Both the position numbers and the translations under genes were made by a program. 64,000 nt of DNA, taken from the NCBI RefSeq assembly GCF_000691505.1, contig NZ_JMIP02000014.1, positions 113,943-177,942 of the forward strand, in the 5' to 3' direction. This DNA is from Halostagnicola sp. A56. GTDB lineage: Archaea > Halobacteriota > Halobacteria > Halobacteriales > Natrialbaceae. Below, one piece after another: positions 1 to 64,000 of the stretch. The notes beneath the pieces are model-generated. The model did no database searches, was not told where the DNA came from, and worked only from the letters and a program-made list of their open reading frames with translations. Each line of letters starts with the position of its first letter. Position 1 is the first letter of the stretch.

Positions 1-1
1 A

Positions 2-985
2 GAGCGCGTGAGCGAGGATACCGGAACGCCGGTTCACCCGAAACCGTCGACGCTCGAGACGATCCACGATAAGCTCGTCCAGAAGCGCGAACTCGCCGAC
101 GCCGGGATCCCGGTCCCGCCGTTTCGCGCCGTCGAGGACGCGGCCGACGTTCGGGCAGCCATCGACGACTACGGCGCGCCGGTGATGCTCAAGGCCCGAA
201 CCGGCGGGTACGACGGGCGTGGCAACGTCCCCGTCGACTCGAAAGCTGATGCGGAGACGGCCCTCGAGTCGGTCGCCGGACCGGCGATGGTCGAGTCGTT
301 CGTGAACTTCACCCGCGAGGTGTCGGTCATCGCCGTCAAGGGCGACGGCGAGACGGCGACGTTCCCCGTCGGCGAGAACGTCCACGAGGAGGAGATCCTC
401 CGCGAGACGCTGGTTCCCGCCCGTTCGGACCCCGAAGTCCGAGCGCGAGCGACGGAACTCGCGACGAACGTACTCGAGGTGATGGACGGCCGCGGCGTCT
501 ACGGGATCGAACTGTTCGAGACCCGCGGCGGCGACCTATTGCTCAACGAAATCGCGCCCCGCCCGCACAACTCCGGGCACTGGTCGATCGAGGGCGCACA
601 GAGCTCGCAGTTCGAGCAACACGTTCGCGCCGTGTTGGGCTGGCCGCTCGGTTCGACGGCCCTTCGCTCTCCGACAGTCTCGACGAACCTGCTCGGCGAT
701 GTCGACGAGAACCAGGAGGCGACCCTGCACGATGTCGACCGAATCCTCGAGACGCCGGCGGCTCATCTCCACTGGTACGGGAAAGCGCAGGCCCGACCGC
801 TCCGGAAGATGGGCCACGTGACGGTCAGTTCGGGCGACGCCATCGACTTCGAGTCGTCGACGACGGACCGGTCGACGACCGGGGGCGACGATTCTGCGCG
901 CGAAAGAACGGACGACGACCTCCTCGAGTCCCACCTCGAGACCGCTCGATCCCTGCGAGATGCGGTGACGTTTCGGACGGACTAA
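2..985 (+). CDS. purK: PurK, 5-(carboxyamino)imidazole ribonucleotide synthase (5' end cut by window)
   Basis: ATP-grasp enzyme that carboxylates aminoimidazole ribonucleotide with ATP and bicarbonate in de novo purine synthesis. The frame is open to the left edge (codons GAG CGC before the GTG at 8), so the gene starts outside the window; the family is about 380-400 residues and about 327 codons are present here. The ATP-grasp core is visible: HDKLVQKRELADAGIPVPPF at the start, then VMLKARTGGYDGRGN, ESFVNFTREVSVI, the GENVHEEEILRETLVPAR segment, and the metal-binding NEIAPRPHNSGHWSIEG. The C-terminal domain carries HWYGK and a Ser/Thr/Asp-rich tail. purE follows 26 bases later, the usual pairing. 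The GTG at 8 should not be taken as the real start, because the N-terminal Rossmann-like domain would be missing. Confidence 0.95.
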   Translation, partial: ERVSEDTGTPVHPKPSTLETIHDKLVQKRELADAGIPVPPFRAVEDAADVRAAIDDYGAPVMLKARTGGYDGRGNVPVDSKADAETALESVAGPAMVESFVNFTREVSVIAVKGDGETATFPVGENVHEEEILRETLVPARSDPEVRARATELATNVLEVMDGRGVYGIELFETRGGDLLLNEIAPRPHNSGHWSIEGAQSSQFEQHVRAVLGWPLGSTALRSPTVSTNLLGDVDENQEATLHDVDRILETPAAHLHWYGKAQARPLRKMGHVTVSSGDAIDFESSTTDRSTTGGDDSARERTDDDLLESHLETARSLRDAVTFRTD

Positions 986-1011
986 CTACCTCGAACGCGG
1001 TAGCCTCGGTA

Positions 1012-1650
1012 ATGGCAAAATCCGTGACAGCCCTCATCGACCGGCTTCGAGAGGAAGCGACACAGGACCGCCCGGCCGAAGAGACTCCGGACATCGGCGT
1101 CGTCATGGGGAGCGATTCGGATCTCGAGGTGATGATGACCGGCGGTCGCCGCCCCGGCGCGTACGACGCCCTGGTCGAAGAACTCGATTTCGCCGAACAG
1201 ACCGACTACGAGAGCGCTCCGGAGGAGCGGTTCACCTTCGAGACGTACGTGACCTCCGCGCATCGAACGCCGGATCTGATGGCGGCCTACGCGGAGACGG
1301 CGGAGGCACGCGGGATCGAAGTTATCATCGCGGGCGCGGGCGGGAAGTCGGCCGACCTCCCGAACATGACGGCGTCGATCGCGTACCCGCTCCCCGTCAT
1401 CGGCGTGCCGGTTCAGGAGAAGTCCGTCGACAGCGTGATCGGGATGCCGACGGGTGCGCCGCTCGTCGCGGTTGACGCGGGAAAGTCGTTCAACGCCGCC
1501 TTATCGGCCGCCCAGATCCTCGCACGGCAACACGAGGACATCCGAGACCGACTCGTCGCCTACCACGAGTCGCTCCAATCGGAGGTTGGAACGGTGTCTC
1601 GAGCCCTCCACGACGACGGTGTCGCGGCGTATCGGTCCACTACTCAGTAA
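1012..1650 (+). CDS. purE: PurE, N5-carboxyaminoimidazole ribonucleotide mutase
   Basis: Moves the carboxyl group of N5-CAIR to C4 in purine synthesis, acting on the product of PurK encoded just upstream. Class I PurE motifs are present: GVVMGSDSDLEVM near residues 28-40, SAHRTPD, IAGAGGKSADLPNM (where bacteria have AAHLPGM) and GVPVQEKSVDSVIGMPTGAP. At 212 residues it is longer than the roughly 160-170 residues of bacterial PurE. The extra length comes from an N-terminal extension of about 27 residues, and from an acidic insertion of about 30 residues between the GSDSD loop and the SAHRTP strand (TGGRRPGAYDALVEELD... to YVTS). The insertion is read through in frame and looks genuine; I believe other haloarchaea share it, but cannot confirm that here. 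Confidence 0.95.
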   Translation: MAKSVTALIDRLREEATQDRPAEETPDIGVVMGSDSDLEVMMTGGRRPGAYDALVEELDFAEQTDYESAPEERFTFETYVTSAHRTPDLMAAYAETAEARGIEVIIAGAGGKSADLPNMTASIAYPLPVIGVPVQEKSVDSVIGMPTGAPLVAVDAGKSFNAALSAAQILARQHEDIRDRLVAYHESLQSEVGTVSRALHDDGVAAYRSTTQ

Positions 1651-1792
1651 AGATCCGGTCGAGCCGAGTCGGGCGGCCAACGACTCATTACCATTGGGTC
1701 TCGGTCAGGAGCTATTTGTGGACGATTGTTCGTCGCTGAAACCCATCCGTACGGCCGTCTCCGTGCAAATCAACCGGAAAGCGCAAGAATCA

Positions 1793-1803
1793 ACCCTTAT
1801 ATG
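1793..1803 (+). promoter_or_regulatory. Probable TATA element of the nuo operon
   Basis: The AT-rich stretch CCCTTATATG lies about 35 bases before the nuoA ATG, in a 184-base gap after purE. It is the only strong TATA-like element before a run of eleven genes with no later gap large enough for a promoter. Inferred from sequence alone. Confidence 0.5.
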
Positions 1804-1834
1804 CGTGCGGTTTGAACCTGCGAACGTTACGGAG

Positions 1835-2248
1835 ATGAATGAATGGATCGCTGTGGGGATGCTAGCGCTCGTGGGATTACTGATTCCGCTCGCGATGATG
1901 GCGGTGTCGTATCTCATTCGGCCAAGCGTTCCCGAAACGAGCAAACGCGCCACCTACGAGAGTGGCGAGGTCCCGACCGGTGGGACACGCATTCGGTTTA
2001 ACATCCAGTATTACATGGTCGCACTTCTCTTTCTCGTCTTCGACATCGAAACCGTCCTCCTGTTCCCGTGGGCGGTCGTCTATCTGGATGCCGTCGAATC
2101 GGATGCCGTGTCGCTTCTCGAGATACTCGGTCCGATGCTGGTGTTCGTCGCAATCCTCCTCGTCGGACTCGCCTGGGCGTGGCGCAGCGGTGCAGTACAG
2201 TGGGCACGAAGCCCGTACCAGGTCGAAACTGAGGCTGATCGACCATGA
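1835..2248 (+). CDS. nuoA: NuoA, NADH dehydrogenase-like complex I subunit A
   Basis: Small membrane subunit (137 aa) at the junction of the peripheral and membrane arms of complex I. Three hydrophobic segments are visible (residues about 4-26, 60-84 and 96-118), with the conserved YESGEVPTG loop and the RFNIQYYMVALLFLVFDIE segment that carries the family's conserved acidic residues. The ATG at 1835 is chosen because it gives the normal NuoA N terminus (MNEWIAVGML) and sits about 35 bases after the TATA-like element; a longer open frame upstream has no NuoA character. It is the first gene of the operon and its stop overlaps the nuoB start as ATGA. Confidence 0.93.
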   Translation: MNEWIAVGMLALVGLLIPLAMMAVSYLIRPSVPETSKRATYESGEVPTGGTRIRFNIQYYMVALLFLVFDIETVLLFPWAVVYLDAVESDAVSLLEILGPMLVFVAILLVGLAWAWRSGAVQWARSPYQVETEADRP

Positions 2249-2949
2249 GCAACGAACCACGCCAACAGATACACGACAGTACCGCACCCTCGACCGACAC
2301 CCGAGACGCACGGATCGGCGAGGGGCTCGATAACCGATTCAACTCGAAGCTTCGGGAGGCCTTCGGCGCGTCGCCGTTTATCCTCACGAAGTTCGACCAG
2401 TTCATGAACTGGGTCCGCGGGAACTCGATGTTCATGCTGCAGTTCGGAATCGCGTGCTGTAGCATCGAAATGATGTCCACGTACGCGATCAAACACGACA
2501 TCGATCGCTTCGGTGCGGGCGTTCCCCGGGCGTCGCCGCGACAGGCCGACGTGATGATCGTCCCCGGAACGATCGTCTCGAAGTTCGGCCCGCGGATGAA
2601 ACGCGTCTACGATCAGATGCCCGAACCGAAGTTCGTCGTCGGCATGGGATCGTGTACGATCTCCGGCGGCCCCTTCCAGGAGGGCTACAACGTCGTGAAG
2701 GGTGCCGAGGAGATCATTCCCGTCGACATCCACGTGCCGGGTTGTCCGCCGCGGCCGGAAGCGCTCGTGTACGGAGTTCTAAAACTCCAGGAACGGATCA
2801 AAAACAGCGAATCGTCCCCCGTCGTCGTCAAACCGTACGAACTCGAGCAGTTCGGCGACCTACCACAGGACGAACTCGTCCAGAAACTGGCCAGTGAGAT
2901 CGATGAGGACGACCTCGTCATGCGATACAACTGGGCTGATTCACCATGA
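2245..2949 (+). CDS. nuoB: NuoB, complex I iron-sulfur subunit B (cluster N2)
   Basis: Carries the terminal 4Fe-4S cluster N2, which hands electrons to the quinone in complex I. The four ligands are all visible: the tandem Cys71-Cys72 in [10 protein letters not shown], Cys137 in [10 protein letters not shown] and Cys167 in [10 protein letters not shown]. The 234-residue protein has an N-terminal extension of about 40 residues rich in Thr, Arg and Asp, and an acidic C-terminal tail after the Rossmann-like core; both are common in haloarchaeal proteins. It overlaps nuoA and nuoCD by ATGA, so translation is probably coupled. Confidence 0.96.
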
Positions 2950-4601
2950 GCACGGACATCGAACCGCCACGAACCGCAGAAACCACCGAGGACGAACTCG
3001 AGGCGCTGATCGGCGATCGCGCGATCGCACGCGACGATCACCTGAACGCGCCGGGATTCGTCATCAACCCCGACGACGTCCAGGACGTCCTCGCGGATCT
3101 GCGCGATGAAGCCGGGTTCGACCACCTCTCCTGTCTCACCGCACAGCAGTACGAGGACCGGTACGAGTCGATCTACCACATGAAAAAGTACGTCGACCCG
3201 ACCCAGGAGGTCAGCGTCGTCGTCCCGACGACCCTCGACGAACCGACGAGCCAGTCCGCGGAACCGGTCTTTCGGACCGCAGACTGGCACGAACGCGAGG
3301 CGTTCGACCTGGTCGGCATCGATTACGAGGGCCACCCGGACCCGCGTCGGATCCTCCTGCCGGAGACCTGGCAGGGCCACCCGCTGAGTCTCGACTATGA
3401 TCAGACGAAACCGCAGGTCGTCACCCTCTCGGAGTACGAGAACCCGATTCAGCCGGACCACATCGACTCTGAGTCAGACACGATGTTCCTCAACGTGGGG
3501 CCACACCACCCGGCGACCCACGGCGTCTTGCACATCAAGACGGTGCTAGATGGCGAGACAGTCCTCGACGTCGATCCCGACATCGGCTATCTGCACCGCT
3601 GTGAGGAGCAGATGTGCCAGCAAGGGACCTACCGCCACCAGATCATGCCCTACCCGGACCGCTGGGACTACGTTTCCTCCGGCCTGCTAAACGAGTGGGC
3701 GTACGCTCGAGTGGCCGAGGATCTCGCGGATATCGAAGTTCCAGAGTACGCGCAGGTCATCCGGACGATGGGTGCGGAACTCTGTCGAATCGCCTCGCAC
3801 ATGCTGGCGCTCGGGACCTTCGCGCTGGATGTCTACGGCGACTTTACGGCCGTCTTTCAGTACGCCTTCCGCGACCGCGAGGTCATCCAGGACATTCTCG
3901 AGGACCTGACCGGTCAGCGGCTGATGTTCAACTACTTCAGACTCGGCGGCGTCGCCTGGGATCTGCCCGAACCTCGCGAGGAGTTCATCGCACAGACGCG
4001 GGACTTCCTCGACGAACTCCCGGCGAAGGTCGACGAGTACAACGACCTGCTCACGACCAACGAGATCTTCCAGATCCGCTGTGTTGACACCGGGATTCTC
4101 GAGCCCGAAGTCGCCAAAGAGTACGGCTGTACGGGCCCCGTTGCACGCGGTTCGGGGATCGACTACGACCTCCGTCGCGACGACCCCTACGGCTACTACG
4201 AAAATCTCGAGTGGGACGTCGTCACCGAGGACGGCTGTGACAACTACAGCCGGGTCCTCGTCCGGATGCGGGAAGTCGAGGAATCAGCGAAGATCATCGA
4301 ACAGTGTCTCGACTTGATCGAGGAGTGGCCAGAAGACGAACGGGAGGTTCAGGCCAACGTGCCGCGGACGCTGAAACCTGATCCCGATACCGAAGTGTAC
4401 CGCGCCGTCGAAGGCGCGAAGGGCGAACTCGGAATCTACATCCGATCGGACGGGACGGACAAGCCCGGCCGCTTCAAGATTCGGAGCCCGTGTTACCACA
4501 ACCTCTCGGTCTTAGAGCAGATGGTACAGGGAGAGTACATCCCTGACCTGGTCGCCTCCCTGGGCAGCCTGGATATCGTCCTCGGCGAGGTGGATCGATG
4601 A
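2946..4601 (+). CDS. nuoCD: NuoCD, fused complex I subunits C and D
   Basis: A 551-residue fusion of NuoC (about residues 1-170) and NuoD (about 178-551), parts of the quinone-reducing module. The NuoC part ends in the family signature [20 protein letters not shown]-like segment followed by WQGHPLS. The NuoD part starts with [14 protein letters not shown] and contains [12 protein letters not shown], the conserved MPYPDRWDY, the [17 protein letters not shown] segment and [15 protein letters not shown] near the end. The quinone-site residues expected in NuoD (the HHPATHG histidines and the Tyr of PYPDRWDY) are retained. C-D fusion also occurs in some bacteria. The start overlaps nuoB by 4 bases and the stop overlaps nuoH by 4. 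Confidence 0.96.
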
Positions 4602-5689
4602 GCCGGGGCGCGCCCGAAATGGTATTACAAGTGGGCGAGCCAATGCTCCCCGAGCGGATCGGTGACCTCACCGGACTCGGCGAGTTCGGTGTGGCGGGCG
4701 AGCTGATCGCCGCGTTTCTCGCGGCCTTCATCGTCGGCAACTTGATGCTCGCGATGACCGGCCTCGCCGGGCCGTGGGCGAAACGGAAGATCACCGCCGC
4801 CTTCACTGACCGGATCGCGGTCAACCAGATCGGCCCGGCCGGCGTCGGCATCATCGTTGCCGACGCGGTTCGATTGCTCTCGAAGGAGAACATCATTCCC
4901 GAAAATGTCGACCGACCGGCCTACGACGTCGCACCGATCGTGGTCGCCTCCTCGGCGATGCTCGGGTTCGCCGTGATCCCGATGGGAACCGGGATTCAAC
5001 TCGCGGATCCCGAGGTCGGGCTGGCGTACGTCTTCGCCGTTTCGGGCATCGCGAGTCTCGGACTGGTGATGGCGGGCTACGCATCGTCGAACAAGTACTC
5101 GCTACTGGGCGGGCTTCGCGCGGTCGCACAGAACATCGCCTACGAGATTCCGCTGGTCGTCACGGGGATGTCGGTCGTGCTCTTCGCAGGATCGCTACAG
5201 ATGAGCACGATCGTCGAGGCACAGTCGCAGGCGCTGATCGATCTCGGGGTCGTCTCAATTCCCCAGTGGTACGCGCTCGTCAATCCCTTCGCGTTCGTGT
5301 TGTTCCTCATCGCGAACTTCGCGGAGGTCGGGCGCAACCCCTTCGACACGCCGGAGGCACCGACCGAGATCGTCGCCGGCTATCAGACGGAGTACTCCTC
5401 GGTCTACTTCGTCCTGATCTACCTCGGGGAGTTCTTACACATCTTCCTCGGCGGTGCGATCATCGCGACGATCTTCCTCGGCGGACCGGCCGGACCCGGA
5501 CCCGCGTTCTTAGGAATCGTCTGGTTCCTGCTCAAGATCTGGGGCGTCTTCATGATGACCCAGTGGCTCCGCTCTGCGGTGCCGCGGGTCCGGATCGACC
5601 AGTTGATCGAAATCGGCTGGAAGGGCCTGCTGGTCCTTTCGTTCGCGAACCTGTTGCTCACCGCGATTATCGTGGGGCTGATAGCATGA
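4598..5689 (+). CDS. nuoH: NuoH, complex I membrane subunit H
   Basis: Membrane subunit that forms much of the quinone chamber and couples it to the proton channels. It has 363 residues with about eight or nine hydrophobic segments. Family motifs are visible: [20 protein letters not shown] (the NuoH ERxGPN-like segment), [40 protein letters not shown] and the [12 protein letters not shown] segment. All the loop glutamates and arginines of the EAPTEI region are present. Start and stop overlap the flanking nuo genes by ATGA. Confidence 0.96.
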
Positions 5690-6147
5690 TTGGGATACTC
5701 AAATCGATGGCAACGACGATGAAACACGCGCTGGATGGCTCTACGTTCACCGTGGAGTATCCCGAAACTGCGCCGGATGTCTCGCCGCGGTTTCGCGGCG
5801 TCCACAAGTTCAGTCAGGAACGCTGTATCTGGTGTCGCCAGTGTGAGAACGTCTGTCCAAACGATACGATTCAGATCGTGATGGACGACAAGCGAAACGG
5901 CGAACAGTACAACCTCCACATCGGCCAGTGTATCTACTGTCGACTCTGCGAGGAGGTCTGTCCCGTCGACGCGATTTTGCTCACCCAGAACTTCGAGTTC
6001 ACAGGCGATACGAAAAACGACCTCGTCTACAACAAAGAACAGCTCAAGGCGGTCCCGTGGTACAAGGACATCGACCCGCTCGAGTCCCGAGAACCCGATC
6101 GGGGCGCGTGGATCGGCGAGGGCGAAGGGGAGGTCGATTACCAATGA
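5686..6147 (+). CDS. nuoI: NuoI, complex I ferredoxin-type subunit I
   Basis: Binds two 4Fe-4S clusters (N6a and N6b) that pass electrons towards NuoB. Both CxxCxxCxxxCP motifs are complete in this 153-residue protein: Cys47, 50, 53 and 57 (CIWCRQCENVCP) and Cys82, 85, 88 and 92 (CIYCRLCEEVCP). The ATG at 5686 is chosen because it overlaps the nuoH stop as ATGA and gives the standard short N terminus; the longer open frame upstream is nuoH in another frame. The C-terminal tail (about residues 104-153) is acidic and ends GEGEGEVDYQ. Confidence 0.96.
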   Translation: MIGILKSMATTMKHALDGSTFTVEYPETAPDVSPRFRGVHKFSQERCIWCRQCENVCPNDTIQIVMDDKRNGEQYNLHIGQCIYCRLCEEVCPVDAILLTQNFEFTGDTKNDLVYNKEQLKAVPWYKDIDPLESREPDRGAWIGEGEGEVDYQ

Positions 6148-6419
6148 TGGAAACGATCGCCTTCGCGTTGTTCGCGGCCATTACGCTCTCGAGCGCACTG
6201 GGGGTCGTCCTCTTCGAGGACCCCTGGCACTCGGCGCTCGCACTCGGTATTTCGCTGTTGAGCGTTGCAGTGTACTACATCATGCTCGCGGCGGAGTTCG
6301 TCGCGATGATGCAGATCCTCGTCTACGTGGGTGGCGTGCTCATCCTCATCACGTTCGCCGTGATGTTGACTCAGGACGAGACATCCGATATCGACGAGAC
6401 GGAGGTGAGCCAGTCGTGA
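6144..6419 (+). CDS. nuoJ1: NuoJ N-terminal half (NuoJ1)
   Basis: Membrane subunit corresponding to the first part of bacterial NuoJ. It has 91 residues, with three hydrophobic segments and the conserved AAEFVAMMQILVYVGGVLIL stretch, whose flexible helix is important for coupling in complex I. An acidic tail (QDETSDIDETEVSQS) closes the protein. In this operon NuoJ is split in two, with the second half directly downstream and overlapping. The ATG at 6144 overlaps the nuoI stop; ATG ATG gives two possible Met starts three bases apart. Confidence 0.92.
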   Translation: MMETIAFALFAAITLSSALGVVLFEDPWHSALALGISLLSVAVYYIMLAAEFVAMMQILVYVGGVLILITFAVMLTQDETSDIDETEVSQS

Positions 6420-6928
6420 CGACGCGTCCGAAGCTACGACTCGGCAAGACCCTCGTCCCCGGTCTGCTCGCAGTGGCCCTGTTCGGCCTGATGGCCGCAG
6501 TCGTGTTCAACACGACGTTTTCCGGATCGCTGCAAGGGTTTTCCGGCGTCTCATCGATCACCGCCGAAATCGGCTACGCGCTGTTCGATCTCGAAGCCTT
6601 GCAGCCGACCGAGGGGCCGATGACGAACACCGAACCGTTCCTCGTCTCGTTCCTCTTGATCGCGATCGTACTGGACGCCGCACTCGACGCCGCGCTCGTC
6701 CTCGCCAAACGCGAAGACGAGGGCCAGACGGTCGCGGCGCTCTCGAGTGCCACGGCAGACGCGGAACCGGGTTCGACGCAGGCGGGAACCAGCCGTGGCG
6801 GGAATCTCGGAGCGGCGACCGACGGTGGCGAGCGCTTTCGGTCTGACTCGGAGCCGTCGACAGACGACACGACGGGCGAACCCGCCGATGGCGACGCCCG
6901 CTCCACTGACGGAGGTGAGAGCGCGTGA
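6416..6928 (+). CDS. nuoJ2: NuoJ C-terminal half (NuoJ2) with long acidic tail
   Basis: Second half of the split NuoJ, 170 residues, starting with GTG in a GTGA overlap. The first ~105 residues hold two hydrophobic segments (about 12-34 and 75-98), separated by a loop with EIGYALFDLEALQPTEGPM. The remaining ~65 residues are a disordered-looking Ser/Thr/Gly/Asp-rich tail with no counterpart in bacterial NuoJ. The tail continues in frame and retains the overlap with nuoK, so it is part of the protein and not a frameshift product. Its function is unknown. Confidence 0.88.
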   Translation: MTTRPKLRLGKTLVPGLLAVALFGLMAAVVFNTTFSGSLQGFSGVSSITAEIGYALFDLEALQPTEGPMTNTEPFLVSFLLIAIVLDAALDAALVLAKREDEGQTVAALSSATADAEPGSTQAGTSRGGNLGAATDGGERFRSDSEPSTDDTTGEPADGDARSTDGGESA

Positions 6929-7230
6929 GCGTCGGGATCGAGCACTACGTCCTGCTGTCGATGGCCCTGTTCTGTATCGGGCTGTTCGGCGTGCTCACGC
7001 GGCGGAACGCGTTGCTTTTCTTGATGTCCGTCGAGTTGATGCTCAACGCGGCGAACGTCAATCTGATCGCGTTCTCGTTCTATCACGGCAACCTCACGGG
7101 ACAGGTGTTCGCGCTGTTTACGATGGCGCTGGCGGCCGCGGAAGTGGCCGTCGGCCTCGGCATCATCCTGGTACTGTATCGCAACTTCCGTGACGTCGAC
7201 GTCACGGTCCCGTCGACGATGAGGTGGTAA
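6925..7230 (+). CDS. nuoK: NuoK, complex I membrane subunit K
   Basis: Proton-channel subunit of the membrane arm, 101 residues with three hydrophobic helices. The characteristic SVELMLNAANVNLIAFS segment carries the conserved membrane glutamate, and a second one lies in AAAEVAVGLGIILVLYRN. GTG start in a GTGA overlap with nuoJ2; nuoL begins 4 bases after the stop. Confidence 0.95.
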   Translation: MSVGIEHYVLLSMALFCIGLFGVLTRRNALLFLMSVELMLNAANVNLIAFSFYHGNLTGQVFALFTMALAAAEVAVGLGIILVLYRNFRDVDVTVPSTMRW

Positions 7231-7234
7231 GAAG

Positions 7235-9274
7235 ATGGAAGGGATCTTTACCTACGCACCGGCGATAGCACTGCTCCCGCTCGCGGCCTTCGTGGTCGCA
7301 CTCTGCTTTGGCAACGCGATGCCGAAGAAGGGTGCCATCGCGGGTATCTTCGCGACGGCCGGTTCCCTCGGCCTCTCGCTGTTGATGCTGGCGGCCGTCG
7401 CGAGCGGCGAGGTACACCACGAAACGTACTACCAGTGGGCTGCCGGCGAGACGGCGGGCCACAGCGCCGCCCAAGGGATCGAGTTCACGTTCGGCATCCT
7501 GATCGATCCGCTCTCGGCGCTGATGCTCGTGATCGTCTCGCTGATCGCGCTGCTCGTCCACGTCTTCAGCCTCGGCTACATGAACGCCGAGGGCGAGACG
7601 GGGCTGCCGCGATACTACGCCGAGCTCGGCCTGTTTACGTTCAGCATGCTCGCGTTCGTCTACGCGGACAACCTGCTGATGGCGTTCATGTTCTTCGAGC
7701 TGGTCGGGCTCTGCTCGTACCTCCTGATCGGCTTCTGGTTCAGAACCGAGTCCGCGCCCTCGGCCGCGAAGAAGGCGTTTCTGGTCACCCGCTTCGGTGA
7801 CTACTTCTTCCTCGTCGGCGTCGTCGCGATCGGCGCGACGTTCGGCACGCTCGCGTTCGCAGGCGACAACTCGTTCGTCGCCCAGGCGGAGGCCGCCTTA
7901 GACGGCGGCGAGACGCTGTTCGGGTTCGACGCCCGGACGTGGATCACGATCACCGGCCTGCTCGTGTTAGGCGGCGTGATCGGCAAATCCGCGCAATTCC
8001 CGCTCCAGACCTGGTTGCCCGACGCGATGGAAGGCCCGACGACCGTGTCGGCGCTCATCCACGCGGCGACGATGGTCGCGGCCGGCGTCTACCTCGTCGC
8101 ACGGATGTTCGGGTACTACGCGCTCTCGCCGACCGCGCTTGGCATCATCGCCTTCGTCGGCGGCTTTACCGCACTGTTCGCGGCGTCGATGGCGGTCGTC
8201 AAAGATGACATCAAACAGGTGCTGGCGTACTCGACGATCAGCCAGTACGGCTACATGATGCTCGGGCTGGGCGTCGGCGGCTACGTCGCCGGGGTCTTCC
8301 ATCTGATGAACCACGCCTTCTTCAAGGCGCTCTTGTTCCTCGGTGCCGGTGCCGTCATCATCCTCATGCATCACGAACAGAACATGTGGAAGATGGGCGG
8401 ACTGAAAGAAAAGGCCCCCGTCACCTACTACACCTTCCTCGCGGGCGCGCTCGCGCTCGCCGGAATCATCCCGTTCTCGGGCTTCTGGTCCAAAGACGAG
8501 GTCCTCTACGACGCGCTCATCCTCGGCCTCGAGAACCAGCTCTACCTCGCGGCGTACGCGATGGGGCTCATCGCGGTCTTTTTCACCGGCTTTTACACCT
8601 TCCGCATGGTGGTTCTCACGTTCCACGGAGAGCCGCGCTCGGAAGCGGCCGAGGACCCACACGACATCGGCTGGAGCGTCAAAGCGCCGCTGATCGTCCT
8701 CGGCCTTCTCTCGCTGACTGCCGGAATCGCGAACCTCGCACCCGTCGGGAAGCTACTGGACATGGATATCATGTTCCTCGAGATGTGGCTCGACGGCCAC
8801 TACGGCGGCCTCGAGGAGCTGACATACGGTGCTTACAGCGACACGCTGGCCCACGAGACGGGAGCGATCGCTGGCTCCGAACAGACGACGTTGCTCGTCG
8901 GAGCGGCGCTCTCGCTCGGACTGGCTCTGAGTGGTGCGGGACTGGCGTGGACGCTCTACAGCGGCTCCGATCCCGCACAGCACACTCAGCGGCTGGGTTC
9001 GGTTCGGGAACTCCTCCGAAGTAACTACTACCAGGACGAGTTCCAGGTGTGGCTCGCCGAGGGCCTGACGCTGCCGGTCGCCCGAACGGCCGATCGGTTC
9101 GACCAATCGGTCATCGACGGCGTCGTCGACGGCGTCTCGAGCGTGAGCCTGTTCGGAAGCGGCTGGATCAAGCGGATCCAGACCGGAATCGTGACTAACT
9201 ACGCCGCGTTGATAGTCGGCGGATTCGTCGGGTTACTTGTCGTCCTCGGCGTGTACGGAGGGTGGTTCGTATGA
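7235..9274 (+). CDS. nuoL: NuoL, complex I antiporter-like subunit L
   Basis: Large proton-pumping subunit of the membrane arm, 679 residues with about 15-16 hydrophobic helices. Mrp/NuoL signatures include FFELVGLCSYLLIGFW, GKSAQFPLQTWLPDAMEGPT (conserved Lys), LIHAATMVAAGVYLVARM and DDIKQVLAYSTISQYGYMML. The final ~90 residues resemble the lateral amphipathic helix region that distinguishes NuoL from NuoM and NuoN (SNYYQDEFQVWLAEGLTLPV, then a terminal transmembrane segment). It is followed by an ATGA overlap with nuoM. Confidence 0.96.
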   Translation: MEGIFTYAPAIALLPLAAFVVALCFGNAMPKKGAIAGIFATAGSLGLSLLMLAAVASGEVHHETYYQWAAGETAGHSAAQGIEFTFGILIDPLSALMLVIVSLIALLVHVFSLGYMNAEGETGLPRYYAELGLFTFSMLAFVYADNLLMAFMFFELVGLCSYLLIGFWFRTESAPSAAKKAFLVTRFGDYFFLVGVVAIGATFGTLAFAGDNSFVAQAEAALDGGETLFGFDARTWITITGLLVLGGVIGKSAQFPLQTWLPDAMEGPTTVSALIHAATMVAAGVYLVARMFGYYALSPTALGIIAFVGGFTALFAASMAVVKDDIKQVLAYSTISQYGYMMLGLGVGGYVAGVFHLMNHAFFKALLFLGAGAVIILMHHEQNMWKMGGLKEKAPVTYYTFLAGALALAGIIPFSGFWSKDEVLYDALILGLENQLYLAAYAMGLIAVFFTGFYTFRMVVLTFHGEPRSEAAEDPHDIGWSVKAPLIVLGLLSLTAGIANLAPVGKLLDMDIMFLEMWLDGHYGGLEELTYGAYSDTLAHETGAIAGSEQTTLLVGAALSLGLALSGAGLAWTLYSGSDPAQHTQRLGSVRELLRSNYYQDEFQVWLAEGLTLPVARTADRFDQSVIDGVVDGVSSVSLFGSGWIKRIQTGIVTNYAALIVGGFVGLLVVLGVYGGWFV

Positions 9275-10806
9275 TGATCGAGTTACTAATCGGCGTCGCA
9301 CTGCTCGGCGCGCTCGTCACGTTCGTCGCGCCGAATCGTATCGCAGGAAAGCTCGCGTTCGCGATCAGCCTCGTGCCCGCGGCGCTGAGCGTCTACATGT
9401 TCACCGCGTTCGACGGCAGCGGGAACGCCTTGCTCGCCGACGGCGGCGTGATCGCCTTCGAATCCTCGACGGAGTGGATTCGACTCGGCGAGTACACCAT
9501 CTCGTGGTTCGTCGGCCTCGACGGCATCAGCCTGCCGCTGGTCGTCCTCACGACGGTGTTGATCACGCTCGCCATCGTGAGTTCGTGGACACCCATCGAC
9601 GACCGAGAGTCGCAGTTCTACGGACTACTCCTGTTCATCGAGGCGAACCTGATCGGCGTCTTCACGGCGCTCGATTTCTTCCTTTGGTTTATCTTCTGGG
9701 AGGCGGTCCTGATCCCGATGTACCTGCTGATCGGGATCTGGGGCGGCCCGCGCCGGAAGTACGCCGCGATCAAGTTCTTCGTCTACACGAACGTGGCGTC
9801 GCTCGTGATGTTCGGCGCGTTCGTCACGCTCGTGTTCAGCCTCGACGTGACGACGTTCGCGCTGCCCGCCATCACGACGGCGATGCTCGAGACCGGCCCG
9901 CAGGCGGAAATCTTCGGCCTCGGCGGCACGTCGCTGGCCTCGGCGGTCTTCCTCGCGATGTTCCTCGGGTTCGCGGTGAAGGTGCCGATCGTTCCGTTCC
10001 ACACGTGGCTGCCGGACGCCCACGTCGAAGCGCCGACACCGGCGTCGGTGCTGCTGGCGGGCGTCCTGCTGAAGATGGGGACCTACGCGCTCTTGCGGTT
10101 CAACTTCACGATGTTCCCCGAGGAAGTTATCAGCGCGTTCGCCGTCCCGATCGCGGCCATCGCCGCGATCAGCGTCATCTACGGCGCGCTGTTGGCGCTC
10201 GCACAGACGGACCTCAAACGCGTGGTCGCGTACTCCTCTGTCTCCTCGATGGGCTACGTGATCCTCGGATTGGTCGCGTTCACCCAGTTCGGCGTGGGCG
10301 GTGCGACCTTCCAGATGGTCTCACACGGCCTCGTCTCGGGGCTGATGTTCATGGCGGTCGGCGTCATCTACAACGCGACCCACACCCGGATGCTCACCGA
10401 TATGTCCGGGCTGGCCGACAAGATGCCTCTCGCCGTCGGCGTGCTCATCGCCGGCTCGTTCGCCTACATGGGCCTGCCGCTGATGAGCGGATTCGCCGCC
10501 GAATACTTCATCTTCTTCGGCTCGTTCGGCTCGGAGTTCCTCGAGTACGCGCCGCTTATCACCGCGGTGGCGATGTTCGGCATCGTCATCGTGGCCGGCT
10601 ACTTGCTGTTCGCGCTCCAGCGGGCCGTCTTCGGACCGTATCTGCTGGAGACCGACTACGAAATCGGTCGCGCGCCGCTACACGACATCGCGCCGATGTT
10701 CGTGTTGCTCGCGATCATCATCGCACTCGGCGTCGCACCGGAGTTGATCTTCGACATGATAACCGACGCAGTCGATCCAATCCTCGAGAACGGGGGTGAG
10801 TGGTGA
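9271..10806 (+). CDS. nuoM: NuoM, complex I antiporter-like subunit M
   Basis: Proton-pumping subunit of 511 residues with about 14 hydrophobic helices. Family segments: FIFWEAVLIPMYLLIGIWGG (with the conserved Glu), KVPIVPFHTWLPDAHVEAPT, GVLLKMGTYALLRFN, and TDLKRVVAYSSVSSMGYVIL. I chose the ATG at 9271 because it forms the ATGA overlap with the nuoL stop, as in most joints of this operon; a GTG three codons upstream is also possible. Confidence 0.95.
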   Translation: MMIELLIGVALLGALVTFVAPNRIAGKLAFAISLVPAALSVYMFTAFDGSGNALLADGGVIAFESSTEWIRLGEYTISWFVGLDGISLPLVVLTTVLITLAIVSSWTPIDDRESQFYGLLLFIEANLIGVFTALDFFLWFIFWEAVLIPMYLLIGIWGGPRRKYAAIKFFVYTNVASLVMFGAFVTLVFSLDVTTFALPAITTAMLETGPQAEIFGLGGTSLASAVFLAMFLGFAVKVPIVPFHTWLPDAHVEAPTPASVLLAGVLLKMGTYALLRFNFTMFPEEVISAFAVPIAAIAAISVIYGALLALAQTDLKRVVAYSSVSSMGYVILGLVAFTQFGVGGATFQMVSHGLVSGLMFMAVGVIYNATHTRMLTDMSGLADKMPLAVGVLIAGSFAYMGLPLMSGFAAEYFIFFGSFGSEFLEYAPLITAVAMFGIVIVAGYLLFALQRAVFGPYLLETDYEIGRAPLHDIAPMFVLLAIIIALGVAPELIFDMITDAVDPILENGGEW

Positions 10807-12314
10807 TGTTGCCGATAGAGTTCGCCGGCTGGGCGGGACTCGCGCCGGTGTACGTGCTGGTGGCGACCGCCCTCGTCCTCTTTGCCGTCGATAGCATCGA
10901 TCCGCGGAAAACGAACCGCACGCTGCTCGCGGGGACGGCGACCGCGGGGTCGCTCGTCGCGCTCGCCGTCGCTGTCTGGTTCCTGCTCGCGGGCGTCGGA
11001 ACGCCCCAGGTCGACGGCGGATTCGGCGTCATCGAACTCCACGAGGGCCAGCTCGTCGTCGATCAGCTAGCACTGTTCTTCATGGTCGTCATCGCGACCG
11101 TCACGTCGCTCGTGTCCGTCGCGAGCTACGACTACATGGAGGGCCACACCTACCAGGCCGAGTACTACTCGCTCACGCTGCTTGCGGCGACCGGGATGGC
11201 GACGATGGCAGCCTCGAACAGCCTCGTCACCATCTTCATCGCTCTCGAGCTCACGAGTCTGCCGTCCTACGCGCTCGTCGCGATCTTAAAGGACAACCGC
11301 GGCAGCATCGAAGCCGGGCTGAAGTACTTCCTCATCGGAGCGCTCTCCTCGGCAATCTTCGTGTACGGGATCAGTCTCGTCTACGGCGCGACCGGCTTCC
11401 TGCAACTCGAGGCGATCGCGAACAACCTCGAGTCGGGGTACGGGCCGCTGCTCGGACTTGGCATCCTCATGTTGCTCGGCGGCTTCGCGTTCAAGACCGC
11501 GAGCGTTCCGGTCCACTTCTGGGCGCCCGAGGCCTACGAGGGAGCACCCGCGCCGATCGCGGCGTTTCTCTCCTCGGCCTCGAAGGCCGCCGGCTTCGTC
11601 ATCGCGTTCCGCGTGTTCACGACGGCGTTCCCGCTCGAGACCACGACCGCCGTCATCGGCATCGACTGGTCAGTCCTGTTTACGGTGCTGGCTATCGCCA
11701 CGATGACGATCGGGAACTTCGCAGCGGCCACTCAGGAGAACGTAAAACGGATGCTGGCGTACTCCTCTGTCGGTCACGCCGGCTACGCGCTGATCGGATT
11801 GGCCGGACTCGGAGCCGGCGTAAACGATGTCGTGATGGGTGCGGCGCTGATGCACCTATTCGTCTACGGCTTCATGAACACTGGCGCGTTCCTGTTCGTC
11901 GGCCTGGCCGAGTACTGGGGCGTCGGCCGGACCTTCGAGGACTACAACGGGCTGTCGGCGAAGGCGCCGGTCGCCTGTGCCGCCATGACGGTGTTCATGT
12001 TCAGCCTCGCCGGAATCCCGCCCTTCGGCGGCTTCTTCAGCAAGTACTTCCTATTCACTGCGTCGATCGACGCGGGAATGTTCGCCGTCGCCGCCGCGCT
12101 CGTGATAAACAGCGCGCTGTCGCTGTATTACTACTCGCGGCTTATCAAGGCGCTCTGGATCGAAGAGCCGATCGGTGAGCGCGACGCACTCTCACAACCG
12201 CTCGGGCTCTACGCCGCGATCGTCTTCGCGGCCGTGATGACCGTCGTCGTCCTGCCCGGGTTCGGCCCGGTCGCCGACGTCGCCGTCGACGCCGCTGCGG
12301 CGATCGTCGCCTAA
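10803..12314 (+). CDS. nuoN: NuoN, complex I antiporter-like subunit N
   Basis: Last gene of the operon and third antiporter-type subunit, 503 residues with about 14 hydrophobic helices. Motifs: FIALELTSLPSYALVAILK (conserved Glu), GGFAFKTASVPVHFWAPEAY, ENVKRMLAYSSVGHAGYALI. The GTG at 10803 gives the GTGA overlap used by nuoJ2 and nuoK; the ATG directly after it (10806) and a GTG at 10800 are alternatives. A purine-rich GGGGGTGAG sits 4-12 bases before the start. No nuoE, F or G follows; the next gene is unrelated and has its own promoter. Confidence 0.94.
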   Translation: MMLPIEFAGWAGLAPVYVLVATALVLFAVDSIDPRKTNRTLLAGTATAGSLVALAVAVWFLLAGVGTPQVDGGFGVIELHEGQLVVDQLALFFMVVIATVTSLVSVASYDYMEGHTYQAEYYSLTLLAATGMATMAASNSLVTIFIALELTSLPSYALVAILKDNRGSIEAGLKYFLIGALSSAIFVYGISLVYGATGFLQLEAIANNLESGYGPLLGLGILMLLGGFAFKTASVPVHFWAPEAYEGAPAPIAAFLSSASKAAGFVIAFRVFTTAFPLETTTAVIGIDWSVLFTVLAIATMTIGNFAAATQENVKRMLAYSSVGHAGYALIGLAGLGAGVNDVVMGAALMHLFVYGFMNTGAFLFVGLAEYWGVGRTFEDYNGLSAKAPVACAAMTVFMFSLAGIPPFGGFFSKYFLFTASIDAGMFAVAAALVINSALSLYYYSRLIKALWIEEPIGERDALSQPLGLYAAIVFAAVMTVVVLPGFGPVADVAVDAAAAIVA

Positions 12315-12322
12315 AACCCGGT

Positions 12323-12332
12323 AGCTTTTATC
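12323..12332 (+). promoter_or_regulatory. TATA-like box of the DHH gene
   Basis: GCTTTTATC sits about 25-30 bases before the ATG at 12355, the spacing expected for a leaderless haloarchaeal transcript. The gap after nuoN is only 40 bases. Confidence 0.5.
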
Positions 12333-12354
12333 CGCAGGAGTCACAATCCGCGGT

Positions 12355-13854
12355 ATGGTTTTTCGGCTCGTGCTCGGCTGTGGCTCCGTCGGCCAGCCGA
12401 TCGTCGAGCAACTCGCGACCAGTGACGGCCGATTGCTCGTCATCGCGGACGCTCCGAGCCTCGTCGAGACACTTCGAGACGAGAGCGTTCCGGCGCGTCT
12501 CGACGACCCGACCGATCCGGCCGTCCTCGACGGGCTCGAGACGCCCGACGAGATTTTCATCGCGGGCGATCGGACCGACGTCAACCGGACCGCACTCGAG
12601 CGGACCCGCGAGCGGTTTCCGGTCGCCTCGATCGTCGCCTACCTCGGCGGAAACGCGACGGCGTCCGATCGTGAGGCGTTCGAATCGCGAGCCGACAGGA
12701 TCGTCGACCCGACCGACGCGCTGGCTGCAGACATCGTGGACAAAACGGCCAGCCGGTCGGCGAAACACGCGATTGATCTCCGCGCGCAACTCTCGAGCAT
12801 CAACGGCCGGCTCGGCGTGTTCATGCACGACAACCCGGATCCCGACGCCATCGCGAGCGCGGTCGCGCTCGTCGAGATCGCAGAGCGCGTCGGCCTCGAG
12901 GCCGACGCGTGTTACTTCGGCGATATCTCCCACCAGGAGAACAGGGCGATGGTGAACCTCCTCGAGTTAGAGCTCGCGAACTTCACGCGAGACGATCCCC
13001 TCGGGATGTACGACGCGTTCGCGCTGGTCGATCACGCCCGCCCCGGCGTCAACGACCAACTCCCCGAAGAACTCCACGTCGACATCGTGATCGACCACCA
13101 CCCGCCGCGGGGGCCCGTTGCCGGCGAGTTCGTCGATCTCCGCGAGGAGGCCGGCGCGACGAGTACGATCATGACCGAGTACCTACAGCGGTTCGGGTTC
13201 GAAATCGGATCGCGGATCGCGACGGCGTTGCTCTACGGCATCCGGATCGATACCAACGACTTCGCTCGCGAGGTCTCGGCGATGGACTTCGAGGCGGCCT
13301 CGACGCTGTTGCCGGCGGTCGATCAGACCAAAATCGACCAGATCGAACAGCCGACGATCGGCGGCGACACGCTCGAGATCATCGCCCGCGCGATCAAGAA
13401 CCGCGACCAACGCGAGTCGGTCGCCGTCGCGGGCGTCGGGCGCATCGCGGACCGAGACGCGCTGCCTCAGGCGGCGGATCAGCTCCTTGCGATGGACGGT
13501 GTGAGTACGACGCTCGTCTTCGGGTTTCGCGACGAGATGGTATTCCTGTCGGCCCGATCTCGAGCGAGCAACGTCGACCTCGGCGAGACGCTCCGGGACG
13601 CGTTCGATCCGATCGGCAGCGCCGGCGGCCACGCCGACATGGCCGGCGCACAGCTCGAGATCGGCATTCTCGGCGGGGCCGACGACGAGGACGAACTGAA
13701 CTCGATCTTCAGCGTCATCGAGGAGGTCATCACCGATCGCTTCTTCGAAGCGATTCGGACGCGACCCGGCACGCCGGTCGGGGCCTACGACCGGACCAGC
13801 GAGTGGCTGTTTCAGCCGGACGACGGAGAGCGAAACGACGGCGAGTCGGCGTGA
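12355..13854 (+). CDS. TrkA-N/DHH-family phosphoesterase (NrnA-like) fusion
   Basis: A 499-residue protein with an N-terminal Rossmann TrkA-N-like domain (residues about 3-115, starting RLVLGCGSVGQPIVEQL) and a DHH/DHHA1 phosphoesterase domain (about 150-480). Metal-binding motifs of the DHH domain are complete: HDNPDPDA (158-165), VDHA (225-228), DHHPP (247-251) and the DHHA1 signature GSAGGHADMAG (about 421-431). DHH/DHHA1 proteins of this type degrade short RNAs or cyclic dinucleotides such as c-di-AMP; which substrate applies here is not visible. The GxGxxG-like nucleotide-binding loop suggests that the N-terminal domain senses a dinucleotide. It has its own promoter. Confidence 0.85.
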   Translation: MVFRLVLGCGSVGQPIVEQLATSDGRLLVIADAPSLVETLRDESVPARLDDPTDPAVLDGLETPDEIFIAGDRTDVNRTALERTRERFPVASIVAYLGGNATASDREAFESRADRIVDPTDALAADIVDKTASRSAKHAIDLRAQLSSINGRLGVFMHDNPDPDAIASAVALVEIAERVGLEADACYFGDISHQENRAMVNLLELELANFTRDDPLGMYDAFALVDHARPGVNDQLPEELHVDIVIDHHPPRGPVAGEFVDLREEAGATSTIMTEYLQRFGFEIGSRIATALLYGIRIDTNDFAREVSAMDFEAASTLLPAVDQTKIDQIEQPTIGGDTLEIIARAIKNRDQRESVAVAGVGRIADRDALPQAADQLLAMDGVSTTLVFGFRDEMVFLSARSRASNVDLGETLRDAFDPIGSAGGHADMAGAQLEIGILGGADDEDELNSIFSVIEEVITDRFFEAIRTRPGTPVGAYDRTSEWLFQPDDGERNDGESA

Positions 13855-13920
13855 AGCAACTCGATCCCGGAACGGCCGGAACGCACAGTACTTTTGCGGT
13901 CCGGCAGCGAACGAACGCGT

Positions 13921-14727
13921 ATGGACGTTGTTCCGGAGGGGAAACCGCCGGTCAAAGAGTACATGACACGAGAGGTCGAAACCGTATCGCCCGATTCGAC
14001 CGTCTTCGACGTCGCATCGCGGATCGCCGAGAGCGACGAGCACAGCGGCTTTCCGGTCTGTGACCGGCGTCGGGTCGAGGGGTTCATCAGCGCGCGGGAT
14101 CTCCTGTTGGCCGACGACAACGAGCCGATTTTCAAGGTGATGACGACCGATATTCTGGTCGCCCATCCCGAAATGAAACTGACGGACGCAGCTCGCGTTA
14201 TCCTGCGGTCGGGGATCCAGAAACTCCCCGTCGTCGACGACGCCGGCAACCTCGTGGGGATCGTTTCGAACGCCGACGTGATCCGGAGCCAGATCGAGCG
14301 GGCCACCCCCGAGAAAGTCGGAAAGCTGATCCGGACCTTAGAGCAGATCCACGAAATCGACCTCACACAGGAGCGGCGGACGGTTCCGCTGGCGGACCTG
14401 ATTCCGACCCAGGGACGGGTCTACGCCGACGAACTCGAGGGGCGGCGTTACGAACTCGAGAACGGGTTGGCCGAACCGCTCGTCGTCATCGATAACGACG
14501 GGACGTTGCTGCTCGCCGACGGCCATCATCGAGTGCTCGCTGCAGATCGGTTATCGATCGACGAGATGGACGCGTACGTCATCGTGGTCGACCGCGAGAT
14601 CGACCTCGGAATGGCGAAGACGGCGGCAAAGGAAGACCTCGAGGGAATCAACGATATCGACGTCGTCGACTACGCGCGCCACCCGCTCGTCGAAACCACC
14701 GAACGGTTACAGCCCGACGACGAGTAG
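13921..14727 (+). CDS. CBS-domain protein with C-terminal ParB-like domain
   Basis: A 268-residue soluble protein. Residues about 10-64 and 75-125 form a CBS pair (VKEYMTREVETVSPDSTVFD; KVMTTDILVAHPEMKLTDAA), the usual adenosine-nucleotide sensor. Residues about 155-225 look like a ParB/Srx-type domain: ADLIPTQGRVYADELEG, then EPLVVIDNDG and the hallmark ADGHHRVLAA (199-208). The combination suggests a nucleotide-regulated enzyme or DNA-binding switch; its real job is unknown. The ATG at 13921 is chosen over an earlier in-frame GTG because a TATA-like GTACTTTTGC lies about 27 bases before it. Confidence 0.82.
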   Translation: MDVVPEGKPPVKEYMTREVETVSPDSTVFDVASRIAESDEHSGFPVCDRRRVEGFISARDLLLADDNEPIFKVMTTDILVAHPEMKLTDAARVILRSGIQKLPVVDDAGNLVGIVSNADVIRSQIERATPEKVGKLIRTLEQIHEIDLTQERRTVPLADLIPTQGRVYADELEGRRYELENGLAEPLVVIDNDGTLLLADGHHRVLAADRLSIDEMDAYVIVVDREIDLGMAKTAAKEDLEGINDIDVVDYARHPLVETTERLQPDDE

Positions 14728-14900
14728 GCGAGGGGTAAAATCGTAGCGCACTCTCGGCCACGAGCCCGCCGGACGCGACGGCATCCGATCCGCGGCGACG
14801 ATTTTCGACGGACTCTCACCCACGGTGACGGTTCTTGACGGATATGCACTCGTATCGACGATTCCCGAAAGATTACACCCTCGAGTGCGTAGACGTCGCC

Positions 14901-16238
14901 ATGAGCACGTGGATCGGCGAAACGTTCACGAGCGACGCCGGCTGGAATCACCTCGAGGAACTGGTCGACATCGGGTCTCGGATGGCGGGCAGCGACGGCG
15001 AGCGCGAGGCCGCGGAACGGACGCGGAGGGCGCTCGCCGACGCCGGCGCGCGAAACGCGCGCCTCGAGTCGTTCGGCGTGCAGGGGTGGACCCGCGGCGA
15101 GAGTTCGATTCGGAGCGAAGGGTCCTCGTCGTCGCTCGGCCTCGAGCATGCCTCGATCGCGCTCCCGCGGAGTCCGTCGGCGACCGCCACCGCCGAACTG
15201 ATCGACCTCGGATACGGGCTCCCGGAATCGTTCGCCGAGACGGATATAGACGGGAAGGTCGTCATGGTCAGAAGCGACGTGCCGGATCACTACGAGCGCT
15301 ACGTCCACCGGCGAGAGAAGTACTACCACGCGGTCGACAGCGGTGCGGTCGGATTCATCTACCGAAACCACGTCGAGGGCTGTCTGCCGCCGACCGGAAG
15401 TGTCGGAACGCCGGCCGATCCGATCGGTGAGATTCCAGCGCTGGGCGTCTCGAGCGAACTCGGCGCGCGTCTCGCCCGCCGGTTCGACGGCGAAGAGATC
15501 ACGATCGAGGTCGAAGCCGATGTCGGCGACGCGACGAGCCAGAACGTCCACGCCGAACTCGGCCCTGAAACGGACGACCGGGTCCTCGTGACGAGCCACG
15601 TCGACGCACACGACATCGCCGAGGGGGCGCTCGACAACGGTGCCGGGACCGCCATGGTCGTCGAACTGGCGACCGCCCTCGCTCGGCGCGAAGACGACCT
15701 CGAGACGCGAGTGGAGTTCGTCGCCTACGGCGCGGAGGAGGTCGGTCTCGTCGGGTCGGAACACTACGCCGAGCAAGCTACCCACGACGACATCGTCGCC
15801 GTCGTCAACAACGACGGCGTCGTCGGCGATCGAACGCTCTCGCTTACGTGTCACGGGTTCGACGGCCTCGAGTCCGCGGCGGAGATGGTTTCCGATTGGT
15901 TCGACCACCCGATCGAGACGGATCCCGGCCTCGGCCCGCACAGCGATCACTGGCCGTTCGTTCAGTGGGGCGTACCGGGCTATCACGTCAAAAGTACGTC
16001 CGACGAGGTCGGTCGGGGATGGGGCCACACCTACGCCGACACGCTCGAGAAACTCGAGAAACGAACGCTACGCGAACAGGCCGTGTTGTTGACCGAACTC
16101 GTCGTCCACCTCGCGAGCGACGCGGTCACGATCGATCACCGCGCTCCCGACGCGATAGCCGCCGATCTCGAGGAACAGAGGCTGGCCGAAGGGATGCGCA
16201 TAACGGGCGACTGGCCGTACGACAGCGACGGGAACTGA
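14901..16238 (+). CDS. M28-family zinc aminopeptidase
   Basis: A 445-residue peptidase with a PA-type insert domain (about 80-210) between the two parts of the M28 catalytic domain. The metal and catalytic residues are all present: the His and Asp of TSHVDAHD, the Asp of GALDNGAGTAM, the Glu pair in YGAEEVGLVGSEHY, the Asp of VNNDGVV and the His of HSDHWPF. No signal peptide or membrane segment is visible, so it is probably cytoplasmic. The start at 14901 (MSTWIGETF) is supported by a TATA-like GATTACAC about 25 bases upstream; an upstream in-frame ATG would place the promoter inside the gene. Confidence 0.88.
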   Translation: MSTWIGETFTSDAGWNHLEELVDIGSRMAGSDGEREAAERTRRALADAGARNARLESFGVQGWTRGESSIRSEGSSSSLGLEHASIALPRSPSATATAELIDLGYGLPESFAETDIDGKVVMVRSDVPDHYERYVHRREKYYHAVDSGAVGFIYRNHVEGCLPPTGSVGTPADPIGEIPALGVSSELGARLARRFDGEEITIEVEADVGDATSQNVHAELGPETDDRVLVTSHVDAHDIAEGALDNGAGTAMVVELATALARREDDLETRVEFVAYGAEEVGLVGSEHYAEQATHDDIVAVVNNDGVVGDRTLSLTCHGFDGLESAAEMVSDWFDHPIETDPGLGPHSDHWPFVQWGVPGYHVKSTSDEVGRGWGHTYADTLEKLEKRTLREQAVLLTELVVHLASDAVTIDHRAPDAIAADLEEQRLAEGMRITGDWPYDSDGN

Positions 16239-16283
16239 ACGCACATCCGCACGTTTTTGGTCGGGCCGCGGGAACTGACGGCT

Positions 16284-17066
16284 ATGGAATCCGCCGCGTG
16301 GACTGCGGGCGACGAGCCGGTCGCCGGCGTCGTCGGTACGGGCTCGGATTCGTCGGCAGACGAGCCCTCGCTCGAGGAGTCGCTCGAGGGCATCCTCGCA
16401 GAATACGGCGGCTCGGTCGTACCCGGTTCGGTCGAGACGGTCTGTAGAGCGGACCCGTCTTTCGTTGTCGCACTCGGCGACGCCGCGCTGTTCGGACTCC
16501 TGCAGTCGGGAGCGTGTATCGACGTGCCCGTGCTTCCGGTCGACTGTCGCACGGAGATCGATGGGACACGCCGGAATTCACTCACAGACGCGGTCAGAAC
16601 GGTTCTCGAGGGCGACGCGCGCGTTCGCGTCCACCCGGTTCTCGCGGTTCGGATCGGCGATGGACGGCGCCATCGAGCGCTCTGGGACGTGACGCTCGCC
16701 ACCGACGAACCGGCTCGAATCTCCGAGTTCAGTATCGAGAGTCAGGGAGAGTCGATCGACCAGTTTCGCGCCGACGGCGTCGTCGTCGCGACGGCGGTCG
16801 GCAGTCACGGCTACGCGAACGCCGTCGACGGGCCGATACTTTCGGCAGCGATCGAGGCCGTGGTCGCAGCACCGATCGCTCCGTTCGACACTCACACCGA
16901 TCGCTGGGTGCTCCCAAACGACGACCTCACCCTCTCGGTCGAACGCGACGAGAGTGCCGTCGCGGTGTCGGTCGACGGGCGAACGCTCGATACGATTACC
17001 GTCGACACGCGCGTCCACATTACCGCGGATGGGACGCTCTCGACGCTCCTGATTCCGGACGAATAG
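16284..17066 (+). CDS. NAD-kinase-like protein with degenerate active site
   Basis: A 260-residue protein whose second half matches the beta-sandwich of NAD kinases: VVVATAVGSHGYANAVDGPIL (about 168-188), the position of the family's GSTGYxxSAGGP. The catalytic GGDGT loop of true NAD kinases is replaced by ALGDAAL (residues 63-69), and no other GGDG is present. The family relationship is inferred from the fold pattern; activity as a kinase is doubtful. It may be a regulatory paralogue. The start at 16284 is preceded by a weak TATA-like CGTTTTTGG about 30 bases upstream. Confidence 0.7.
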   Translation: MESAAWTAGDEPVAGVVGTGSDSSADEPSLEESLEGILAEYGGSVVPGSVETVCRADPSFVVALGDAALFGLLQSGACIDVPVLPVDCRTEIDGTRRNSLTDAVRTVLEGDARVRVHPVLAVRIGDGRRHRALWDVTLATDEPARISEFSIESQGESIDQFRADGVVVATAVGSHGYANAVDGPILSAAIEAVVAAPIAPFDTHTDRWVLPNDDLTLSVERDESAVAVSVDGRTLDTITVDTRVHITADGTLSTLLIPDE

Positions 17067-17109
17067 CGGCGCTGATACTCGAGACCCGGCGATTGGACGG
17101 ATGCATCCC

Positions 17110-17334
17110 CTAGCTGTTGTGGGGTTCTTCGTCCCGGTGGTTGTCGGGATTTTCCTGCTCCAGCGCCTCGTTCTCGCGCTCGACCGACTTGTGTTCGATA
17201 TCCTGCCGGCGCTGTTCCTCGTCTCGCCGCTCTCGGGCCTCCTTTTCCTCCTCGGTGAGCTCCTCGTCTTCCTCGGCCGTCGTATCCTCTTTTGCCAGTT
17301 CGACGTCTCGCCCGTGTTCGTCTTTTTCGGACAT
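17110..17334 (-). CDS. Small highly charged protein, unknown function
   Basis: A 74-residue protein made almost entirely of charged residues, predicted as one or two long helices (for example TEEEKEARERRDEEQRRQD near the middle) and likely to form a coiled coil. The start at 17334 gives MSEKDEHGRDVELAKED; a longer frame upstream overlaps the divergent region and has no such character. I recognise the general type as a conserved haloarchaeal hypothetical but not a named family. It is the gene downstream of nth. Confidence 0.65.
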   Translation of the reverse strand: MSEKDEHGRDVELAKEDTTAEEDEELTEEEKEARERRDEEQRRQDIEHKSVERENEALEQENPDNHRDEEPHNS

Positions 17335-17440
17335 ACAAGCCACCTCCTGTGATGGGCTAACTGGAGTTCGAACAAAAGCGCGCGGCCGGAACACGCAAGC
17401 CGACGGTGTGTCGAGCGACGACGCTGACACGCAGACGCGG

Positions 17441-18124
17441 TTACCAGACGTCACCCGACGCCAGATCGATCTCGCTATCACCTTTCTCGGACGGACAGAT
17501 GTCAGCGAGCACGCAGTCGCTACAATCGGGATTCTGTGCGGAGCAGATCGCTCGCCCGTGGTCGATACAGAGATGTGTAAACTGCTGCCAGTAATCCTCG
17601 GGGACGATTTCGATCAGATCTTCCTCGATGCGTTCGGGGTAGCTTTCCTCGGTGAGCCCCAGCCGCCTCGAGAGCCGCTGGACGTGCGTGTCGACGACGA
17701 TCCCCTCGACGATGTCGTGGCCGTGCTGGAGGACGACGTTCGCCGTCTTTCTCCCGACGCCCGGCAAGTCGGTGAGATCGGTCATCGTGTCCGGAACCTC
17801 GCCGTCGTGTTCCGCGACGATTTTCTCACAGGCGGTGCGAATGTACTCTGCCTTGTTGTTGTAGTAGGTGATCGAGTTCAGCGCCTCGGCGAGTTCCTCC
17901 TGTGGCGCGTTCGCGTAGTCTTCCGGGCCGTCGTAGGTCTCGAACAGCGGTTTGGTCTCCTTGTTGACCCGCTCGTCCGTACACTGGGCAGAGAGGATGA
18001 CCGCGATCAGCAACTCGAGTCGGTTCGAGTACCGAAGCGAAATCGTCGAGTCGGGGTAGGTCTCCTCCAGCCGGTCGACGATTGCTGCGGCCTGCTCGGT
18101 CCGCGTCTCGCGTGGCGTTCCCAT
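17441..18124 (-). CDS. nth: Endonuclease III (DNA glycosylase/AP lyase)
   Basis: Base-excision repair enzyme that removes oxidised pyrimidines and cleaves the resulting abasic site. It has 227 residues. The helix-hairpin-helix is LPGVGRKTANVVL, with the catalytic Lys126; the catalytic Asp145 lies in VVDTHVQRL. The 4Fe-4S loop is complete with the Cys-x6-Cys-x2-Cys-x5-Cys spacing (Cys194, 201, 204, 210). It ends in a short acidic tail. The start at 18124 matches the family's usual N terminus. Confidence 0.96.
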   Translation of the reverse strand: MGTPRETRTEQAAAIVDRLEETYPDSTISLRYSNRLELLIAVILSAQCTDERVNKETKPLFETYDGPEDYANAPQEELAEALNSITYYNNKAEYIRTACEKIVAEHDGEVPDTMTDLTDLPGVGRKTANVVLQHGHDIVEGIVVDTHVQRLSRRLGLTEESYPERIEEDLIEIVPEDYWQQFTHLCIDHGRAICSAQNPDCSDCVLADICPSEKGDSEIDLASGDVW

Positions 18125-18244
18125 AGCCTCCGGTTGGACTGTCGGGCTTTCAGCGTTCGGATTTTGGGTCGATTCAAAGCCGAGGTTGGTTGAGTGTTGT
18201 CTATCGAGCCAGAGCGAAACCGATCAGTTGCTGAGACCGACACC

Positions 18245-19297
18245 TCAGTCAGCAACCTCGAGCGTACCGGCGTCGAGTTCGGCTTCGATCTCTCGAGTCG
18301 CCTGCACCATGTTTTTCATCTTGCCAAAGGCGATCTCTCGCGGGAGGAGTTTCAGCCCGCAGTCTGGGCTGATCGTCAGCCGCTCGGGTGGAACGACCTC
18401 GAGGCCGTGTTTGATGTTGGCTTTGATTTCTTCGACGGACTCGACCTCGGCAGTGTGTACGTCGACGGCGCCGAAGCCGAGATTCTTCGTGAATGTCGGT
18501 TCTTTGAACACCTCGAGTTGGTCGTAGTCGCCGTTGTTGAGCTCGAGGTCGAACTCGTCGACTGGGAACTCGAGGATCTCGGGATAGATCCGGGAGTAGT
18601 CCCCGTAGCAGACGTGGAGGCCGATGTAGACATCTTCGGGGATTCCATCGACGACCGTCTCGAGACAGTCGCCGACGATGGCGTAGTCCTCGGGCGTCGT
18701 CGCGAGGGCGGCTTCGTCGATCTGAATGTATCGCGCACCAGCGTCGACGAGTTTTCGAATTTCTGTGTTGACCAACTTAGCAACTGCCGCGGCGAGTTCC
18801 GCGTCGTCTTCATAGACTTCGTTGAAACACCATGTGGCGAGCGTGTATGGGCCAGTGATTGGAACTTTGACTGGTTTGGAGGCAACCTTGCTGGTAAACT
18901 CATATTCGTTGACGAGCCAGCTTTCGTCGTATTCGACCTCGCGACGCACGCTCGGTTTGTCGAAGTAGTTGTGTCCCCAAACTTTCACGAGGCCGTTGAA
19001 CTCGTAGCCCTCGATCCGCTCTGCAAAGTATTCGACCATCTCGTTGCGCCGCATCTCTCCGTCGGTGATGACATCCAGCCCCGAACGTTCGTGTTCGGTC
19101 GTGATGAGCCGGGCAGCATCATCTTTAGCTTCCTCCCACTCCGATTGACCGAAGTCAGCTTCAGGGTCTTCGAACAGGTCTCGAGCGCGGTTGTGCCACT
19201 TCGGTTTGGGTGCGGCACCGACGACAGTCGTCAGCAAGAAGTGGTCGTTCGGGTGATCAGATGGCCTGAATTGGTCGCGCAAAGCGGGATCCGTCAC
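18245..19297 (-). CDS. metE: Core methionine synthase (MetE C-terminal-type, stand-alone)
   Basis: A 350-residue protein equal to the catalytic half of cobalamin-independent methionine synthase, without the N-terminal half. Zinc ligands are visible: His228 and Cys230 in GLHVCYGDY, and Cys313 in SPDCGLKLLP. The substrate-binding segments TTVVGAAPKPKW, VITDGEMRRNEM and the IDEAALAT loop are present. Such short archaeal enzymes probably use a methyl donor other than polyglutamyl-folate. In the haloarchaeal genomes I remember, a second MetE-like gene lies directly upstream and overlaps this start by ATGA; here that position is taken by the end of the chimeric frame at 19294-19782. Confidence 0.88.
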   Translation of the reverse strand: MTDPALRDQFRPSDHPNDHFLLTTVVGAAPKPKWHNRARDLFEDPEADFGQSEWEEAKDDAARLITTEHERSGLDVITDGEMRRNEMVEYFAERIEGYEFNGLVKVWGHNYFDKPSVRREVEYDESWLVNEYEFTSKVASKPVKVPITGPYTLATWCFNEVYEDDAELAAAVAKLVNTEIRKLVDAGARYIQIDEAALATTPEDYAIVGDCLETVVDGIPEDVYIGLHVCYGDYSRIYPEILEFPVDEFDLELNNGDYDQLEVFKEPTFTKNLGFGAVDVHTAEVESVEEIKANIKHGLEVVPPERLTISPDCGLKLLPREIAFGKMKNMVQATREIEAELDAGTLEVAD

Positions 19298-19782
19298 GCC
19301 TGGGCCTCCGTCGAGATGGCCGCCGTTCGTTTCTCCAGAGAGAAACCCGGTCGTCTCGGAGAGCTACTCGATTGGTCGAATCCATCAACCGTTGTCTGTG
19401 GTTCTGCTGGGATCCATTGGGTTGCCAGTCGTATCGATTGCATACATGTTCTCGCTAATACATAACCTAACATAATACTAGTTTGTTGTGCGATCTTCTC
19501 GCGGAGTATCCACCGGTCGTTGATACCGATCCAGACCCGGCCATCCGATCCCGCCACCACGAACAGATCGTCATTCGAACGAGCGGCCACGATCGCTCGA
19601 TTGATCTTATTGAGGCCGTAGCGACCTCGAGAGAGAAGTCCGAGTACCGAGGGCTTGCTCGCGAGCGGCGGTTGGATCTGGCCGCTTTGGTAGTCGACGG
19701 TTCGAACGACCTGCTCGTAGATGGCCTTAGACTCTTTGCGCCGATCTGCTCTAGCCTGATGCGATCCGGAAGACATCGTCAC
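19294..19782 (-). CDS. Accessory-island small protein, probably chimeric at its C terminus
   Basis: A 162-residue frame starting with GTG in a GTGA overlap with the MCM stop (an ATG follows two codons later). Residues about 8-100 look like a helical, winged-helix-like domain (AIYEQVVRTVDYQSGQIQPP, SRGRYGLNKINRAIVAAR), of a type I remember next to MCM genes in haloarchaeal integrated elements. From about residue 100 the sequence loses that character: it passes through a low-GC stretch (about 19440-19490) and ends in EKRTAAISTEAQA, whose stop overlaps the methionine synthase start as ATGA. I infer that the frame crosses the island boundary and that its last ~15 codons are the tail of a deleted metE partner gene. 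Confidence 0.6.
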   Translation of the reverse strand: MTMSSGSHQARADRRKESKAIYEQVVRTVDYQSGQIQPPLASKPSVLGLLSRGRYGLNKINRAIVAARSNDDLFVVAGSDGRVWIGINDRWILREKIAQQTSIMLGYVLARTCMQSIRLATQWIPAEPQTTVDGFDQSSSSPRRPGFSLEKRTAAISTEAQA

Positions 19783-21875
19783 CGACCTCCGATGAACCGA
19801 ACGTAGCCAGTCTGGGGCTCGATCGCCGTGCCGTGTTTGTTCATCATCTTCGTGATGTCGGACTCGACACGGTGCGGATCGTAGTCGTGGCTGTCTTCGA
19901 GGGAGGCAGTCACGGTATCGATCGCGACCATGCTGTCGTCAGCTTCGTCCTGGGCATCGCAGATGAAGTCCCGAATCACTCGCATTCGGTCCTTCTGACT
20001 CTTCGATGAGCCCGATTCGACGACATCGGCGTCGAACTCCCCGTCTTCGTTCTTGCCGATATCCTCCATCGACGAACCCACGATCTCGGTGCAGATGCGT
20101 GCGTGACGTTCCGTGATGACCTCGGAGAGCTCGAACTTCGCGATGGCTTCGGCGACGCGGACGACGTCCTCGAGCTTCCGGAAGGTGACGGGAACGGGCG
20201 AGTTGTCCTTCACGTCGTAGAGGCGACGCAGTTCGAGGAAGCTACTCCGGAGTGTTTCCTTGACGTTGTCCGATGCGAACGGTGGCGCTGGCTGTTGCTT
20301 CGCGACGGCGATCCACTTGCGGAAGATTTCGGGGTCGACTGGTGGCTCGATCTCGTCGTCGACCTCGAGGCCTTGCTCATCTCGCTTTGCGGCATCGCGC
20401 GAGTCCAACACGTGGTCGGCGATCTCCCGGTCGTCGTCCTGGTCGGGGACGTCTTGGACGGTGAAGATGAGGTCGAACCGGGAGAGGAGATCAGACCGGA
20501 GGTCGAACTGGTCCGGGATGGGTTCGTAGGGATCGAAGCGACCGTCCCGGGGGTTGGCAGCCCCGAGCACTGCGGCCTCGGTCCGAAAGGTAGCCGTTTC
20601 GCCGGCCAGTGAGGCGTTAATCTTCTGGTTGCTCATCGGCTCGAGCATCGACGCCCGGACGTCTGGCTTCATGTCGTCGAGCTCGTCGACGCAAACTGTC
20701 CCGCCGTTGGCCTTGACGAATGCGCCGGCTTTCAGCGTCCAGTCGCCATCGCCGAAATCGTCCTGCTCGGCTGCGACCGTGAGGCCAGGGCCTGTTGCCC
20801 GACGGCTCGTCACACCGACAGTCCGCCAGCCGAGGTCCTGGGCGCGAGCGATCAGCTTCGACTTCGCTGTGCCGGGATCGCCGATAAGGAGGACGTGGAT
20901 GTTGGATCGGTCCGAGTCACCGTCGGCGTATTCGATTCGGTCTCCCGACACCATCGCGAGGATCAGCGCCTTCTTTTCCGTGTCGTATCCGAACACCTTC
21001 GTCGAGAGGCTTTCTGCAGCGACCTCGAGCGGCGGGCCTTCCGCGCCGTTGGCGAGGTCCTCGATCCGGGAGCGCTCTTCGGCGGAGACGTCCAGATCCT
21101 GTTGGTCCGTCTCCTCTATCGAGATGTGTTCCCCCTCAAGGTAGGGGTCGAACTTGGCTTTCTTCGTGTTCCCCGAGGTCTCCTGGTTGAAGTGGATCGT
21201 TCCGGAAACGACGACGCGATCGCCGATCGTCGCCTCGCCACAGATGTCGTCCTCGACGAACGCGTCGATCTTCTGGCCAGCGCCATCGGCGAGCTCCGGC
21301 GGGACCTTGATGCGGAGTTTCTGTGCGTCGACGAACTCCGACTGGTCGAAGTTGACCTGGAACGGTCCCTGTCGCTCACAGCCCTGGCACTCGTGCGGTT
21401 CCTGGAAGTCCGAGTCCGACTGTGGGATCCGATTGAGCGTGCCGCAAAGCTGGCACTCGAACGCCGCCTCTTCGACTTTCGGATAGACGTCAGTCGCTTT
21501 CGTCACCTCGCCACGGATCCCTCGGTAGGCCCCGAGGTGTTTCGAAGGGGAGAACTCGCCTGGATAGTACGTGTACTCCGGCGGGAGGTTATGCACGCGT
21601 ACGTGGGCCTGCCCGAGTGAGATGTCGATCGGGAGGTCGTACACGCGCAGCGCCTCTTCGAGGTAGCGTTGCAGTTGTTCCGGTTGCGAGAGGACGTCGT
21701 CGGCGACGTTCGGATCGAACTGATAGAGATCGTCGTAGTCGACCTCGAGAGACCGGCTCTCTTTCGGATAGTGCTGTGCGAGTTGCTTGACCTCCTCGCT
21801 GTAGTACCGCCGGAGGAAGTCTCCGAGGCGATCGGCGAGAGGTTTCGATGTGTCGTCGGATTGAGTTTGTGGCAT
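19779..21875 (-). CDS. mcm: MCM replicative helicase, element-type
   Basis: A 698-residue minichromosome maintenance helicase that unwinds DNA ahead of replication. Residues about 1-260 are the N-terminal domain with a zinc motif (Cys141, 144, 163, 166). The AAA+ core has Walker A GDPGTAKSK (about 332-340), Walker B VCVDELD (about 394-400, where chromosomal MCMs usually have DEFDKM), sensor 1 in GAANP and an arginine finger in LLSRFD (Arg466). The C terminus forms a winged helix. There is no intein. Its place among small overlapping accessory genes suggests that it serves, or served, replication of the integrated element and is not the cell's main MCM. A 188-base gap with repeated motifs lies upstream. 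Confidence 0.9.
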   Translation of the reverse strand: MPQTQSDDTSKPLADRLGDFLRRYYSEEVKQLAQHYPKESRSLEVDYDDLYQFDPNVADDVLSQPEQLQRYLEEALRVYDLPIDISLGQAHVRVHNLPPEYTYYPGEFSPSKHLGAYRGIRGEVTKATDVYPKVEEAAFECQLCGTLNRIPQSDSDFQEPHECQGCERQGPFQVNFDQSEFVDAQKLRIKVPPELADGAGQKIDAFVEDDICGEATIGDRVVVSGTIHFNQETSGNTKKAKFDPYLEGEHISIEETDQQDLDVSAEERSRIEDLANGAEGPPLEVAAESLSTKVFGYDTEKKALILAMVSGDRIEYADGDSDRSNIHVLLIGDPGTAKSKLIARAQDLGWRTVGVTSRRATGPGLTVAAEQDDFGDGDWTLKAGAFVKANGGTVCVDELDDMKPDVRASMLEPMSNQKINASLAGETATFRTEAAVLGAANPRDGRFDPYEPIPDQFDLRSDLLSRFDLIFTVQDVPDQDDDREIADHVLDSRDAAKRDEQGLEVDDEIEPPVDPEIFRKWIAVAKQQPAPPFASDNVKETLRSSFLELRRLYDVKDNSPVPVTFRKLEDVVRVAEAIAKFELSEVITERHARICTEIVGSSMEDIGKNEDGEFDADVVESGSSKSQKDRMRVIRDFICDAQDEADDSMVAIDTVTASLEDSHDYDPHRVESDITKMMNKHGTAIEPQTGYVRFIGGR

Positions 21876-21889
21876 TTTCGTGACGGCGC

Positions 21890-22106
21890 GTTTTCGTCCG
21901 CGAAGAAAACCGAATTAGCCGGACCCCGACGCCAGAGACGGCGTCGGACGGCGTCGGATTCGGTAGACCTCACGGTAGTCGACAGTTGTTTACACACTAC
22001 ACTACAACTACATTTACACTGGGTGAAACGGAGGTGGGATTCCTCGTTGGAAGGAAGTCATTCTTAGACCAGCCCCTCCGAATCCGTTTTCTTCGCGGAC
22101 GAAAAC
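21890..22106. repeat. Pair of exact inverted 21-base palindromic sites flanking the mcm promoter region
   Basis: Positions 21890-21910 and 22086-22106 are exact inverted copies of each other. Each copy is itself a palindrome of the form GTTTTC-N9-GAAAAC, so both strands present the same half-sites. One copy lies 15 bases before the mcm start; the other lies inside the last codons of the coiled-coil gene upstream. Similarity extends a little beyond the 21 bases on both sides. Likely binding sites for a dimeric regulator, or the arms of a recombination site. Confidence 0.6.
21989..22019. promoter_or_regulatory. Iterated TTTACAC/ACTAC motif upstream of mcm
   Basis: TTTACAC occurs at 21989-21995 and 22013-22019; between the two, ACTAC is repeated three times (21996, 22001 and 22007). 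The cluster lies between the two palindromic sites in the only intergenic gap of the island. It looks like an iterated operator, or an iteron-like set tied to element replication. Confidence 0.45.
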
Positions 22107-22540
22107 GAAGCGCCAGTTCGAGCCTCCGCTGCGTCGACGGTCAGTTGCTTGCCTTTCCCGGAGGGGTTCTTGTACTCGAATCCCGGGGCGCTCGCGGCGA
22201 GTCGCATCAGCTTGTAGCAGTAGTCCGCACTGGGCTCGCCGTCGAACACACTCCACATGATGTCGTTGTAATCGAGGGAGGCCCGACCGTGGCCGTCGAC
22301 GGCTCGCTCGAAGGCGTGCTCGCGAACGCGACCGACACGACCATCGCGACCGAGATCGTCGTACGATTGATCCTCGTCGAACTCCTGGTATCGGAGCTCC
22401 AGTGCGGTAAGTCGGTCCTTCAGGTCGCGTTTCTCCTGGGTGAGGTCCTCGACATCGTCCTCGAGGTCGGTGCATCGGTGCATCGCTCGCTGTGCGACCT
22501 CGAGGGCGTCCGAAGCGCTAACGTCTGGACCGTCACTCAT
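22064..22540 (-). CDS. Accessory-island coiled-coil protein
   Basis: A 158-residue protein. Residues about 10-55 are an acidic/basic heptad region (AQRAMHRCTDLEDDVEDL, KRDLKDRLTALELRYQEFDE), a clear coiled coil. Residues about 75-145 may form a compact helical or winged-helix domain (REHAFERAVDGHGRASLDYN, DIMWSVFDG, YKLMRLAASAPGFEYKNP). The N-terminal motif SASDALEVAQRAM resembles the start of the next small gene upstream (TASDAMAISQRAL), so the two may be related partners. The start at 22540 gives an 8-base ATGAGTGA overlap with that gene; a GTG nine bases earlier is possible. Function unknown; I remember similar proteins in haloarchaeal elements. Confidence 0.72.
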   Translation of the reverse strand: MSDGPDVSASDALEVAQRAMHRCTDLEDDVEDLTQEKRDLKDRLTALELRYQEFDEDQSYDDLGRDGRVGRVREHAFERAVDGHGRASLDYNDIMWSVFDGEPSADYCYKLMRLAASAPGFEYKNPSGKGKQLTVDAAEARTGASFSSAKKTDSEGLV

Positions 22541-22688
22541 CGAGATCACGCTCCAGGTCCTCGAGGCGCTGGTCGATGGAATCGAACTCGCTATCGATGG
22601 TGGCGAGCTCGTCGTCGATCTCGAGACAGTGACCGAGTGCTCGCTGGGAGATCGCCATCGCGTCCGATGCGGTGTCCGTTTCAGACAT
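22533..22688 (-). CDS. 51-residue helical protein in the MCM island
   Basis: A 51-residue frame (MSETDTASDAMAISQRALGH...), predicted as one amphipathic helix with an acidic, Leu/Ile-spaced second half typical of a coiled coil. It overlaps the gene before it and the gene after it by 8 bases (ATGTCTGA and ATGAGTGA), a strong sign of translational coupling and of being a real gene. Its opening SDAMAISQRAL parallels SDALEVAQRAM of the downstream protein, which suggests duplication or co-assembly. Confidence 0.6.
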   Translation of the reverse strand: MSETDTASDAMAISQRALGHCLEIDDELATIDSEFDSIDQRLEDLERDLDE

Positions 22689-22833
22689 GGCGGATCACCG
22701 GATAGCCGCCAGTGCAGTTGTCACAGACTGTTCGTTTCCCGTACGTGGGGTGTCGGATGACGACATCGGCGCGCTCGTGGCAGCCGAGTGCTCCGCAGGC
22801 CGGCTCCGATGGATCGTCGCTCTGGGCGCTCAT
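22681..22833 (-). CDS. 50-residue zinc-ribbon protein in the MCM island
   Basis: A 50-residue frame with four well-placed cysteines: CGALGC near the N terminus and CDNC near residue 38-41, separated by a short beta-rich segment (DVVIRHPTYGKRTV). This is the layout of a small zinc ribbon. It overlaps its neighbours on both sides (ATGA upstream, ATGTCTGA downstream). Small zinc-finger proteins of this kind are frequent in haloarchaeal viruses and plasmids, often as regulators; that role is inferred. Confidence 0.6.
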   Translation of the reverse strand: MSAQSDDPSEPACGALGCHERADVVIRHPTYGKRTVCDNCTGGYPVIRHV

Positions 22834-23318
22834 CGCCGACCACCTCGTTCGATCTCCTCGGGATCGAAGATCCGACTCCACGCGATTTGAGCGTAGTCGG
22901 GCCGATTGTCGGCTTCGATCCAGGACGACACCAGCTCGTCGACCTCCGCCGCCGGCACCAGCTTCATCGCGATGATCGACCGGCTGGGATTGGGCTCGCA
23001 GACGGCGAAGAGGTAGACCGCATCCTGCTCGAGCAGGTACTCGTGCTGTCCCTTCCGGAGGTAGTACCGTCCGCGGGTCTGACTCTCGCCGTAGACGACC
23101 ATCACCGACTTGATCTCGAGATCGGTGCCACTCTCGATGGCCGAGAGCGAGTCTGCCATCTGGAGCAGGTCGTCGGCCTCGATCGCCGCTAGCGCTCGCG
23201 CATCGATATGGACGTCGACGTCGTCGCCGACGTGCTCGATCTCGGGGATCGCCTGGACGACTTCGGAGGCGGCGTTCTCCCCACCGCGTTTTGCGCAGAT
23301 CTTCGTCTGGGAGCTCAC
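22830..23318 (-). CDS. First gene of the MCM island; possible PD-(D/E)xK-fold nuclease
   Basis: A 162-residue protein with a GTG start about 40 bases after a good TATA element. The order of elements suggests a restriction-endonuclease-like fold: a basic helix at the start (CAKRGGENAASEVVQ), then a long helix, then GTDLEIKSVMVVYGE with an E-x-K strand, and a second helix (LRKGQHEYLLE) leading into VYLFAVCE. The D/E-x-K signature is the only catalytic hint, so the assignment is tentative. It is the leader gene of a four-gene overlapping set transcribed towards mcm. Confidence 0.6.
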   Translation of the reverse strand: MSSQTKICAKRGGENAASEVVQAIPEIEHVGDDVDVHIDARALAAIEADDLLQMADSLSAIESGTDLEIKSVMVVYGESQTRGRYYLRKGQHEYLLEQDAVYLFAVCEPNPSRSIIAMKLVPAAEVDELVSSWIEADNRPDYAQIAWSRIFDPEEIERGGRR

Positions 23319-23356
23319 GCAGAAACACCCCCGTTAGCCGTCGATATCGCGGCATG

Positions 23357-23392
23357 TGATATACTCTTAGTAGTATCGGAAGTAACGGAAGT
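23357..23392 (-). promoter_or_regulatory. Promoter and tandem operator of the MCM island
   Basis: On the - strand a TATA-like GAGTATATCAC (about 23357-23367) lies about 40 bases before the GTG of the first island gene. Directly upstream, CGGAAGT (+ strand reading) is repeated with a 9-base period at 23377-23383 and 23386-23392, where an activator or repressor would bind. Confidence 0.5.
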
Positions 23393-23397
23393 CCCAC

Positions 23398-23421
23398 AAA
23401 CACCCGCTGAACGGGGTGTTT
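23398..23421. terminator. Perfect 8-bp hairpin between tRNA-Met and the island
   Basis: AAACACCC (23398-23405) pairs with GGGTGTTT (23414-23421) around an 8-base loop, followed on the + strand by more T residues. It separates the tRNA from the island promoter and may end transcription, or mark the island edge. Direction is uncertain because the T-run is on the + strand while both neighbours are on the - strand. Confidence 0.4.
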
Positions 23422-23450
23422 TTACGTGGGCATGTAAAGAATCTGATGAG

Positions 23451-23603
23451 TGCCCGGGGAGGGCTCCGAACCCTCGATCTCCGCATGTCCCAGGTCCGAG
23501 GCTCGGCAGAGTCCTCGAGGGACACGGAGGCTTCCAAGGCGAAACCGCACCGAATCTCTGAACCCTATGAGTGCGGCGCTATGTCCAGCTAAGCCACCCG
23601 GGC
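23451..23603 (-). tRNA. Elongator tRNA-Met(CAT) with a 79-base intron
   Basis: Exon 1 is 23603-23566 and exon 2 is 23486-23451; the intron is 23565-23487 (79 bases), placed after the base 3' of the anticodon. The acceptor stem GCCCGGG pairs with CCCGGGC, followed by discriminator A; the anticodon stem is CCGCA/TGCGG around CTCATAA; the T-arm is GAGGG-TTCGGAG-CCCTC. The mature tRNA has 74 bases and CCA is not encoded. An intron of about this size in elongator tRNA-Met is known in Haloferax. It is not the initiator tRNA, which carries a different acceptor stem and no intron. Confidence 0.92.
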
Positions 23604-23726
23604 TCGTTCTCTCGTAGTGCGGTCCCTTTCTTTAACCTTCTCATTCGCGTCGTGCGTGCGTTCGGCCCGCATAGTAGACCCGACCTACCCACGGATTTAT
23701 CACAGGTCATTGCGAACAGCGGACAT

Positions 23727-25015
23727 ATGAGCGTTCCCGGCATTGTACAGTCTACTCTCGGTACCGAAGAGATCGTCACGCGCGTCTCGCTCGGCGGGGA
23801 CGACGAGCTCTTCATCACGCCGACGGACTCGATTATCTATCGTGCTGACGGATTGCTGAGCGACGAATCGGTCGAGGAGTTCCCCCACGACGCCGACCGA
23901 TTGACGATTTCAGACGGGCGACGAAAGACGCGATTCACGCTCGAGTACGCCCTCGACGGCACTCGAGAGTTCACGGTTCCGTCGGGGTCGACGGACGACG
24001 TGCTCACGCCGCTCGTCGCTGGCGTGTTGAACGGCAACGGCATCTCAGACGCGGGTGAGGAAGTGATCCAGGCCTACCGGTTCAGCGAACTCACGCTGAT
24101 CGTCACCAGCGACCGACTCGTCAAACACATCGGCGAGGCCGTGTGGGACGAGGACTTCGAGCAGTATCACTTCGACGACGTGACCAACCTCTCGTTCGAG
24201 GACGGCAGCGTCGCCACCCAGATCGTTCTCGAAGTCGAGGGACGACCGAAGCGGATCAAAGCGCCGAACGACGAGGCGGCTGACCTCCGAGAGCGCCTCG
24301 AGCGAGCGCTGTTTGCCTATCACGCGTCGATTCGCTGGTTCAGCTAAACGACGCCGTCGGTCACGAGACGGAACCAGAACCGAGCGAGGACCCTGCGACG
24401 GCCTTTGGCGAAGGTGTCGACCCGCTCGATGCGAACCCGCCGACGCCCGAGGAGTTGGACCACCAATCTGCAGACGGGTCGTCCGACGCGTCGAACGCGA
24501 ACCAGACCTCGAGCGCCGGTTCGAACGCGGTGTCGGACGCCGATTCGAACGCCGTGTCGAGTGACGGTTCGAATCCAGACACGCGCGTCGGTTCGAACAC
24601 GGCCTCGAGTGCCGAGGCGACCACCGAGGTGGACGCCAGATCGAACCAGCGGTCGGCCGTCGAAACCGCTCCCGACGAGAACTCACGGCAGGTCGACCCG
24701 CTCGCGGCGGGTTCGTCCCGAGACGGAGCCTCGGACCAGCACCTCGAGACCGCCGATCGGTCGTCGGGCTCCGAAACGGACGAAACCGCCGACCTGTCGG
24801 ACGATCTGGAAGCAGACGCGACTGAGGGCACCGATTCGGCGGCGTCCCCCTCGTTCGGCGAGAGCGGCTTTACGGCCGCGACGGCGGGCACCGATCCGGA
24901 ACTGCTCGAGCGACTCGACGAACTCGAGGAGACGGTCGCGAGGCAGACGGCGATGCTCGAGAAACAACAACAGACCATCGAACAGCTCATCACGGAACTC
25001 CGACAGGGACGATAG
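23727..25015 (+). CDS. Haloarchaeal conserved protein with C-terminal coiled coil (frameshifted at ~24324)
   Basis: Residues 1-199 are an intact globular region (MSVPGIVQSTLGTEEIVTRV ... FDDVTNLSFEDGSVATQIVL), likely two PH-like beta domains. The frame stops at 24347, but the -1 frame continues at once with the expected sequence (DSLVQLNDAV, then DPATAFGEGVDPLDANPP), a 150-residue low-complexity Ser/Asn/Asp linker and a coiled-coil end (ETVARQTAMLEKQQQTIEQL) stopping at 25015. Adding one A after position 24324 gives YHDVDSL and joins the halves. A TATA-like GATTTATCAC lies about 27 bases before the ATG. The function is unknown; I believe this is a DUF7115-type family but am not sure of the number. 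The break is probably a sequence error (see findings). Confidence 0.75.
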
Positions 25016-25048
25016 CGGCTACCGATTCGGGGCTCGCGCTTCGCTCAC

Positions 25049-25402
25049 TTACTCGCGTCCAGTTACTTTTCGGATACACGAAGAACCGAAGGGACCGATC
25101 TCCCCGGCCTCGAGGTCGAGGAAGTGACCCGTCGAGAGCCCGGACCCACAGCGCTGACATTCGAAATCGCCCTCTTTCGTGATCACGTCTTCGCCGAAAC
25201 TGACGTACTGGCGACTCTTCGGGCGGATGATGCCGTCGTCGCGTTCGATGATCCCTCGCAATTCCGCCTCGTCGAGGATCGTTCTGGTCACCGTCGGATC
25301 GGCGGTCACGATCTCGAGCCGGTCGACGGCGTCGGCGAGCGATAGCGACTCGTGTTCGAGTCGCTCGAGTATGGCCAGTCCCCGTTCGACGCGGTCGTCC
25401 AT
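25049..25402 (-). CDS. DUF5830-like haloarchaeal protein with zinc-ribbon end
   Basis: A 117-residue protein. The first ~70 residues are helical and winged-helix-like (AILERLEHESLSLADAVDRL, VTRTILDEAELRGIIERDD). The C-terminal part has a CQRCGSGLSTGHFL motif and a later Cys in FGSSCIRKVTGRE, which looks like an incomplete zinc ribbon. I recognise it as the DUF5830 type found across haloarchaea, probably DNA-binding; no role is established. It is convergent with the gene ending at 25015. Confidence 0.75.
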   Translation of the reverse strand: MDDRVERGLAILERLEHESLSLADAVDRLEIVTADPTVTRTILDEAELRGIIERDDGIIRPKSRQYVSFGEDVITKEGDFECQRCGSGLSTGHFLDLEAGEIGPFGSSCIRKVTGRE

Positions 25403-25492
25403 CGATGAGTGCTGGCCTGCGAAGGCGAATAAGCGTTGTGTCCCGGGTCGCGAGACACAAAACCTTCGGTAATCGAGCCAAAACGTCGGTCG

Positions 25493-26224
25493 ATGACGCG
25501 GCTCCCGCGGCGTGCGATCGCAGGCGCGCTCCTCGTGAGCGCGATCGCTACGGCGGGAGCGTTGATCTCGCCGGGCGGAGCGAGCGCCGTTCTCGAGTCG
25601 ATCGCCGGCGATCCGGTCCGGTTCACCCTCGTACTCGCGGGGCTGTATCTCGTTCGGCCGCTGTTCGCCTGGCCGACGACGCCGCTTTCGTTCGTGGTCG
25701 GCTACGGCCTCGGCGTGACGTTCGGAGTGCCGATCGCACTCGTCGGCGTCGTCGTCACCGTGACGCCGGTTTTCTTCGCGGTACGGTGGGCCGTCTCCGA
25801 CCCGACGACGGAGTCGTTGGAGACGTTGCCGTTCGGCGAGACTCTCGATCGAGCCGGAAGCGCAATCGGTCGATACTATCGAACGGCGGGGCCGATTCGC
25901 GGGGTGGTCGCCTCGAGGCTCGCGCCGCTTCCGTCGGACGTCGCGACCTGCGCCGCCGCCGGAAGCGGCGTCTCATATCCCCAGTTCGTCGTCGGAACGG
26001 TGCTCGGCGAACTCCCGTGGACGGTCGCGGCGGTCGTGGTCGGATCGTCGGCCGCGACCGTCAGTACGCGCGGCCTCGGGCAACTGGGCGCGGTCGTCAC
26101 TGTCGGTTGTCTCCTCGCGATCGTCGCCTTGCTTGCCGGACCGTTTGTCCGCACGTTCCGGACCGAATCCGCCGGACAGGGCCGTCATGAGGAGGAATCG
26201 AGCCCGTCGTCTGACTCGCGGTAG
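25493..26224 (+). CDS. TVP38/TMEM64 (VTT-domain) family membrane protein
   Basis: A 243-residue protein with about six hydrophobic segments. The VTT-type core is recognisable: RPLFAWPTTPLSFVVGYGLG, then a long loop with the amphipathic segment FGETLDRAGSAIGRYYRTAG, and VVASRLAPLPSDVATCAAAGSGVSYPQFVVGTVLGELPW with the conserved Arg and Gly residues. Members move lipids or take part in membrane homeostasis. The ATG at 25493 is used; the earlier open frame lies in a promoter region (ACACAAAACC about 36 bases upstream). The C-terminal tail is charged and Ser-rich. Confidence 0.82.
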   Translation: MTRLPRRAIAGALLVSAIATAGALISPGGASAVLESIAGDPVRFTLVLAGLYLVRPLFAWPTTPLSFVVGYGLGVTFGVPIALVGVVVTVTPVFFAVRWAVSDPTTESLETLPFGETLDRAGSAIGRYYRTAGPIRGVVASRLAPLPSDVATCAAAGSGVSYPQFVVGTVLGELPWTVAAVVVGSSAATVSTRGLGQLGAVVTVGCLLAIVALLAGPFVRTFRTESAGQGRHEEESSPSSDSR

Positions 26225-26298
26225 CGAACGAAGTCGAATCGACGGTCGTCGAAACAGTAAACGACAATACCATGTATCACGACACACAGTATCGACGT

Positions 26299-27636
26299 AT
26301 GACCGCAGTCGGTATCGACGCCGTCGAAATCTGGACCGGTAACCTCAAACTCGATTTACCCGGCGTGTTCGCACCCGAGAAGGGCGAAGACCCCGAGAAA
26401 TACACCAAAGGGCTCGGACTGAACGCCAGTTCGTTCCCCGACAGCTACGAGGACATCGTCACGATGGGTGCCAACGCGGCTCACCGACTGATGGAACGAA
26501 AGGGACTCGAGCCCGACGACATCGGTCGGATCGACGTCGCGACCGAGAGCGCCTTCGACAACTCCAAGCCGGTCTCGACGTACATCGCCGGCTGTCTCGA
26601 GTCGGTCTTCGAGGGCGACTTCCACCACGCGAACAAAGGCGAGCGGAAGTTCGCCTGCATCGCGGGCACCCAGAGTCTCGACGACGCGTACAACTGGATC
26701 CGCGCGGGTCGCAATCGCGGCCGCGGGGCGCTCGTGATCGCGACCGACACGGCGCTGTACGCTCGAGACGACCCCGGCGAGGCGACCCAGGGGGCGGGCG
26801 CGGTGGCACTCTATATCACCGAAGACCCGGATCTCGTTACGCTCTCGACCGAGCAGGGGTACGGCTCGGCCGACGAGACGGACTTTCTCAAGCCCAACCA
26901 GCAGTTCCCGAGCGTCGACGGTAAGCGCTCGGTGCAGGTGTACCTCGCTCGTATGCGCGAAGCGCTGGTCGATTACCAGAGCGTCGCGGGCGAACTCCAC
27001 CTCGACGACGTTCGGTTCGTGCCGTTTCACACGCCGTTCCCCGGCATGGTTCGCAAGGCCGCGATGTTGGCCTACCGTCACATCATCCGCGATACGGCCG
27101 TCGAAGACGAACTCGCCGAGGAAATCGGCCGGCAACCGCGCTCCGAGGCGTTCGAAACCGACGAGGAGTTCCGCGATGCGCTCCGGGAGTACATGGACGG
27201 CCTCAAAGAGACCGACCGCTACCAGGAGTGGTACGCCGAAACGATCGACCCGACGCTGACGGTCGCTCGAGAGGTCGGCAACTGGTATACGGGCTCGGTC
27301 CACGTCGCCCGGATCAGCGCGCTCAAATACGCCGCAGAGCAGGGCGAAGACATCACCGGAGAGACGCTCGCGGTCGGCTCCTACGGCAGCGGTGCGCAGG
27401 CCGAAATCCACACGGAAGTCGTCCAGAACGGGTGGAAAGCGGAAATCGAAGCGCTCAATCTCGACGAGCAACTCGCGGATCGATACGAGTTGACCTGGGA
27501 CGATTACGAGGAGATCCATGACGCACACAACCACGATATGGACGTCGATATCGAGCCGATGACCGATCCCGCCGGCGAGTTCGTCTTCGGCGGCTGGGGT
27601 CGGATGGGCGAACGGGAGTACGAGTACGTCGAGTAA
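26299..27636 (+). CDS. hmgB: Hydroxymethylglutaryl-CoA synthase
   Basis: Condenses acetyl-CoA and acetoacetyl-CoA to HMG-CoA, the entry to the mevalonate pathway for archaeal isoprenoid lipids. It has 445 residues. Catalytic residues of the family are visible: Glu83 in VATESAFDNSK, Cys120 in FACIAGTQS and His244 in PFHTPFPGM. The SYGSGAQAE loop near residue 370 is typical. The ATG at 26299 (MTAVGIDAVEIWTG) is used because the family starts this way; an ATG nine codons earlier is in frame but unlike the family. Confidence 0.95.
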   Translation: MTAVGIDAVEIWTGNLKLDLPGVFAPEKGEDPEKYTKGLGLNASSFPDSYEDIVTMGANAAHRLMERKGLEPDDIGRIDVATESAFDNSKPVSTYIAGCLESVFEGDFHHANKGERKFACIAGTQSLDDAYNWIRAGRNRGRGALVIATDTALYARDDPGEATQGAGAVALYITEDPDLVTLSTEQGYGSADETDFLKPNQQFPSVDGKRSVQVYLARMREALVDYQSVAGELHLDDVRFVPFHTPFPGMVRKAAMLAYRHIIRDTAVEDELAEEIGRQPRSEAFETDEEFRDALREYMDGLKETDRYQEWYAETIDPTLTVAREVGNWYTGSVHVARISALKYAAEQGEDITGETLAVGSYGSGAQAEIHTEVVQNGWKAEIEALNLDEQLADRYELTWDDYEEIHDAHNHDMDVDIEPMTDPAGEFVFGGWGRMGEREYEYVE

Positions 27637-27908
27637 TCGACTGGTACCTCGAGTAAGCCCGGCGACCGCGTCGTCGGTAGTCAGCGAGGTCGACTAAACC
27701 GACGGCTCGAGGGAACAACTGAACCCCCCTGTTCGGGCCGGGCGGCGTCGAGGAAGATCCTGCAGATGGGTTTTGCGGCCAGTTCGCTTCGATTTGAACG
27801 AGTCTGCTATGACTCCACATCCGCTCTCCGTTCACGCACGTCTCCGTTCGACGAGACGGGAGCCGAAAGCGGAACACGGTTTTTGTGCCTCGGTGACCTT
27901 TCTCACCC

Positions 27909-29243
27909 ATGAACGGATTACAGGCATCGGGGAGTCCGTACGCACCCCACACCGGCGAAACCCTCGAGGCGATGCTCGACGCGGTCGAGGCCGACACGGT
28001 CGAAGCGCTCTTCGACGTTCCCGAGGCGGTCCGGTACGACGGCGAGTACGGAATTGACGCCCGAACGGAACGGGAGACGCGCCGACTGGTCCGGTCGATA
28101 CTCGAGCGTAACGACGACCTGACGGAACTGCTGGGACGGGGCCACTACGGCTACTACGTCCCGTCGGTCGTCGACCACCTGGCGGATCGCTCGGAGTTTC
28201 TGACCTCCTACACGCAGTACCAGCCCGAGAGTTCACAGGGGTTCTTGCAGGCGCTGTTCGAGTACCAGTCGCTGCTCGTCGAACTGACGGGTCTCGAGGT
28301 CGCGAACTGCTCGATGTACGACGCCGCGAGTGCGCTCGGGGAAGCGGCCACGCTCGCAAAGCGAGTGCGAACGGCCTCGGGCCATCGCGTATTCGTTCCC
28401 GAACTCCTGAGCGAGGGCCGACGGAGCACCCTCGAGAACTACGTTGCTGGCACCGATCTCACCGTCGAAACCTACGCGTGTGCGGACGGAACCGTCGACC
28501 TCGAGGCGCTCGAGCGGACGCTCGACGAGGAGACCGTCATGGTCTACGCGGAGAATCCGACGATTCGGGGAACGATCGAAGAACGGCTCCGCAAAATCGG
28601 GGCGGTCGCCGCCGACGCGGACGCGCTGTTCGTCCTCGGAACCGACCCGATCGCGCTCTCGTTGCTCCAGAAACCGGCCGACATCGGCGCGGACGTCGTT
28701 GTCGGCGACGCGAGCGTGCTCGGACTGCCCGCGAGTTACGGAATGGGACTCGGACTGTTCGCGACCCGCGAGTCGTACCTTCGGCAGGTTCCGGGTCGGC
28801 TCGTCGGTGCGAGCGAAGACGCGACGGGGAGACGCGCCTTCACGCTCACGCTCCAGACGCGAGAACAGCACATTCGTCGCGAGCGCGCGACCAGCAACAT
28901 CTGTACGAATCAGGCGTGGGTCGCGCTCCGGACGGCGATCCACGCGGCGGCACTCGGACCCGACGGGATGATCGAACTCGCGAAACGCAGCGTCACTCGA
29001 GCCGAATCGCTCGCCGAGAGGGTCGACGCCCTCGTCGGCGCCAAAGCGCCCGTCCACGACCGGCGCCACTTCCGCGAGTTCGTCGCCCACGTCGACCAAC
29101 CGGCGAAAGCGATCGCCGACGACCTCGAGCGAGACGGCTTCGCGGTCCACGTCGTCGGCGAACACGAACTACAGATTTGCGTCGCCGGCGTCAGGGATGT
29201 CGAACTCGAGGCGTTCGTCGACGCCCTCGAGGGGGTGCTCTGA
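27909..29243 (+). CDS. gcvPA: Glycine dehydrogenase (decarboxylating) subunit 1, GcvPA
   Basis: N-terminal half of the glycine-cleavage P-protein, encoded as its own gene of 444 residues. Family segments: [15 protein letters not shown] at the start, the [14 protein letters not shown] region, [20 protein letters not shown] and [14 protein letters not shown]. It lacks the PLP lysine, which is in subunit 2. The two halves form a heterotetramer that decarboxylates glycine and passes the aminomethyl group to GcvH. The stop and the gcvPB start overlap by one base (TGATG). gcvT and gcvH are not in this window. Confidence 0.95.
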
Positions 29244-30715
29244 TGGGCGACGACAGCGCCGGGGAACCGCTCGGACGCGCCGACCCGAGCGGCCGCTCGC
29301 GGTACGACCAGGCCCGATACGTTCGAAACGGCGTCTACGAGCCCTTGCTCGTCGAGAAAGATCGAACGTGCGTCGAGATCGACGACTCCCCGCTGCCCGA
29401 GGACCTGACCAGGGACGACCTCGAACTCCCCGACCCGTCCGAACCGGAACTCGTTCGCCACTACACGCGCCTCTCCCAGATGATCTACGGGATCGACAGC
29501 GGTCCGTACCCGCTTGGCTCCTGTACGATGAAGTACAATCCGAAATTCACCGAAGACGTCGCGGCTCTCCCGAGCGCGCTCGTCCATCCGGCCCGCTCGG
29601 CCGATTCGATTCAGGGAACCCTCGAGGTGCTCGCCCGATTGCAAGATTTGCTCGGTCGCATCGGGGGCATGGACGCCGTGACCCTTCAGCCGCCCGCGGG
29701 GGCCGCCGGCGAGTTCGTCGGTATCCGCGTCGCCGCGGCCTACCACGAGCACAACGGCGAGGGCGACCGCAGCGAAGTGATGATCCCCGAGAGCGCCCAC
29801 GGAACGAACTTCGCGACCGCCGCGCTCGGCGGCTACGACGTGGTCTCCCTGCCGAACGACGAGGACGGACGGGTCGACCTCGAGGCGCTCGAGGCCGCAC
29901 TGTCGGAGGACACGGCGGCGCTGATGTTGACAAACCCGAACACATTGGGGCTGTTCGAACGCGATATCGAACGCATCGCCGAAATGGTCCACGACGCCGG
30001 CGGTCTGCTGTACTACGACGGCGCGAACCTGAACGCGCTGCTCGGTCGGGCCCGCCCCGGCGATATGGGCTTCGACGTGATGCACTATAACGTCCACAAG
30101 ACCTTCGCGACGCCACACGGCGGCGGCGGGCCGGGTGCCGGACCGGTCGGCGTCGTCTCCGAACTCGCTCCCTTCCTCCCCGAACCACGAGTTCGCGAGG
30201 CAGACGGCGGTTACGAACTGTTTTCTCCCGAGCACTCGATCGGCCACGTCCATGGCTATCAGGGCAACTGGCTCGTCCTCGTGAAGGCGTTCGCGTACAT
30301 CGCCAGACTCGGAGACGGCGGCCTCGCCGACTCGAGCGCGAAGGCCGTCCTCAACGCGAACTATCTCGCAAGCCAGATCGAGTACGACGTGCCCTACGGT
30401 CCGTTCCACCACGAGTTCGTCGCCAGCGCCGGCGAGCAAGACGCTGCCGACGTCGCAAAGCGAATGCTCGACTACGGCGTCCACCCGCCGACGACCAAGT
30501 GGCCCGAAATCGTCTCCGAGGCGCTCATGACCGAACCGACCGAAATCGAAAGCAAAGAGACGCTCGACCAGCTCGCGGCCGCGTTCAATGCCGTCGCCGA
30601 AGACGGAGACGAGGTCCTCGAGGCCGCGCCCGAACGAACGACTGCGCGTCGGATCGACCAGACGAGTGCCGCTCGGAACCCGCGACTGTCCTGGCACGCG
30701 CTCGAGGACGAGTAA
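29243..30715 (+). CDS. gcvPB: Glycine dehydrogenase (decarboxylating) subunit 2, GcvPB
   Basis: PLP-binding half of the P-protein, 490 residues. The PLP lysine is Lys286 in NVHKTFATPHGGGGPGAG. Other signatures are YPLGSCTMKYNPKF, TLQPPAGAAGEFVGI, PESAHGTNFATAA and PEHSIGHVHGYQGN. I chose the ATG at 29243, coupled to the gcvPA stop; the frame remains open far upstream only because it runs antisense-like through gcvPA in another frame. The N-terminal ~30 residues are an Arg/Asp-rich extension. It converges on secY, which ends 77 bases downstream. Confidence 0.95.
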   Translation: MGDDSAGEPLGRADPSGRSRYDQARYVRNGVYEPLLVEKDRTCVEIDDSPLPEDLTRDDLELPDPSEPELVRHYTRLSQMIYGIDSGPYPLGSCTMKYNPKFTEDVAALPSALVHPARSADSIQGTLEVLARLQDLLGRIGGMDAVTLQPPAGAAGEFVGIRVAAAYHEHNGEGDRSEVMIPESAHGTNFATAALGGYDVVSLPNDEDGRVDLEALEAALSEDTAALMLTNPNTLGLFERDIERIAEMVHDAGGLLYYDGANLNALLGRARPGDMGFDVMHYNVHKTFATPHGGGGPGAGPVGVVSELAPFLPEPRVREADGGYELFSPEHSIGHVHGYQGNWLVLVKAFAYIARLGDGGLADSSAKAVLNANYLASQIEYDVPYGPFHHEFVASAGEQDAADVAKRMLDYGVHPPTTKWPEIVSEALMTEPTEIESKETLDQLAAAFNAVAEDGDEVLEAAPERTTARRIDQTSAARNPRLSWHALEDE

Positions 30716-30791
30716 CGTCGCGCTCTCGGATCGTTGGGCCGCGTCGAGAAATCGAGAGACAAGAAAAAGCGTCGTCCGATCGAGGTGGCGG

Positions 30792-32246
30792 TTATTCGCC
30801 GCCGCCGAACATCTGGCGCATCATCGGGTGCATCTCCATCATCTGCTCTTCTGCGATCTCCTCGTACAGTTTGTACGTAATGGAGACGGCCAGCAGGAGG
30901 CCGGTCCCGTCGACCCCGCCGATGGTGCCGAGCATGTTCGCCCAGACGGCGAGCAGCCCGACGAGCGCACCGCCGATGACAGTCACTTGCGGGATGTACC
31001 GCTCCATGACCTTCTCGATGACGCCGACGTTCTGTCGGAAGCCCGGAATCTGCATCCCCGAGTTCTGGATCTGTTGGGCCGTCGCGTCCGGGCCCATGTC
31101 GGTCGTCTCGACCCAGAAGACCGCGAAGATCGCCCCGCCGATGACCATGAACGAGAGGTCGACGCTGACCCGGATCATGACCATCCACCATGCCTGGTCG
31201 ACCTGCGCGGTCCACCACATCCAGTCCTGGGGCGAGTAAATTGGCGACACGTAGTAGAAGAACCCGGAAACGGGGGTTGATCCACTGTAGACGCCGAGTA
31301 CGCTCGGCATCCCAACCTGCGTTTGGACGATCTGGCCGATGAACTGGATGTTCGCCTGCAGCGCGCGAACGAGGATCATCGGCAGGACGCTCGCGTAGAT
31401 GAGCTTCACCGGGAAGCGGCCGCGAGCGCCTTTCACTCGAGAGTGACTCAACGGGATTTCGACGCGCACCGACTCGGCGTAGACGACGATTGCGAAGATC
31501 AGAATCGTCGTAAATAGTGCGAGGAGCTGTCCCTGATTGAGCAGGATCGTGCTCAGCCCGTCGCTACTGAAGACCGAACCGACGGCGATCTCGCCGGTAA
31601 TGATGCGATACCAGTCGAAGAAGAACCCGCCGGCCTGGGGCTGGATGAATCCGGCGACCAGCCGCTGGCTGACGCCGGCGATGATGAACAGCCCGATACC
31701 GCTTCCGATCCCCCACTTGCTGACGACCTCGTCCATGTAGAGGACGAGGATCCCGCCGGCGAAGACCTGGGCGAACATCAGCAGTTTGATCTCCGTCGCT
31801 GAGAACGCGAAGCCGCCGAGTTGCAGCGACTGCTGGGCTGGGAGGATGCCGCCGGCGAACACCATCGGGAGCGCCGTCAGCGCGGTCATCGCGACGACGA
31901 GTACCTTCTGCAGTCCCTGGTAGAGGACCTGATCCCGGGGGTCGTCCGTGTCCAGACCGAGCAGATTCGCACCGCCGAGCAACTGCATGACGATGCTGGC
32001 CGTGACGATCGGGCCGATACCGACCTGGAGCAGCGAGCCCTGCGCACCGGCGATGACCGAGCGGAACTGACCGTAGATATCCTGTCCGCTCGCAGCGCCG
32101 AGCAAGTCGATGTTCGTCAAGAAGAAATACAACACGAGGATGCCCGCCGTCCACGCGAGCTTGCGCTTGAAGGGAACGTGTCCCTCCGGACGACGCACTG
32201 TCGGCATCCGCGTCAAAACCGGTTCGGCGGCTTCCTTCCATCCCAT
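30792..32246 (-). CDS. secY: SecY, protein translocation channel
   Basis: Central pore of the Sec translocon, 484 residues with ten predicted transmembrane helices. Typical segments: PVLTRMPTVRRPEGHVPFKR at the N terminus, DIYGQFRSVIAGAQGSLLQV, GIGPIVTASIVMQLLGGANL, GIGSGIGLFIIAGVSQRLVA and RVEIPLSHSRVKGARGRFPV with the cytosolic loop arginines. It is the last gene of the ribosomal run, 3 bases after rpl15. It is larger than bacterial SecY because of longer loops. Confidence 0.96.
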   Translation of the reverse strand: MGWKEAAEPVLTRMPTVRRPEGHVPFKRKLAWTAGILVLYFFLTNIDLLGAASGQDIYGQFRSVIAGAQGSLLQVGIGPIVTASIVMQLLGGANLLGLDTDDPRDQVLYQGLQKVLVVAMTALTALPMVFAGGILPAQQSLQLGGFAFSATEIKLLMFAQVFAGGILVLYMDEVVSKWGIGSGIGLFIIAGVSQRLVAGFIQPQAGGFFFDWYRIITGEIAVGSVFSSDGLSTILLNQGQLLALFTTILIFAIVVYAESVRVEIPLSHSRVKGARGRFPVKLIYASVLPMILVRALQANIQFIGQIVQTQVGMPSVLGVYSGSTPVSGFFYYVSPIYSPQDWMWWTAQVDQAWWMVMIRVSVDLSFMVIGGAIFAVFWVETTDMGPDATAQQIQNSGMQIPGFRQNVGVIEKVMERYIPQVTVIGGALVGLLAVWANMLGTIGGVDGTGLLLAVSITYKLYEEIAEEQMMEMHPMMRQMFGGGE

Positions 32247-32249
32247 ATG

Positions 32250-32741
32250 TTATTCCTCGTCTGATTCGTCGGCGTCGGCTTCAGCGTCCGCAGCCGCTTG
32301 CGCGCGCTCGGAGAGAACCGGCTCTCCGCCCGCGTCCTCGAGTTTTTCTCGAGCGGCATCGGTAAAGGCATCGGCCGTGATCGTGAGCGTGTTCCGGACC
32401 TGACCGGTGCCCAAGACTTTTACGACGTCTGCCTCGTGACCGTCTTCGACGACATCACGGGCATCGATTTCGTAGCCGTCACCGGATTCGTCGGCGAGGT
32501 CGTCCGCGACGTAGAGTGCGACGTCTTCGTCGAGCTTCTGGACGTCGATTTCGACGACATCGTCGCGAATACCCTGCGGTCGTTTGAAGCCGTGTTTGTG
32601 CTTCGGTTCGTAGTTGTGAAACTCGTGTTTTGAGCGCCCGGCGCGACCGCGTCCGCCGCGGTGGCCGGCTCCCCGACGATTCTTGTGGGAGCCGCCACTG
32701 TGCGTTCGCGAACCGCGTTGGCGTCGTTTTTTACTCGTCAT
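32250..32741 (-). CDS. rpl15: 50S ribosomal protein L15 (uL15)
   Basis: A 163-residue large-subunit protein. The basic N-terminal arm (SKKRRQRGSRTHSGGSHKNR, then GAGHRGGRGRAG) inserts into 23S rRNA; the globular part includes VVKVLGTGQVRNTLTITADAF, the family's core. It ends in an acidic tail ([15 protein letters not shown]). It lies 2 bases after rpl30 and 3 before secY, the normal archaeal spc order. Confidence 0.95.
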   Translation of the reverse strand: MTSKKRRQRGSRTHSGGSHKNRRGAGHRGGRGRAGRSKHEFHNYEPKHKHGFKRPQGIRDDVVEIDVQKLDEDVALYVADDLADESGDGYEIDARDVVEDGHEADVVKVLGTGQVRNTLTITADAFTDAAREKLEDAGGEPVLSERAQAAADAEADADESDEE

Positions 32742-32743
32742 GG

Positions 32744-33211
32744 TTATCGCATCGATTCTAGGAGGTCGTTAATCTCCTGGGTTGTATGTTTTCCGAGTTG
32801 GCCACCCTCTGCGGCGGCGTGTTTGAGGCCGTCGTGACCGCCCCGCGGCGGGTGCAATCGAAGCGTCGGCGAGAGACCTTCCTCGCGAAGCGTCGTCTCT
32901 TCGGCCAGCAGCGATTCGGCCAGTTCGCTAAAGTCGCTGTACTCCGTGTTCTCCTCGAGCCACTCCTCGTCGACATCGGACTGACGGCCCTCGAGCGGTT
33001 CCGCTCGGTTCGCGAGCAGCGTTTCGAGGACGTTCTGGTCCGGTTCGCCGTGGGCAACGAAGTCGTTTACCTTCGTCACCATTCCCCGGTACGCGTCGGT
33101 ATCCGGGATCAACGTCGCGTGGTTGACGTTGTGGATGTTGAGCATCGAGAGCGTGTCGTCGACTTCGGTCTCCCGATTTACCTCGCCGCGAAGCTGTACG
33201 ACGGCTTTCAT
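32744..33211 (-). CDS. rpl30: 50S ribosomal protein L30 (uL30)
   Basis: A 155-residue archaeal/eukaryotic-type uL30, longer than bacterial L30. The core [39 protein letters not shown] and the C-terminal [24 protein letters not shown] are recognisable. The start overlaps the rps5 stop (ATGA). Confidence 0.95.
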
Positions 33212-33836
33212 CCGTCGATCACCTCGGGCTGGCGCGCTTGCGAGGCGTTCTCGAGCGCGTTGTAGGTCGCCTTCGCGAGGTTGACCGTCGTTCGGGTGTT
33301 ACCGTGGCTTTTCGTCCAGGCGTTTTCGATGCCCGCGAGCTCGAGGACGGCGTTGACCGTGTCACTCGCCGCCAGTCCCAGGCCTTCCGGCGCGGGGATG
33401 AGTTCGACCTCGACGGAGCCGGCTTTGCCGGTCGTCTGGTGGGTCAGCGAGTGTGGCCGTCGGACCGGTCCTCCCAGGATCCCGAACCGCGCGGGACCTT
33501 GATCATGTTGAGCTTTGCGATACCGATCGCCTTCTGGATGGCGGAGCCGACCTGATCGTCTCGTCCCTCGGCGTACCCGATGAATCCGTCGCGGTTGCCG
33601 ACGACACAGACACAGCGGAACTTTACCCGCCGTCCGGAGTCGGTCATGCGCTGGACCATGTTGATGTCGAGAACCTCGTCGTCCAGTCCGGGGAGGAGCT
33701 GGTCGACGATTTCGGGTTCCTTCAGGGGAAGCCCCGTGTTGAGGGCGTCGTCCATCGTGTCGATGTCGCCCTCCTGGACCTTCCGGCCGAGACGGGTGAC
33801 CGGCTGCCAGCCGTCGTCGTAGTCGTTTCCACTCAT
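33208..33836 (-). CDS. rps5: 30S ribosomal protein S5 (uS5), frameshifted in this sequence at ~33458
   Basis: Small-subunit protein at the mRNA entry site; about 209 residues expected. The first part reads normally through [20 protein letters not shown] and [14 protein letters not shown], then hits a stop. In the neighbouring frame the expected protein continues with [36 protein letters not shown] and [20 protein letters not shown], ending at 33208 with an ATGA overlap to rpl30. Restoring one C (a GACGG read as GACCGG on the coding strand, near 33458) gives a 630-base gene. Because uS5 is essential and both parts are perfectly conserved, I take this as an error in the sequence. Confidence 0.9.
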
Positions 33837-34381
33837 TCTAGGATCGCCTCTCGTACGTCATCGAAATGTTCGGGTAGTTCGGTCGCATCGAACTCGCCGC
33901 TGTAGAGCGGTTCGTCGAGGCTCTCAGCGTACTCAGCGATGTGTTCGCCGCGAGTTCGCTCCCAGTCCGCGAGGACGCTATCGTTGTGGGGAATCTCGAG
34001 ACCGGCGTCGATCGCACCCTCCTGTACGGCAAAGGCCTTGTTGCCGGGCGTCGCCGTGTTCAGACCGATATCGAGGACCGCCTCCTCGAGATCGGATTCG
34101 ACTGCGCGTTTGCCGGCCAGCAGGCCGGTCAGGTACGCCGCCGGAATGTTTCCCGTCGGTGCTTCCCAGCCGTACTCGGCTAAGTCGCTCGAGTGTGCGC
34201 TCGCGATCGTTTCGTCGCCCTGGGGTCCGGGGGAGATCAGCTGCGCCGTAGTGTGCTTGTTGCTCTTGCGAGCAACGAGGCGGGGCTTGCCCGATTTCAG
34301 CAGGCGCAACCTCTGGTGGTAATCCGTCCGGACCTCACGGCGACGACGCATCGGTACTTTGTATCGTGGTCCTGTCGCCAT
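33833..34381 (-). CDS. rpl18: 50S ribosomal protein L18 (uL18)
   Basis: A 182-residue archaeal-type uL18 that binds 5S rRNA. Core segments: [60 protein letters not shown] and [11 protein letters not shown]. It overlaps rps5 (ATGA) and rpl19e (1 base). Confidence 0.95.
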
Positions 34382-34830
34382 TATTGGTCACCGTAGTTGT
34401 CGTCGATGTAGTTCAACAGGTACCGAACGCTTCGGAACTCGCCACCGCCCGCTTTCTTGTAGAGCTGACGGTACTGCGTCGGCGTTAGTTCGCCTTTATC
34501 GCGGAGTTCACGGAGCTTTCGGCGCTGTGCGCGAATCTGTTTGGTCCACTCGTCTTTCTCGTTCTGGCGTGCGCCCTTCTTGCCGCGGCGCTTGCCCGGG
34601 CCGTTCTGGTGGCCGTACGCGCGTTTCGCGTTGCGCTCACGGGCCTGTCCGCGGGAGTTCCCGCTGGCCTCCTCGGCCTGGATAACGCCCTGATCGACGA
34701 GGTCGCGGATTTCGTCACGCGTGATCGCCTCGGCGATGTCGGACTGGGCGTCGGGATCGAGCCAGACACGGTTCTTGCCGACGTCGAGGACGTCGGATGC
34801 CAGTCGTTTCTGTGCGGAAAGATCGGTCAT
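34381..34830 (-). CDS. rpl19e: 50S ribosomal protein L19e (eL19)
   Basis: A 149-residue protein found only in archaea and eukaryotes. Family start [40 protein letters not shown]; the basic central extension ([33 protein letters not shown]) and [20 protein letters not shown] follow. It overlaps rpl32e by ATGA. Confidence 0.96.
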
Positions 34831-35582
34831 TGTTCGTCCTCCACTTCGACTTCCACGTAGGTCGGGTTCAACACGCGAACGCCATCGTCTTCGGCGAGTT
34901 CCTCGATCCGCTCGCGTTTGCGAGCGCCGACCGAGGAGGCGATCCGAACCGCCTGAGTATCGCCGTCGACACCCTCGAGGTCGTCCGTGTTCTCGACGTA
35001 GACCTCTTCGAAGCCACTCGGATGCTTGCCTCGAGCGGCTTTCGGCGTTCGGTAGCCGGCCTGAACCTTCGGCCCCTTTCCTTTGACGCCTTTGCGCTGC
35101 TTCGAGAGCTGACCGCGCGGGCGTCGCCAGGATTCGGGCGTCCGCTTTTTCATGTGGTAGTCCTGCCGGTTGAACTGCGGTTTGCCTTCAGCGCTGCGCT
35201 GGTTCAGCAACCGCTGTTCGTTTTCCGAGAGCTCCGGCGTCTTCTCGACGAGACCGCGCGGTTGCAGTTCCGTCTCGACGTCTTCGTCGATGTCCTCCTC
35301 GGCGTCTTCGTCTTCGATCTCGGCTTCGGTCTCCTCGGAAACCTCGAGGTCGCCGACGTCGGCCTTGATACGCGCGGCGAGCGCGTTGCCGATACCGTCG
35401 ATCTCGGCGAGGTCGTCCTGGGACGCCTCTTTGACGTCCGTGACGGATTCGTATTCGGCATCGCGAAGCGCGTCGGCCTTGCTCGCACCGACACCGCTGA
35501 TGCTCTCGAGTTCTTCTGGCTCGTCGCCTGCGTCCGAGGGAGCCTGTTCGTCAGTGTCGTCTGCGTGTTCGTCGTCTGCCAT
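34827..35582 (-). CDS. rpl32e: 50S ribosomal protein L32e (eL32) with helix-hairpin-helix extension
   Basis: A 251-residue protein in which only the last ~135 residues are eL32 ([60 protein letters not shown]). The first ~110 residues are an added acidic region with two tandem helix-hairpin-helix-like motifs ([20 protein letters not shown] and [20 protein letters not shown]) and an acidic linker. This extension is known from haloarchaeal eL32 proteins; its role on the ribosome is unclear. Confidence 0.94.
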
Positions 35583-35585
35583 CTA

Positions 35586-36119
35586 TCAGGCACCTCCGGC
35601 TGCCGGCTTTTCGGTGATGTAGACCCCGTCCTGGAAGACGCGGGTGTCCTTTCCTTTGACCTTCGTCAGCTGTTCGATGTCAGCCGCGGTCTGTCCGACG
35701 TCCTCTTTGTTGGGACCGACGAGGGTGAGTTGCTCACCGTCGACGGAGACGTCGGTGTCACCGTGGATAGTCGTTCGTCGCTCTGCCTTCTCGCCAAGGA
35801 AGTTCTCGATGACGACCTCGCTGCCTTCGGCGCGGACCTGCATCGGGAAGTGAGAGTAGAAGACTTCCATCTTGTACTCCCAGCCCGCGGTCACGCCGTG
35901 GAAGGCGTTCTGGATGTGGCTCTCGAAGGTGCCAACGGTCGCGTTCGTTTTCGCGTCCTCGTTGTCACTTTCGATGACCACGGTGTCGTCTTCGACCTCG
36001 ACGGTTACGTCGGGATACCAAAGGCGCCGCGTGATGGTGCCTTCCGGACCTTCGACGGTCACGTCGAGATGGTCGACCTCGGCGGTTACTTCGTCGGGAA
36101 TTTCCAGTTCAACTCGCAT
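35586..36119 (-). CDS. rpl6: 50S ribosomal protein L6 (uL6)
   Basis: A 177-residue protein near the factor-binding site. The two uL6 folds are visible (VELEIPDEVTAEVDHLDVTV, TFESHIQNAFHGVTAGWEYK, MEVFYSHFPMQVRAEGSEVV, QTAADIEQLTKVKGKDTRVF, then QDGVYITEKPAA). The start at 36119 (MRVELEIP) is the family start; it lies 2 bases after the rps8 stop. Confidence 0.95.
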   Translation of the reverse strand: MRVELEIPDEVTAEVDHLDVTVEGPEGTITRRLWYPDVTVEVEDDTVVIESDNEDAKTNATVGTFESHIQNAFHGVTAGWEYKMEVFYSHFPMQVRAEGSEVVIENFLGEKAERRTTIHGDTDVSVDGEQLTLVGPNKEDVGQTAADIEQLTKVKGKDTRVFQDGVYITEKPAAGGA

Positions 36120-36121
36120 TG

Positions 36122-36514
36122 TTAGTAGACGTATGCGATCACCTGCCCTCCAATCCCCTTCTCGCGTGCCTCGTAGTGGCTCATGATGCCACTGCTCGTC
36201 GTGACGACGAGCGTCCCGAAGTCTCGAGCCGGGAGGAACCGTTTCTCCCATTTCTCGAATTCATCGGCACCGACGGCATAGCGGGGTTTGACGGGCCCAC
36301 ATTCGTTGATCGCTCCTTTCAGTTCGACTTCGAACGTACCGGCTTTTCCGTCGTCGACGAGATCGAATCCGTCGATGTACCCGCGGTCGTAAAAGACCTC
36401 GAGCACGCTGCCGATTTCGTTCGAGGCGGGCTGTACCTCGTGGCTCAGGTGCCCGACGTCCTCCGCGTTGTCGAGCCCCGAAAGCGCGTTGCTGAGCGGA
36501 TTATTCCCTGTCAT
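36122..36514 (-). CDS. rps8: 30S ribosomal protein S8 (uS8)
   Basis: A 130-residue protein that binds the central domain of 16S rRNA. Start [19 protein letters not shown]; core [20 protein letters not shown]; the conserved C-terminal [20 protein letters not shown] and GGQVIAYVY. The ATG at 36514 overlaps the rps14 stop (ATGA), which fixes the start. Confidence 0.96.
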
Positions 36515-36687
36515 CTGTACTTCTTGAATCCCATGTCGCGGGCGATTTCGCGGAAGCACTGCCGGCACAGGTTGATGTCGTACTTGCCGACGAGTCCCTG
36601 CTTTCGACCGCAGCGCTGGCAGGCCTCGATCTGGCCCGTGCGCTTTTCGGCGTGTTCGCCCGTTCGATCGTTTTCACTTTCACTCAT
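36511..36687 (-). CDS. rps14: 30S ribosomal protein S14 (uS14), zinc type
   Basis: A 58-residue zinc-binding uS14. It reads [20 protein letters not shown], with zinc ligands in [12 protein letters not shown] and [12 protein letters not shown], and ends RDMGFKKYR. It overlaps the rpl5 stop by 8 bases (ATGAGTGA) and rps8 by 4. The size, cysteines and position between rpl5 and rps8 leave little doubt. Confidence 0.95.
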
Positions 36688-37219
36688 CTGTGGACTCCTC
36701 CACGTCGACGTCGAAACTGCCCTCGAGGTACGCGATCGCGTCCTCGGGTGTCAGTCGATGTCGCGATGGAATCTGTTGGGTCGCTTTGTCGCGTTTCGAG
36801 ACGCGGTATCCCGGTCGGACCAGGTTGACGGTCACGTCAAGCCCGTAGATCCCGATACTCGGGTCGTACTCCTGACTCGGGAAGTCGGTGTGTTCCTCGA
36901 CACCGAAACTGAAGTTCCCCGTGTCGTCGAACTGGTTCGCCGAGAGGTCGGCAAGAGCCAGGGCCGTCTCGAGGAATTCGTTCGCGTCGTCGTCACGGAG
37001 CGTGACTTTGGTACCGATCGGCTCTCCCTCGCGGATTCCGAACTCGGGTTCGGTCCGTTTGGCCTGCGTTCGAACGCTTTGCTGGCCGGTGACTTCCTCG
37101 ATGATGTCTTCGGCTTTCCCCAGGTCGCGGCCACCGCGGCCGACGCCCATGTGGACGACGACCTTTTCGACGCGCGGTTGGCGCATCTCGTGGAACTCGG
37201 CGTCGCTCGCTTCGCTCAT
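36680..37219 (-). CDS. rpl5: 50S ribosomal protein L5 (uL5)
   Basis: A 179-residue 5S-rRNA-binding protein. Core segments [56 protein letters not shown] and [40 protein letters not shown]. An acidic tail closes the protein. It overlaps rps4e by ATGA. Confidence 0.96.
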
Positions 37220-37959
37220 TCGTCATCACCCGCGCTCGCGGTTGCACCGCTCGCGTCACTCGACGACGCGTCGTCGCCCGTAAACTTCTCGTCGATGACG
37301 AAGACGTACTCCTCGACGGTCTCGAACAGTTCGTCGTCGGTCTCGACAGTCACGATGTTGGATCCGCTTCCTTTCGTGACTTCGATGTTCTCGATCGTAC
37401 CGATCTTGCCGGCGTGGTTGCCGCGAACGGCCGTCACGAGTTCGCCCTCTTCGTACGGGAAGTGCGCGACGACCGATTTGTCGTCGTTGTCGATGACAAG
37501 CGAGTCTTTCGCGCTGTACTCGTCGTCGACAATAACGTTCGTTCCGTCGTGCAGCGTCAACTGGGTGTTCCCACCCGTGACCTGTTGTTTGTTTTCGATC
37601 TTGCCGAGGCGGCTATCGGCCGCGTCGGCGTCGATCGGGGTCAGCGCGAGTCGACCGCCCTCATCGGGGAAGATTCGATAGTACTCCTCGAGGTCCGGGA
37701 ACGCGACGATGTCGAACATGCCGATCGGGCGCTGTTCGTCGTTGATCGCGTCGCCGTTGACGAGGATCGAGTCCTCCGAGAGCGCGTAGCGCGCTTCTTT
37801 CTTCGAGTCGACGTAGCCGAGAACGTCCCGCAGGAGAACGACCAGCGGAACGCCCGCTTCACCGTGCGGGCCGGCGCCGGCCTTGACGGTGAACGTCTCG
37901 GTCTTGCGCTCGACGGGCCAGGATTTCGGTACCGAGAGTCGTTTCTGATGGTTGCTCAT
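37216..37959 (-). CDS. rps4e: 30S ribosomal protein S4e (eS4)
   Basis: A 247-residue archaeal/eukaryotic protein. It starts [20 protein letters not shown] and contains the S4-like RNA-binding part ([20 protein letters not shown]), a central domain ([20 protein letters not shown]) and a KOW-like domain ([20 protein letters not shown]). The end is a low-complexity acidic/Ser tail. Confidence 0.96.
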
Positions 37960-38312
37960 GCAGTCTCACCTTCCAGGCGCGCCTCGCGTCGGTCGTCCTC
38001 GAGATCGAGTTCGGTGATGCGAACGTTCGAGGACTCGAGCGGCCGCGGCACTTCCTCGCCGTCTGCCGTCTCGATCGTCACGTCCTCGACGTGGATCACC
38101 TGCTCGGTGAGGTCGACACGCAGCACTTCACCCTCCTCTCCGGCGTGATCGCCGCGCATGACTTCGACCGTGTCGCCCGCGTTGACGCGGGTTCGACGCG
38201 TGTCGTACTCGTCGCGAAGATCGTCCGAAAGGGTGGCGTGAAGCTGCTTCTGTCGCTGGTGAAGCGGGGCACGCGCAGTTTCGTTTCGTTGTTTGTGTGG
38301 TTGTTTGCTCAT
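37956..38312 (-). CDS. rpl24: 50S ribosomal protein L24 (uL24)
   Basis: A 118-residue assembly initiator protein with a basic N terminus ([20 protein letters not shown]), the KOW motif ([20 protein letters not shown]) and an acidic C-terminal end. It overlaps rps4e by ATGA. Confidence 0.95.
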
Positions 38313-38315
38313 TGT

Positions 38316-38713
38316 CTATACGATCATCGTTGCCGTGCTGGCGATTGCTCCGAAGCGCTCTGCGACTTCGCGGGCGATCGGGCCCTTGATTTCCGTGCCG
38401 CGGGGCTCTTCGTTCTCGTCGATGATGACCGCCGCGTTGTCCTCGAACTTCAGTCGCGTGCCGTCGGGCCGGCGGATCGACTTCCGCTGGCGAACGACGA
38501 CGGCCTCGAGGACCTGTCGGCGCATCTCGGGGGTACCCTTCGTGACCGAGACGGTCACTTTGTCACCGATTCCCGCCTTCGGCTGGCGGCTCTTGGTGCG
38601 TGGTAGCCCGAAACGCTGATGATCTTGAGTTCCCGCGCGCCGGTGTTGTCGGCACACGTGACCAGCGACCCCTTCTTGAGTCCCTGGGTGACGTCGGCTT
38701 TCATCGCCTCCAT
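38316..38713 (-). CDS. rpl14: 50S ribosomal protein L14 (uL14), frameshifted in this sequence at ~38599
   Basis: About 132 residues expected. From the ATG at 38713 the start reads [20 protein letters not shown], then [18 protein letters not shown], and the frame then breaks. One base later the neighbouring frame carries [20 protein letters not shown] and [20 protein letters not shown] to the stop. Adding one G near 38599 (CACGC read as CACGGC) restores [13 protein letters not shown] and a 399-base gene. The start and the rps17 stop share one base. uL14 is essential, so the break is most likely a sequence error. Confidence 0.9.
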
Positions 38714-39162
38714 CACTGATCACCGTCGGTTTCGTCTTCGTCCGCGTCCGTGGCGACGTCCTCGGCCGAGAGTTCCCGTTCCGGTTCGCTCTGACGGGTC
38801 AACTCGGCGAGGTCCTCGGCGGTCGCTTCTTCGGTTACTTCGACGACCACGTGCGATTTCGTCTTCGACAGTGGTCGGGTCTCTGCGATCTTGACCGTGT
38901 CACCGACCGAGAGCGGCTCGAGCACGCCCGGCACGTGTGCCGGAATGCGCGAGCGACGTTTCATCTGACGGTCGTACTTCGGAACCGTCACGTCGTACTC
39001 TCGCTCGACGACTACGGACTTGTCCATGTCCGTCGAGACGACCGTTCCCTCGAGGATCTGTCCTCGAACGGAAAGCTCGCCGTAGAACGGACACTTCTCG
39101 TAGTCGTACTCCTCCGGGTTTTCTGGTTCCGGAGGCGTTGTTACGTCTAGTCCTATTGCCAT
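38713..39162 (-). CDS. rps17: 30S ribosomal protein S17 (uS17)
   Basis: A 149-residue protein. Core: [60 protein letters not shown] and [20 protein letters not shown]. The last ~35 residues form an acidic tail not found in bacterial S17. It overlaps rnp1 by 10 bases. Confidence 0.95.
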
Positions 39163-39653
39163 GGTGAATCACCTGACGTTTCTGTTCGTCGGGCAGGTCG
39201 TGAGAGCAGCCGCGATCCATCGACCGTAACGTAGGCTACGCCCTCGCCAGCGTCGTTGCGGCCGTCCCGCGAGGGGGCGGCGCGACGACAGCTAACGGTA
39301 GATCCGTCAGCTCGGTCCTCGTCGGAAGACGAGGGTTGAGTGTCGGCCAGTTTGGACGCAGTCCCCGAGGACTTCTCGTCCCCGGCGGCTTCATCTGTGA
39401 TCGCGAACTCGAACACCGTGCCCGATTTCGGCACCATCACCACTCGAGACGCTCCGTCCTCACGCTCGACTGTCGAACAGTCTCGCCAGCGTTCCGCCTC
39501 AGGCGGAACGCAGACCTCGATCGAGAGCGTCTTCATCGTCTCGACGACGACGCGGCCCTCGAGGCCCTCCCGTCCCTCGTCGTCGCTCTCGACGACGCGG
39601 ACCGGAAGTCCGTTGAGTTCGTGTCGTGGGAGTGTCTCTGGTGTGAGTGCCAT
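39153..39653 (-). CDS. rnp1: RNase P protein component 1 (Rpp29/Pop4-type) with two insertions
   Basis: Protein subunit of ribonuclease P, which makes tRNA 5' ends. The family start is MALTPETLPRHELNGLPVRV, and the end is the conserved GVAYVTVDGSRLLSRPARRT. At 166 residues it is longer than I expect. The extra length lies in two places: about 20 residues between LSIEV and VVMVPKSG (containing two Cys), and about 45 residues of Ser/Asp/Arg-rich sequence after FEFAITDE. Both insertions are in frame and the gene overlaps rps17. The start at 39653 is 10 bases after the rpl29 stop; the longer frame upstream is not Rnp1-like. Confidence 0.88.
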   Translation of the reverse strand: MALTPETLPRHELNGLPVRVVESDDEGREGLEGRVVVETMKTLSIEVCVPPEAERWRDCSTVEREDGASRVVMVPKSGTVFEFAITDEAAGDEKSSGTASKLADTQPSSSDEDRADGSTVSCRRAAPSRDGRNDAGEGVAYVTVDGSRLLSRPARRTETSGDSPWQ

Positions 39654-39663
39654 CGTTCTTTCG

Positions 39664-39921
39664 TTATTCGTCTGTGTCGGCCGCGGCTTCATCGCTACCG
39701 CTCGAAGACGCATCGTCCTCGAAGTCGCCTTCTTCCTGCTGGACCGTCTTGATCCGCGCGATGGTGCGGCTCAGTTCGCCGATGCGACCCGGATTCTCCG
39801 GCGCACCGCCGGCCGCGAGGACGGACTTCTGGTTGAGCAACTCGGTCTCGAGTTCCTCGAGTTCCGCCGCTCGTTCTGCGGCCGTCATGTCACGAACCTC
39901 TGCGACGTGGAGGATCGCCAT
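39664..39921 (-). CDS. rpl29: 50S ribosomal protein L29 (uL29)
   Basis: An 85-residue protein near the exit tunnel. The helical core is [50 protein letters not shown]; it ends in an acidic Ser/Asp tail of about 20 residues. The start shares one base with the rps3 stop (TGATG). Confidence 0.94.
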
Positions 39922-40859
39922 CAGGAATCACCCTCCTCGGCGTCCTCGTCATCCGCCGCTTCCATCTCGTCTAAGAGCTCCTCGGCTTCGGCTTCGACAT
40001 CTTCCTCGAGTTCGTCGAGGTCTTCCTCGACATCCTCGGCGGAATCGCCGGCCTCTGCGTCGGTCTCCTCGGATTCGACTTCTTCTTCGATGACCTCCTC
40101 GACGACTTCCTCGTCGAGGTCAGACTCGTCCGCGTCGGCTTCTGGCGCAGCATCCTCGTCCTCGTCAGCTTCCGCAGCCTCGTCTGCCTCGGGCTCTCCC
40201 TCGAGCAGTTCTTCGACGCCTTCGTTCGCTTCGACGGCATCGGGAACGACCTCTTCGGGATCCATATCGTCGTGGATCTGGAAGTCGTCGGGGAGTTCGG
40301 CTCCCGGCGGGATGATCTTGACATCAACGCCAATGGTGCCGAGTTTCATGACCGCGACGCCTTGGCCGTGGTCGACGACCTCTTCGGCGGGTTCGCCGTT
40401 GTGTTTGATGTAGCCGCGGTTGAACTTCTCGACGCGCGAGCGTGCGCCCGTCACCTTTCCAGAGAGGACGATCTCGGCACCGAGCGCACCGGCTTCCATG
40501 ATCCGGTCGATCGTCGTGTGACCGGCCTTGCGGAAGTACCAGCCGCGCTCGAGTGCGTTCGAGAGTCGGTCGGCGACGATTCGGGCGTTCAGATCGGGTT
40601 CTTCGACCTCCTGAACGTCGATCTGCGGATCCTCGAGGTTGAATCGGTCCTCGAGGGCCGTCGTCACCTTCCGAATGTTCTCGCCGCCTTTGCCGATGAC
40701 CATCCCAGGTTTCTCCGCTTTGAGAACGATCTGGGTTCCCATCGGCGTCTTGGCGACGTCCATGCCACCGTAGCCCGCACGACCAAGTTCTTCTTCGAAG
40801 AACTCGTCGATCTGCGATCGCTGTAGGCCGTTTTCGATGAATTGGTGTTCGTCTGCCAT
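39921..40859 (-). CDS. rps3: 30S ribosomal protein S3 (uS3) with ~110-residue acidic tail
   Basis: A 312-residue protein of which residues 1-200 are a normal archaeal uS3: a KH domain ([37 protein letters not shown]) and the C-terminal domain ([40 protein letters not shown]). Residues about 205-312 are almost only Glu, Asp, Ala and Val, with no hydrophobic core. Acidic tails occur on haloarchaeal uS3 proteins, though I cannot compare the length here. The upstream rpl22 stop directly abuts the start. Confidence 0.95.
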
Positions 40860-41342
40860 TTAGTTCTCACCTCCCTCGTCGGCGGCGTCTGCCGATTCGA
40901 CGACGATTTCGACGTCGACTTGCGGCGTGTTCCACGACGAGGCCCGTCCCATCGCTCGCGGCTTCCGGCCGACGGATTCGCCGACCTTGTGGGCGGCGAC
41001 GTGGACGATCTCCATCGCTTCCCCGTCGAACCCCTGGTGTTCCGCGTTCGCGGTGACGTTCTCTAAGAGGTCGAGGAATTCTTCGCTTACCTTCTCCGGG
41101 TAGCGGCCAGCGTCCCAGCCGTCGATGTCCGATCGGTGTCCGACGCCGCTGTTGTGCGAACGGAACGGGACCGACTGGTTCTCGTCGATGACATCCTGCA
41201 GGTACGCCTGTGCGTCCCCAACGGTTCGACCCTTGAGTTCGCGTGCGACCTCTTTACTGTGCTTGTGGCTCATGTGACGCTCCCGGAGCATCGCCTTCGC
41301 GGTGGAATCCGGGTCGGCGTCGACTGAGTAGTTGATTCCCAT
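40860..41342 (-). CDS. rpl22: 50S ribosomal protein L22 (uL22)
   Basis: A 160-residue tunnel protein. Start GINYSVDADPDSTAKAMLRE; core SHKHSKEVARELKGRTVGDA, ENVTANAEHQGFDGEAMEIV and HVAAHKVGESVGRKPRAMGR, whose loop lines the exit tunnel. It lies 7 bases after rps19. Confidence 0.95.
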   Translation of the reverse strand: MGINYSVDADPDSTAKAMLRERHMSHKHSKEVARELKGRTVGDAQAYLQDVIDENQSVPFRSHNSGVGHRSDIDGWDAGRYPEKVSEEFLDLLENVTANAEHQGFDGEAMEIVHVAAHKVGESVGRKPRAMGRASSWNTPQVDVEIVVESADAADEGGEN

Positions 41343-41349
41343 GCGTTGA

Positions 41350-41772
41350 TCACTTCAGTGGGACGAACTTCGACGAGCGAGTCGCACCGATGCCGGCCTG
41401 TCCGTGTTCGACGGACGTCCGGGTCAACTGGAACTCGCCGAGATAGTGACCGATCATCTCGGGTTCGACTCGCACGCGCTCGAAGGACTGGCCGTTGTAC
41501 ACGGCAAACGTGAGCCCGACGAACTCCGGGAGGATCGGCATGTTCCGGAGGTGCGTACGGATCGGCGCGTTCGCTGTCGTCTCCTCGTCTTTCCCGCGGG
41601 CCTTCTCGAGCAGTTTCTCCTGCTCGACCGAAAGGCCGCGTTCGATACTTCGCCGCTTGCGAGCGGGTAGCAGTTCCACGACATCATCGAGGTCCATCTC
41701 CTGCAGTTCCTCGAGCGTGTGGCCGCGGTAGGTGAACTCACCTTCACGGCCGGTTCGGTAGTCAGAACTCAT
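41350..41772 (-). CDS. rps19: 30S ribosomal protein S19 (uS19)
   Basis: A 140-residue archaeal-type uS19. The N-terminal part ([40 protein letters not shown]) and the conserved core [40 protein letters not shown] and [20 protein letters not shown] are intact. It overlaps rpl2 (ATGA). Confidence 0.96.
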
Positions 41773-42490
41773 TTGTCACCACCTCGGCCGGTTCGGCGCG
41801 AGGAAATGTCGCCCACCTTCCGTCCCGGCGGTGCGTCCCGCGAGACGGACTTGGGCTTGCCGGGGTGCTGGCGGCCACCGCCACCGAAGGGGTGGTCGAT
41901 CGCGTTCATCGCAACACCGCGGACGCGAGGCCACTTGGTGCCTCGCGCTTTCATCTTGTGGTATTTGTTCCCTGCCTTGACGAACGGCTTCTCCGTTCGA
42001 CCGCCACCGGCGACGACGCCGATGGTCGCACGACACTGCGGGTCGAGGCGCTTGACCTCGCCGCTTGGAAGCTGTACGACCGCCGCGTCGCGGTCGTGCG
42101 TGATCAGGTCTGCGTTGACCCCAGAGGAGCGGGCGAACTTGCCGCCGTCGCCTGATTGGCCTCGACGTTACAGATCGGGACTCCCTCGGGGATCTCCGCC
42201 AGCGGGAGCGTGTTCCCGGGCTTGATCTCCGCGGAGATGCCGACCTGAATCTCGTCGCCGACCGTCACGCCCTCCGGCGCGAGGATGAGTCGCTGATCGC
42301 CGTCTTCGAACTCGACAGCGACGACCGGCGCGGAGCGGGCTGGATCGTGTTCGACGTCGACGACCGTCCCACGAACGACGTCGCTGTCCTCGGGCTTTTT
42401 GTGCTCGAGCTTTGCCTTGTACCGGTGTGAGGGAGCGCGGAACGTCGGCGTCCCGCGTCCGCGTCGTTGTCCGAGAATTCGTCGTCCCAT
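41769..42490 (-). CDS. rpl2: 50S ribosomal protein L2 (uL2), frameshifted in this sequence at ~42154
   Basis: About 240 residues expected at the peptidyl-transferase centre. The first part reads [20 protein letters not shown] to [13 protein letters not shown] and then loses similarity. The neighbouring frame continues with [20 protein letters not shown], then [40 protein letters not shown] and [20 protein letters not shown] to the stop at 41769, overlapping rps19. Adding one C near 42154 (AATCAGG read as AATCCAGG) restores a 723-base frame. The gene is essential, so I treat the break as a sequence error. Confidence 0.9.
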
Positions 42491-42492
42491 TC

Positions 42493-42747
42493 TCAGAACA
42501 CCCCGATTCGCGAGGCGACTTCCTGTGCGTCGTCGTCCTCGGAGAGTTTGACGATTGCTTTCTTGGTTCCGTTCATCGTTATCTGCGTGTTGACGTCGGT
42601 GACGCCGACGTCGAAGCGCTCCTCGACGACGTCTTCGATCTCCGGTTTGGTGGCGTCGACGTTGACGACGAACTGGAGCTTGTTCTCGAAGTCCATGTCG
42701 TTCATCGCCTTCTCGGTGACGAGCGGGTAGTCGATGATCGATTTCAT
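42493..42747 (-). CDS. rpl23: 50S ribosomal protein L23 (uL23)
   Basis: An 84-residue protein at the tunnel exit, where SRP and the translocon dock. It reads IDYPLVTEKAMNDMDFENKL, QFVVNVDATKPEIEDVVEER, FDVGVTDVNTQITMNGTKKA. It overlaps rpl4 (ATGA). Confidence 0.95.
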   Translation of the reverse strand: MKSIIDYPLVTEKAMNDMDFENKLQFVVNVDATKPEIEDVVEERFDVGVTDVNTQITMNGTKKAIVKLSEDDDAQEVASRIGVF

Positions 42748-43496
42748 CGGTCTGCCACCTCCTCGAGTGCGCTTTCGGTCCAGACCGTCAGTCGGCCTGG
42801 CTGGGTGCCCGGCGCGAGGTCCTCCGCGTTGACTTCGGCGGCGGTTGCGACGTCGGCACCAGCGAGGTTGCGAGCGGCCCGCGACGGACCGGTCTCGCTC
42901 GAGGTGACGAAGAGGATCGATTTCGGCGTGTCGTACTTGCGGCCACGGGTCGTCCCGCGTCCGGATCGGACGTTTCGACCCTCGTCGGCGCGCTCGATGT
43001 CGGCGTCGATGCCGACTTCCTCGAGGAAGGAGACGATCTCCTTCGTCTTGACGAGGTCCTCGAACTCGTCGCTGACGACCAGCGGGAGTTCGGCGTCGTC
43101 GTCGAACTGGTGGCCGCGCTCGGCCACGAGTTCGGCGTCGGTCGTCGCAGCGATCGCGCTGCGGACGGCCAGTTTCTTCTCTTTCGTGTTGATCGATTCA
43201 GTCTGGTCTTTTTCGGCTTTCGGCGGGTGTGCCTTTCGTCCCGAGACAGCCTGTGGAACGCGTCGAGCGCGTCCGTTCTCTCGCGGAACGTGGGCCATGC
43301 CGCGGCCACTACCGAACGATTCGGCGGGCGTGCGCATGCCCGCGAACTCGTCGGCGCCGTAGTCCTGTTTTCGGTTGGCCTGTGACGTGCGGACGGCACG
43401 GGCGATCAGGTCCGGGCGGAACTGCGTATCGAAGACCGCCGGGAGCTCGATTTCCCCTGCGTCTGCACCGTCCAGGTCGCGTACTGTTGCCTGCAT
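42744..43496 (-). CDS. rpl4: 50S ribosomal protein L4 (uL4)
   Basis: A 250-residue archaeal-type uL4. Start MQATVRDLDGADAGEIELPA; the tunnel loop SFGSGRGMAHVPRENGRARR, VPQAVSGRKAHPPKAEKDQT, the conserved KKLAVRSAIAATTDAELVAE and the SILFVTSSETGPSRAARNLA segment are all present. 3 bases after rpl3. Confidence 0.95.
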   Translation of the reverse strand: MQATVRDLDGADAGEIELPAVFDTQFRPDLIARAVRTSQANRKQDYGADEFAGMRTPAESFGSGRGMAHVPRENGRARRVPQAVSGRKAHPPKAEKDQTESINTKEKKLAVRSAIAATTDAELVAERGHQFDDDAELPLVVSDEFEDLVKTKEIVSFLEEVGIDADIERADEGRNVRSGRGTTRGRKYDTPKSILFVTSSETGPSRAARNLAGADVATAAEVNAEDLAPGTQPGRLTVWTESALEEVADR

Positions 43497-43499
43497 GGG

Positions 43500-44518
43500 T
43501 TATCCCTGGTTTGATGCGGTGGAGACGTACCGAACCTCGGGATCGAGGCGCGGCTGGTCTCCGGGTCGGATCGCCGGGCGGAAGCGTACGAGACGCTTGT
43601 TCGGCCCGGGGAGCGAGCCCTTGATCAGCGCGTGTGGTCCGTCGACTTCGCCGTAGTTGACGAAGCCGCCGTCGACCGTCGCGTCTGCGCCGTCGCCGAT
43701 GTCGACGAGGCGCTTGTTCAGTTCGGTTCGCTGGTGGTAGCCCGTCTGTCCCTGCTGTGGAACCGTCGAGCGAACGCGGCTCGGGTTCCACGGACCGAGG
43801 TTACCGATGCGGCGACGCCATCCCTGCCGGGCGTGTTTGCCCTTTCGCTTCTGGACGCCCCAGCGTTTGACAGGACCTGCGTCCCTTTCCCTTTCGTGAC
43901 GCCGCTTGCGTCGACGTACTCGCCGGCACGGAAGACGTCGTTCAGGACGTGCTCGCCGCCGTCGGCGACCAGTTCGAGTGCGAACTCGAGACGTTCCTCG
44001 ACGGAACCGCCGCCGACGCGCGTCTCCATGACGTCCGGCTTCTTCTTCGGGACCGACTGCACGGAACCGGGTACTGTGTGGGTGATGACGCGAACGTCGT
44101 CGACGCGGCCCTGCTCGAACAGGTCGCGCACGTCGGCTTCGGCAGCCTCGACGTCGTAGTCATCTCCGGGAAGGTCCAGAACGCGATCGAGATCGTCGTC
44201 GAACTCGTCGGTCCAGACCTCGGTTATCGGCTTGATACCATACGGTGTGTCTTCGTACGCACGCAGAGCGACGGCGCGCATCGGCGGCGTCTCCACGATG
44301 GTGACGGGAACGGTCGTCTCCATTCCCTCGGTCGTCGAGTTAGCGGCGTCGTCGACCATTACCACGTGGGTCATGCCGGCCTTGTAGCCCGCGAAGCCCT
44401 GGAGCGTTGGCTGTCCATCGTCGTCCGGCCACGAGTTGAATCGTGGGACCTCGCTGGTCGCACGCTGTCGTGGACCGAACCCGAGTGAGCCTTTGCGTGG
44501 TGCGTTTGGTTGTGGCAT
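43500..44518 (-). CDS. rpl3: 50S ribosomal protein L3 (uL3), frameshifted in this sequence at ~43877
   Basis: About 339 residues expected. From the start ([20 protein letters not shown]) the frame is normal to [17 protein letters not shown] and then departs. The neighbouring frame continues [60 protein letters not shown] and ends SNQG at 43500. Adding one G near 43877 (CAGGTCC read as CAGGGTCC) gives a 1020-base gene. The conserved W-loop region that reaches the peptidyl-transferase centre lies just after the break. Essential gene, so most likely a sequence error. Confidence 0.9.
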
Positions 44519-44522
44519 TCTA

Positions 44523-45404
44523 TCACGCTCTCAATGTGAGGGAAGCGAGCGTGGCGAACAGCGCTTCTTCCGTTCGCACGACGTCGCTTCCCTGGTTCGG
44601 AACCGTATTGAGCCAGAGGTCGAACCCCGGATCGCCGTTGGGTTCGACGTCTGCGTCGTCCGCGGCATCGAGTCGCGCGACACCATCCGTTCGCACGGTG
44701 TCGGCGTCGATGCCGAGGATTGCCGGCAGCCCTCTCTCGGGCGCGCCGAACGCGACGGTGAGACCGTCCCGCTCGATTCGTCCGGCCAGCGTCTCGAGTT
44801 TCCCCACGGTGAGCGCTTCACCGAACCGGGAAGCTGCGATTCGAACGCCGGCATCCTCACGGCTGAGAGCCGCCGAAAGGTCCGTTTGCTCGATCGACAA
44901 CCCCTGTGTGGGCTTGCCGACGATTTTCGCACGGACCGGTCGTCGCGAAGAGATCCTGACTGTCACGCGCTCTCCCTGCTCGAGTGCCATCTCCGACGGC
45001 ACGTTCAGAGAGATCGGGTGTTGCAGTCCGCAATTGACCCGGACGCGTTGATCAGGTCCGACCTCGGTCACGATTCCGTATCTTTTCGACCCCGAATCGT
45101 CGGATTCGGAGCCGGTCTGTGACGGTGCGCGGAGCGGCGGTAAGACGCCCACGTACTCCAGTTCGTCCCGTTTGCCCCAGATCTCCTTTCGGAGATGCGG
45201 AGGCGTCGTGGCGTACCGCAGTACGGTGCGTACGAACCCGCCGTCTAATTTCCCCGTTTCGCCCTCCCGGTCCGGGAAGACGATCAGGCGATCCGCCCGA
45301 AAGATCGTCGCCGCGCGAGCGACGTATCCGAGTTTGCGAGTCGCCTCGCGTTTGTCCTCGGCTTCTCGAGCGATCGACGACGGCACGAGTACGCGTGTGG
45401 TCAT
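44523..45404 (-). CDS. SPOUT-type RNA methyltransferase heading the ribosomal run
   Basis: A 293-residue protein of the archaeal SPOUT family (COG2106-like), with the methyltransferase fold interrupted by an OB-like insert. Segments: TRVLVPSSIAREAEDKREAT, RKLGYVARAATIFRADRLIV, RYATTPPHLRKEIWGKRDEL (the SPOUT core), an insert around YGIVTEVGPDQRVRVNCGLQ, and the knot-forming end LWLNTVPNQGSDVVRTEEAL. It is usually the first gene before rpl3 in haloarchaea, which fits here with a 4-base gap. The substrate is probably rRNA, but the modified base is not known to me. Confidence 0.82.
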   Translation of the reverse strand: MTTRVLVPSSIAREAEDKREATRKLGYVARAATIFRADRLIVFPDREGETGKLDGGFVRTVLRYATTPPHLRKEIWGKRDELEYVGVLPPLRAPSQTGSESDDSGSKRYGIVTEVGPDQRVRVNCGLQHPISLNVPSEMALEQGERVTVRISSRRPVRAKIVGKPTQGLSIEQTDLSAALSREDAGVRIAASRFGEALTVGKLETLAGRIERDGLTVAFGAPERGLPAILGIDADTVRTDGVARLDAADDADVEPNGDPGFDLWLNTVPNQGSDVVRTEEALFATLASLTLRA

Positions 45405-45439
45405 ACCGTGACGCTTCGGCGCCTCGTCACTAGACTGTA

Positions 45440-45468
45440 GCGATATTTCCTGATGGGATCTTAAAAGG
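45440..45468 (-). promoter_or_regulatory. Promoter region of the S10-spc ribosomal run
   Basis: On the - strand two TATA-like elements lie upstream of the SPOUT gene: CTTTTAAG (45460-45467), about 56 bases before the ATG, and AAATATCG (about 45441-45448), about 37 bases before it. No gap inside the 25-gene run is longer than 10 bases until after secY, so this is the likely main promoter. The rest of the 304-base region 45405-45708 shows no frame or RNA that I can support. Confidence 0.45.
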
Positions 45469-45667
45469 GTAGCGGAATCGTTTCCGGCTGTGACCCTCTG
45501 ACAGTCTCGAATTCGTGCGTATCAGCCACACGCATAGTTACCACATCCAACGCGTTCGGTCGAGCGCCGTTTTTCGGCCGATTCGGCGGTTTCCAGCGGG
45601 CTGGCGCTCGAGGCCGGAAGATCGACGCCGTCGTGTGATTGTCTCTCGAGAGCGAGTCGATTCGCAA

Positions 45668-45678
45668 CCCTTATACAT
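45668..45678 (+). promoter_or_regulatory. TATA-like box of tRNA-Gly
   Basis: ACCCTTATACA lies about 32 bases before the first base of the tRNA, the spacing seen for archaeal tRNA promoters. Confidence 0.55.
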
Positions 45679-45708
45679 CCCACCCGATGTATTCAGAAGT
45701 GTAGCAGG

Positions 45709-45779
45709 GCGTTGGTAGTGTAGTGGTATCACGTGACCTTGCCATGGTCACAACCTGGGTTCAAATCCCAGCCAACGCA
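45709..45779 (+). tRNA. tRNA-Gly(GCC)
   Basis: A 71-base cloverleaf without intron. Acceptor GCGTTGG pairs with CCAACGC, discriminator A at 45779; the anticodon arm is TGACC-TTGCCAT-GGTCA with anticodon GCC at 45741-45743; the T-arm is CTGGG-TTCAAAT-CCCAG. CCA is not encoded. Its last 21 bases are repeated twice just downstream (see the repeat entry). Confidence 0.96.
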
Positions 45780-46074
45780 TATTTCTCCGAACAATCGCGT
45801 GAGGAGAAATATCTATCTGGGTTTGAATCAGACGAGTCGCAGCACCGAGCGAAGCGAGGTGATCGTCTCGGCGTGGTTCAAATCCCAGCCAACGCACTTC
45901 TGTCGCGAACAAACTCGTGAGCGACGGTAGTCACTGGATTTGAATTATACTGAGGTTCTGCGAGCTTGCGAGCAGGTTCTCAGGAGTAGTTCAAATCCCA
46001 GCCAACGCATATTTCTCCGAACAATCGCGTGAGGAGAAATATCTATCTGGGTTTGAATCAGACGAGTCGCAGCA
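45759..46074. repeat. Array of three 68-base palindromic tRNA-tail units
   Basis: Three units (45760-45827, 45877-45944, 45990-46057) each start with the T-loop and acceptor 3' end of tRNA-Gly and end with an inverted T-loop copy (GGGTTTGAA or GGATTTGAA). All are exactly 68 bases long. Inside, a second stem closes a loop containing GAACAA and CGTGA: ATATTTCTCC/GGAGAAATAT in units 1 and 3, and TGTCGC/GCGACG in unit 2. Positions 45759-45844 and 45989-46074 form an exact 86-base direct repeat (offset 230). Between the units are further hairpins (about 45830-45869 and 45950-45983). No open frame or CRISPR-like spacing is present. Confidence 0.85.
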
Positions 46075-46175
46075 TCTTGCTGCTGTTCGCTGATTGGTCA
46101 CGTGCACTCCAGTGGCTCGAGAGTCGGTATCGTGATTTTGCAGGAACTCCGTAGCCCATACAAAAGTTCTATCGA

Positions 46176-46739
46176 TTATTTCCCGGTGGACTCGTGCACC
46201 TCGTAGGTCAGAACTGCAAAAACGTCCTCCCGTTTCTCTACGTTGACTAGTTTCAGGGGTGGTTCGGTAATCCGACGCGGCAATAGCGGCACACCCGAAG
46301 CGAGCGTGACGGGAGCGACGCTGAGCAGAATCTCGTCGAGTAGCCCGTGATCGTAGAACTGTCCCGCGAGTTCACCACCGCCGACGAGCCAGACGTTCTC
46401 GCCATCTGCGGTCTTTACCATATTCGTGTGGACCGGCGCAACACCCCCTTGCACGAAGCGGATGTCCGCACCCTCGACCGACGGTAGTTCTCGAGTGCTG
46501 AACACCCACGCTGGGGTCTCGTACGGCCAGTTTTCTGGATGCTCCAGTAAGTTCTCGTGCTCGAGGAGCCACTCGTACGTCGTCGACCCCATGGCGATGG
46601 CACCGACTCGATCGACGAACCGGGAGTAATCGTCGTTCACGCCCTCGACGTCTCCGAATCGCAAAAGCCAGTCGAGAGAATTATTGGCATCGGCGAGATA
46701 CCCGTCGATGCTCGTTGCAACGTAGTACTGGGTCTTCAT
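46176..46739 (-). CDS. Dihydrofolate reductase/RibD C-terminal-like protein
   Basis: A 187-residue protein of the DHFR/RibD-C superfamily. It starts MKTQYYVATSIDGYLADANN, then shows IAMGSTTYEWLLEHENLLEH (the pattern found in DHFR-like reductases), ELPSVEGADIRFVQGG and WLVGGGELAGQFYDHGLLDE. These enzymes reduce pteridine- or flavin-like substrates with NAD(P)H; the substrate here is unknown. The ATG at 46739 fits the family; an earlier in-frame ATG four codons upstream is possible. Confidence 0.82.
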   Translation of the reverse strand: MKTQYYVATSIDGYLADANNSLDWLLRFGDVEGVNDDYSRFVDRVGAIAMGSTTYEWLLEHENLLEHPENWPYETPAWVFSTRELPSVEGADIRFVQGGVAPVHTNMVKTADGENVWLVGGGELAGQFYDHGLLDEILLSVAPVTLASGVPLLPRRITEPPLKLVNVEKREDVFAVLTYEVHESTGK

Positions 46740-47248
46740 CCGTTCGATCACCTTAGAGGACGCCGTCTGTCGAAATAAAGCTCGTCTGCTCGTATCTCAA
46801 CCTGTCCGCCATCGTACCACGCTCGTGATCAGTGCCCACAGCCACAAAACGACGAGATAGAGACCCGGTGCGGGACAACGAGGCTCTACGATCGATTAGA
46901 GCTGCTGTGAATTCTCTCTGCTATTCAGAGGTACTGCTATGTATATCAAAATGTACGCCCGGAACACTAACGTCCAGCCTCATCCCGTGGCGGCGCGCCG
47001 CGTCGGCTGGCTAACCCTCGTGCCGGGCGGGTGAGTTAGACGGCCTCACCATCCGTGTCGCGGTTTGGACCGCGAGACCGGTGGACCGTACCACCATGGT
47101 GTCGCGCGCCCGGGTTCGCCGTGTGATCATCGCACCCGTGTGGGTAAACTCGAACGGGGACTTGAGGCGCGCACTCGAGCTAGCACAGCCGCGGGTTTAA
47201 ACTCTCCCGTCGAACGCCGCCGCTGGATCCGAGTTTGCGCCTCGAGAA
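46740..47248. other. 509-base intergenic region with a cluster of stable hairpins (46970-47190)
   Basis: No gene is supported here. The stretch holds several GC-rich stems: CCAGCC/GGCTGG (from 46974), GGTGAG/CTCACC (from 47029), TCGCGGT/ACCGCGA with a 4-base loop (about 47058-47075), and a three-way arrangement closed by GCGCGCC (47104-47110)/GGCGCGC (47166-47172) with inner hairpins GTGTGA/TCGCAC and ACCC/GGGT. TATA-like elements lie outside on both strands: GTATATC at 46941 (+) and TTTAAA near 47197-47202 (on either strand). It could be an unannotated structured RNA, with unknown direction; I could not match it to SRP RNA, RNase P RNA or a riboswitch. Confidence 0.35.
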
Positions 47249-48619
47249 CTAGTAGACGTACTGGTCTTCGTCGAACTGCACGTACGTCCCGTTTCGGTAG
47301 GCGAACTGGCGTTTCTTGTACGCGCCGAGTATTTTGGCCGCGCCGAGACCGGCGCTGTAGCGGTTCGAAATGATCGAGCCGTCGTCCGCGGATCCCTGCA
47401 TCTTTCCGATTGTCTCGAACGCCCAGTCCCAGTTGTCCGGTTCGTACTCAGCGACGATGTCGGCGAACGCGACGTTGCGACGGATCTCGTCGCCGATCGC
47501 GCGTTTCCAGACCGCGTTGTAGTTCTCGAGCGAGTCCGTCGCGGCGAGTCGCCCGGCGATCTTTCCGGTGCGGACGGCGACGTGGTAGCCGCCCTCGTGG
47601 AACGCCGAGGTCGTTCCCATCGCGCCGCCAGCGACGGCGACGTTCGCGCCGACGGGTGACTCGATCGGACGCGTCGAGGAGATCGGGTAGGTTTCGGTTC
47701 CCTTCGACTTGCCCCGGTCTTCGACGAGCGGAAAATCCTCCTCGATGTCGTACTCGTCACCGTACTCGAGTTCGAGCAACCGGCGAATGTACTCCGAGCC
47801 CGACGGAATGCCGTCGTCGGAGGGGCGAAGCAGTTTGTACGACTTGGGCGAGTCGACGTCCTCGAGGGTCATTCCGATAGGCATGGTCAGCCCGACGCGG
47901 GCGACCGTCCCGTCGTTGGGGAACACCCACGGATACGCGGTTTCGCCGGGCATATACCCCCACCAGAACTTCAGTCGGTCCTCCTCGAAGAGTTCCTCGG
48001 GGAACTCGCGATACTCCTGGTAGGCGATGTGGTTCGCTTCGGGCGGCGAGAGGTACTCGCTCATGCTCGAGCCCGGCTTCGTGAACTGATCGAGCGCGTC
48101 GAGGGTGATGCGTCGCTGCGGTCCGTCGGCGAGTATCGCGTACTCCGCTCGGATTTCGTCGCCGTTCGACAGGGCGAGCGTGTGCGACGGCCCGGAGAGG
48201 TCAGTTTCGATCGATTTGACTCCCGTTCCGACCCGCAGCTCCGCGCCGGCGTGGGCGGCGCGTTCGTGGAGCCAGTCGTCCATGCGAGCGCGATGGAACG
48301 TGTACCCGAAGTTCGGGTAGGGGGCGTCCATGCCGGTGGTGTTCAACTGGATCGACGAGGTCGGCCCGACGAAGTCGGTTCCCTCGAGTTCCTGAAGGAC
48401 GACCTCGTCGGGAATTTCCTCGAAGTCGAAGTCCATGATGTCGATCCAGTAATCGAGCATTCCCGCGGCGTCGGTCGAATCGGGGCCGACTTCGGCGCGG
48501 TCCTCTCGCGGAACGCCCTGTTCGAACAGGACGGTCTCCGCGCCGTGGGAGGCGGCCCGTTCGGCGGCGGCCGCCCCTGCGGGTCCGCCACCGACAATCG
48601 CGACGTCGACGTGTTCCAT
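47249..48619 (-). CDS. Geranylgeranyl reductase-family flavoprotein
   Basis: A 456-residue FAD-dependent oxidoreductase of the type that saturates geranylgeranyl chains in archaeal lipids. The FAD-binding start is VDVAIVGGGPAGAAAAERAA, with the second dinucleotide motif later (NVAVAGGAMGTTSAFHEGGY). PYPNFGYTFHRARMDDWLHE and KFWWGYMPGETAYPWVFPND are family-like segments. It may act on lipids or on quinone side chains; which is not visible. The ATG at 48619 gives the usual N terminus; a longer upstream frame is antisense to the divergent gene. Confidence 0.82.
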   Translation of the reverse strand: MEHVDVAIVGGGPAGAAAAERAASHGAETVLFEQGVPREDRAEVGPDSTDAAGMLDYWIDIMDFDFEEIPDEVVLQELEGTDFVGPTSSIQLNTTGMDAPYPNFGYTFHRARMDDWLHERAAHAGAELRVGTGVKSIETDLSGPSHTLALSNGDEIRAEYAILADGPQRRITLDALDQFTKPGSSMSEYLSPPEANHIAYQEYREFPEELFEEDRLKFWWGYMPGETAYPWVFPNDGTVARVGLTMPIGMTLEDVDSPKSYKLLRPSDDGIPSGSEYIRRLLELEYGDEYDIEEDFPLVEDRGKSKGTETYPISSTRPIESPVGANVAVAGGAMGTTSAFHEGGYHVAVRTGKIAGRLAATDSLENYNAVWKRAIGDEIRRNVAFADIVAEYEPDNWDWAFETIGKMQGSADDGSIISNRYSAGLGAAKILGAYKKRQFAYRNGTYVQFDEDQYVY

Positions 48620-48729
48620 ACTCCGTTCGGAGTCTGCGAGCCATATTAAACTGCCTGAAATTCGTATCCGCTGTCCTGAAAGATCGGTCGGAACCAACGT
48701 TTTTGACGGCACCGCACGACAGCACGCGT

Positions 48730-49698
48730 ATGGCCGACGACGTCGACGTCCTCGTCCTTCGACGGGGAACACACGGGATGCCGGTCGAACAGTACGCGGA
48801 GACGCTACGGGAGCGACTTCCGAACCGAACCGTCGAACTCGCTCGCACGCCCGCCGAAGAGCGCGAGAAAATCCGCGATGCGACCTTCGCGACCGGCATG
48901 ACTCTCGAGGACGACCTGCTCGAGGAAGCAAAAGACCTCGAGGTCTTTGCCTGTGCGTACGCCGGGACCGGCCACCTGCCGCTCGAGAAACTCCGCGAGC
49001 GCGGGGTTCGCGTGACGAACGCCTCGGGCGTCCACGGACCGAACATCGGCGAGCACGTCCTCGGTGTGATACTGCACTTCACCCGACGGTTCCACGAGGC
49101 CCAGCGCCGCCAGCGACGGCGGGAATGGCGTCACTACCAGGCCACCGAACTCCAGGGTTCGACCGTCACCGTCGTCGGACTCGGCGGGATCGGGGAGGCC
49201 GTCTGTCAGCGTCTCGAGCCGTTCGGCGTCGAAACGGTCGGCGTGCGGTACTCCCCCGAGAAGGGCGGCCCCGCAGACGACGTGATCGGGTTCGGAACGG
49301 ACGCCTTCGAGGCGGCGCTCGCTCGAACCGACTACCTCGTGCTCGCTTGCCCGCTCACCGACACCACTCGCGGACTGATCGGTCACGAGGAGTTCGTCAC
49401 GCTCGATCCCGACGCGGTCGTCGTGAACGTCGCGCGCGGACCCGTGATCGACACGGACGCACTCGTCGAGGCGCTGCGCTCGAGTTTGATCCGCGGTGCG
49501 TCGCTGGACGTGACCGATCCAGAACCGCTCCCGGAAGACCATCCGCTCTGGGGGCTCGGGAACGTCCAGATCACGCCCCACAACGCGGGGCACACGCCGA
49601 AGTACTACGAGCGACTCGCGGATATCGTCGCGGCGAACGTCGAGCGGATCGAGCGATCCGGCTGGGACGCGGACCTCGAGAACCGCGTTTCGCTCTGA
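48730..49698 (+). CDS. D-2-hydroxyacid dehydrogenase (NAD-dependent)
   Basis: A 322-residue enzyme that interconverts 2-hydroxy and 2-oxo acids. The NAD-binding motif is VVGLGGIGEAV; the catalytic Arg lies in VNVARGPVIDTDALVEALRS, the acidic partner in DVTDPEPLPEDHPLW and the His in ITPHNAGHTP, where many family members have TPHxAG. It resembles the phosphoglycerate/glyoxylate dehydrogenase group; the substrate cannot be read from the sequence. A TATA-like ACGTTTTTGA is about 30 bases before the ATG at 48730. Confidence 0.87.
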   Translation: MADDVDVLVLRRGTHGMPVEQYAETLRERLPNRTVELARTPAEEREKIRDATFATGMTLEDDLLEEAKDLEVFACAYAGTGHLPLEKLRERGVRVTNASGVHGPNIGEHVLGVILHFTRRFHEAQRRQRRREWRHYQATELQGSTVTVVGLGGIGEAVCQRLEPFGVETVGVRYSPEKGGPADDVIGFGTDAFEAALARTDYLVLACPLTDTTRGLIGHEEFVTLDPDAVVVNVARGPVIDTDALVEALRSSLIRGASLDVTDPEPLPEDHPLWGLGNVQITPHNAGHTPKYYERLADIVAANVERIERSGWDADLENRVSL

Positions 49699-49789
49699 GC
49701 GGGCGGAGACGCGACGTGGCCCGACTCGGAATTTTCCAGCTACTGGTCCCCAATGTATTTACTTGCATAACCGAAAGCGTATACCGACT

Positions 49790-50044
49790 ATGACGGTCCT
49801 CTCGACGGAAGACGAAGGGAAGTTCCTCATGGACATCCGCGGCGAACAGATCGGTATCGTCACCGAGGTCGATGCCATCGAACAGGTCGCCTTCGTCGAC
49901 CCCGAACCGAATCTCACGAACGCCTGGATCCAGAGTCTCGGCTTCGGCGAAGCCGGCGAGGACGATATCCAGGTTCCCGCCGATAACGTCGTGACGGTCA
50001 CCGACTCCGAACTCCGAGTCGACGCCGATCTGAGTAGCGAGTAG
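49790..50044 (+). CDS. Small PRC-barrel-like haloarchaeal protein
   Basis: An 84-residue acidic protein with an all-beta pattern (LSTEDEGKFLMDIRGEQIGI, VTEVDAIEQVAFVDPEPN, DNVVTVTDSELRVDADL). The order of strands fits a PRC-barrel-like fold, which serves as a small regulatory or binding module. ATG at 49790 follows a TATA-like TTGCATAACC by about 25 bases. Function unknown. Confidence 0.75.
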   Translation: MTVLSTEDEGKFLMDIRGEQIGIVTEVDAIEQVAFVDPEPNLTNAWIQSLGFGEAGEDDIQVPADNVVTVTDSELRVDADLSSE

Positions 50045-50175
50045 TCCGAGACTGCGCCGCCCGCATTTTCTTCACCCACGTAGCTACTGGGCCCCTTCGC
50101 GAGTACGTAGCCAGGGCTCTTCGAATCGTCCAAAATCGTGTCTCGTCACACCTCGAGAACCAGCGCCGGGACGAT

Positions 50176-51210
50176 CTAGAGGTAGCCGTTCTCGAGCAAC
50201 AGTTCGCCGTTGAGCACGCTCGCGCCGGCGGCACCGCGGATGGTGTTGTGTGCGAGACAATTGTACTGGAGTCCGAACGGCGACTCGCGGATACCGCCCG
50301 CGGCGATCGCCATGCCGCCGCCGAGCGTTCGGTCCATCCGCGGCTGGGGCCGGTCCGGCTCCGAGAAGACGTGGATGAGCGGGTCCGGCGAGGAGGGGAG
50401 TTCGAGCGGCGGGTACGATTCCATGGCCGCCGCGGCGTCGTCGGCCGAGATGTCCTCGTCCGTTTCCACCCAGACGTTCTCGAGGTGGCCGTCGATGGTC
50501 GGGATACGGTTACACGAGGCCGCGACCTCGACGCTGTTTTCCGTGAGGGAAGCACCGTCGAAGTCGCCAAGCAGTTTTCGCGATTCGGTCTCGAGTTTGT
50601 CCTCCTCGCTGCCGATGTGGGGGATCGCGTTGTCGATGATCTCCATCGACGTGACGCCGTCGTAGCCCGCCCCCGAAACGGCCTGCAGGGTCGAGACGTG
50701 GACGCTCTCGAGGCCGAACTGCGCGAGCGCGGCGAGCGTCGGAACGAAGGTGATCGTCGAGCAGTTAGGGTTTTTGACCATCGCGCCGTCCCAGCCGCGC
50801 TCGTCGCGCTGGACCTCGAGTAAGTCGAGGTGGTCCGCGTTGACCTCCGGAATGACGAGCGGAACGTCCGCGTCCATCCGCGCGTTCGAGGAGTTCGACG
50901 AGAGCACGTACCCCGCGTTACAGAAGTCCGGTTCGACCTCTGCGCCGACGCTCGAGGGGAGCGACGAGAAAAGGAGGTCCACGTCGTCCGGAACCGAACT
51001 CGGTTCGGTGGCCTGGACCGTCATGTCCGCGACGTCGGTCGGAATCGGGGAGTCGACGCGCCACTTCGCCGCGTCGCGATAGGACCGGCCGGCGCTCGAG
51101 TCGCTCGCCGTCAGCGCCGCGATTTCGAAGGACGGATGCGGATCGAGTAGCTGGATCAGTCGCTGGCCGACAGCGCCCGTTGCACCGAGAACGCCTACAC
51201 GTACAGTCAT
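50176..51210 (-). CDS. asd: Aspartate-semialdehyde dehydrogenase
   Basis: NADPH enzyme that reduces aspartyl phosphate to aspartate semialdehyde, the branch point to threonine, methionine and lysine. It has 344 residues: Rossmann loop VGVLGATGAVGQRLIQLLDP, the catalytic Cys150 in VKNPNCSTI and the general-base His242 in RIPTIDGHLENVW. The end has GGMAIAAGGIRESPFGLQYN, typical of the archaeal/fungal type. The ATG at 51210 is the natural family start. It is monocistronic as far as can be seen. Confidence 0.95.
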   Translation of the reverse strand: MTVRVGVLGATGAVGQRLIQLLDPHPSFEIAALTASDSSAGRSYRDAAKWRVDSPIPTDVADMTVQATEPSSVPDDVDLLFSSLPSSVGAEVEPDFCNAGYVLSSNSSNARMDADVPLVIPEVNADHLDLLEVQRDERGWDGAMVKNPNCSTITFVPTLAALAQFGLESVHVSTLQAVSGAGYDGVTSMEIIDNAIPHIGSEEDKLETESRKLLGDFDGASLTENSVEVAASCNRIPTIDGHLENVWVETDEDISADDAAAAMESYPPLELPSSPDPLIHVFSEPDRPQPRMDRTLGGGMAIAAGGIRESPFGLQYNCLAHNTIRGAAGASVLNGELLLENGYL

Positions 51211-51474
51211 TTTCCGCACCTCGGGTTTGGGTGCGCAAAACCGTTTGGATTTCACTCGCATACTGGTGCTGTGACGGACGAACATGATCGGTGTTCCACG
51301 AGCAAAATCGGGCGACACCCGGAGCGCATAGAAGAGATTAAGAAAACGGAGCCAAACAGTACGTTAAATGCACCACGATACTCACACGCGTTCGATCGCG
51401 GCGACCCGGATCGACGATGGTCGCGTTTCGGCCTGTTCCGGCCAGTCACTCGCTCGCTCGGCGGGGTGGTCCCG

Positions 51475-51753
51475 ATGAGCGAATCGACCGCTGATTCGCC
51501 GGCAATCGGGCCGTTCGAGGGCGGCTTCGGTATCGGCGCTGCTGTCGTCGGTGTCGTCAGTATCCTCTTCGGCGCGTTCGCGGGGTACGAGGGGTACATG
51601 GGGGGTGGAATGGTCGTGCAGGGCGTCGAACCGATGAGCGAGCCGTTGTTGCAGGGGATCGTTCTCCTCGCGTTCGCCTTCGCGTTCGGGGTCGCCGCGC
51701 TGTTTGTCGGCGCGTACATGGAACCCGGCGTGCGCGGAGACCAGGGACACTAA
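51475..51753 (+). CDS. Small two-helix membrane protein, unknown function
   Basis: A 92-residue protein with two hydrophobic helices (about residues 17-38 and 59-83) and short Ser/Asp-rich ends (SESTADSPAIGPFEGGFGIG; the loop is Gly/Met-rich). The ATG at 51475 is preferred because codons further upstream encode an Arg-rich segment without membrane character. I recognise only the general type, a haloarchaeal conserved membrane protein. Confidence 0.65.
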   Translation: MSESTADSPAIGPFEGGFGIGAAVVGVVSILFGAFAGYEGYMGGGMVVQGVEPMSEPLLQGIVLLAFAFAFGVAALFVGAYMEPGVRGDQGH

Positions 51754-51888
51754 CCTCTTACCCGGCTCTGAACTACAGTGTTCGATTCGAGACGCCTCTT
51801 GTATCGGATCCAGTTATCGGAGCGATTCCCGGAGCGAACGCTGTGTCGATCTTTAGTCTCGAGCGCCGCGAGTTACGTGCCGTAAAAT

Positions 51889-52080
51889 TCAGGCCGCGAC
51901 CTGACCGCTTTTCTTTCGCGTGACGTAGCCGGCGATGCGGTTTCGTACGCCCTTGGATTCGATGTTCGTCAGCTTCTCGACGCTGTCTTTGTTCTGTTCG
52001 AAATCGGTCGTGAACGCGTCCGGATACTGCTCGAGCAGGAGCGTCCCCGTCTTTTTGACGTAGGCCGGTTTGATTGCCAT
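51889..52080 (-). CDS. rps17e: 30S ribosomal protein S17e (eS17)
   Basis: A 63-residue archaeal/eukaryotic small-subunit protein: AIKPAYVKKTGTLLLEQYPD, FTTDFEQNKDSVEKLTNIES, KGVRNRIAGYVTRKKSGQ. It stands alone, away from the main ribosomal run, as usual for eS17 in haloarchaea. Confidence 0.95.
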   Translation of the reverse strand: MAIKPAYVKKTGTLLLEQYPDAFTTDFEQNKDSVEKLTNIESKGVRNRIAGYVTRKKSGQVAA

Positions 52081-52195
52081 AGTGGACGGTTCCGTCTAGA
52101 GGGCCTTAATTTGCTCCCTTTTGATCCGATCACGGTCACACCTGATGCCCAGACGTTCCCCGAAACCCTCCCGGCAACAGACCGATGGTGCCGTT

Positions 52196-52870
52196 TTACC
52201 AGTTCACGCGCTCGTGTACACGCGAGAGCGCCTCCCGCTCGCGGTCGCTGCCGGCCCGGTCGACGACCGACTCGTAGTACTCGAGGCGATCACGAAGCAC
52301 GGATTCGTCGTAGCCCTCGACCCCGAGTCTCGAGGCGGCGACGGTCGCTTCGACGACAGCACCGAACCCGCGGTTTATCGTCGGCACAATTTCGGTTTCG
52401 ACGGCCGACTCGAGCGGGTCGAGTCGCCACGCTTCCCACCGCGTTCCGTCCTCGGTCCCGGACTCGATTCGCTCGACCGACACCCGAACCCACGCGTCTG
52501 CCGACTCGAGTGTCGGTTCCTCGAGTTCGAAAATCGAGAGCGCGGCGTCGACGAAGTCGACGGGATCGCGCGTAAACTGGACGTAGCCGACGCCTTGTCT
52601 GTGGAAGTTGCGCCGCGTTCTCGTGTTGCCCCACGTGCGCGCGGTCACGCTGATATCGTGCTCACTCGCCTCGTTGGCGTGCTGGTGCTTCGTTCCGGTC
52701 CCGTATTTGTCCCAATCTGCTGGCTCTGGCTCGGCGAACAGTCCAAGTGCAGCGGCGTTCCAGCGACCGTTGGGTCCGAGCGTGGTGACGACCGTTTCGG
52801 TCACGCCCTCGAGCGTGACCGGCCACTCGGCGTTGTCGTGGTTGTCCACCCTGTCGCCAGCGCCGCTCAT
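52196..52870 (-). CDS. DUF447-family flavin-reductase-like protein
   Basis: A 224-residue protein with the DUF447 pattern: WPVTLEGVTETVVTTLGPNG, RWNAAALGLFAEPEP, DISVTARTWGNTRTRRNFHR, QGVGYVQFTRDPVDFVDAAL. The family has a split-barrel FMN-binding fold. In methylotrophs and methanogens, DUF447 genes sit with tetrahydromethanopterin-related genes, as I remember; the substrate is not known. Its start overlaps the CitG-like stop by ATGA, so the two are co-translated. Confidence 0.8.
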   Translation of the reverse strand: MSGAGDRVDNHDNAEWPVTLEGVTETVVTTLGPNGRWNAAALGLFAEPEPADWDKYGTGTKHQHANEASEHDISVTARTWGNTRTRRNFHRQGVGYVQFTRDPVDFVDAALSIFELEEPTLESADAWVRVSVERIESGTEDGTRWEAWRLDPLESAVETEIVPTINRGFGAVVEATVAASRLGVEGYDESVLRDRLEYYESVVDRAGSDREREALSRVHERVNW

Positions 52871-53718
52871 AGTTCGACCAGTTCGTTCTCGAGAGCGATG
52901 AACAACCCGGCGGCGACCAGATCCGCGGTCGTGCCCGGATTGATCCCTCGCGAAACCAGGTCGTCGGCGAACGATTCGACTGCCTCCCGGTCGGCCGCCT
53001 CGCCGTCGGCTCGAGTCAACTCGGCGGCCCGATTCACGACGTTCGTCGCGGTCTCCTCGCCGCGGCGTTTCGAGACGAGCGTGTCCGGCCGTTCCGCGAG
53101 GGCGGCCAGAAAGGCACTCGCGGCGCGGTCGGCGATCGGACCTCGCGCCCCAGCGATTCTATCGGCGATGTCGAACGAGCGCTCGAACCCTGTCACCCAC
53201 TCGCGAGCGACGTCGTCGCCGGGAACGCTTCGATCCATCACGTCGCGGAGCGTGAGCCCCCGCTCTTCGAGCGCCGGAGCGGCGCCGCTTCCGCGTCGAA
53301 CGTCGAGTGCCTCGAGTTCGGGGTCGGGTTCGGAAACGAAGACGTCGACGTGTTCAAACGCTCGGTAAAAGGCTTTTGCATCCGCGACGGTGGTGTCCGC
53401 GACGACCGACTCGGCGGCCGACCGCGAGAGTCCGTCGCCTGCCGCCTTCACGAGCGGAACGAGCAACAACAGGGCCCCGAACTGCGTGTTCCCCCCGCCC
53501 TGTTCGGCCATCCCTTCGACGGCGCGTTCGAACGACGGGCCGACCGACTCGCCCGACGCGGCCATTCGGAGGCCGTTCTGTGCCCCGACTGCACCCGCGA
53601 GGAAGTGTTCGAACAGCAGATCCTCGAGGTCCCGGTGCCGATCGACGTTGCCCGGTTTCGGCGTTCCGGCGACTTCGAGCAACAGCGCGAGTTCCGCGTT
53701 CTGGGAGGCGCTTCGCAT
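52867..53718 (-). CDS. CitG/MdcB-like (triphosphoribosyl-dephospho-CoA synthase family) protein
   Basis: A 283-residue helical protein. Family motifs: LLLEVAGTPKPGNVDRHRDL, EQGGGNTQFGALLLLVPLVK (with the ATP-site GGGNT), and ATNVVNRAAELTRADGEAAD, SRGINPGTTADLVAAGLFIA. The true enzyme makes the prosthetic group of citrate or malonate lyase, but neither lyase is encoded here, and archaeal members probably act on another coenzyme. Partnered with DUF447 by an ATGA overlap. Start at 53718 (MRSASQNAEL) rather than a longer frame. Confidence 0.8.
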   Translation of the reverse strand: MRSASQNAELALLLEVAGTPKPGNVDRHRDLEDLLFEHFLAGAVGAQNGLRMAASGESVGPSFERAVEGMAEQGGGNTQFGALLLLVPLVKAAGDGLSRSAAESVVADTTVADAKAFYRAFEHVDVFVSEPDPELEALDVRRGSGAAPALEERGLTLRDVMDRSVPGDDVAREWVTGFERSFDIADRIAGARGPIADRAASAFLAALAERPDTLVSKRRGEETATNVVNRAAELTRADGEAADREAVESFADDLVSRGINPGTTADLVAAGLFIALENELVEL

Positions 53719-53788
53719 ATGCACTGTCGTCGACTCTGTCGGCCGGCGGCTTAGGACTTGTTGGAAACGCACGGATAGCCCGGTGGAC

Positions 53789-54544
53789 TCATCGCGGGAC
53801 CGATCCCCGCTCGAGACCGAGGTGTGAGTTGACGGCGTTTCGGACGCGCTCGAGGACGATCGGGTTGTCGCTCGGCCGGCCGACGCTGACCGCGTCGGCC
53901 CCGTGATCGGCGTACTCGCGAACTGTCGGCTCGTCGCGAACGCCGTTGTTCGCGATGACGTACAGGCCCGTCTCGGCGACGATGTCGGCGATTACCGACT
54001 CGGAATCCATCGCGTCGACGTGTACGAACGCCGCGCCGGCGTCCTCGAGTTCGCTCGCGAGCGTCGGCAAGTCGACGCCGGGAACCTCCGCACGCACTTT
54101 GACGCCCGTCGTCGCCCCCGTCTCGGTCGCCGTCTCGACGTACGATCGAAGGCGGTCCGTGTCGGCGAGCAGTCGCTCGCCGCAGCCGACGGCACACAGC
54201 TCGTCTTGTCGACAGTGTGCGTTGATCTCCAGCAACGCCTCTCGATCCCGACAGACGCGAGCGGCGGGCACGAGTGCTTCCGCCGTCGTCGTTCGAACGT
54301 TGACCGCAGGCCGCATCGGGACCGACTCGAGGGCCTCGAGCTGGCGGTCGACGAACGCGAACGGGTCCGCCGGCAGGAACTCGTTGCGGTCGCGCTCGAC
54401 GAGTTCACGGGCCGCCGTCCGAGACCGTTCGTCGATCGCGATGCCGCCGAGAAACGCACAGCCGGCGAACGGTGCGCCCGTCCGCGCCCAGTCGGCGTCC
54501 GCCTCACCGCTGAGACTCGCTAGCGCGAGTGGTGGGGAGAACAT
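53789..54544 (-). CDS. Dihydrouridine-synthase-like TIM-barrel protein
   Basis: A 251-residue protein related to tRNA-dihydrouridine synthases but shorter and without their C-terminal RNA-binding part. Barrel segments: PPLALASLSGEADADWAR, LLEINAHCRQDELCAVGCGE (three Cys and a His, at the place of the DUS catalytic region), TGVKVRAEVPGVDLPTLASE and YVIANNGVRDEPTVREYADH, VSVGRPSDNPIVLERV. I recall such proteins next to cofD, and this gene lies 6 bases after cofD. It probably binds FMN; whether it modifies RNA is open. Confidence 0.72.
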   Translation of the reverse strand: MFSPPLALASLSGEADADWARTGAPFAGCAFLGGIAIDERSRTAARELVERDRNEFLPADPFAFVDRQLEALESVPMRPAVNVRTTTAEALVPAARVCRDREALLEINAHCRQDELCAVGCGERLLADTDRLRSYVETATETGATTGVKVRAEVPGVDLPTLASELEDAGAAFVHVDAMDSESVIADIVAETGLYVIANNGVRDEPTVREYADHGADAVSVGRPSDNPIVLERVRNAVNSHLGLERGSVPR

Positions 54545-54550
54545 ACTGGT

Positions 54551-55543
54551 TCACTCGACCCGTTCGATGGCGTTCGCCACCGTTCGAACGACGCGTTCGG
54601 CGTCGTCACTCGAGTCGATCCTGATGTCGGTTCGAATCGTGGGCTGGTCGAACTCGGTGTCGTCGGCCTCGTCGACGACGAACGCGTCGGCGAACGGGTA
54701 GGTCTCCGCGAGTCCGGCGGTCGAGGGCTCCGCGCCCGCGGCGTCCATCAACTGCCCGGCGGGGCCGGAGAACGCTTCGTCTCCGAGAAACGGCGAGACG
54801 ACGACGACCGGCGTCTGCCCGAGCGCGTCGGCGAACCCCGGAATTGAAAGCATCGGGCCGATGCTGGTCACTGGATTCGACGGCCCGATCACGACCGGAT
54901 CCGCGAGCGCCTCGAGCACGCCCGGGGCGGGGTCTGCGTCGTCAGATCCTCGGAACTCGACGTCCTCGACCGCGGGTTCTGCGTTCCATCCGACCCAGTA
55001 CTCCTGAAAGTGCATCGTCCTGTCCTCGGTGTGGACGAGGCTGGCGATGGAATCGTCGCTCATCGGCAGCAGATCGAACGGGACCTCGAACGCCGACGCC
55101 AGGGACGCGATCGCCTCGCTTAGGCTCCGTCCCTGATCGAGGAGGCTGGTTCGCGTGATGTGGACCGCGCGGTCGCGGTCGCCGATCGTCATGAATTCGC
55201 CGACGCCCGAAAAGCGCCGCCAGTCGGCGATCGCTCGACCGGCGGTCTGTCGGTCGTCCGGGAGGTACTGCGGGCCGGTCGGGAGGTCCGCCGCGTCGGC
55301 GATCTCGAGCAGTTCGGCGTTCGTTCGGTGGCTGTCGCCGTCGATCCCCCACCAGGTCTCGCGGTCGAGCACGTCGCCGCCCTGAAAGAGTAGTGTATCG
55401 ATGTCCGGGCAGACGAGCAATCCGCCGAGTTCGATGTCGTCGCCGGTGTTGACGACGACCGTCACGTCGTCCGGTGAGAATGCGGCATCCACTCCGTCGA
55501 GCAACTTCGGCGTCCCGGTACCGCCGGAGAGGAACGTAACCAT
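54551..55543 (-). CDS. cofD: CofD, F420 biosynthesis 2-phospho-L-lactate transferase
   Basis: Joins the activated lactyl unit (from GTP and phospholactate or phosphoenolpyruvate) to the deazaflavin Fo in coenzyme F420 synthesis. A 330-residue protein with the start [60 protein letters not shown] and [20 protein letters not shown]. These are the nucleotide and Fo binding segments of the family. The ATG at 55543 is used; GTG two codons earlier is possible. It heads a short cluster with the DUS-like, CitG-like and DUF447 genes. Confidence 0.94.
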
Positions 55544-55608
55544 ACGCACACACGCGTCCGGCGGTACTTAGTCCCTTTCAGGCCGTTCCGTGGGGACCCG
55601 GCCGCGGC

Positions 55609-57186
55609 TCACTCGCCCGCCCAATCCGCGAAGCTTCCCTCGAGAAGCGTCTCCGATTGTCGATCGACGTACGCGCGTTGCATCGACTCGATCGCCGTCT
55701 CGAGGTCGTCGCCTTCCTCGAGCGCGCGACGCACTCGATCGTGTTTCCACTGCGCTGGCGTGAGTCCCTGCCGGACGCGGTGTCTGAGTGGGTAGAGGTA
55801 CTTTGCGGCTTCTTCCTCGGTGAGTCCGCGGTTGGTCAGTCCGTCTTCCGCGTGGGCCAGCAGGTCGTCGTACAATTCGAACGTGTCGGTCGTCTCCTTG
55901 CCATCGTTGGTGATCCACGTCATGTTCGCGTCGAGCCCCGACTGCATCGCCGCGTAGAAGTTCTCGTGGGCGTGTTCCCAGTCGAGTTCGTAGACCGGGT
56001 GCTCGAGGCGGACCAGGCTCTCGAGCAGTCCGGCGAAAGCGGCCTGGAAGGCGACCGAATCCCGAACCGTCGGCTGGGCGGGGATCGGGCGGAACTCGAT
56101 GCGGGCGTTTGCCGCCGAGCGCGTCGCGCCGTCGAAGACGGGCCGGACCCAGCGCCAGTAGGTGCCGTGTTTGCGTCGGAAGTGCGGGAACTGGTCGTCG
56201 AAGCGGTCGCCGGTTTCGACTGGCATCGGCACGAGCGTGTCGTCCTCGACGATCCGCTCGATCGCCTCCTCGACCTGCCCCAGGTCGCGTGGGAACCGCA
56301 CCTTCCCCTCAGAGGTGTGGCGCTCGTTGAGCACGGATTCGAAGACGCTGATTCGGTGTTCCATCCACGCGTCCGCGAGGACGTCCTCGGGCGCGACGCC
56401 CTCGTCGTAACAGTCCGCGGGGAAAAACGGGGAGTTGACGCCGAGCGCGAGCAGCGGGCCGGCGATGCGAAGCGCGTAGTTGAAATACAGCGGGAGGTCG
56501 ATCGCGTGGGGTACCTGATAGTGGGGCTGGATCGACGTGATGAGGCTCTCGGGCATGACGGTGTCGGCCTCGAGAGACACGTTCGGGGCGTCGATCTCCA
56601 TGGCGGCCGACTGGGCGCGGTCGGTGTTGGCCATCGCGTGGTACCGGCCCGAGTCGCTCATGTTCGTCGCGATTCGGATCTGCTGGCCGTCTCCTTGCCC
56701 GGTCGCTTCACTGTCGTCGCTCCCGTTGGCAACCGTCCGTTCGACGCTATCCGTGAGGTATGTCGTCGCGTCCTCGCCCTCGGGCGGGATCGTCCACATG
56801 GCGTCGCTGACGAGGCGCATCCTCTCCGAGTTGGTGACGTCCAGGGCCGTCCGCAGGCGGGCTTTGACCTCCGACTCCTGGGCTCGAAGCCCGTCTGCGT
56901 TCAGCGGCTGCGGGCTCGTCGTCATCTCCGCGTTGTGGAGTCCGAGTTCCTTCTCGAACCCGATCAACTCGAGGAGCCGGCGGGGTACCCGGCGGAGCGA
57001 ACACGCCTCGGATTCGATCGCGTAGAACTCGTACTCGAGGCCAACGATCGCCTGCGGGTTGTCGAAGACCCCGTCGTCGATCGCCTGGATAATCGTTTCG
57101 GCGTCAGCCTCGGCCCGAGAGCGAAACTCCTCGGCATCGACCGTCAGTACGTCCGCGACCCGCGCAGCGAGTTCCTCCTCTGGCAT
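55609..57186 (-). CDS. GCS2-like carboxylate-amine ligase, haloarchaeal
   Basis: A 525-residue protein of the glutamate-cysteine-ligase type-2 superfamily. AIVGLEYEFYAIESEACSLR is the substrate-facing start of the fold, with the metal-binding Glu residues; NAEMTTSPQPLNADGLRAQE, PHYQVPHAIDLPLYFNYALR, NSPFFPADCYDEG and NARIEFRPIPAQPTVRDSVA follow. It is clearly longer than the gamma-glutamylcysteine ligase GshA I know from Haloferax, so I do not assign that function. It may ligate another amino acid or polyamine. Convergent with no neighbour; cofD lies 66 bases downstream on the same strand. Confidence 0.72.
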   Translation of the reverse strand: MPEEELAARVADVLTVDAEEFRSRAEADAETIIQAIDDGVFDNPQAIVGLEYEFYAIESEACSLRRVPRRLLELIGFEKELGLHNAEMTTSPQPLNADGLRAQESEVKARLRTALDVTNSERMRLVSDAMWTIPPEGEDATTYLTDSVERTVANGSDDSEATGQGDGQQIRIATNMSDSGRYHAMANTDRAQSAAMEIDAPNVSLEADTVMPESLITSIQPHYQVPHAIDLPLYFNYALRIAGPLLALGVNSPFFPADCYDEGVAPEDVLADAWMEHRISVFESVLNERHTSEGKVRFPRDLGQVEEAIERIVEDDTLVPMPVETGDRFDDQFPHFRRKHGTYWRWVRPVFDGATRSAANARIEFRPIPAQPTVRDSVAFQAAFAGLLESLVRLEHPVYELDWEHAHENFYAAMQSGLDANMTWITNDGKETTDTFELYDDLLAHAEDGLTNRGLTEEEAAKYLYPLRHRVRQGLTPAQWKHDRVRRALEEGDDLETAIESMQRAYVDRQSETLLEGSFADWAGE

Positions 57187-57365
57187 ACCTGCGAGTGAGT
57201 GCCCGACTGCCTTGAAGGCACGCCCATCGAGACGGCGCAGGTGGCGCTGTCACACCGTCGGTCCTCGCGAGCGGCCGACGGCGAACGAGACCGCTTCCGC
57301 GAGCGTGAGTTCCGCCGTCGCGCCAGTCAATTCGTTTAACACGGCCAACTGCGTAGCCACCGCCG

Positions 57366-59140
57366 ATGGAGTTCGCCACGTTCACGGAGCGGGCCGCCGC
57401 GATCGAAGCCGAGCCAGCGGATCTCGAGATCGTCGACCTCGTCCGAGCCCTCCTCGAGGAGAGTGCGGCAGGTGGCTCGAGTGACGAACGGGGGGACGGC
57501 GACCGGGCCGCGGACGAACTCGAAATACTCGTGCGGTTCGTACAGGGGCGGGTCTTTCCGGCGTGGGACTCAACCACACTCGATATCGGCCCGAGTTCGT
57601 GTTACGAAGCTATCGCTCGGGCCGCCGGCACGAACGTCGGTCCGGCCGACGTCGAGGATCGGCTTGCGGACCTCGGCGAGATCGGCGAGGTCGCCGCGAG
57701 CTACGAGTACGGTGGCCAGCAGGGACTGGGCGCGTTCACCGAATCAGCCGGCGGTGCGGACGAAGACGCGCTCACCGTCCGCGAGGTCGATCGAACGCTT
57801 CGCGATCTCGCCGCGGCGGACGGCGACGGCAGCGCCGACCGGAAGATCGACATCCTCTTCGGGCTGTTCAACCGCTGTGCGAGCGAGGAAGCCAGGTACC
57901 TCGCCAGACTCGTCCTCTCGGAGATGCGAATCGGCGTCGGCGAGGGCACCGTGCGGGACGCCATCGCGGCCGCGTTCGACGTGCCGACCGAGCGGGTCGA
58001 ACGCGCCTTGCAGGTGTCGAACGACTACGGCCGGGTCGCTCGAGTCGCTCGCGAGGAGGGCCGGGAGGGACTGGACGCGATGGACCTCGAGGTCGGCCGA
58101 CCGGTGCAGGCGATGCTCGCCCAGACGGGGACGGTGACCGACGCCTCGAGGAGTGGCCCGAAGCCGCCGTCGAGTGGAAGTACGACGGCGCGCGAGTGCA
58201 GCTTCACTACGACCCCGGCGCTGGGGAACCGAGCGCGTCCACGTCCGAGACGCGCGTCTTCTCGAGGAACATGGAGGACGTGACGGACGCGCTTCCGGAG
58301 GTCGTCGAGTTCGCCGAGCAGCGACTGGATCGGCCGGCCATCCTCGACGGGGAGGTCGTTGCCGTCGACGAGTCGGGGTCGCCGCTTCCCTTTCAGGAAG
58401 TGCTCAAGCGCTTCCGACGGAAACACGATGTCGCGAAAGCCCGCGAGGACGTGACCGTCGAGCCGGTGTTCTTCGACTGTCTCCACGCCGACGGGACGGA
58501 TTTGCTCGAGTCGCCGCTTACGGATCGACACGACCGACTCGTCGAGTTGCTCGCGGATGAGGAGGCGTCTGCTGTGGAGTCTCCCGGCGAGATTCGGGGG
58601 CTCTCGCTGCTCTGGCGAACGGACGATCCCGAGGAGATCGAGGCGATCGACGCCGACGCGCTCGAGGCCGGTCACGAGGGGATCATGCTCAAAGATCCCA
58701 ACTCGACGTACTCGCCGGGGCGGCGCGGGAAACACTGGCGAAAGCGAAAACCCGACGTGGAGACGCTCGATTGTGTCGTGACCGGGGCCGAGTGGGGCGA
58801 GGGCCGACGCGCGACCTTCCTCGGCACCTTCGAACTCTCGGTTCGTACCGACGACTCCGGCGAGTCCCTCGAGACGGTCGGCAAGGTCGCGACGGGGATC
58901 ACCGACGAGACGTTAGCGGATTTGACGGATCTGCTCGAGCCCCACATCGCGGCCGAGGAAGGACAGGAAGTGGAGTTAGCGTCCGAGGTCGTCTTCGAGG
59001 TCGGCTACGAGGAGGTTCAGTCCTCGCCGACGTACTCCTCGGGGTACGCGCTTCGCTTTCCGCGGTTTCAGGGCGTGCGCCACGACAAGGATCCGGCCGA
59101 CGCGGACTCGCTCGAGCGTCTCGAGCGATTGCAAGCATAG
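57366..59140 (+). CDS. lig: ATP-dependent DNA ligase, frameshifted in this sequence at ~58145
   Basis: Seals nicks in DNA by adenylyl transfer; about 591 residues expected. The N-terminal DNA-binding part (MEFATFTERAAAIEAEPADL ... VGRPVQAMLAQTGTVTDA) ends in one frame; the adjacent frame carries LEEWPEAAVEWKYDGARVQL with the adenylated Lys272, then VFSRNMEDVTDALPEVVEFA, ILDGEVVAVDESG, VFFDCLHADGTDLLESPLTD and the OB-fold. Adding one C at 58145 (GCCTCGAG read as GCCCTCGAG) joins the two to TDALEEWPEAA. A single missing base in a C-run in an essential gene is most simply a sequence error. The start is at 57366 (the family's usual MEFxxFxxxxxxIE). Confidence 0.9.
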
Positions 59141-59183
59141 GGGTCAGTGTCTCGAAGGAGGCGCGAGCGATCACATGTAAGCA

Positions 59184-59191
59184 CCCTTAAG
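59184..59191 (+). promoter_or_regulatory. TATA-like box of the hisC transcript
   Basis: CCCTTAAG lies about 25-32 bases before the hisC ATG. The gap after lig is 75 bases and hisC, the kinase and the phosphatidyltransferase follow as one overlapping group. Confidence 0.5.
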
Positions 59192-59215
59192 AGCCGCGGG
59201 AAACTGGATTCCCGT

Positions 59216-60376
59216 ATGCAACCGCGCGATCTGTCCGACCACGTCGCATACCAGGCCGGTCGGGGGATCGAGGAGGTCGCCCGCGAACTCGGGCGTGATC
59301 CCGCCGAATTCATCAAACTCGCCTCCAACGAGAACCCCCACGGTCCCTCGCCCGCCGCCGTCGAGGCTATCCGAGAGACCGCCTCGAGCGTCAACGCCTA
59401 TCCGAAAGCCGCCCACGCGGACCTCACCGCGGCTATCGCGGCCGAGTGGGGCGTCGACGACTCGCAGGTGTGGCTCGCCAACGGCGGCGACGGCGCGCTG
59501 GATTACCTCCACCGGGCGATGCTAGAACCCGACGACGCCGTGTTGGTCCCCGAACCGGGCTTCGCCTACTACGGCATGAGCGCCCGATTCCACCACGGCG
59601 CGGTCGAGACCTACGCCCTCGAGCGCGCTTCGGACTTCGAACAGACTGCCGACCCCGTGCTCGAGGCCTACGACGGCGAGCGGGTCGTCTACCTGACGAG
59701 CCCGCACAACCCGACGGGTACGACGATCGAACTCGCGGAAATCGAGCGTATCGCCGAGGAAACCGCCGAGGAAACCCTCGTCGTCGTCGACGAGGCCTAC
59801 GGCGAGTTCGCCGGGGTCGACAGCGCGCTCGCGCTGACCCAGGGTCGCGACGGGTACGACGCTCGCGACGATGTCGCGATCGTGCGAACGTTCTCGAAGG
59901 CCTACGGCCTCGCCGGGGTCCGACTCGGCTACGCCGTCGTTCCCGAGGCGTGGGGTGATGCCTACGCGCGCGTGAACACCCCCTTCGCGGCGAGCGAACT
60001 GGCCTGCCGTGCTGGACTCGCGGCCTTCGACGACGACGAGCACGTCGAGCGAACCGTTGAAACGACCCTCGAGTCGCGCGAATACATGCGTGAGAACATC
60101 GACGCGCACGTCTGGCCGAGTGAGGGAAATTTCGTCCTCGTCGCCGTCGGCGACGCTTCAACCGTTGCCGAGGAGATGCAACAGCGGGGCGTCATCGTCC
60201 GCGACTGCACGAGTTTCGGTCTACCGGGATGTATCCGGATCACCTGCGGGACCGACGCCGAAACCGAACGCGCGGTCGAGACGCTGAACGGGGTCCTCGC
60301 GGATCTCGGACTCCCCGAGGGCGGGACGGTCGAGGACGCCGCGGACCCGAACGCGCCGGAGGTGTCCGACTCGTGA
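59216..60376 (+). CDS. hisC: Histidinol-phosphate aminotransferase
   Basis: PLP enzyme of histidine synthesis, 386 residues. PLP Lys228 lies in RTFSKAYGLAGVRLGYA; other signatures are IKLASNENPHGPSPAAVEAI, AYPKAAHADLTAAIA, GFAYYGMSARFHHG, VVYLTSPHNPTGT and VVVDEAYGEFAG. The ATG at 59216 is supported by its promoter. The C-terminal tail is acidic. The kinase gene overlaps its stop by GTGA. Confidence 0.93.
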   Translation: MQPRDLSDHVAYQAGRGIEEVARELGRDPAEFIKLASNENPHGPSPAAVEAIRETASSVNAYPKAAHADLTAAIAAEWGVDDSQVWLANGGDGALDYLHRAMLEPDDAVLVPEPGFAYYGMSARFHHGAVETYALERASDFEQTADPVLEAYDGERVVYLTSPHNPTGTTIELAEIERIAEETAEETLVVVDEAYGEFAGVDSALALTQGRDGYDARDDVAIVRTFSKAYGLAGVRLGYAVVPEAWGDAYARVNTPFAASELACRAGLAAFDDDEHVERTVETTLESREYMRENIDAHVWPSEGNFVLVAVGDASTVAEEMQQRGVIVRDCTSFGLPGCIRITCGTDAETERAVETLNGVLADLGLPEGGTVEDAADPNAPEVSDS

Positions 60377-60933
60377 GAGTCGCCGTGACTGGAACCCCCG
60401 GAACCGGAAAAACCACCGCGACGGACGCGCTGGCGGCTCGAGCGGCCGCGGGAGATTCGCCGTCCGATCGGCTCGATATCGGCGATTCGACCCTCGAGGT
60501 CGTCCACTTGAACGAGGTGCTCGAAGACGAGGCGTTGTACACCGAAGTCGACGAGGACCGACAGAGCAAGGTCGCGGACATGGACGCGCTCGAGGCGTGG
60601 CTCGAGGGACGAGACGACGTGCTGATCGAGTCGCACCTCGCACACCACTTCGACGCCGACCGGGTCGCCGTGTTGCGATGCGAGCCGGAAACGCTCGAAA
60701 CGCGACTCGCAGACCGCGGCGAGACGGCGGCCAAAGCGAGCGAGAACGCCGAAAGCGAAGCGCTCGACGTGATCCTCGGCGAAACCGTCGATCGGCACGG
60801 CCTCGAGTCGGTCTACGAGATCGACACGACGAATCGGACGCCCGAGGAAGTCGCCGATGCACTCTGTGCGGTCGTGACGGGCGAGCGCGAGCCGTCCGCG
60901 GGCGAAGTCGACTTCGTGGGGTATCTCACATGA
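60373..60933 (+). CDS. Adenylate kinase-like ATPase (Fap7/AK6 type)
   Basis: A 186-residue P-loop kinase of the archaeal AK6/Fap7 family (COG1936), known for adenylate kinase activity and for a role in small-subunit assembly. Walker A is GTPGTGKTT at the N terminus; the lid-like region is in the middle (RLADRGETAAKASENAESEA), and NTEEVADAL-like TNRTPEEVADALCAVV near the end. The GTG at 60373 forms the GTGA overlap with hisC and gives MRVAVTGTPGTGKTT. The gene ends in an overlap with the phosphatidyltransferase. Confidence 0.82.
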   Translation: MRVAVTGTPGTGKTTATDALAARAAAGDSPSDRLDIGDSTLEVVHLNEVLEDEALYTEVDEDRQSKVADMDALEAWLEGRDDVLIESHLAHHFDADRVAVLRCEPETLETRLADRGETAAKASENAESEALDVILGETVDRHGLESVYEIDTTNRTPEEVADALCAVVTGEREPSAGEVDFVGYLT

Positions 60934-61544
60934 CGCTGGATCAGTTCAGGCCGTACATCTCGAAATTCCTAGATCCGTTCGTCAAGGGATTCGATCGGAT
61001 CGGGATGACGCCGAACGGGGTCAGCGTACTGGCGTTCGGTATGGCTATCGCGGCGGCCGTCGCCTTCGCGCTCGGCGGTCGAGGCGATCCGATCTGGTTC
61101 GTCGCCGCGGCGTTTCTGGTCTTCGTCAACGGCTGGCTGGATATTATCGACGGCGCGCTCGCGCGCGAGCAAGACGTCGCGTCCGCCGGCGGTGACCTGC
61201 TCGATCACGTGCTGGATCGGTACGCCGACATCGTCGTCATCGCCGGACTGGCCGCCGGTATCGAGGACTACGTCCTCGGATTCCTCGCGGTCACCGGAGT
61301 CGTGATGACCTCCTACCTCGGGACGCAGGCACAGGCGGTCGGTCTGGACCGGGTCTACGGCGGCCTCGTCGGGAGAGCAGATCGGCTCGCGATCATCGGC
61401 GCTGTCGGCTTTCTCGCCTACCCGCTCGCTGACGTGACACCAGGTGGACTCACCGTCGTCGGCTGGCTGCTGGTCTTTCTCGGCGTCGTCGGACACCTCA
61501 CTGCACTGCAGCGGTTTTACTACTCCTGGTCGGCGCTCGACTGA
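60930..61544 (+). CDS. CDP-alcohol phosphatidyltransferase family membrane enzyme
   Basis: A 204-residue integral enzyme with about six hydrophobic segments. The CDP-alcohol transferase motif is complete: DIIDGALAR, followed by GGDLLDHVLDRYAD at the correct spacing (D..DG..AR........G...D...D). It makes a phospholipid head group by replacing CMP in CDP-archaeol; the partner alcohol is not visible, and archaetidylinositol phosphate synthesis is one candidate. Co-translated with the kinase (ATGA-type overlap) in the group that starts at hisC. Confidence 0.85.
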   Translation: MTLDQFRPYISKFLDPFVKGFDRIGMTPNGVSVLAFGMAIAAAVAFALGGRGDPIWFVAAAFLVFVNGWLDIIDGALAREQDVASAGGDLLDHVLDRYADIVVIAGLAAGIEDYVLGFLAVTGVVMTSYLGTQAQAVGLDRVYGGLVGRADRLAIIGAVGFLAYPLADVTPGGLTVVGWLLVFLGVVGHLTALQRFYYSWSALD

Positions 61545-61610
61545 TCGCGGTGCGCTCGAAGTGATCCTCGAGCGAAGCGCTCGTTTTGTCGCCTCGATGC
61601 TCGCCGCATG

Positions 61611-61618
61611 GTTTATCA
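61611..61618 (+). promoter_or_regulatory. TATA-like box of the aMBF1 gene
   Basis: GTTTATCA lies 29 bases before the ATG at 61642, the spacing of a leaderless transcript. Confidence 0.5.
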
Positions 61619-61641
61619 CGCGCCGGAATATAGACTCTCTC

Positions 61642-62199
61642 ATGGTTCAGTGCGAAATGTGTGGCGCCGAGACGTCGTCCCCGAAAACGATCAAAGTTGA
61701 GGGTGCCAAGCTTGACGTGTGTTCGGATTGCACAGATTTCGGCACCGAGGTGAAGACGGGTTCCTCGAGTTCGAGTACGTCGACGAAGTATTCGACGGGT
61801 TCGAGCTCCGGCGGCTCTTCGGGCTCGAGTTCGAGCGCCAACGCCTCGAGTTCGACTTCGAGCGGTTCCGCGAGTTCCGGCGGGTCGACCCGCCGGACGG
61901 ACATGTTCGACGACATGGACGAGATCGCGACCGACTACGACGACCGGATCCGTCAGGCTCGCGAACAGAAGGGACTCAGCCAGTCGGAACTCGCGAACGA
62001 ACTCAACGAGAAGGCGAGTCTCATCACCAAACTCGAGCGCGGCGATACGCTCCCGACCGACAGCGTGCAGTCGAAACTCGAGAAGTTCCTCGACGTGAGC
62101 CTCTCCGGCGAGGTCGGCTCGAGCGAGGACGCCGACTGGGACGGCGGCTCCGCGAGCGGGAGTTACACCCTCGGCGACGTGGTCAAGCGAAAGGACTGA
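61642..62199 (+). CDS. Archaeal multiprotein bridging factor 1 (aMBF1)
   Basis: A 185-residue protein with an N-terminal zinc ribbon ([29 protein letters not shown]; four Cys), a ~55-residue Ser/Gly linker (about residues 40-95) and a helix-turn-helix domain ([40 protein letters not shown]). In Archaea the family is linked to ribosomes and transcription coupling. The linker is unusually rich in serine and much longer than in other archaea I know. Confidence 0.88.
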
Positions 62200-62317
62200 T
62201 CGGACTCGCTTCGGCGGTACACCTCTCGATCATAGTCGTACTTCGGACCGTTTCGTCGACCCATCGATCCGCACGACTGTCGAAACCTCTTTCCGTTCTC
62301 GCGGGCCTGTCTCGGGT

Positions 62318-62962
62318 ATGTTCATCCTCGTCAATTTGAAGACGTATCCGTGTGACCCGGTCGCCGTCGCGGAAGCCGTTCGCGACGTCGACGAGGAAAC
62401 CGACGCACGACTCGCCGTTGCACCGCAGGCCGCTCACGTCGAGCGGGTCGCCGCGACGGGCGTCGAGACGTGGGCCCAGCACGTCGATCCGATCGACCAC
62501 GGCAGCAACACGGGCCACGCGCTGGCCGAATCGCTCGCCGAAGTCGGTGCCGAGGGAACGCTCATCAATCACTCCGAAAAGCGGCTGAAACTCGCGGATA
62601 TCGACGGCTCGATTCGCGCCGCCGAGCGCGCCGGACTCGAGACCATCGTCTGTGCGAACAATCCCGCACAGATCGCTGGGAGTGCAGCACTCGGACCGGA
62701 CGCCGTCGCCGTCGAGCCGCCGGAACTCATCGGTACGGGAACGCCGGTCAGTCAGGCAGATCCCGACATCGTCGAGGATGCAGTCGCCGCGGCCGACAGT
62801 GTCGACGACGACGTTTCGGTCCTCTGTGGCGCGGGAATCAGCACGGGCGAGGACGTGGTCTCCGCCGGGGATCTCGGTGCGGAGGGCGTGTTGCTCGCGA
62901 GCGGCGTCGCGAAAGCGGACGATCCCGCTGTTGCGCTCGCCGATCTCGTCGACCCGCTCTGA
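62318..62962 (+). CDS. tpiA: Triosephosphate isomerase
   Basis: Interconverts dihydroxyacetone phosphate and glyceraldehyde 3-phosphate. The 214-residue archaeal form is shorter than the bacterial one. Catalytic residues: Lys8 in FILVNLKTY, His85 in [11 protein letters not shown] and Glu133 in [11 protein letters not shown]; the phosphate loop is in [13 protein letters not shown]. The ATG at 62318 gives the family start. Confidence 0.95.
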
Positions 62963-63292
62963 GTCACTGACGCCCCCCGTGTGTTTCTCACCGCCGGCAC
63001 GCGAGCCACCGCTCGAGTTGTCGTGGCGGTAGGCCGCCCGTACTACCCGTCGATCAGTAGTGTAGACACACTGTCGCGTCGAAAGCAACCAGTAACAAAT
63101 ACGCGCCGGCACGGATACCTCCCCGTGCGAGGCCTGCCCTCGCACGTCGGCACTGTCCGTTGGACGACTCTCGGCTCCCTCGCCGAGACCCCTCCTCCTG
63201 TCTTTCGTGGTTCTCGAGTCGTCTCCGTAGCCTCAGTCACGCTCACCGCGGAAACCGTGGGACACAATAGGTATGGGGACCCAGTGAGAGAC
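62963..63292. other. 330-base gap between tpiA and the DUF3054-like gene
   Basis: I see no gene here. An in-frame upstream extension of the next gene would cover the region but is Arg/Pro-rich and unlike a membrane protein, so I reject it. A possible promoter for the next gene lies about 25-30 bases before 63293 (GACACAATAGG). Confidence 0.4.
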
Positions 63293-63712
63293 ATGAGCAC
63301 CGATACTCGAGGACGAACCGTCTCGGCCGTCCTTTCGCGCGAACGGCTCGGCATTGTGGCGGTCGATATCGTCGCAGTCGCCGGCCTCGTCACGTACGGG
63401 TACCTCCACCATAGCGAGGATCCGCTGGCGAACCCGCTCGGCGCGCTCGAGCCGATCACCCCGTTTCTCATCGGGTGGACGATAACCGCTCTGCTGGCCG
63501 GCCTCTATGCGAAGGAAACCTACGCCGATCCGACTCGAGCGGTCCGATACACGGCTCTGGCCTGGATCGCCGGGGCGAATCTCGGCCTGATCATCCGCTC
63601 GTCGCCGCTTTTCGAGGGTGGTGGCGCGTTCCCGTTCAATCTCGTGATCACCGGTTTCGGTCTCGTCGTCCTCGTTCTCTGGCGTACGGCCGTCGCCGTC
63701 GCCCTGCGCTGA
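63293..63712 (+). CDS. DUF3054-like membrane protein
   Basis: A 139-residue protein with four hydrophobic segments (about residues 18-40, 50-72, 86-104 and 112-136). The layout IVAVDIVAVAGLVTYGYLHH, PFLIGWTITALLAGLYAKET, AWIAGANLGLIIRSSPLFEG matches the DUF3054 family of small haloarchaeal membrane proteins. Function unknown. The ATG at 63293 is chosen because the sequence before it does not fit a membrane protein. Confidence 0.72.
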   Translation: MSTDTRGRTVSAVLSRERLGIVAVDIVAVAGLVTYGYLHHSEDPLANPLGALEPITPFLIGWTITALLAGLYAKETYADPTRAVRYTALAWIAGANLGLIIRSSPLFEGGGAFPFNLVITGFGLVVLVLWRTAVAVALR

Positions 63713-64000
63713 ACTCGCAGCCGGCACTCACCCAACCCCACCGATCTTCATACGGGACTAGACATGTATAGTAGTGAATACATACGGTTTTCGAGGTCCG
63801 AACGGGTTCGGCATTCCGGCGGTCGTTAGTCTACCCGACTGATCGATCGGCCGTACCCGACCGAGTCTCGCGATTCGATGCGGATTATCTGTGCCCTATG
63901 CGTGTCAGTCTGTGTCCTTGGCCGCTTAATTGTTTGTGAGAAGAAATGTCCTTGGAGCGTATGGTATCTCCATAACTTACGAGTTATTTATAGAGTGGAT
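63713..64000. promoter_or_regulatory. AT-rich regulatory-looking region at the right edge
   Basis: No gene is supported. Two perfect palindromes are present: ATGTAT-N8-ATACAT at 63764-63783 and ATAACT-N4-AGTTAT at 63972-63987. The second overlaps a TATA-like TTATTTATAG just before the window ends, suggesting a repressed promoter for a + strand gene beyond the edge. Confidence 0.45.

Follow-up and report, generated by a model that had tools for sequence, protein, structure and literature searches.

Downstream of the tRNA-Gly (GCC) gene in the window analysed here, a 64,000-nt stretch of the Halostagnicola sp. A56 genome, the 3′ end of the tRNA recurs within a series of palindromic units, and the question raised by this locus is what kind of element such units represent. 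The tail sequence GTTCAAATCCCAGCCAACGCA (21 nt) is present three times, at 45759 (within tRNA-Gly), 45876 and 45989, and each copy is followed by a hairpin with a GAACAA...CGTGA loop (hairpin A) and then by an inverted T-loop copy (11-mers at 45818, 45935 and 46048). The three palindromic tRNA-tail units noticed in the original prediction are real, being recovered as repeats and by folding, and they form part of the following array:

45709..45779, plus strand: tRNA-Gly (GCC), anchor of the array, identified by ARAGORN and Rfam (RF00005, 66.5 bits); the first tail is formed by its final 21 nt
45759..45779, plus strand: tail 0, from G53 at the border of T-stem and T-loop to the discriminator, a direct repeat inside tRNA-Gly
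45780..45817, plus strand: hairpin A, type 1 (TATTTCTCC GA AC.. GT GA GGAGAAATA); fold z −5.1 for tail-A-inverted copy
45818..45828, minus strand: inverted T-arm copy 1, for which pairing is possible with tail 0 and with tail 1
45829..45875, plus strand: hairpin B, type 1 (GACGAG TCGCAGC ... GAGCGAAGCGAG ... CGTCTC); fold z −3.9, of the covarying type found class-wide
45876..45896, plus strand: tail 1, 21/21 identical to tRNA-Gly
45897..45934, plus strand: hairpin A, type 2 (CTTCTGTCGC GA AC.. GT GA GCGACGG); fold z −4.0 for tail-A-inverted copy
45935..45945, minus strand: inverted T-arm copy 2, from folding and unit cutting
45946..45988, plus strand: hairpin B, type 2 (CTGAGGTTCTGCG ... GCAGGTTCTCAG); fold z −5.5 for inverted copy-B-tail
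45989..46009, plus strand: tail 2, 21/21 identical to tRNA-Gly
46010..46047, plus strand: hairpin A, type 1 again, the same as in unit 1, within an exact 86-nt repeat
46048..46058, minus strand: inverted T-arm copy 3, from the direct-repeat search
46059..46074, plus strand: start of a type 1 hairpin B, 16 nt long, with which the array ends; the 86-nt repeat ends here too

The full repeat unit thus comprises a tail, hairpin A, an inverted T-arm and hairpin B, and the Gly array advances in steps of 117 and 113 nt. The original prediction had placed the tail, hairpin A and inverted copy correctly but overlooked hairpin B, the 68 nt that it described being only part of the repeat. Its claim of equal unit length holds for the three Gly units, in which the distance from tail start to inverted-copy end is the same in 3/3 (21 + 38 + 11 = 70 nt with the boundaries used here), but is not general, as hairpin A ranges from 17 to 108 nt among the 146 elements whose inverted copy is clear. 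Units 1 and 3 agree over 86 nt without a difference, and unit 2 has a different inner stem in which pairing is kept (TTCTGTCGC/GCGACGG versus TATTTCTCC/GGAGAAATA). Fold z values for tail-A-inverted copy were −5.1, −4.0 and −5.1 in units 1, 2 and 3, with 0/200 shuffles as stable in each case, and those for inverted copy-B-tail were −3.9 (equalled by 1/200 shuffles) and −5.5 (0/200).

The third unit stops within its own B hairpin at 46074. The flank beyond this position corresponds to another contig of the sister genome G001 (L027), not to the flank of the G001 tRNA-Gly array, and the array end at 46059–46140 would coincide either with a synteny break or with an assembly join; array breaks may be assembly effects, because the source genome (G000) is 83.7% complete and divided into 26 contigs. 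A displaced, circularly permuted copy of the Gly array without a tRNA is present elsewhere in the source genome (L002; G000:C7:26620-26781). Both of its ends fall in hairpin A of unit 2 (ends TCAC...GTGA), its neighbours are an HTTM-like ORF and a UvrD/RecB-like helicase gene (named by eye), and it resembles an inserted circle or the end of a rearrangement. Across the window, matches to Rfam 15 at the gathering score were limited to tRNA and one ribosomal leader, with no further family matched by the array itself. The leader, an L4-Archaeoglobi match on the minus strand (44956–45055), lies upstream of the L3 gene and falls inside ORF 44523–45404, itself an RNA methyltransferase match.

The occurrence of such arrays was assessed at increasing taxonomic distance. 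Searched by BLAST against its own genome, the array gave 32 matches at a loose E limit of 10, 12 of them below 0.001, and similar array matches were obtained in four genomes of the same genus. A tRNA gene was present in 34/36 scanned loci, the two without one being the displaced copy L002 and the flank L027. Sequence was read downstream of 31 of these tRNA genes, and the layout recurred behind those for Gly, Leu, Pro, Met, Ser, Ile, Val, Ala, Glu, Phe and Arg, where tail and inverted copy suit each tRNA, some of them being decayed. The strict pattern GATTTGAA-N(23-53)-GTTCAAATC was found in 174/194 Halobacteria genomes, covering 62/65 genera, and its backward-read control in 0/194. With a relaxed inverted-B-direct pattern, which allows both T-loop variants, 52/53 Halobacteria genomes were positive versus 9/241 genomes from other classes of the phylum (per-class counts by eye); each of these nine held one or two matches, near the control level of four genomes. 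Near-palindromic places were scored on both strands, and per-genome numbers of matches differ from unit counts.

Association with tRNA genes was consistent across searches. An ARAGORN tRNA gene is held by 26/30 strict-pattern loci, that of L076 lying several hundred bases off. A scan of named genomes, in which 80 of at least 118 stretches were named, included 28 haloarchaeal loci among those listed; the match lies no more than 600 nt behind a same-strand tRNA gene in 27 of the 28, and the other (L319) is a contig end, while the bacterial matches among those listed appeared chance-like by eye (L350 is a tandem tRNA pair). Tail copies, defined as 18 nt with at most 4 mismatches within 500 nt of the tRNA gene, lay downstream of 12/35, 19/40 and 6/18 tRNA genes in genomes G000, G003 and G039, respectively, upstream of 0/93, and numbered 0 in shuffled sequence. 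Inverted copies (12 nt, at most 2 mismatches) numbered 14, 16 and 3 downstream in the same genomes, 0 upstream, and 1, 0 and 1 after shuffling. The A-loop motif was present within 75 nt of 32/39 unit-bearing tRNA genes versus 4/54 unit-free ones; genome-wide it is less specific, with 62 matches versus 18 for the reversed pattern in five same-genus genomes. The Gly array belongs to a Halobacteria-wide family of tRNA-anchored palindromic arrays, which in the loci examined lie downstream of tRNA genes, the displaced copy L002 excepted. The loci surveyed back the earlier suggestion of a palindromic element linked to tRNA tails: other haloarchaea carry the units too, and not merely as non-palindromic att remnants.

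To describe the family, 162 units were cut out behind 124/206 distinct tRNA genes, a proportion that is not a frequency, the loci having been picked for the element (GC > 0.5, viral loci excluded), and 140 distinct units were kept. Hairpin B measures 21–96 nt. The inverted copy pairs with the T-loop and the 3′ T-stem strand only; the T-loop purine is paired with it in 134/140 units (A-T in 117, G-C in 17), and the following T-stem positions covary among C-G, T-A, G-C and A-T. Both the tail and the inverted copy agree in sequence with the local tRNA, and C occupies the fourth core position in 137/140 next tails. Type 1 B hairpins, with a [TA]CGC...CGT core between co-varying stems, account for 57/140 units. 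Watson-Crick pairs occur in 45/57 of them at stem pair 3 and in 47/57 at pair 4, against maxima of 31 and 32 in 500 shuffles that leave kinship in place, and the stems are fully complementary in 42/57, in 11 distinct sequences; because the distinct stems are many, descent alone is an unlikely cause of this covariation. Unpaired bases are also conserved in these hairpins. The covarying stems support the view, already part of the original prediction, that selection acts at the level of structure.

Two simple origins for the unit were set aside. Perfect snap-back, in which tail and A would have been copied backwards, is at odds with an inverted copy that stops at the T-stem and leaves the acceptor strand uncovered, and random flipping of A or B with the single orientation kept by every type (by eye). 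Further repeats were observed within the hairpins. A second palindromic repeat, consisting of a variable palindrome and GCGAACGGCGAAGCCGTGAGC, lies within A or B hairpins in L324, L096, L527, L528 and L533; the GCGAACGGCGAAGCCGTGAGC repeat also occurs at about position 1500 in L529 and L531, from sister genomes, within an apparent long coding stretch, apparently in frame (by eye) in the manner of palindromic elements within genes. In L331, L302, L053, L351 and L076, which represent different tRNAs and genera, the A loops repeatedly contain a further nested hairpin similar to GACGAGCACCGCGTAGCGTGTGCTCGTC.

The arrays change by whole units. Of 27 multi-unit chains, some of which may share descent, 14 had later tails worse than the earlier ones and 12 had equal ones, with a single chain in which they were better (by eye); the greater decay of the later tails makes the tRNA-proximal end the probable birthplace of units. 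Sister-species arrays differ by whole units: at tRNA-Leu(UAA), three units are present in G000 and a single one in G001, and the two arrays share an identical first A and a homologous downstream flank. B differs between species while A0 is kept at Gly-TCC, in most Gly-GCC pairs and at Leu-TAA in G000/G001. A strict rule of fixed A and free B at orthologous loci holds in part only, A0 being more alike in 20 and B0 in 15 of the 35 comparable pairs; mean identity at orthologous loci was 0.67 for A0 and 0.62 for B0, compared with different-tRNA baselines of 0.52 and 0.56. These counts and identities, like those that follow, come from small, element-enriched sets.

Sharing between different tRNAs is mostly a property of B. 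Among pairs from different tRNAs and different genomes, identity of at least 75% was reached by 35/662 for B and 3/662 for A. Even so, B does not vary independently of the tRNA: both hairpins are more alike at the same tRNA than under label shuffles, 0/1000 of which reach either value, and the nearest neighbour from another group had the same tRNA for 37/129 A and 18/129 B hairpins (expected 5.9). A B hairpin of 86 nt, itself containing a nested hairpin, matches at 82/86 positions between tRNA-Ser in G001 and tRNA-Lys in G002, and the sequences flanking it are unrelated, aligning at 29/58 and 20/38 positions only. One B type of about 30 nt, searched by a pattern with most bases fixed, was found in 28 places in 18/194 genomes from five families, beside at least eight different tails, with the T-loop variants of inverted copy and tail in agreement in 27/28. 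On the strength of the cross-tRNA B matches and the agreement of the arms, B is a component common to different loci and the arms belong to each locus, GAA...GTTC marking the boundary between them; B might also spread by gene conversion among hairpins of one type.

Our tentative reading, to which we give something short of an even chance, is that each unit is a short stretch of non-coding DNA behaving as a cassette, with exchange at the T-loop GTTC, which would work in the manner of an integron or att site. In single-stranded form, the tRNA-sense strand would bring tail and inverted copy together as a double-stranded, T-arm-like site bearing A or B as a terminal hairpin, and a recombinase supplied in trans would cut within the universal GTTC (G53–C56). 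A gain at the tRNA would then add one unit and move the old tail downstream, and an exchange between two GTTC sites would swap the B cassette and leave tRNA-specific sequence untouched. The A cassette would tend to stay with its own tRNA because it carries the acceptor strand, and the arms would be local because the tail must keep the tRNA intact and the inverted copy must pair with the tail. Such a scheme accounts for the greater freedom of B compared with A, as well as for the whole-unit changes and polarity of the arrays. The more specific proposition of a tRNA-anchored, integron-like system with gene-less single-strand cassettes, A largely tied to its tRNA and B traded, is more doubtful, and is put forward as one candidate.

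Among the alternatives, an RNA function is unlikely, yet it fits several of the observations. The array would be co-transcribed with the tRNA as a structured 3′ trailer, for example as a switch, the inverted T-arm either opening up the tRNA fold or being captured by the next tail. Consistent with this, the array lies downstream of the tRNA and on its strand in the loci read, the stems covary, and RNA folds are more stable on the sense strand for 104/140 A and 91/140 B hairpins. The junction between arm and B also has an RNA-compatible excess of G-T (22, versus 2 A-C), with 51 G-T at arm position 0, and G-U is slightly commoner on the sense strand across the whole inverted-B-tail (166 versus 147). 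Within A and B themselves, on the contrary, G-U pairs are rarer on the sense than on the antisense strand (98 versus 157 in A, 70 versus 124 in B); since selection on a sense-strand RNA fold should make them commoner, selection for RNA is disfavoured, and so is the earlier proposal of RNAs that mimic the T-arm. An antisense T-arm should, moreover, harm tRNA folding, and Rfam yields no match at the array besides the tRNA. The B loops also argue against RNA, being mostly of three bases (90/152) and often GNA, with C(GNA)G triloops in 58/152; tandem GA/GA mismatches are present on the sense strand in 90/140 A and 75/140 B hairpins. C(GNA)G triloops and tandem GA are elements of very stable DNA mini-hairpins. 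With DNA energy parameters, the sense strand of hairpin A is the more stable in 65 cases and the less stable in 67, which amounts to no preference, and B prefers the sense strand (94 versus 38). Counts of 1x1 mismatches (A-C 12 and G-T 9 in A; A-C 35 and G-T 3 in B) were rejected as a sign of DNA, the B values being inflated by mismatches conserved within B types. Overall, the features of A and B lean towards single-stranded DNA over RNA, with odds below two to one and not decisively.

A second alternative, with poor prospects in our judgement, would dispense with both a dedicated enzyme and a function, the arrays being a mutational by-product. Template switching, together with ectopic gene conversion, would act on the palindromes that follow highly transcribed tRNA genes, both making the copies and homogenising them. 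Locus-matched direct and inverted copies would arise automatically in this way, whole-unit tandem changes are normal for repeats, and nested hairpins are present in both A and B. The same processes would not explain why the related classes searched are near control level, why unpaired bases are conserved, why a largely fixed 30-nt B sequence (pattern-defined) is found in five families, why A and B keep one orientation (by eye) or why the inverted copy ends where the T-stem ends.

Integration was examined through linked integrases and through mobile elements. No integrase is encoded among the seven proteins adjoining the Gly array (L3, RNA methyltransferase, RibD-like, metabolic enzymes and one without a match). 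Matches to PF00589 numbered 12 in G000 and 6 in G003; the nearest to the Gly array on the same contig is about 89 kb away, and the nearest placeable one to a unit-bearing tRNA gene about 17 kb away (tRNA-Glu, G003). The displaced copy L002 has one match at a distance of about 13 kb, and a weak one, below the cut-off, is located about 0.4 kb from the unit-free tRNA-Ala(GGC) of G000. At the Gly array there is accordingly no trace of the tyrosine-recombinase elements whose compact attachment sites the units had been suggested to be. Searches of phages and viral contigs (loci with GC of at least 0.5) returned no haloarchaeal-type copy among the matches listed. A viral scan for B type 1 gave at least 120 stretches, about the number estimated by chance, none with T-loop arms among those listed; for B type 2 it gave four, 0 with T-loop arms. 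Plasmids yielded one weak partial match in Natronorubrum bangense (77% over 56% of the query, E 0.07). The phage BLAST matches listed, to N4-like Pseudomonas and Gordonia phages, were weak (E 0.8) and judged convergent or due to chance. The N4-like matches fall at 45835–45862 of the window, with 58 Pseudomonas phage records; N4-like phages use DNA hairpin promoters, and the likeness is probably a convergence.

The least probable alternative, that of tandem att remnants left when T-loop proviruses or plasmids were lost by deletion, with A-inverted-B as a shrunken attP/attR, draws on a copied block from G53 to the tRNA end that is the classical 3′-end att block, on tails that are less decayed nearest the tRNA, on the preference of archaeal integrases for tRNA 3′ ends as described in the accessible part of one study (PMC8371274) and on the partial tRNAs adjoining full copies in Haloferax gibbonsii, as given in the available text of its report (PMC7921747), but it leaves unexplained why hairpins A and B of the same kinds follow many sorts of tRNA across nearly all the genomes examined and why the inverted copy is matched to its locus, and neither a nearby integrase nor, among the matches listed, a haloarchaeal-type copy in phages or viral contigs speaks for it.

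One close parallel among known systems is the integron. An imperfect palindrome predicted to fold from one strand is an attC-like trait present here, and attC sites carry GTTRRRY/RYYYAAC boxes, in place of which the core of the present units is GTTCRAAT. The anchor is a tRNA gene, no IntI-like gene is linked among the seven adjoining proteins, and A and B (17–108 and 21–96 nt) are too short for genes. The attC/cassette arrays, those of archaeal integrons included (PMC9668308), share with the present ones tandem cassettes, sites that can fold from one strand into a hairpin with a variable end, growth beside a fixed anchor and cassette exchange; in the main text of the paper on archaeal integrons, the words Halobacteria and Halobacteriota are absent. 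The att sites of integrated archaeal elements at tRNA 3′ ends share the direct tRNA copy from T-loop to 3′ end, whereas the copies here are about 115 bp apart with no element genes between them, and full units carry an inverted copy and two structured hairpins. In attP of the CTX phage type, a single strand folds so that direct and inverted cores pair into a double-stranded recombination site. The pairing of direct and inverted cores is alike; no virus was found in our searches, and the arrays are chromosomal and at many tRNA genes. REP/BIME and other bacterial palindromic repeats are short non-coding hairpins in many copies, unlike which the present arrays lie behind tRNA genes and have arms of local tRNA sequence. 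Casposons also use tRNA 3′ ends, and CRISPR arrays alternate repeats and spacers and grow at one end. A repeat-spacer look and one-end growth are common to the latter and the present arrays, in which, however, the "spacers" are shared structured hairpins of uneven length and an inverted repeat lies inside.

Partial tRNAs have been remarked on before in haloarchaea. In Haloferax gibbonsii, as reported in the available text, they can directly adjoin full copies and were regarded as tRNA remnants (PMC7921747). They are probably tail copies of the same kind; that text makes no mention of hairpins, inverted copies, arrays or class-wide spread. The accessible parts of two further reports put partial tRNAs down to prophages or similar elements in Haloquadratum (PMC3119063) and tie one partial tRNA to a prophage in Natronomonas (PMC3623002). 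Our literature search, to which subscription journals were mostly external, so that an older description is possible, returned such remarks and no description of the arrays. A structured repeat behind a large share of the tRNA genes of nearly all examined haloarchaea thus appears undescribed in the literature searched. Even if its origin were mutational, it would reveal a strong palindrome-forming process linked to tRNA genes. If the cassette reading is true, haloarchaea would possess a site-specific recombination system without cargo genes, which could bear on the role of tRNA genes as integration hot spots, could offer a tractable model, in Haloferax and Haloarcula, for folded single-strand recombination in archaea, and could provide natural recombination sites for haloarchaeal genetics.
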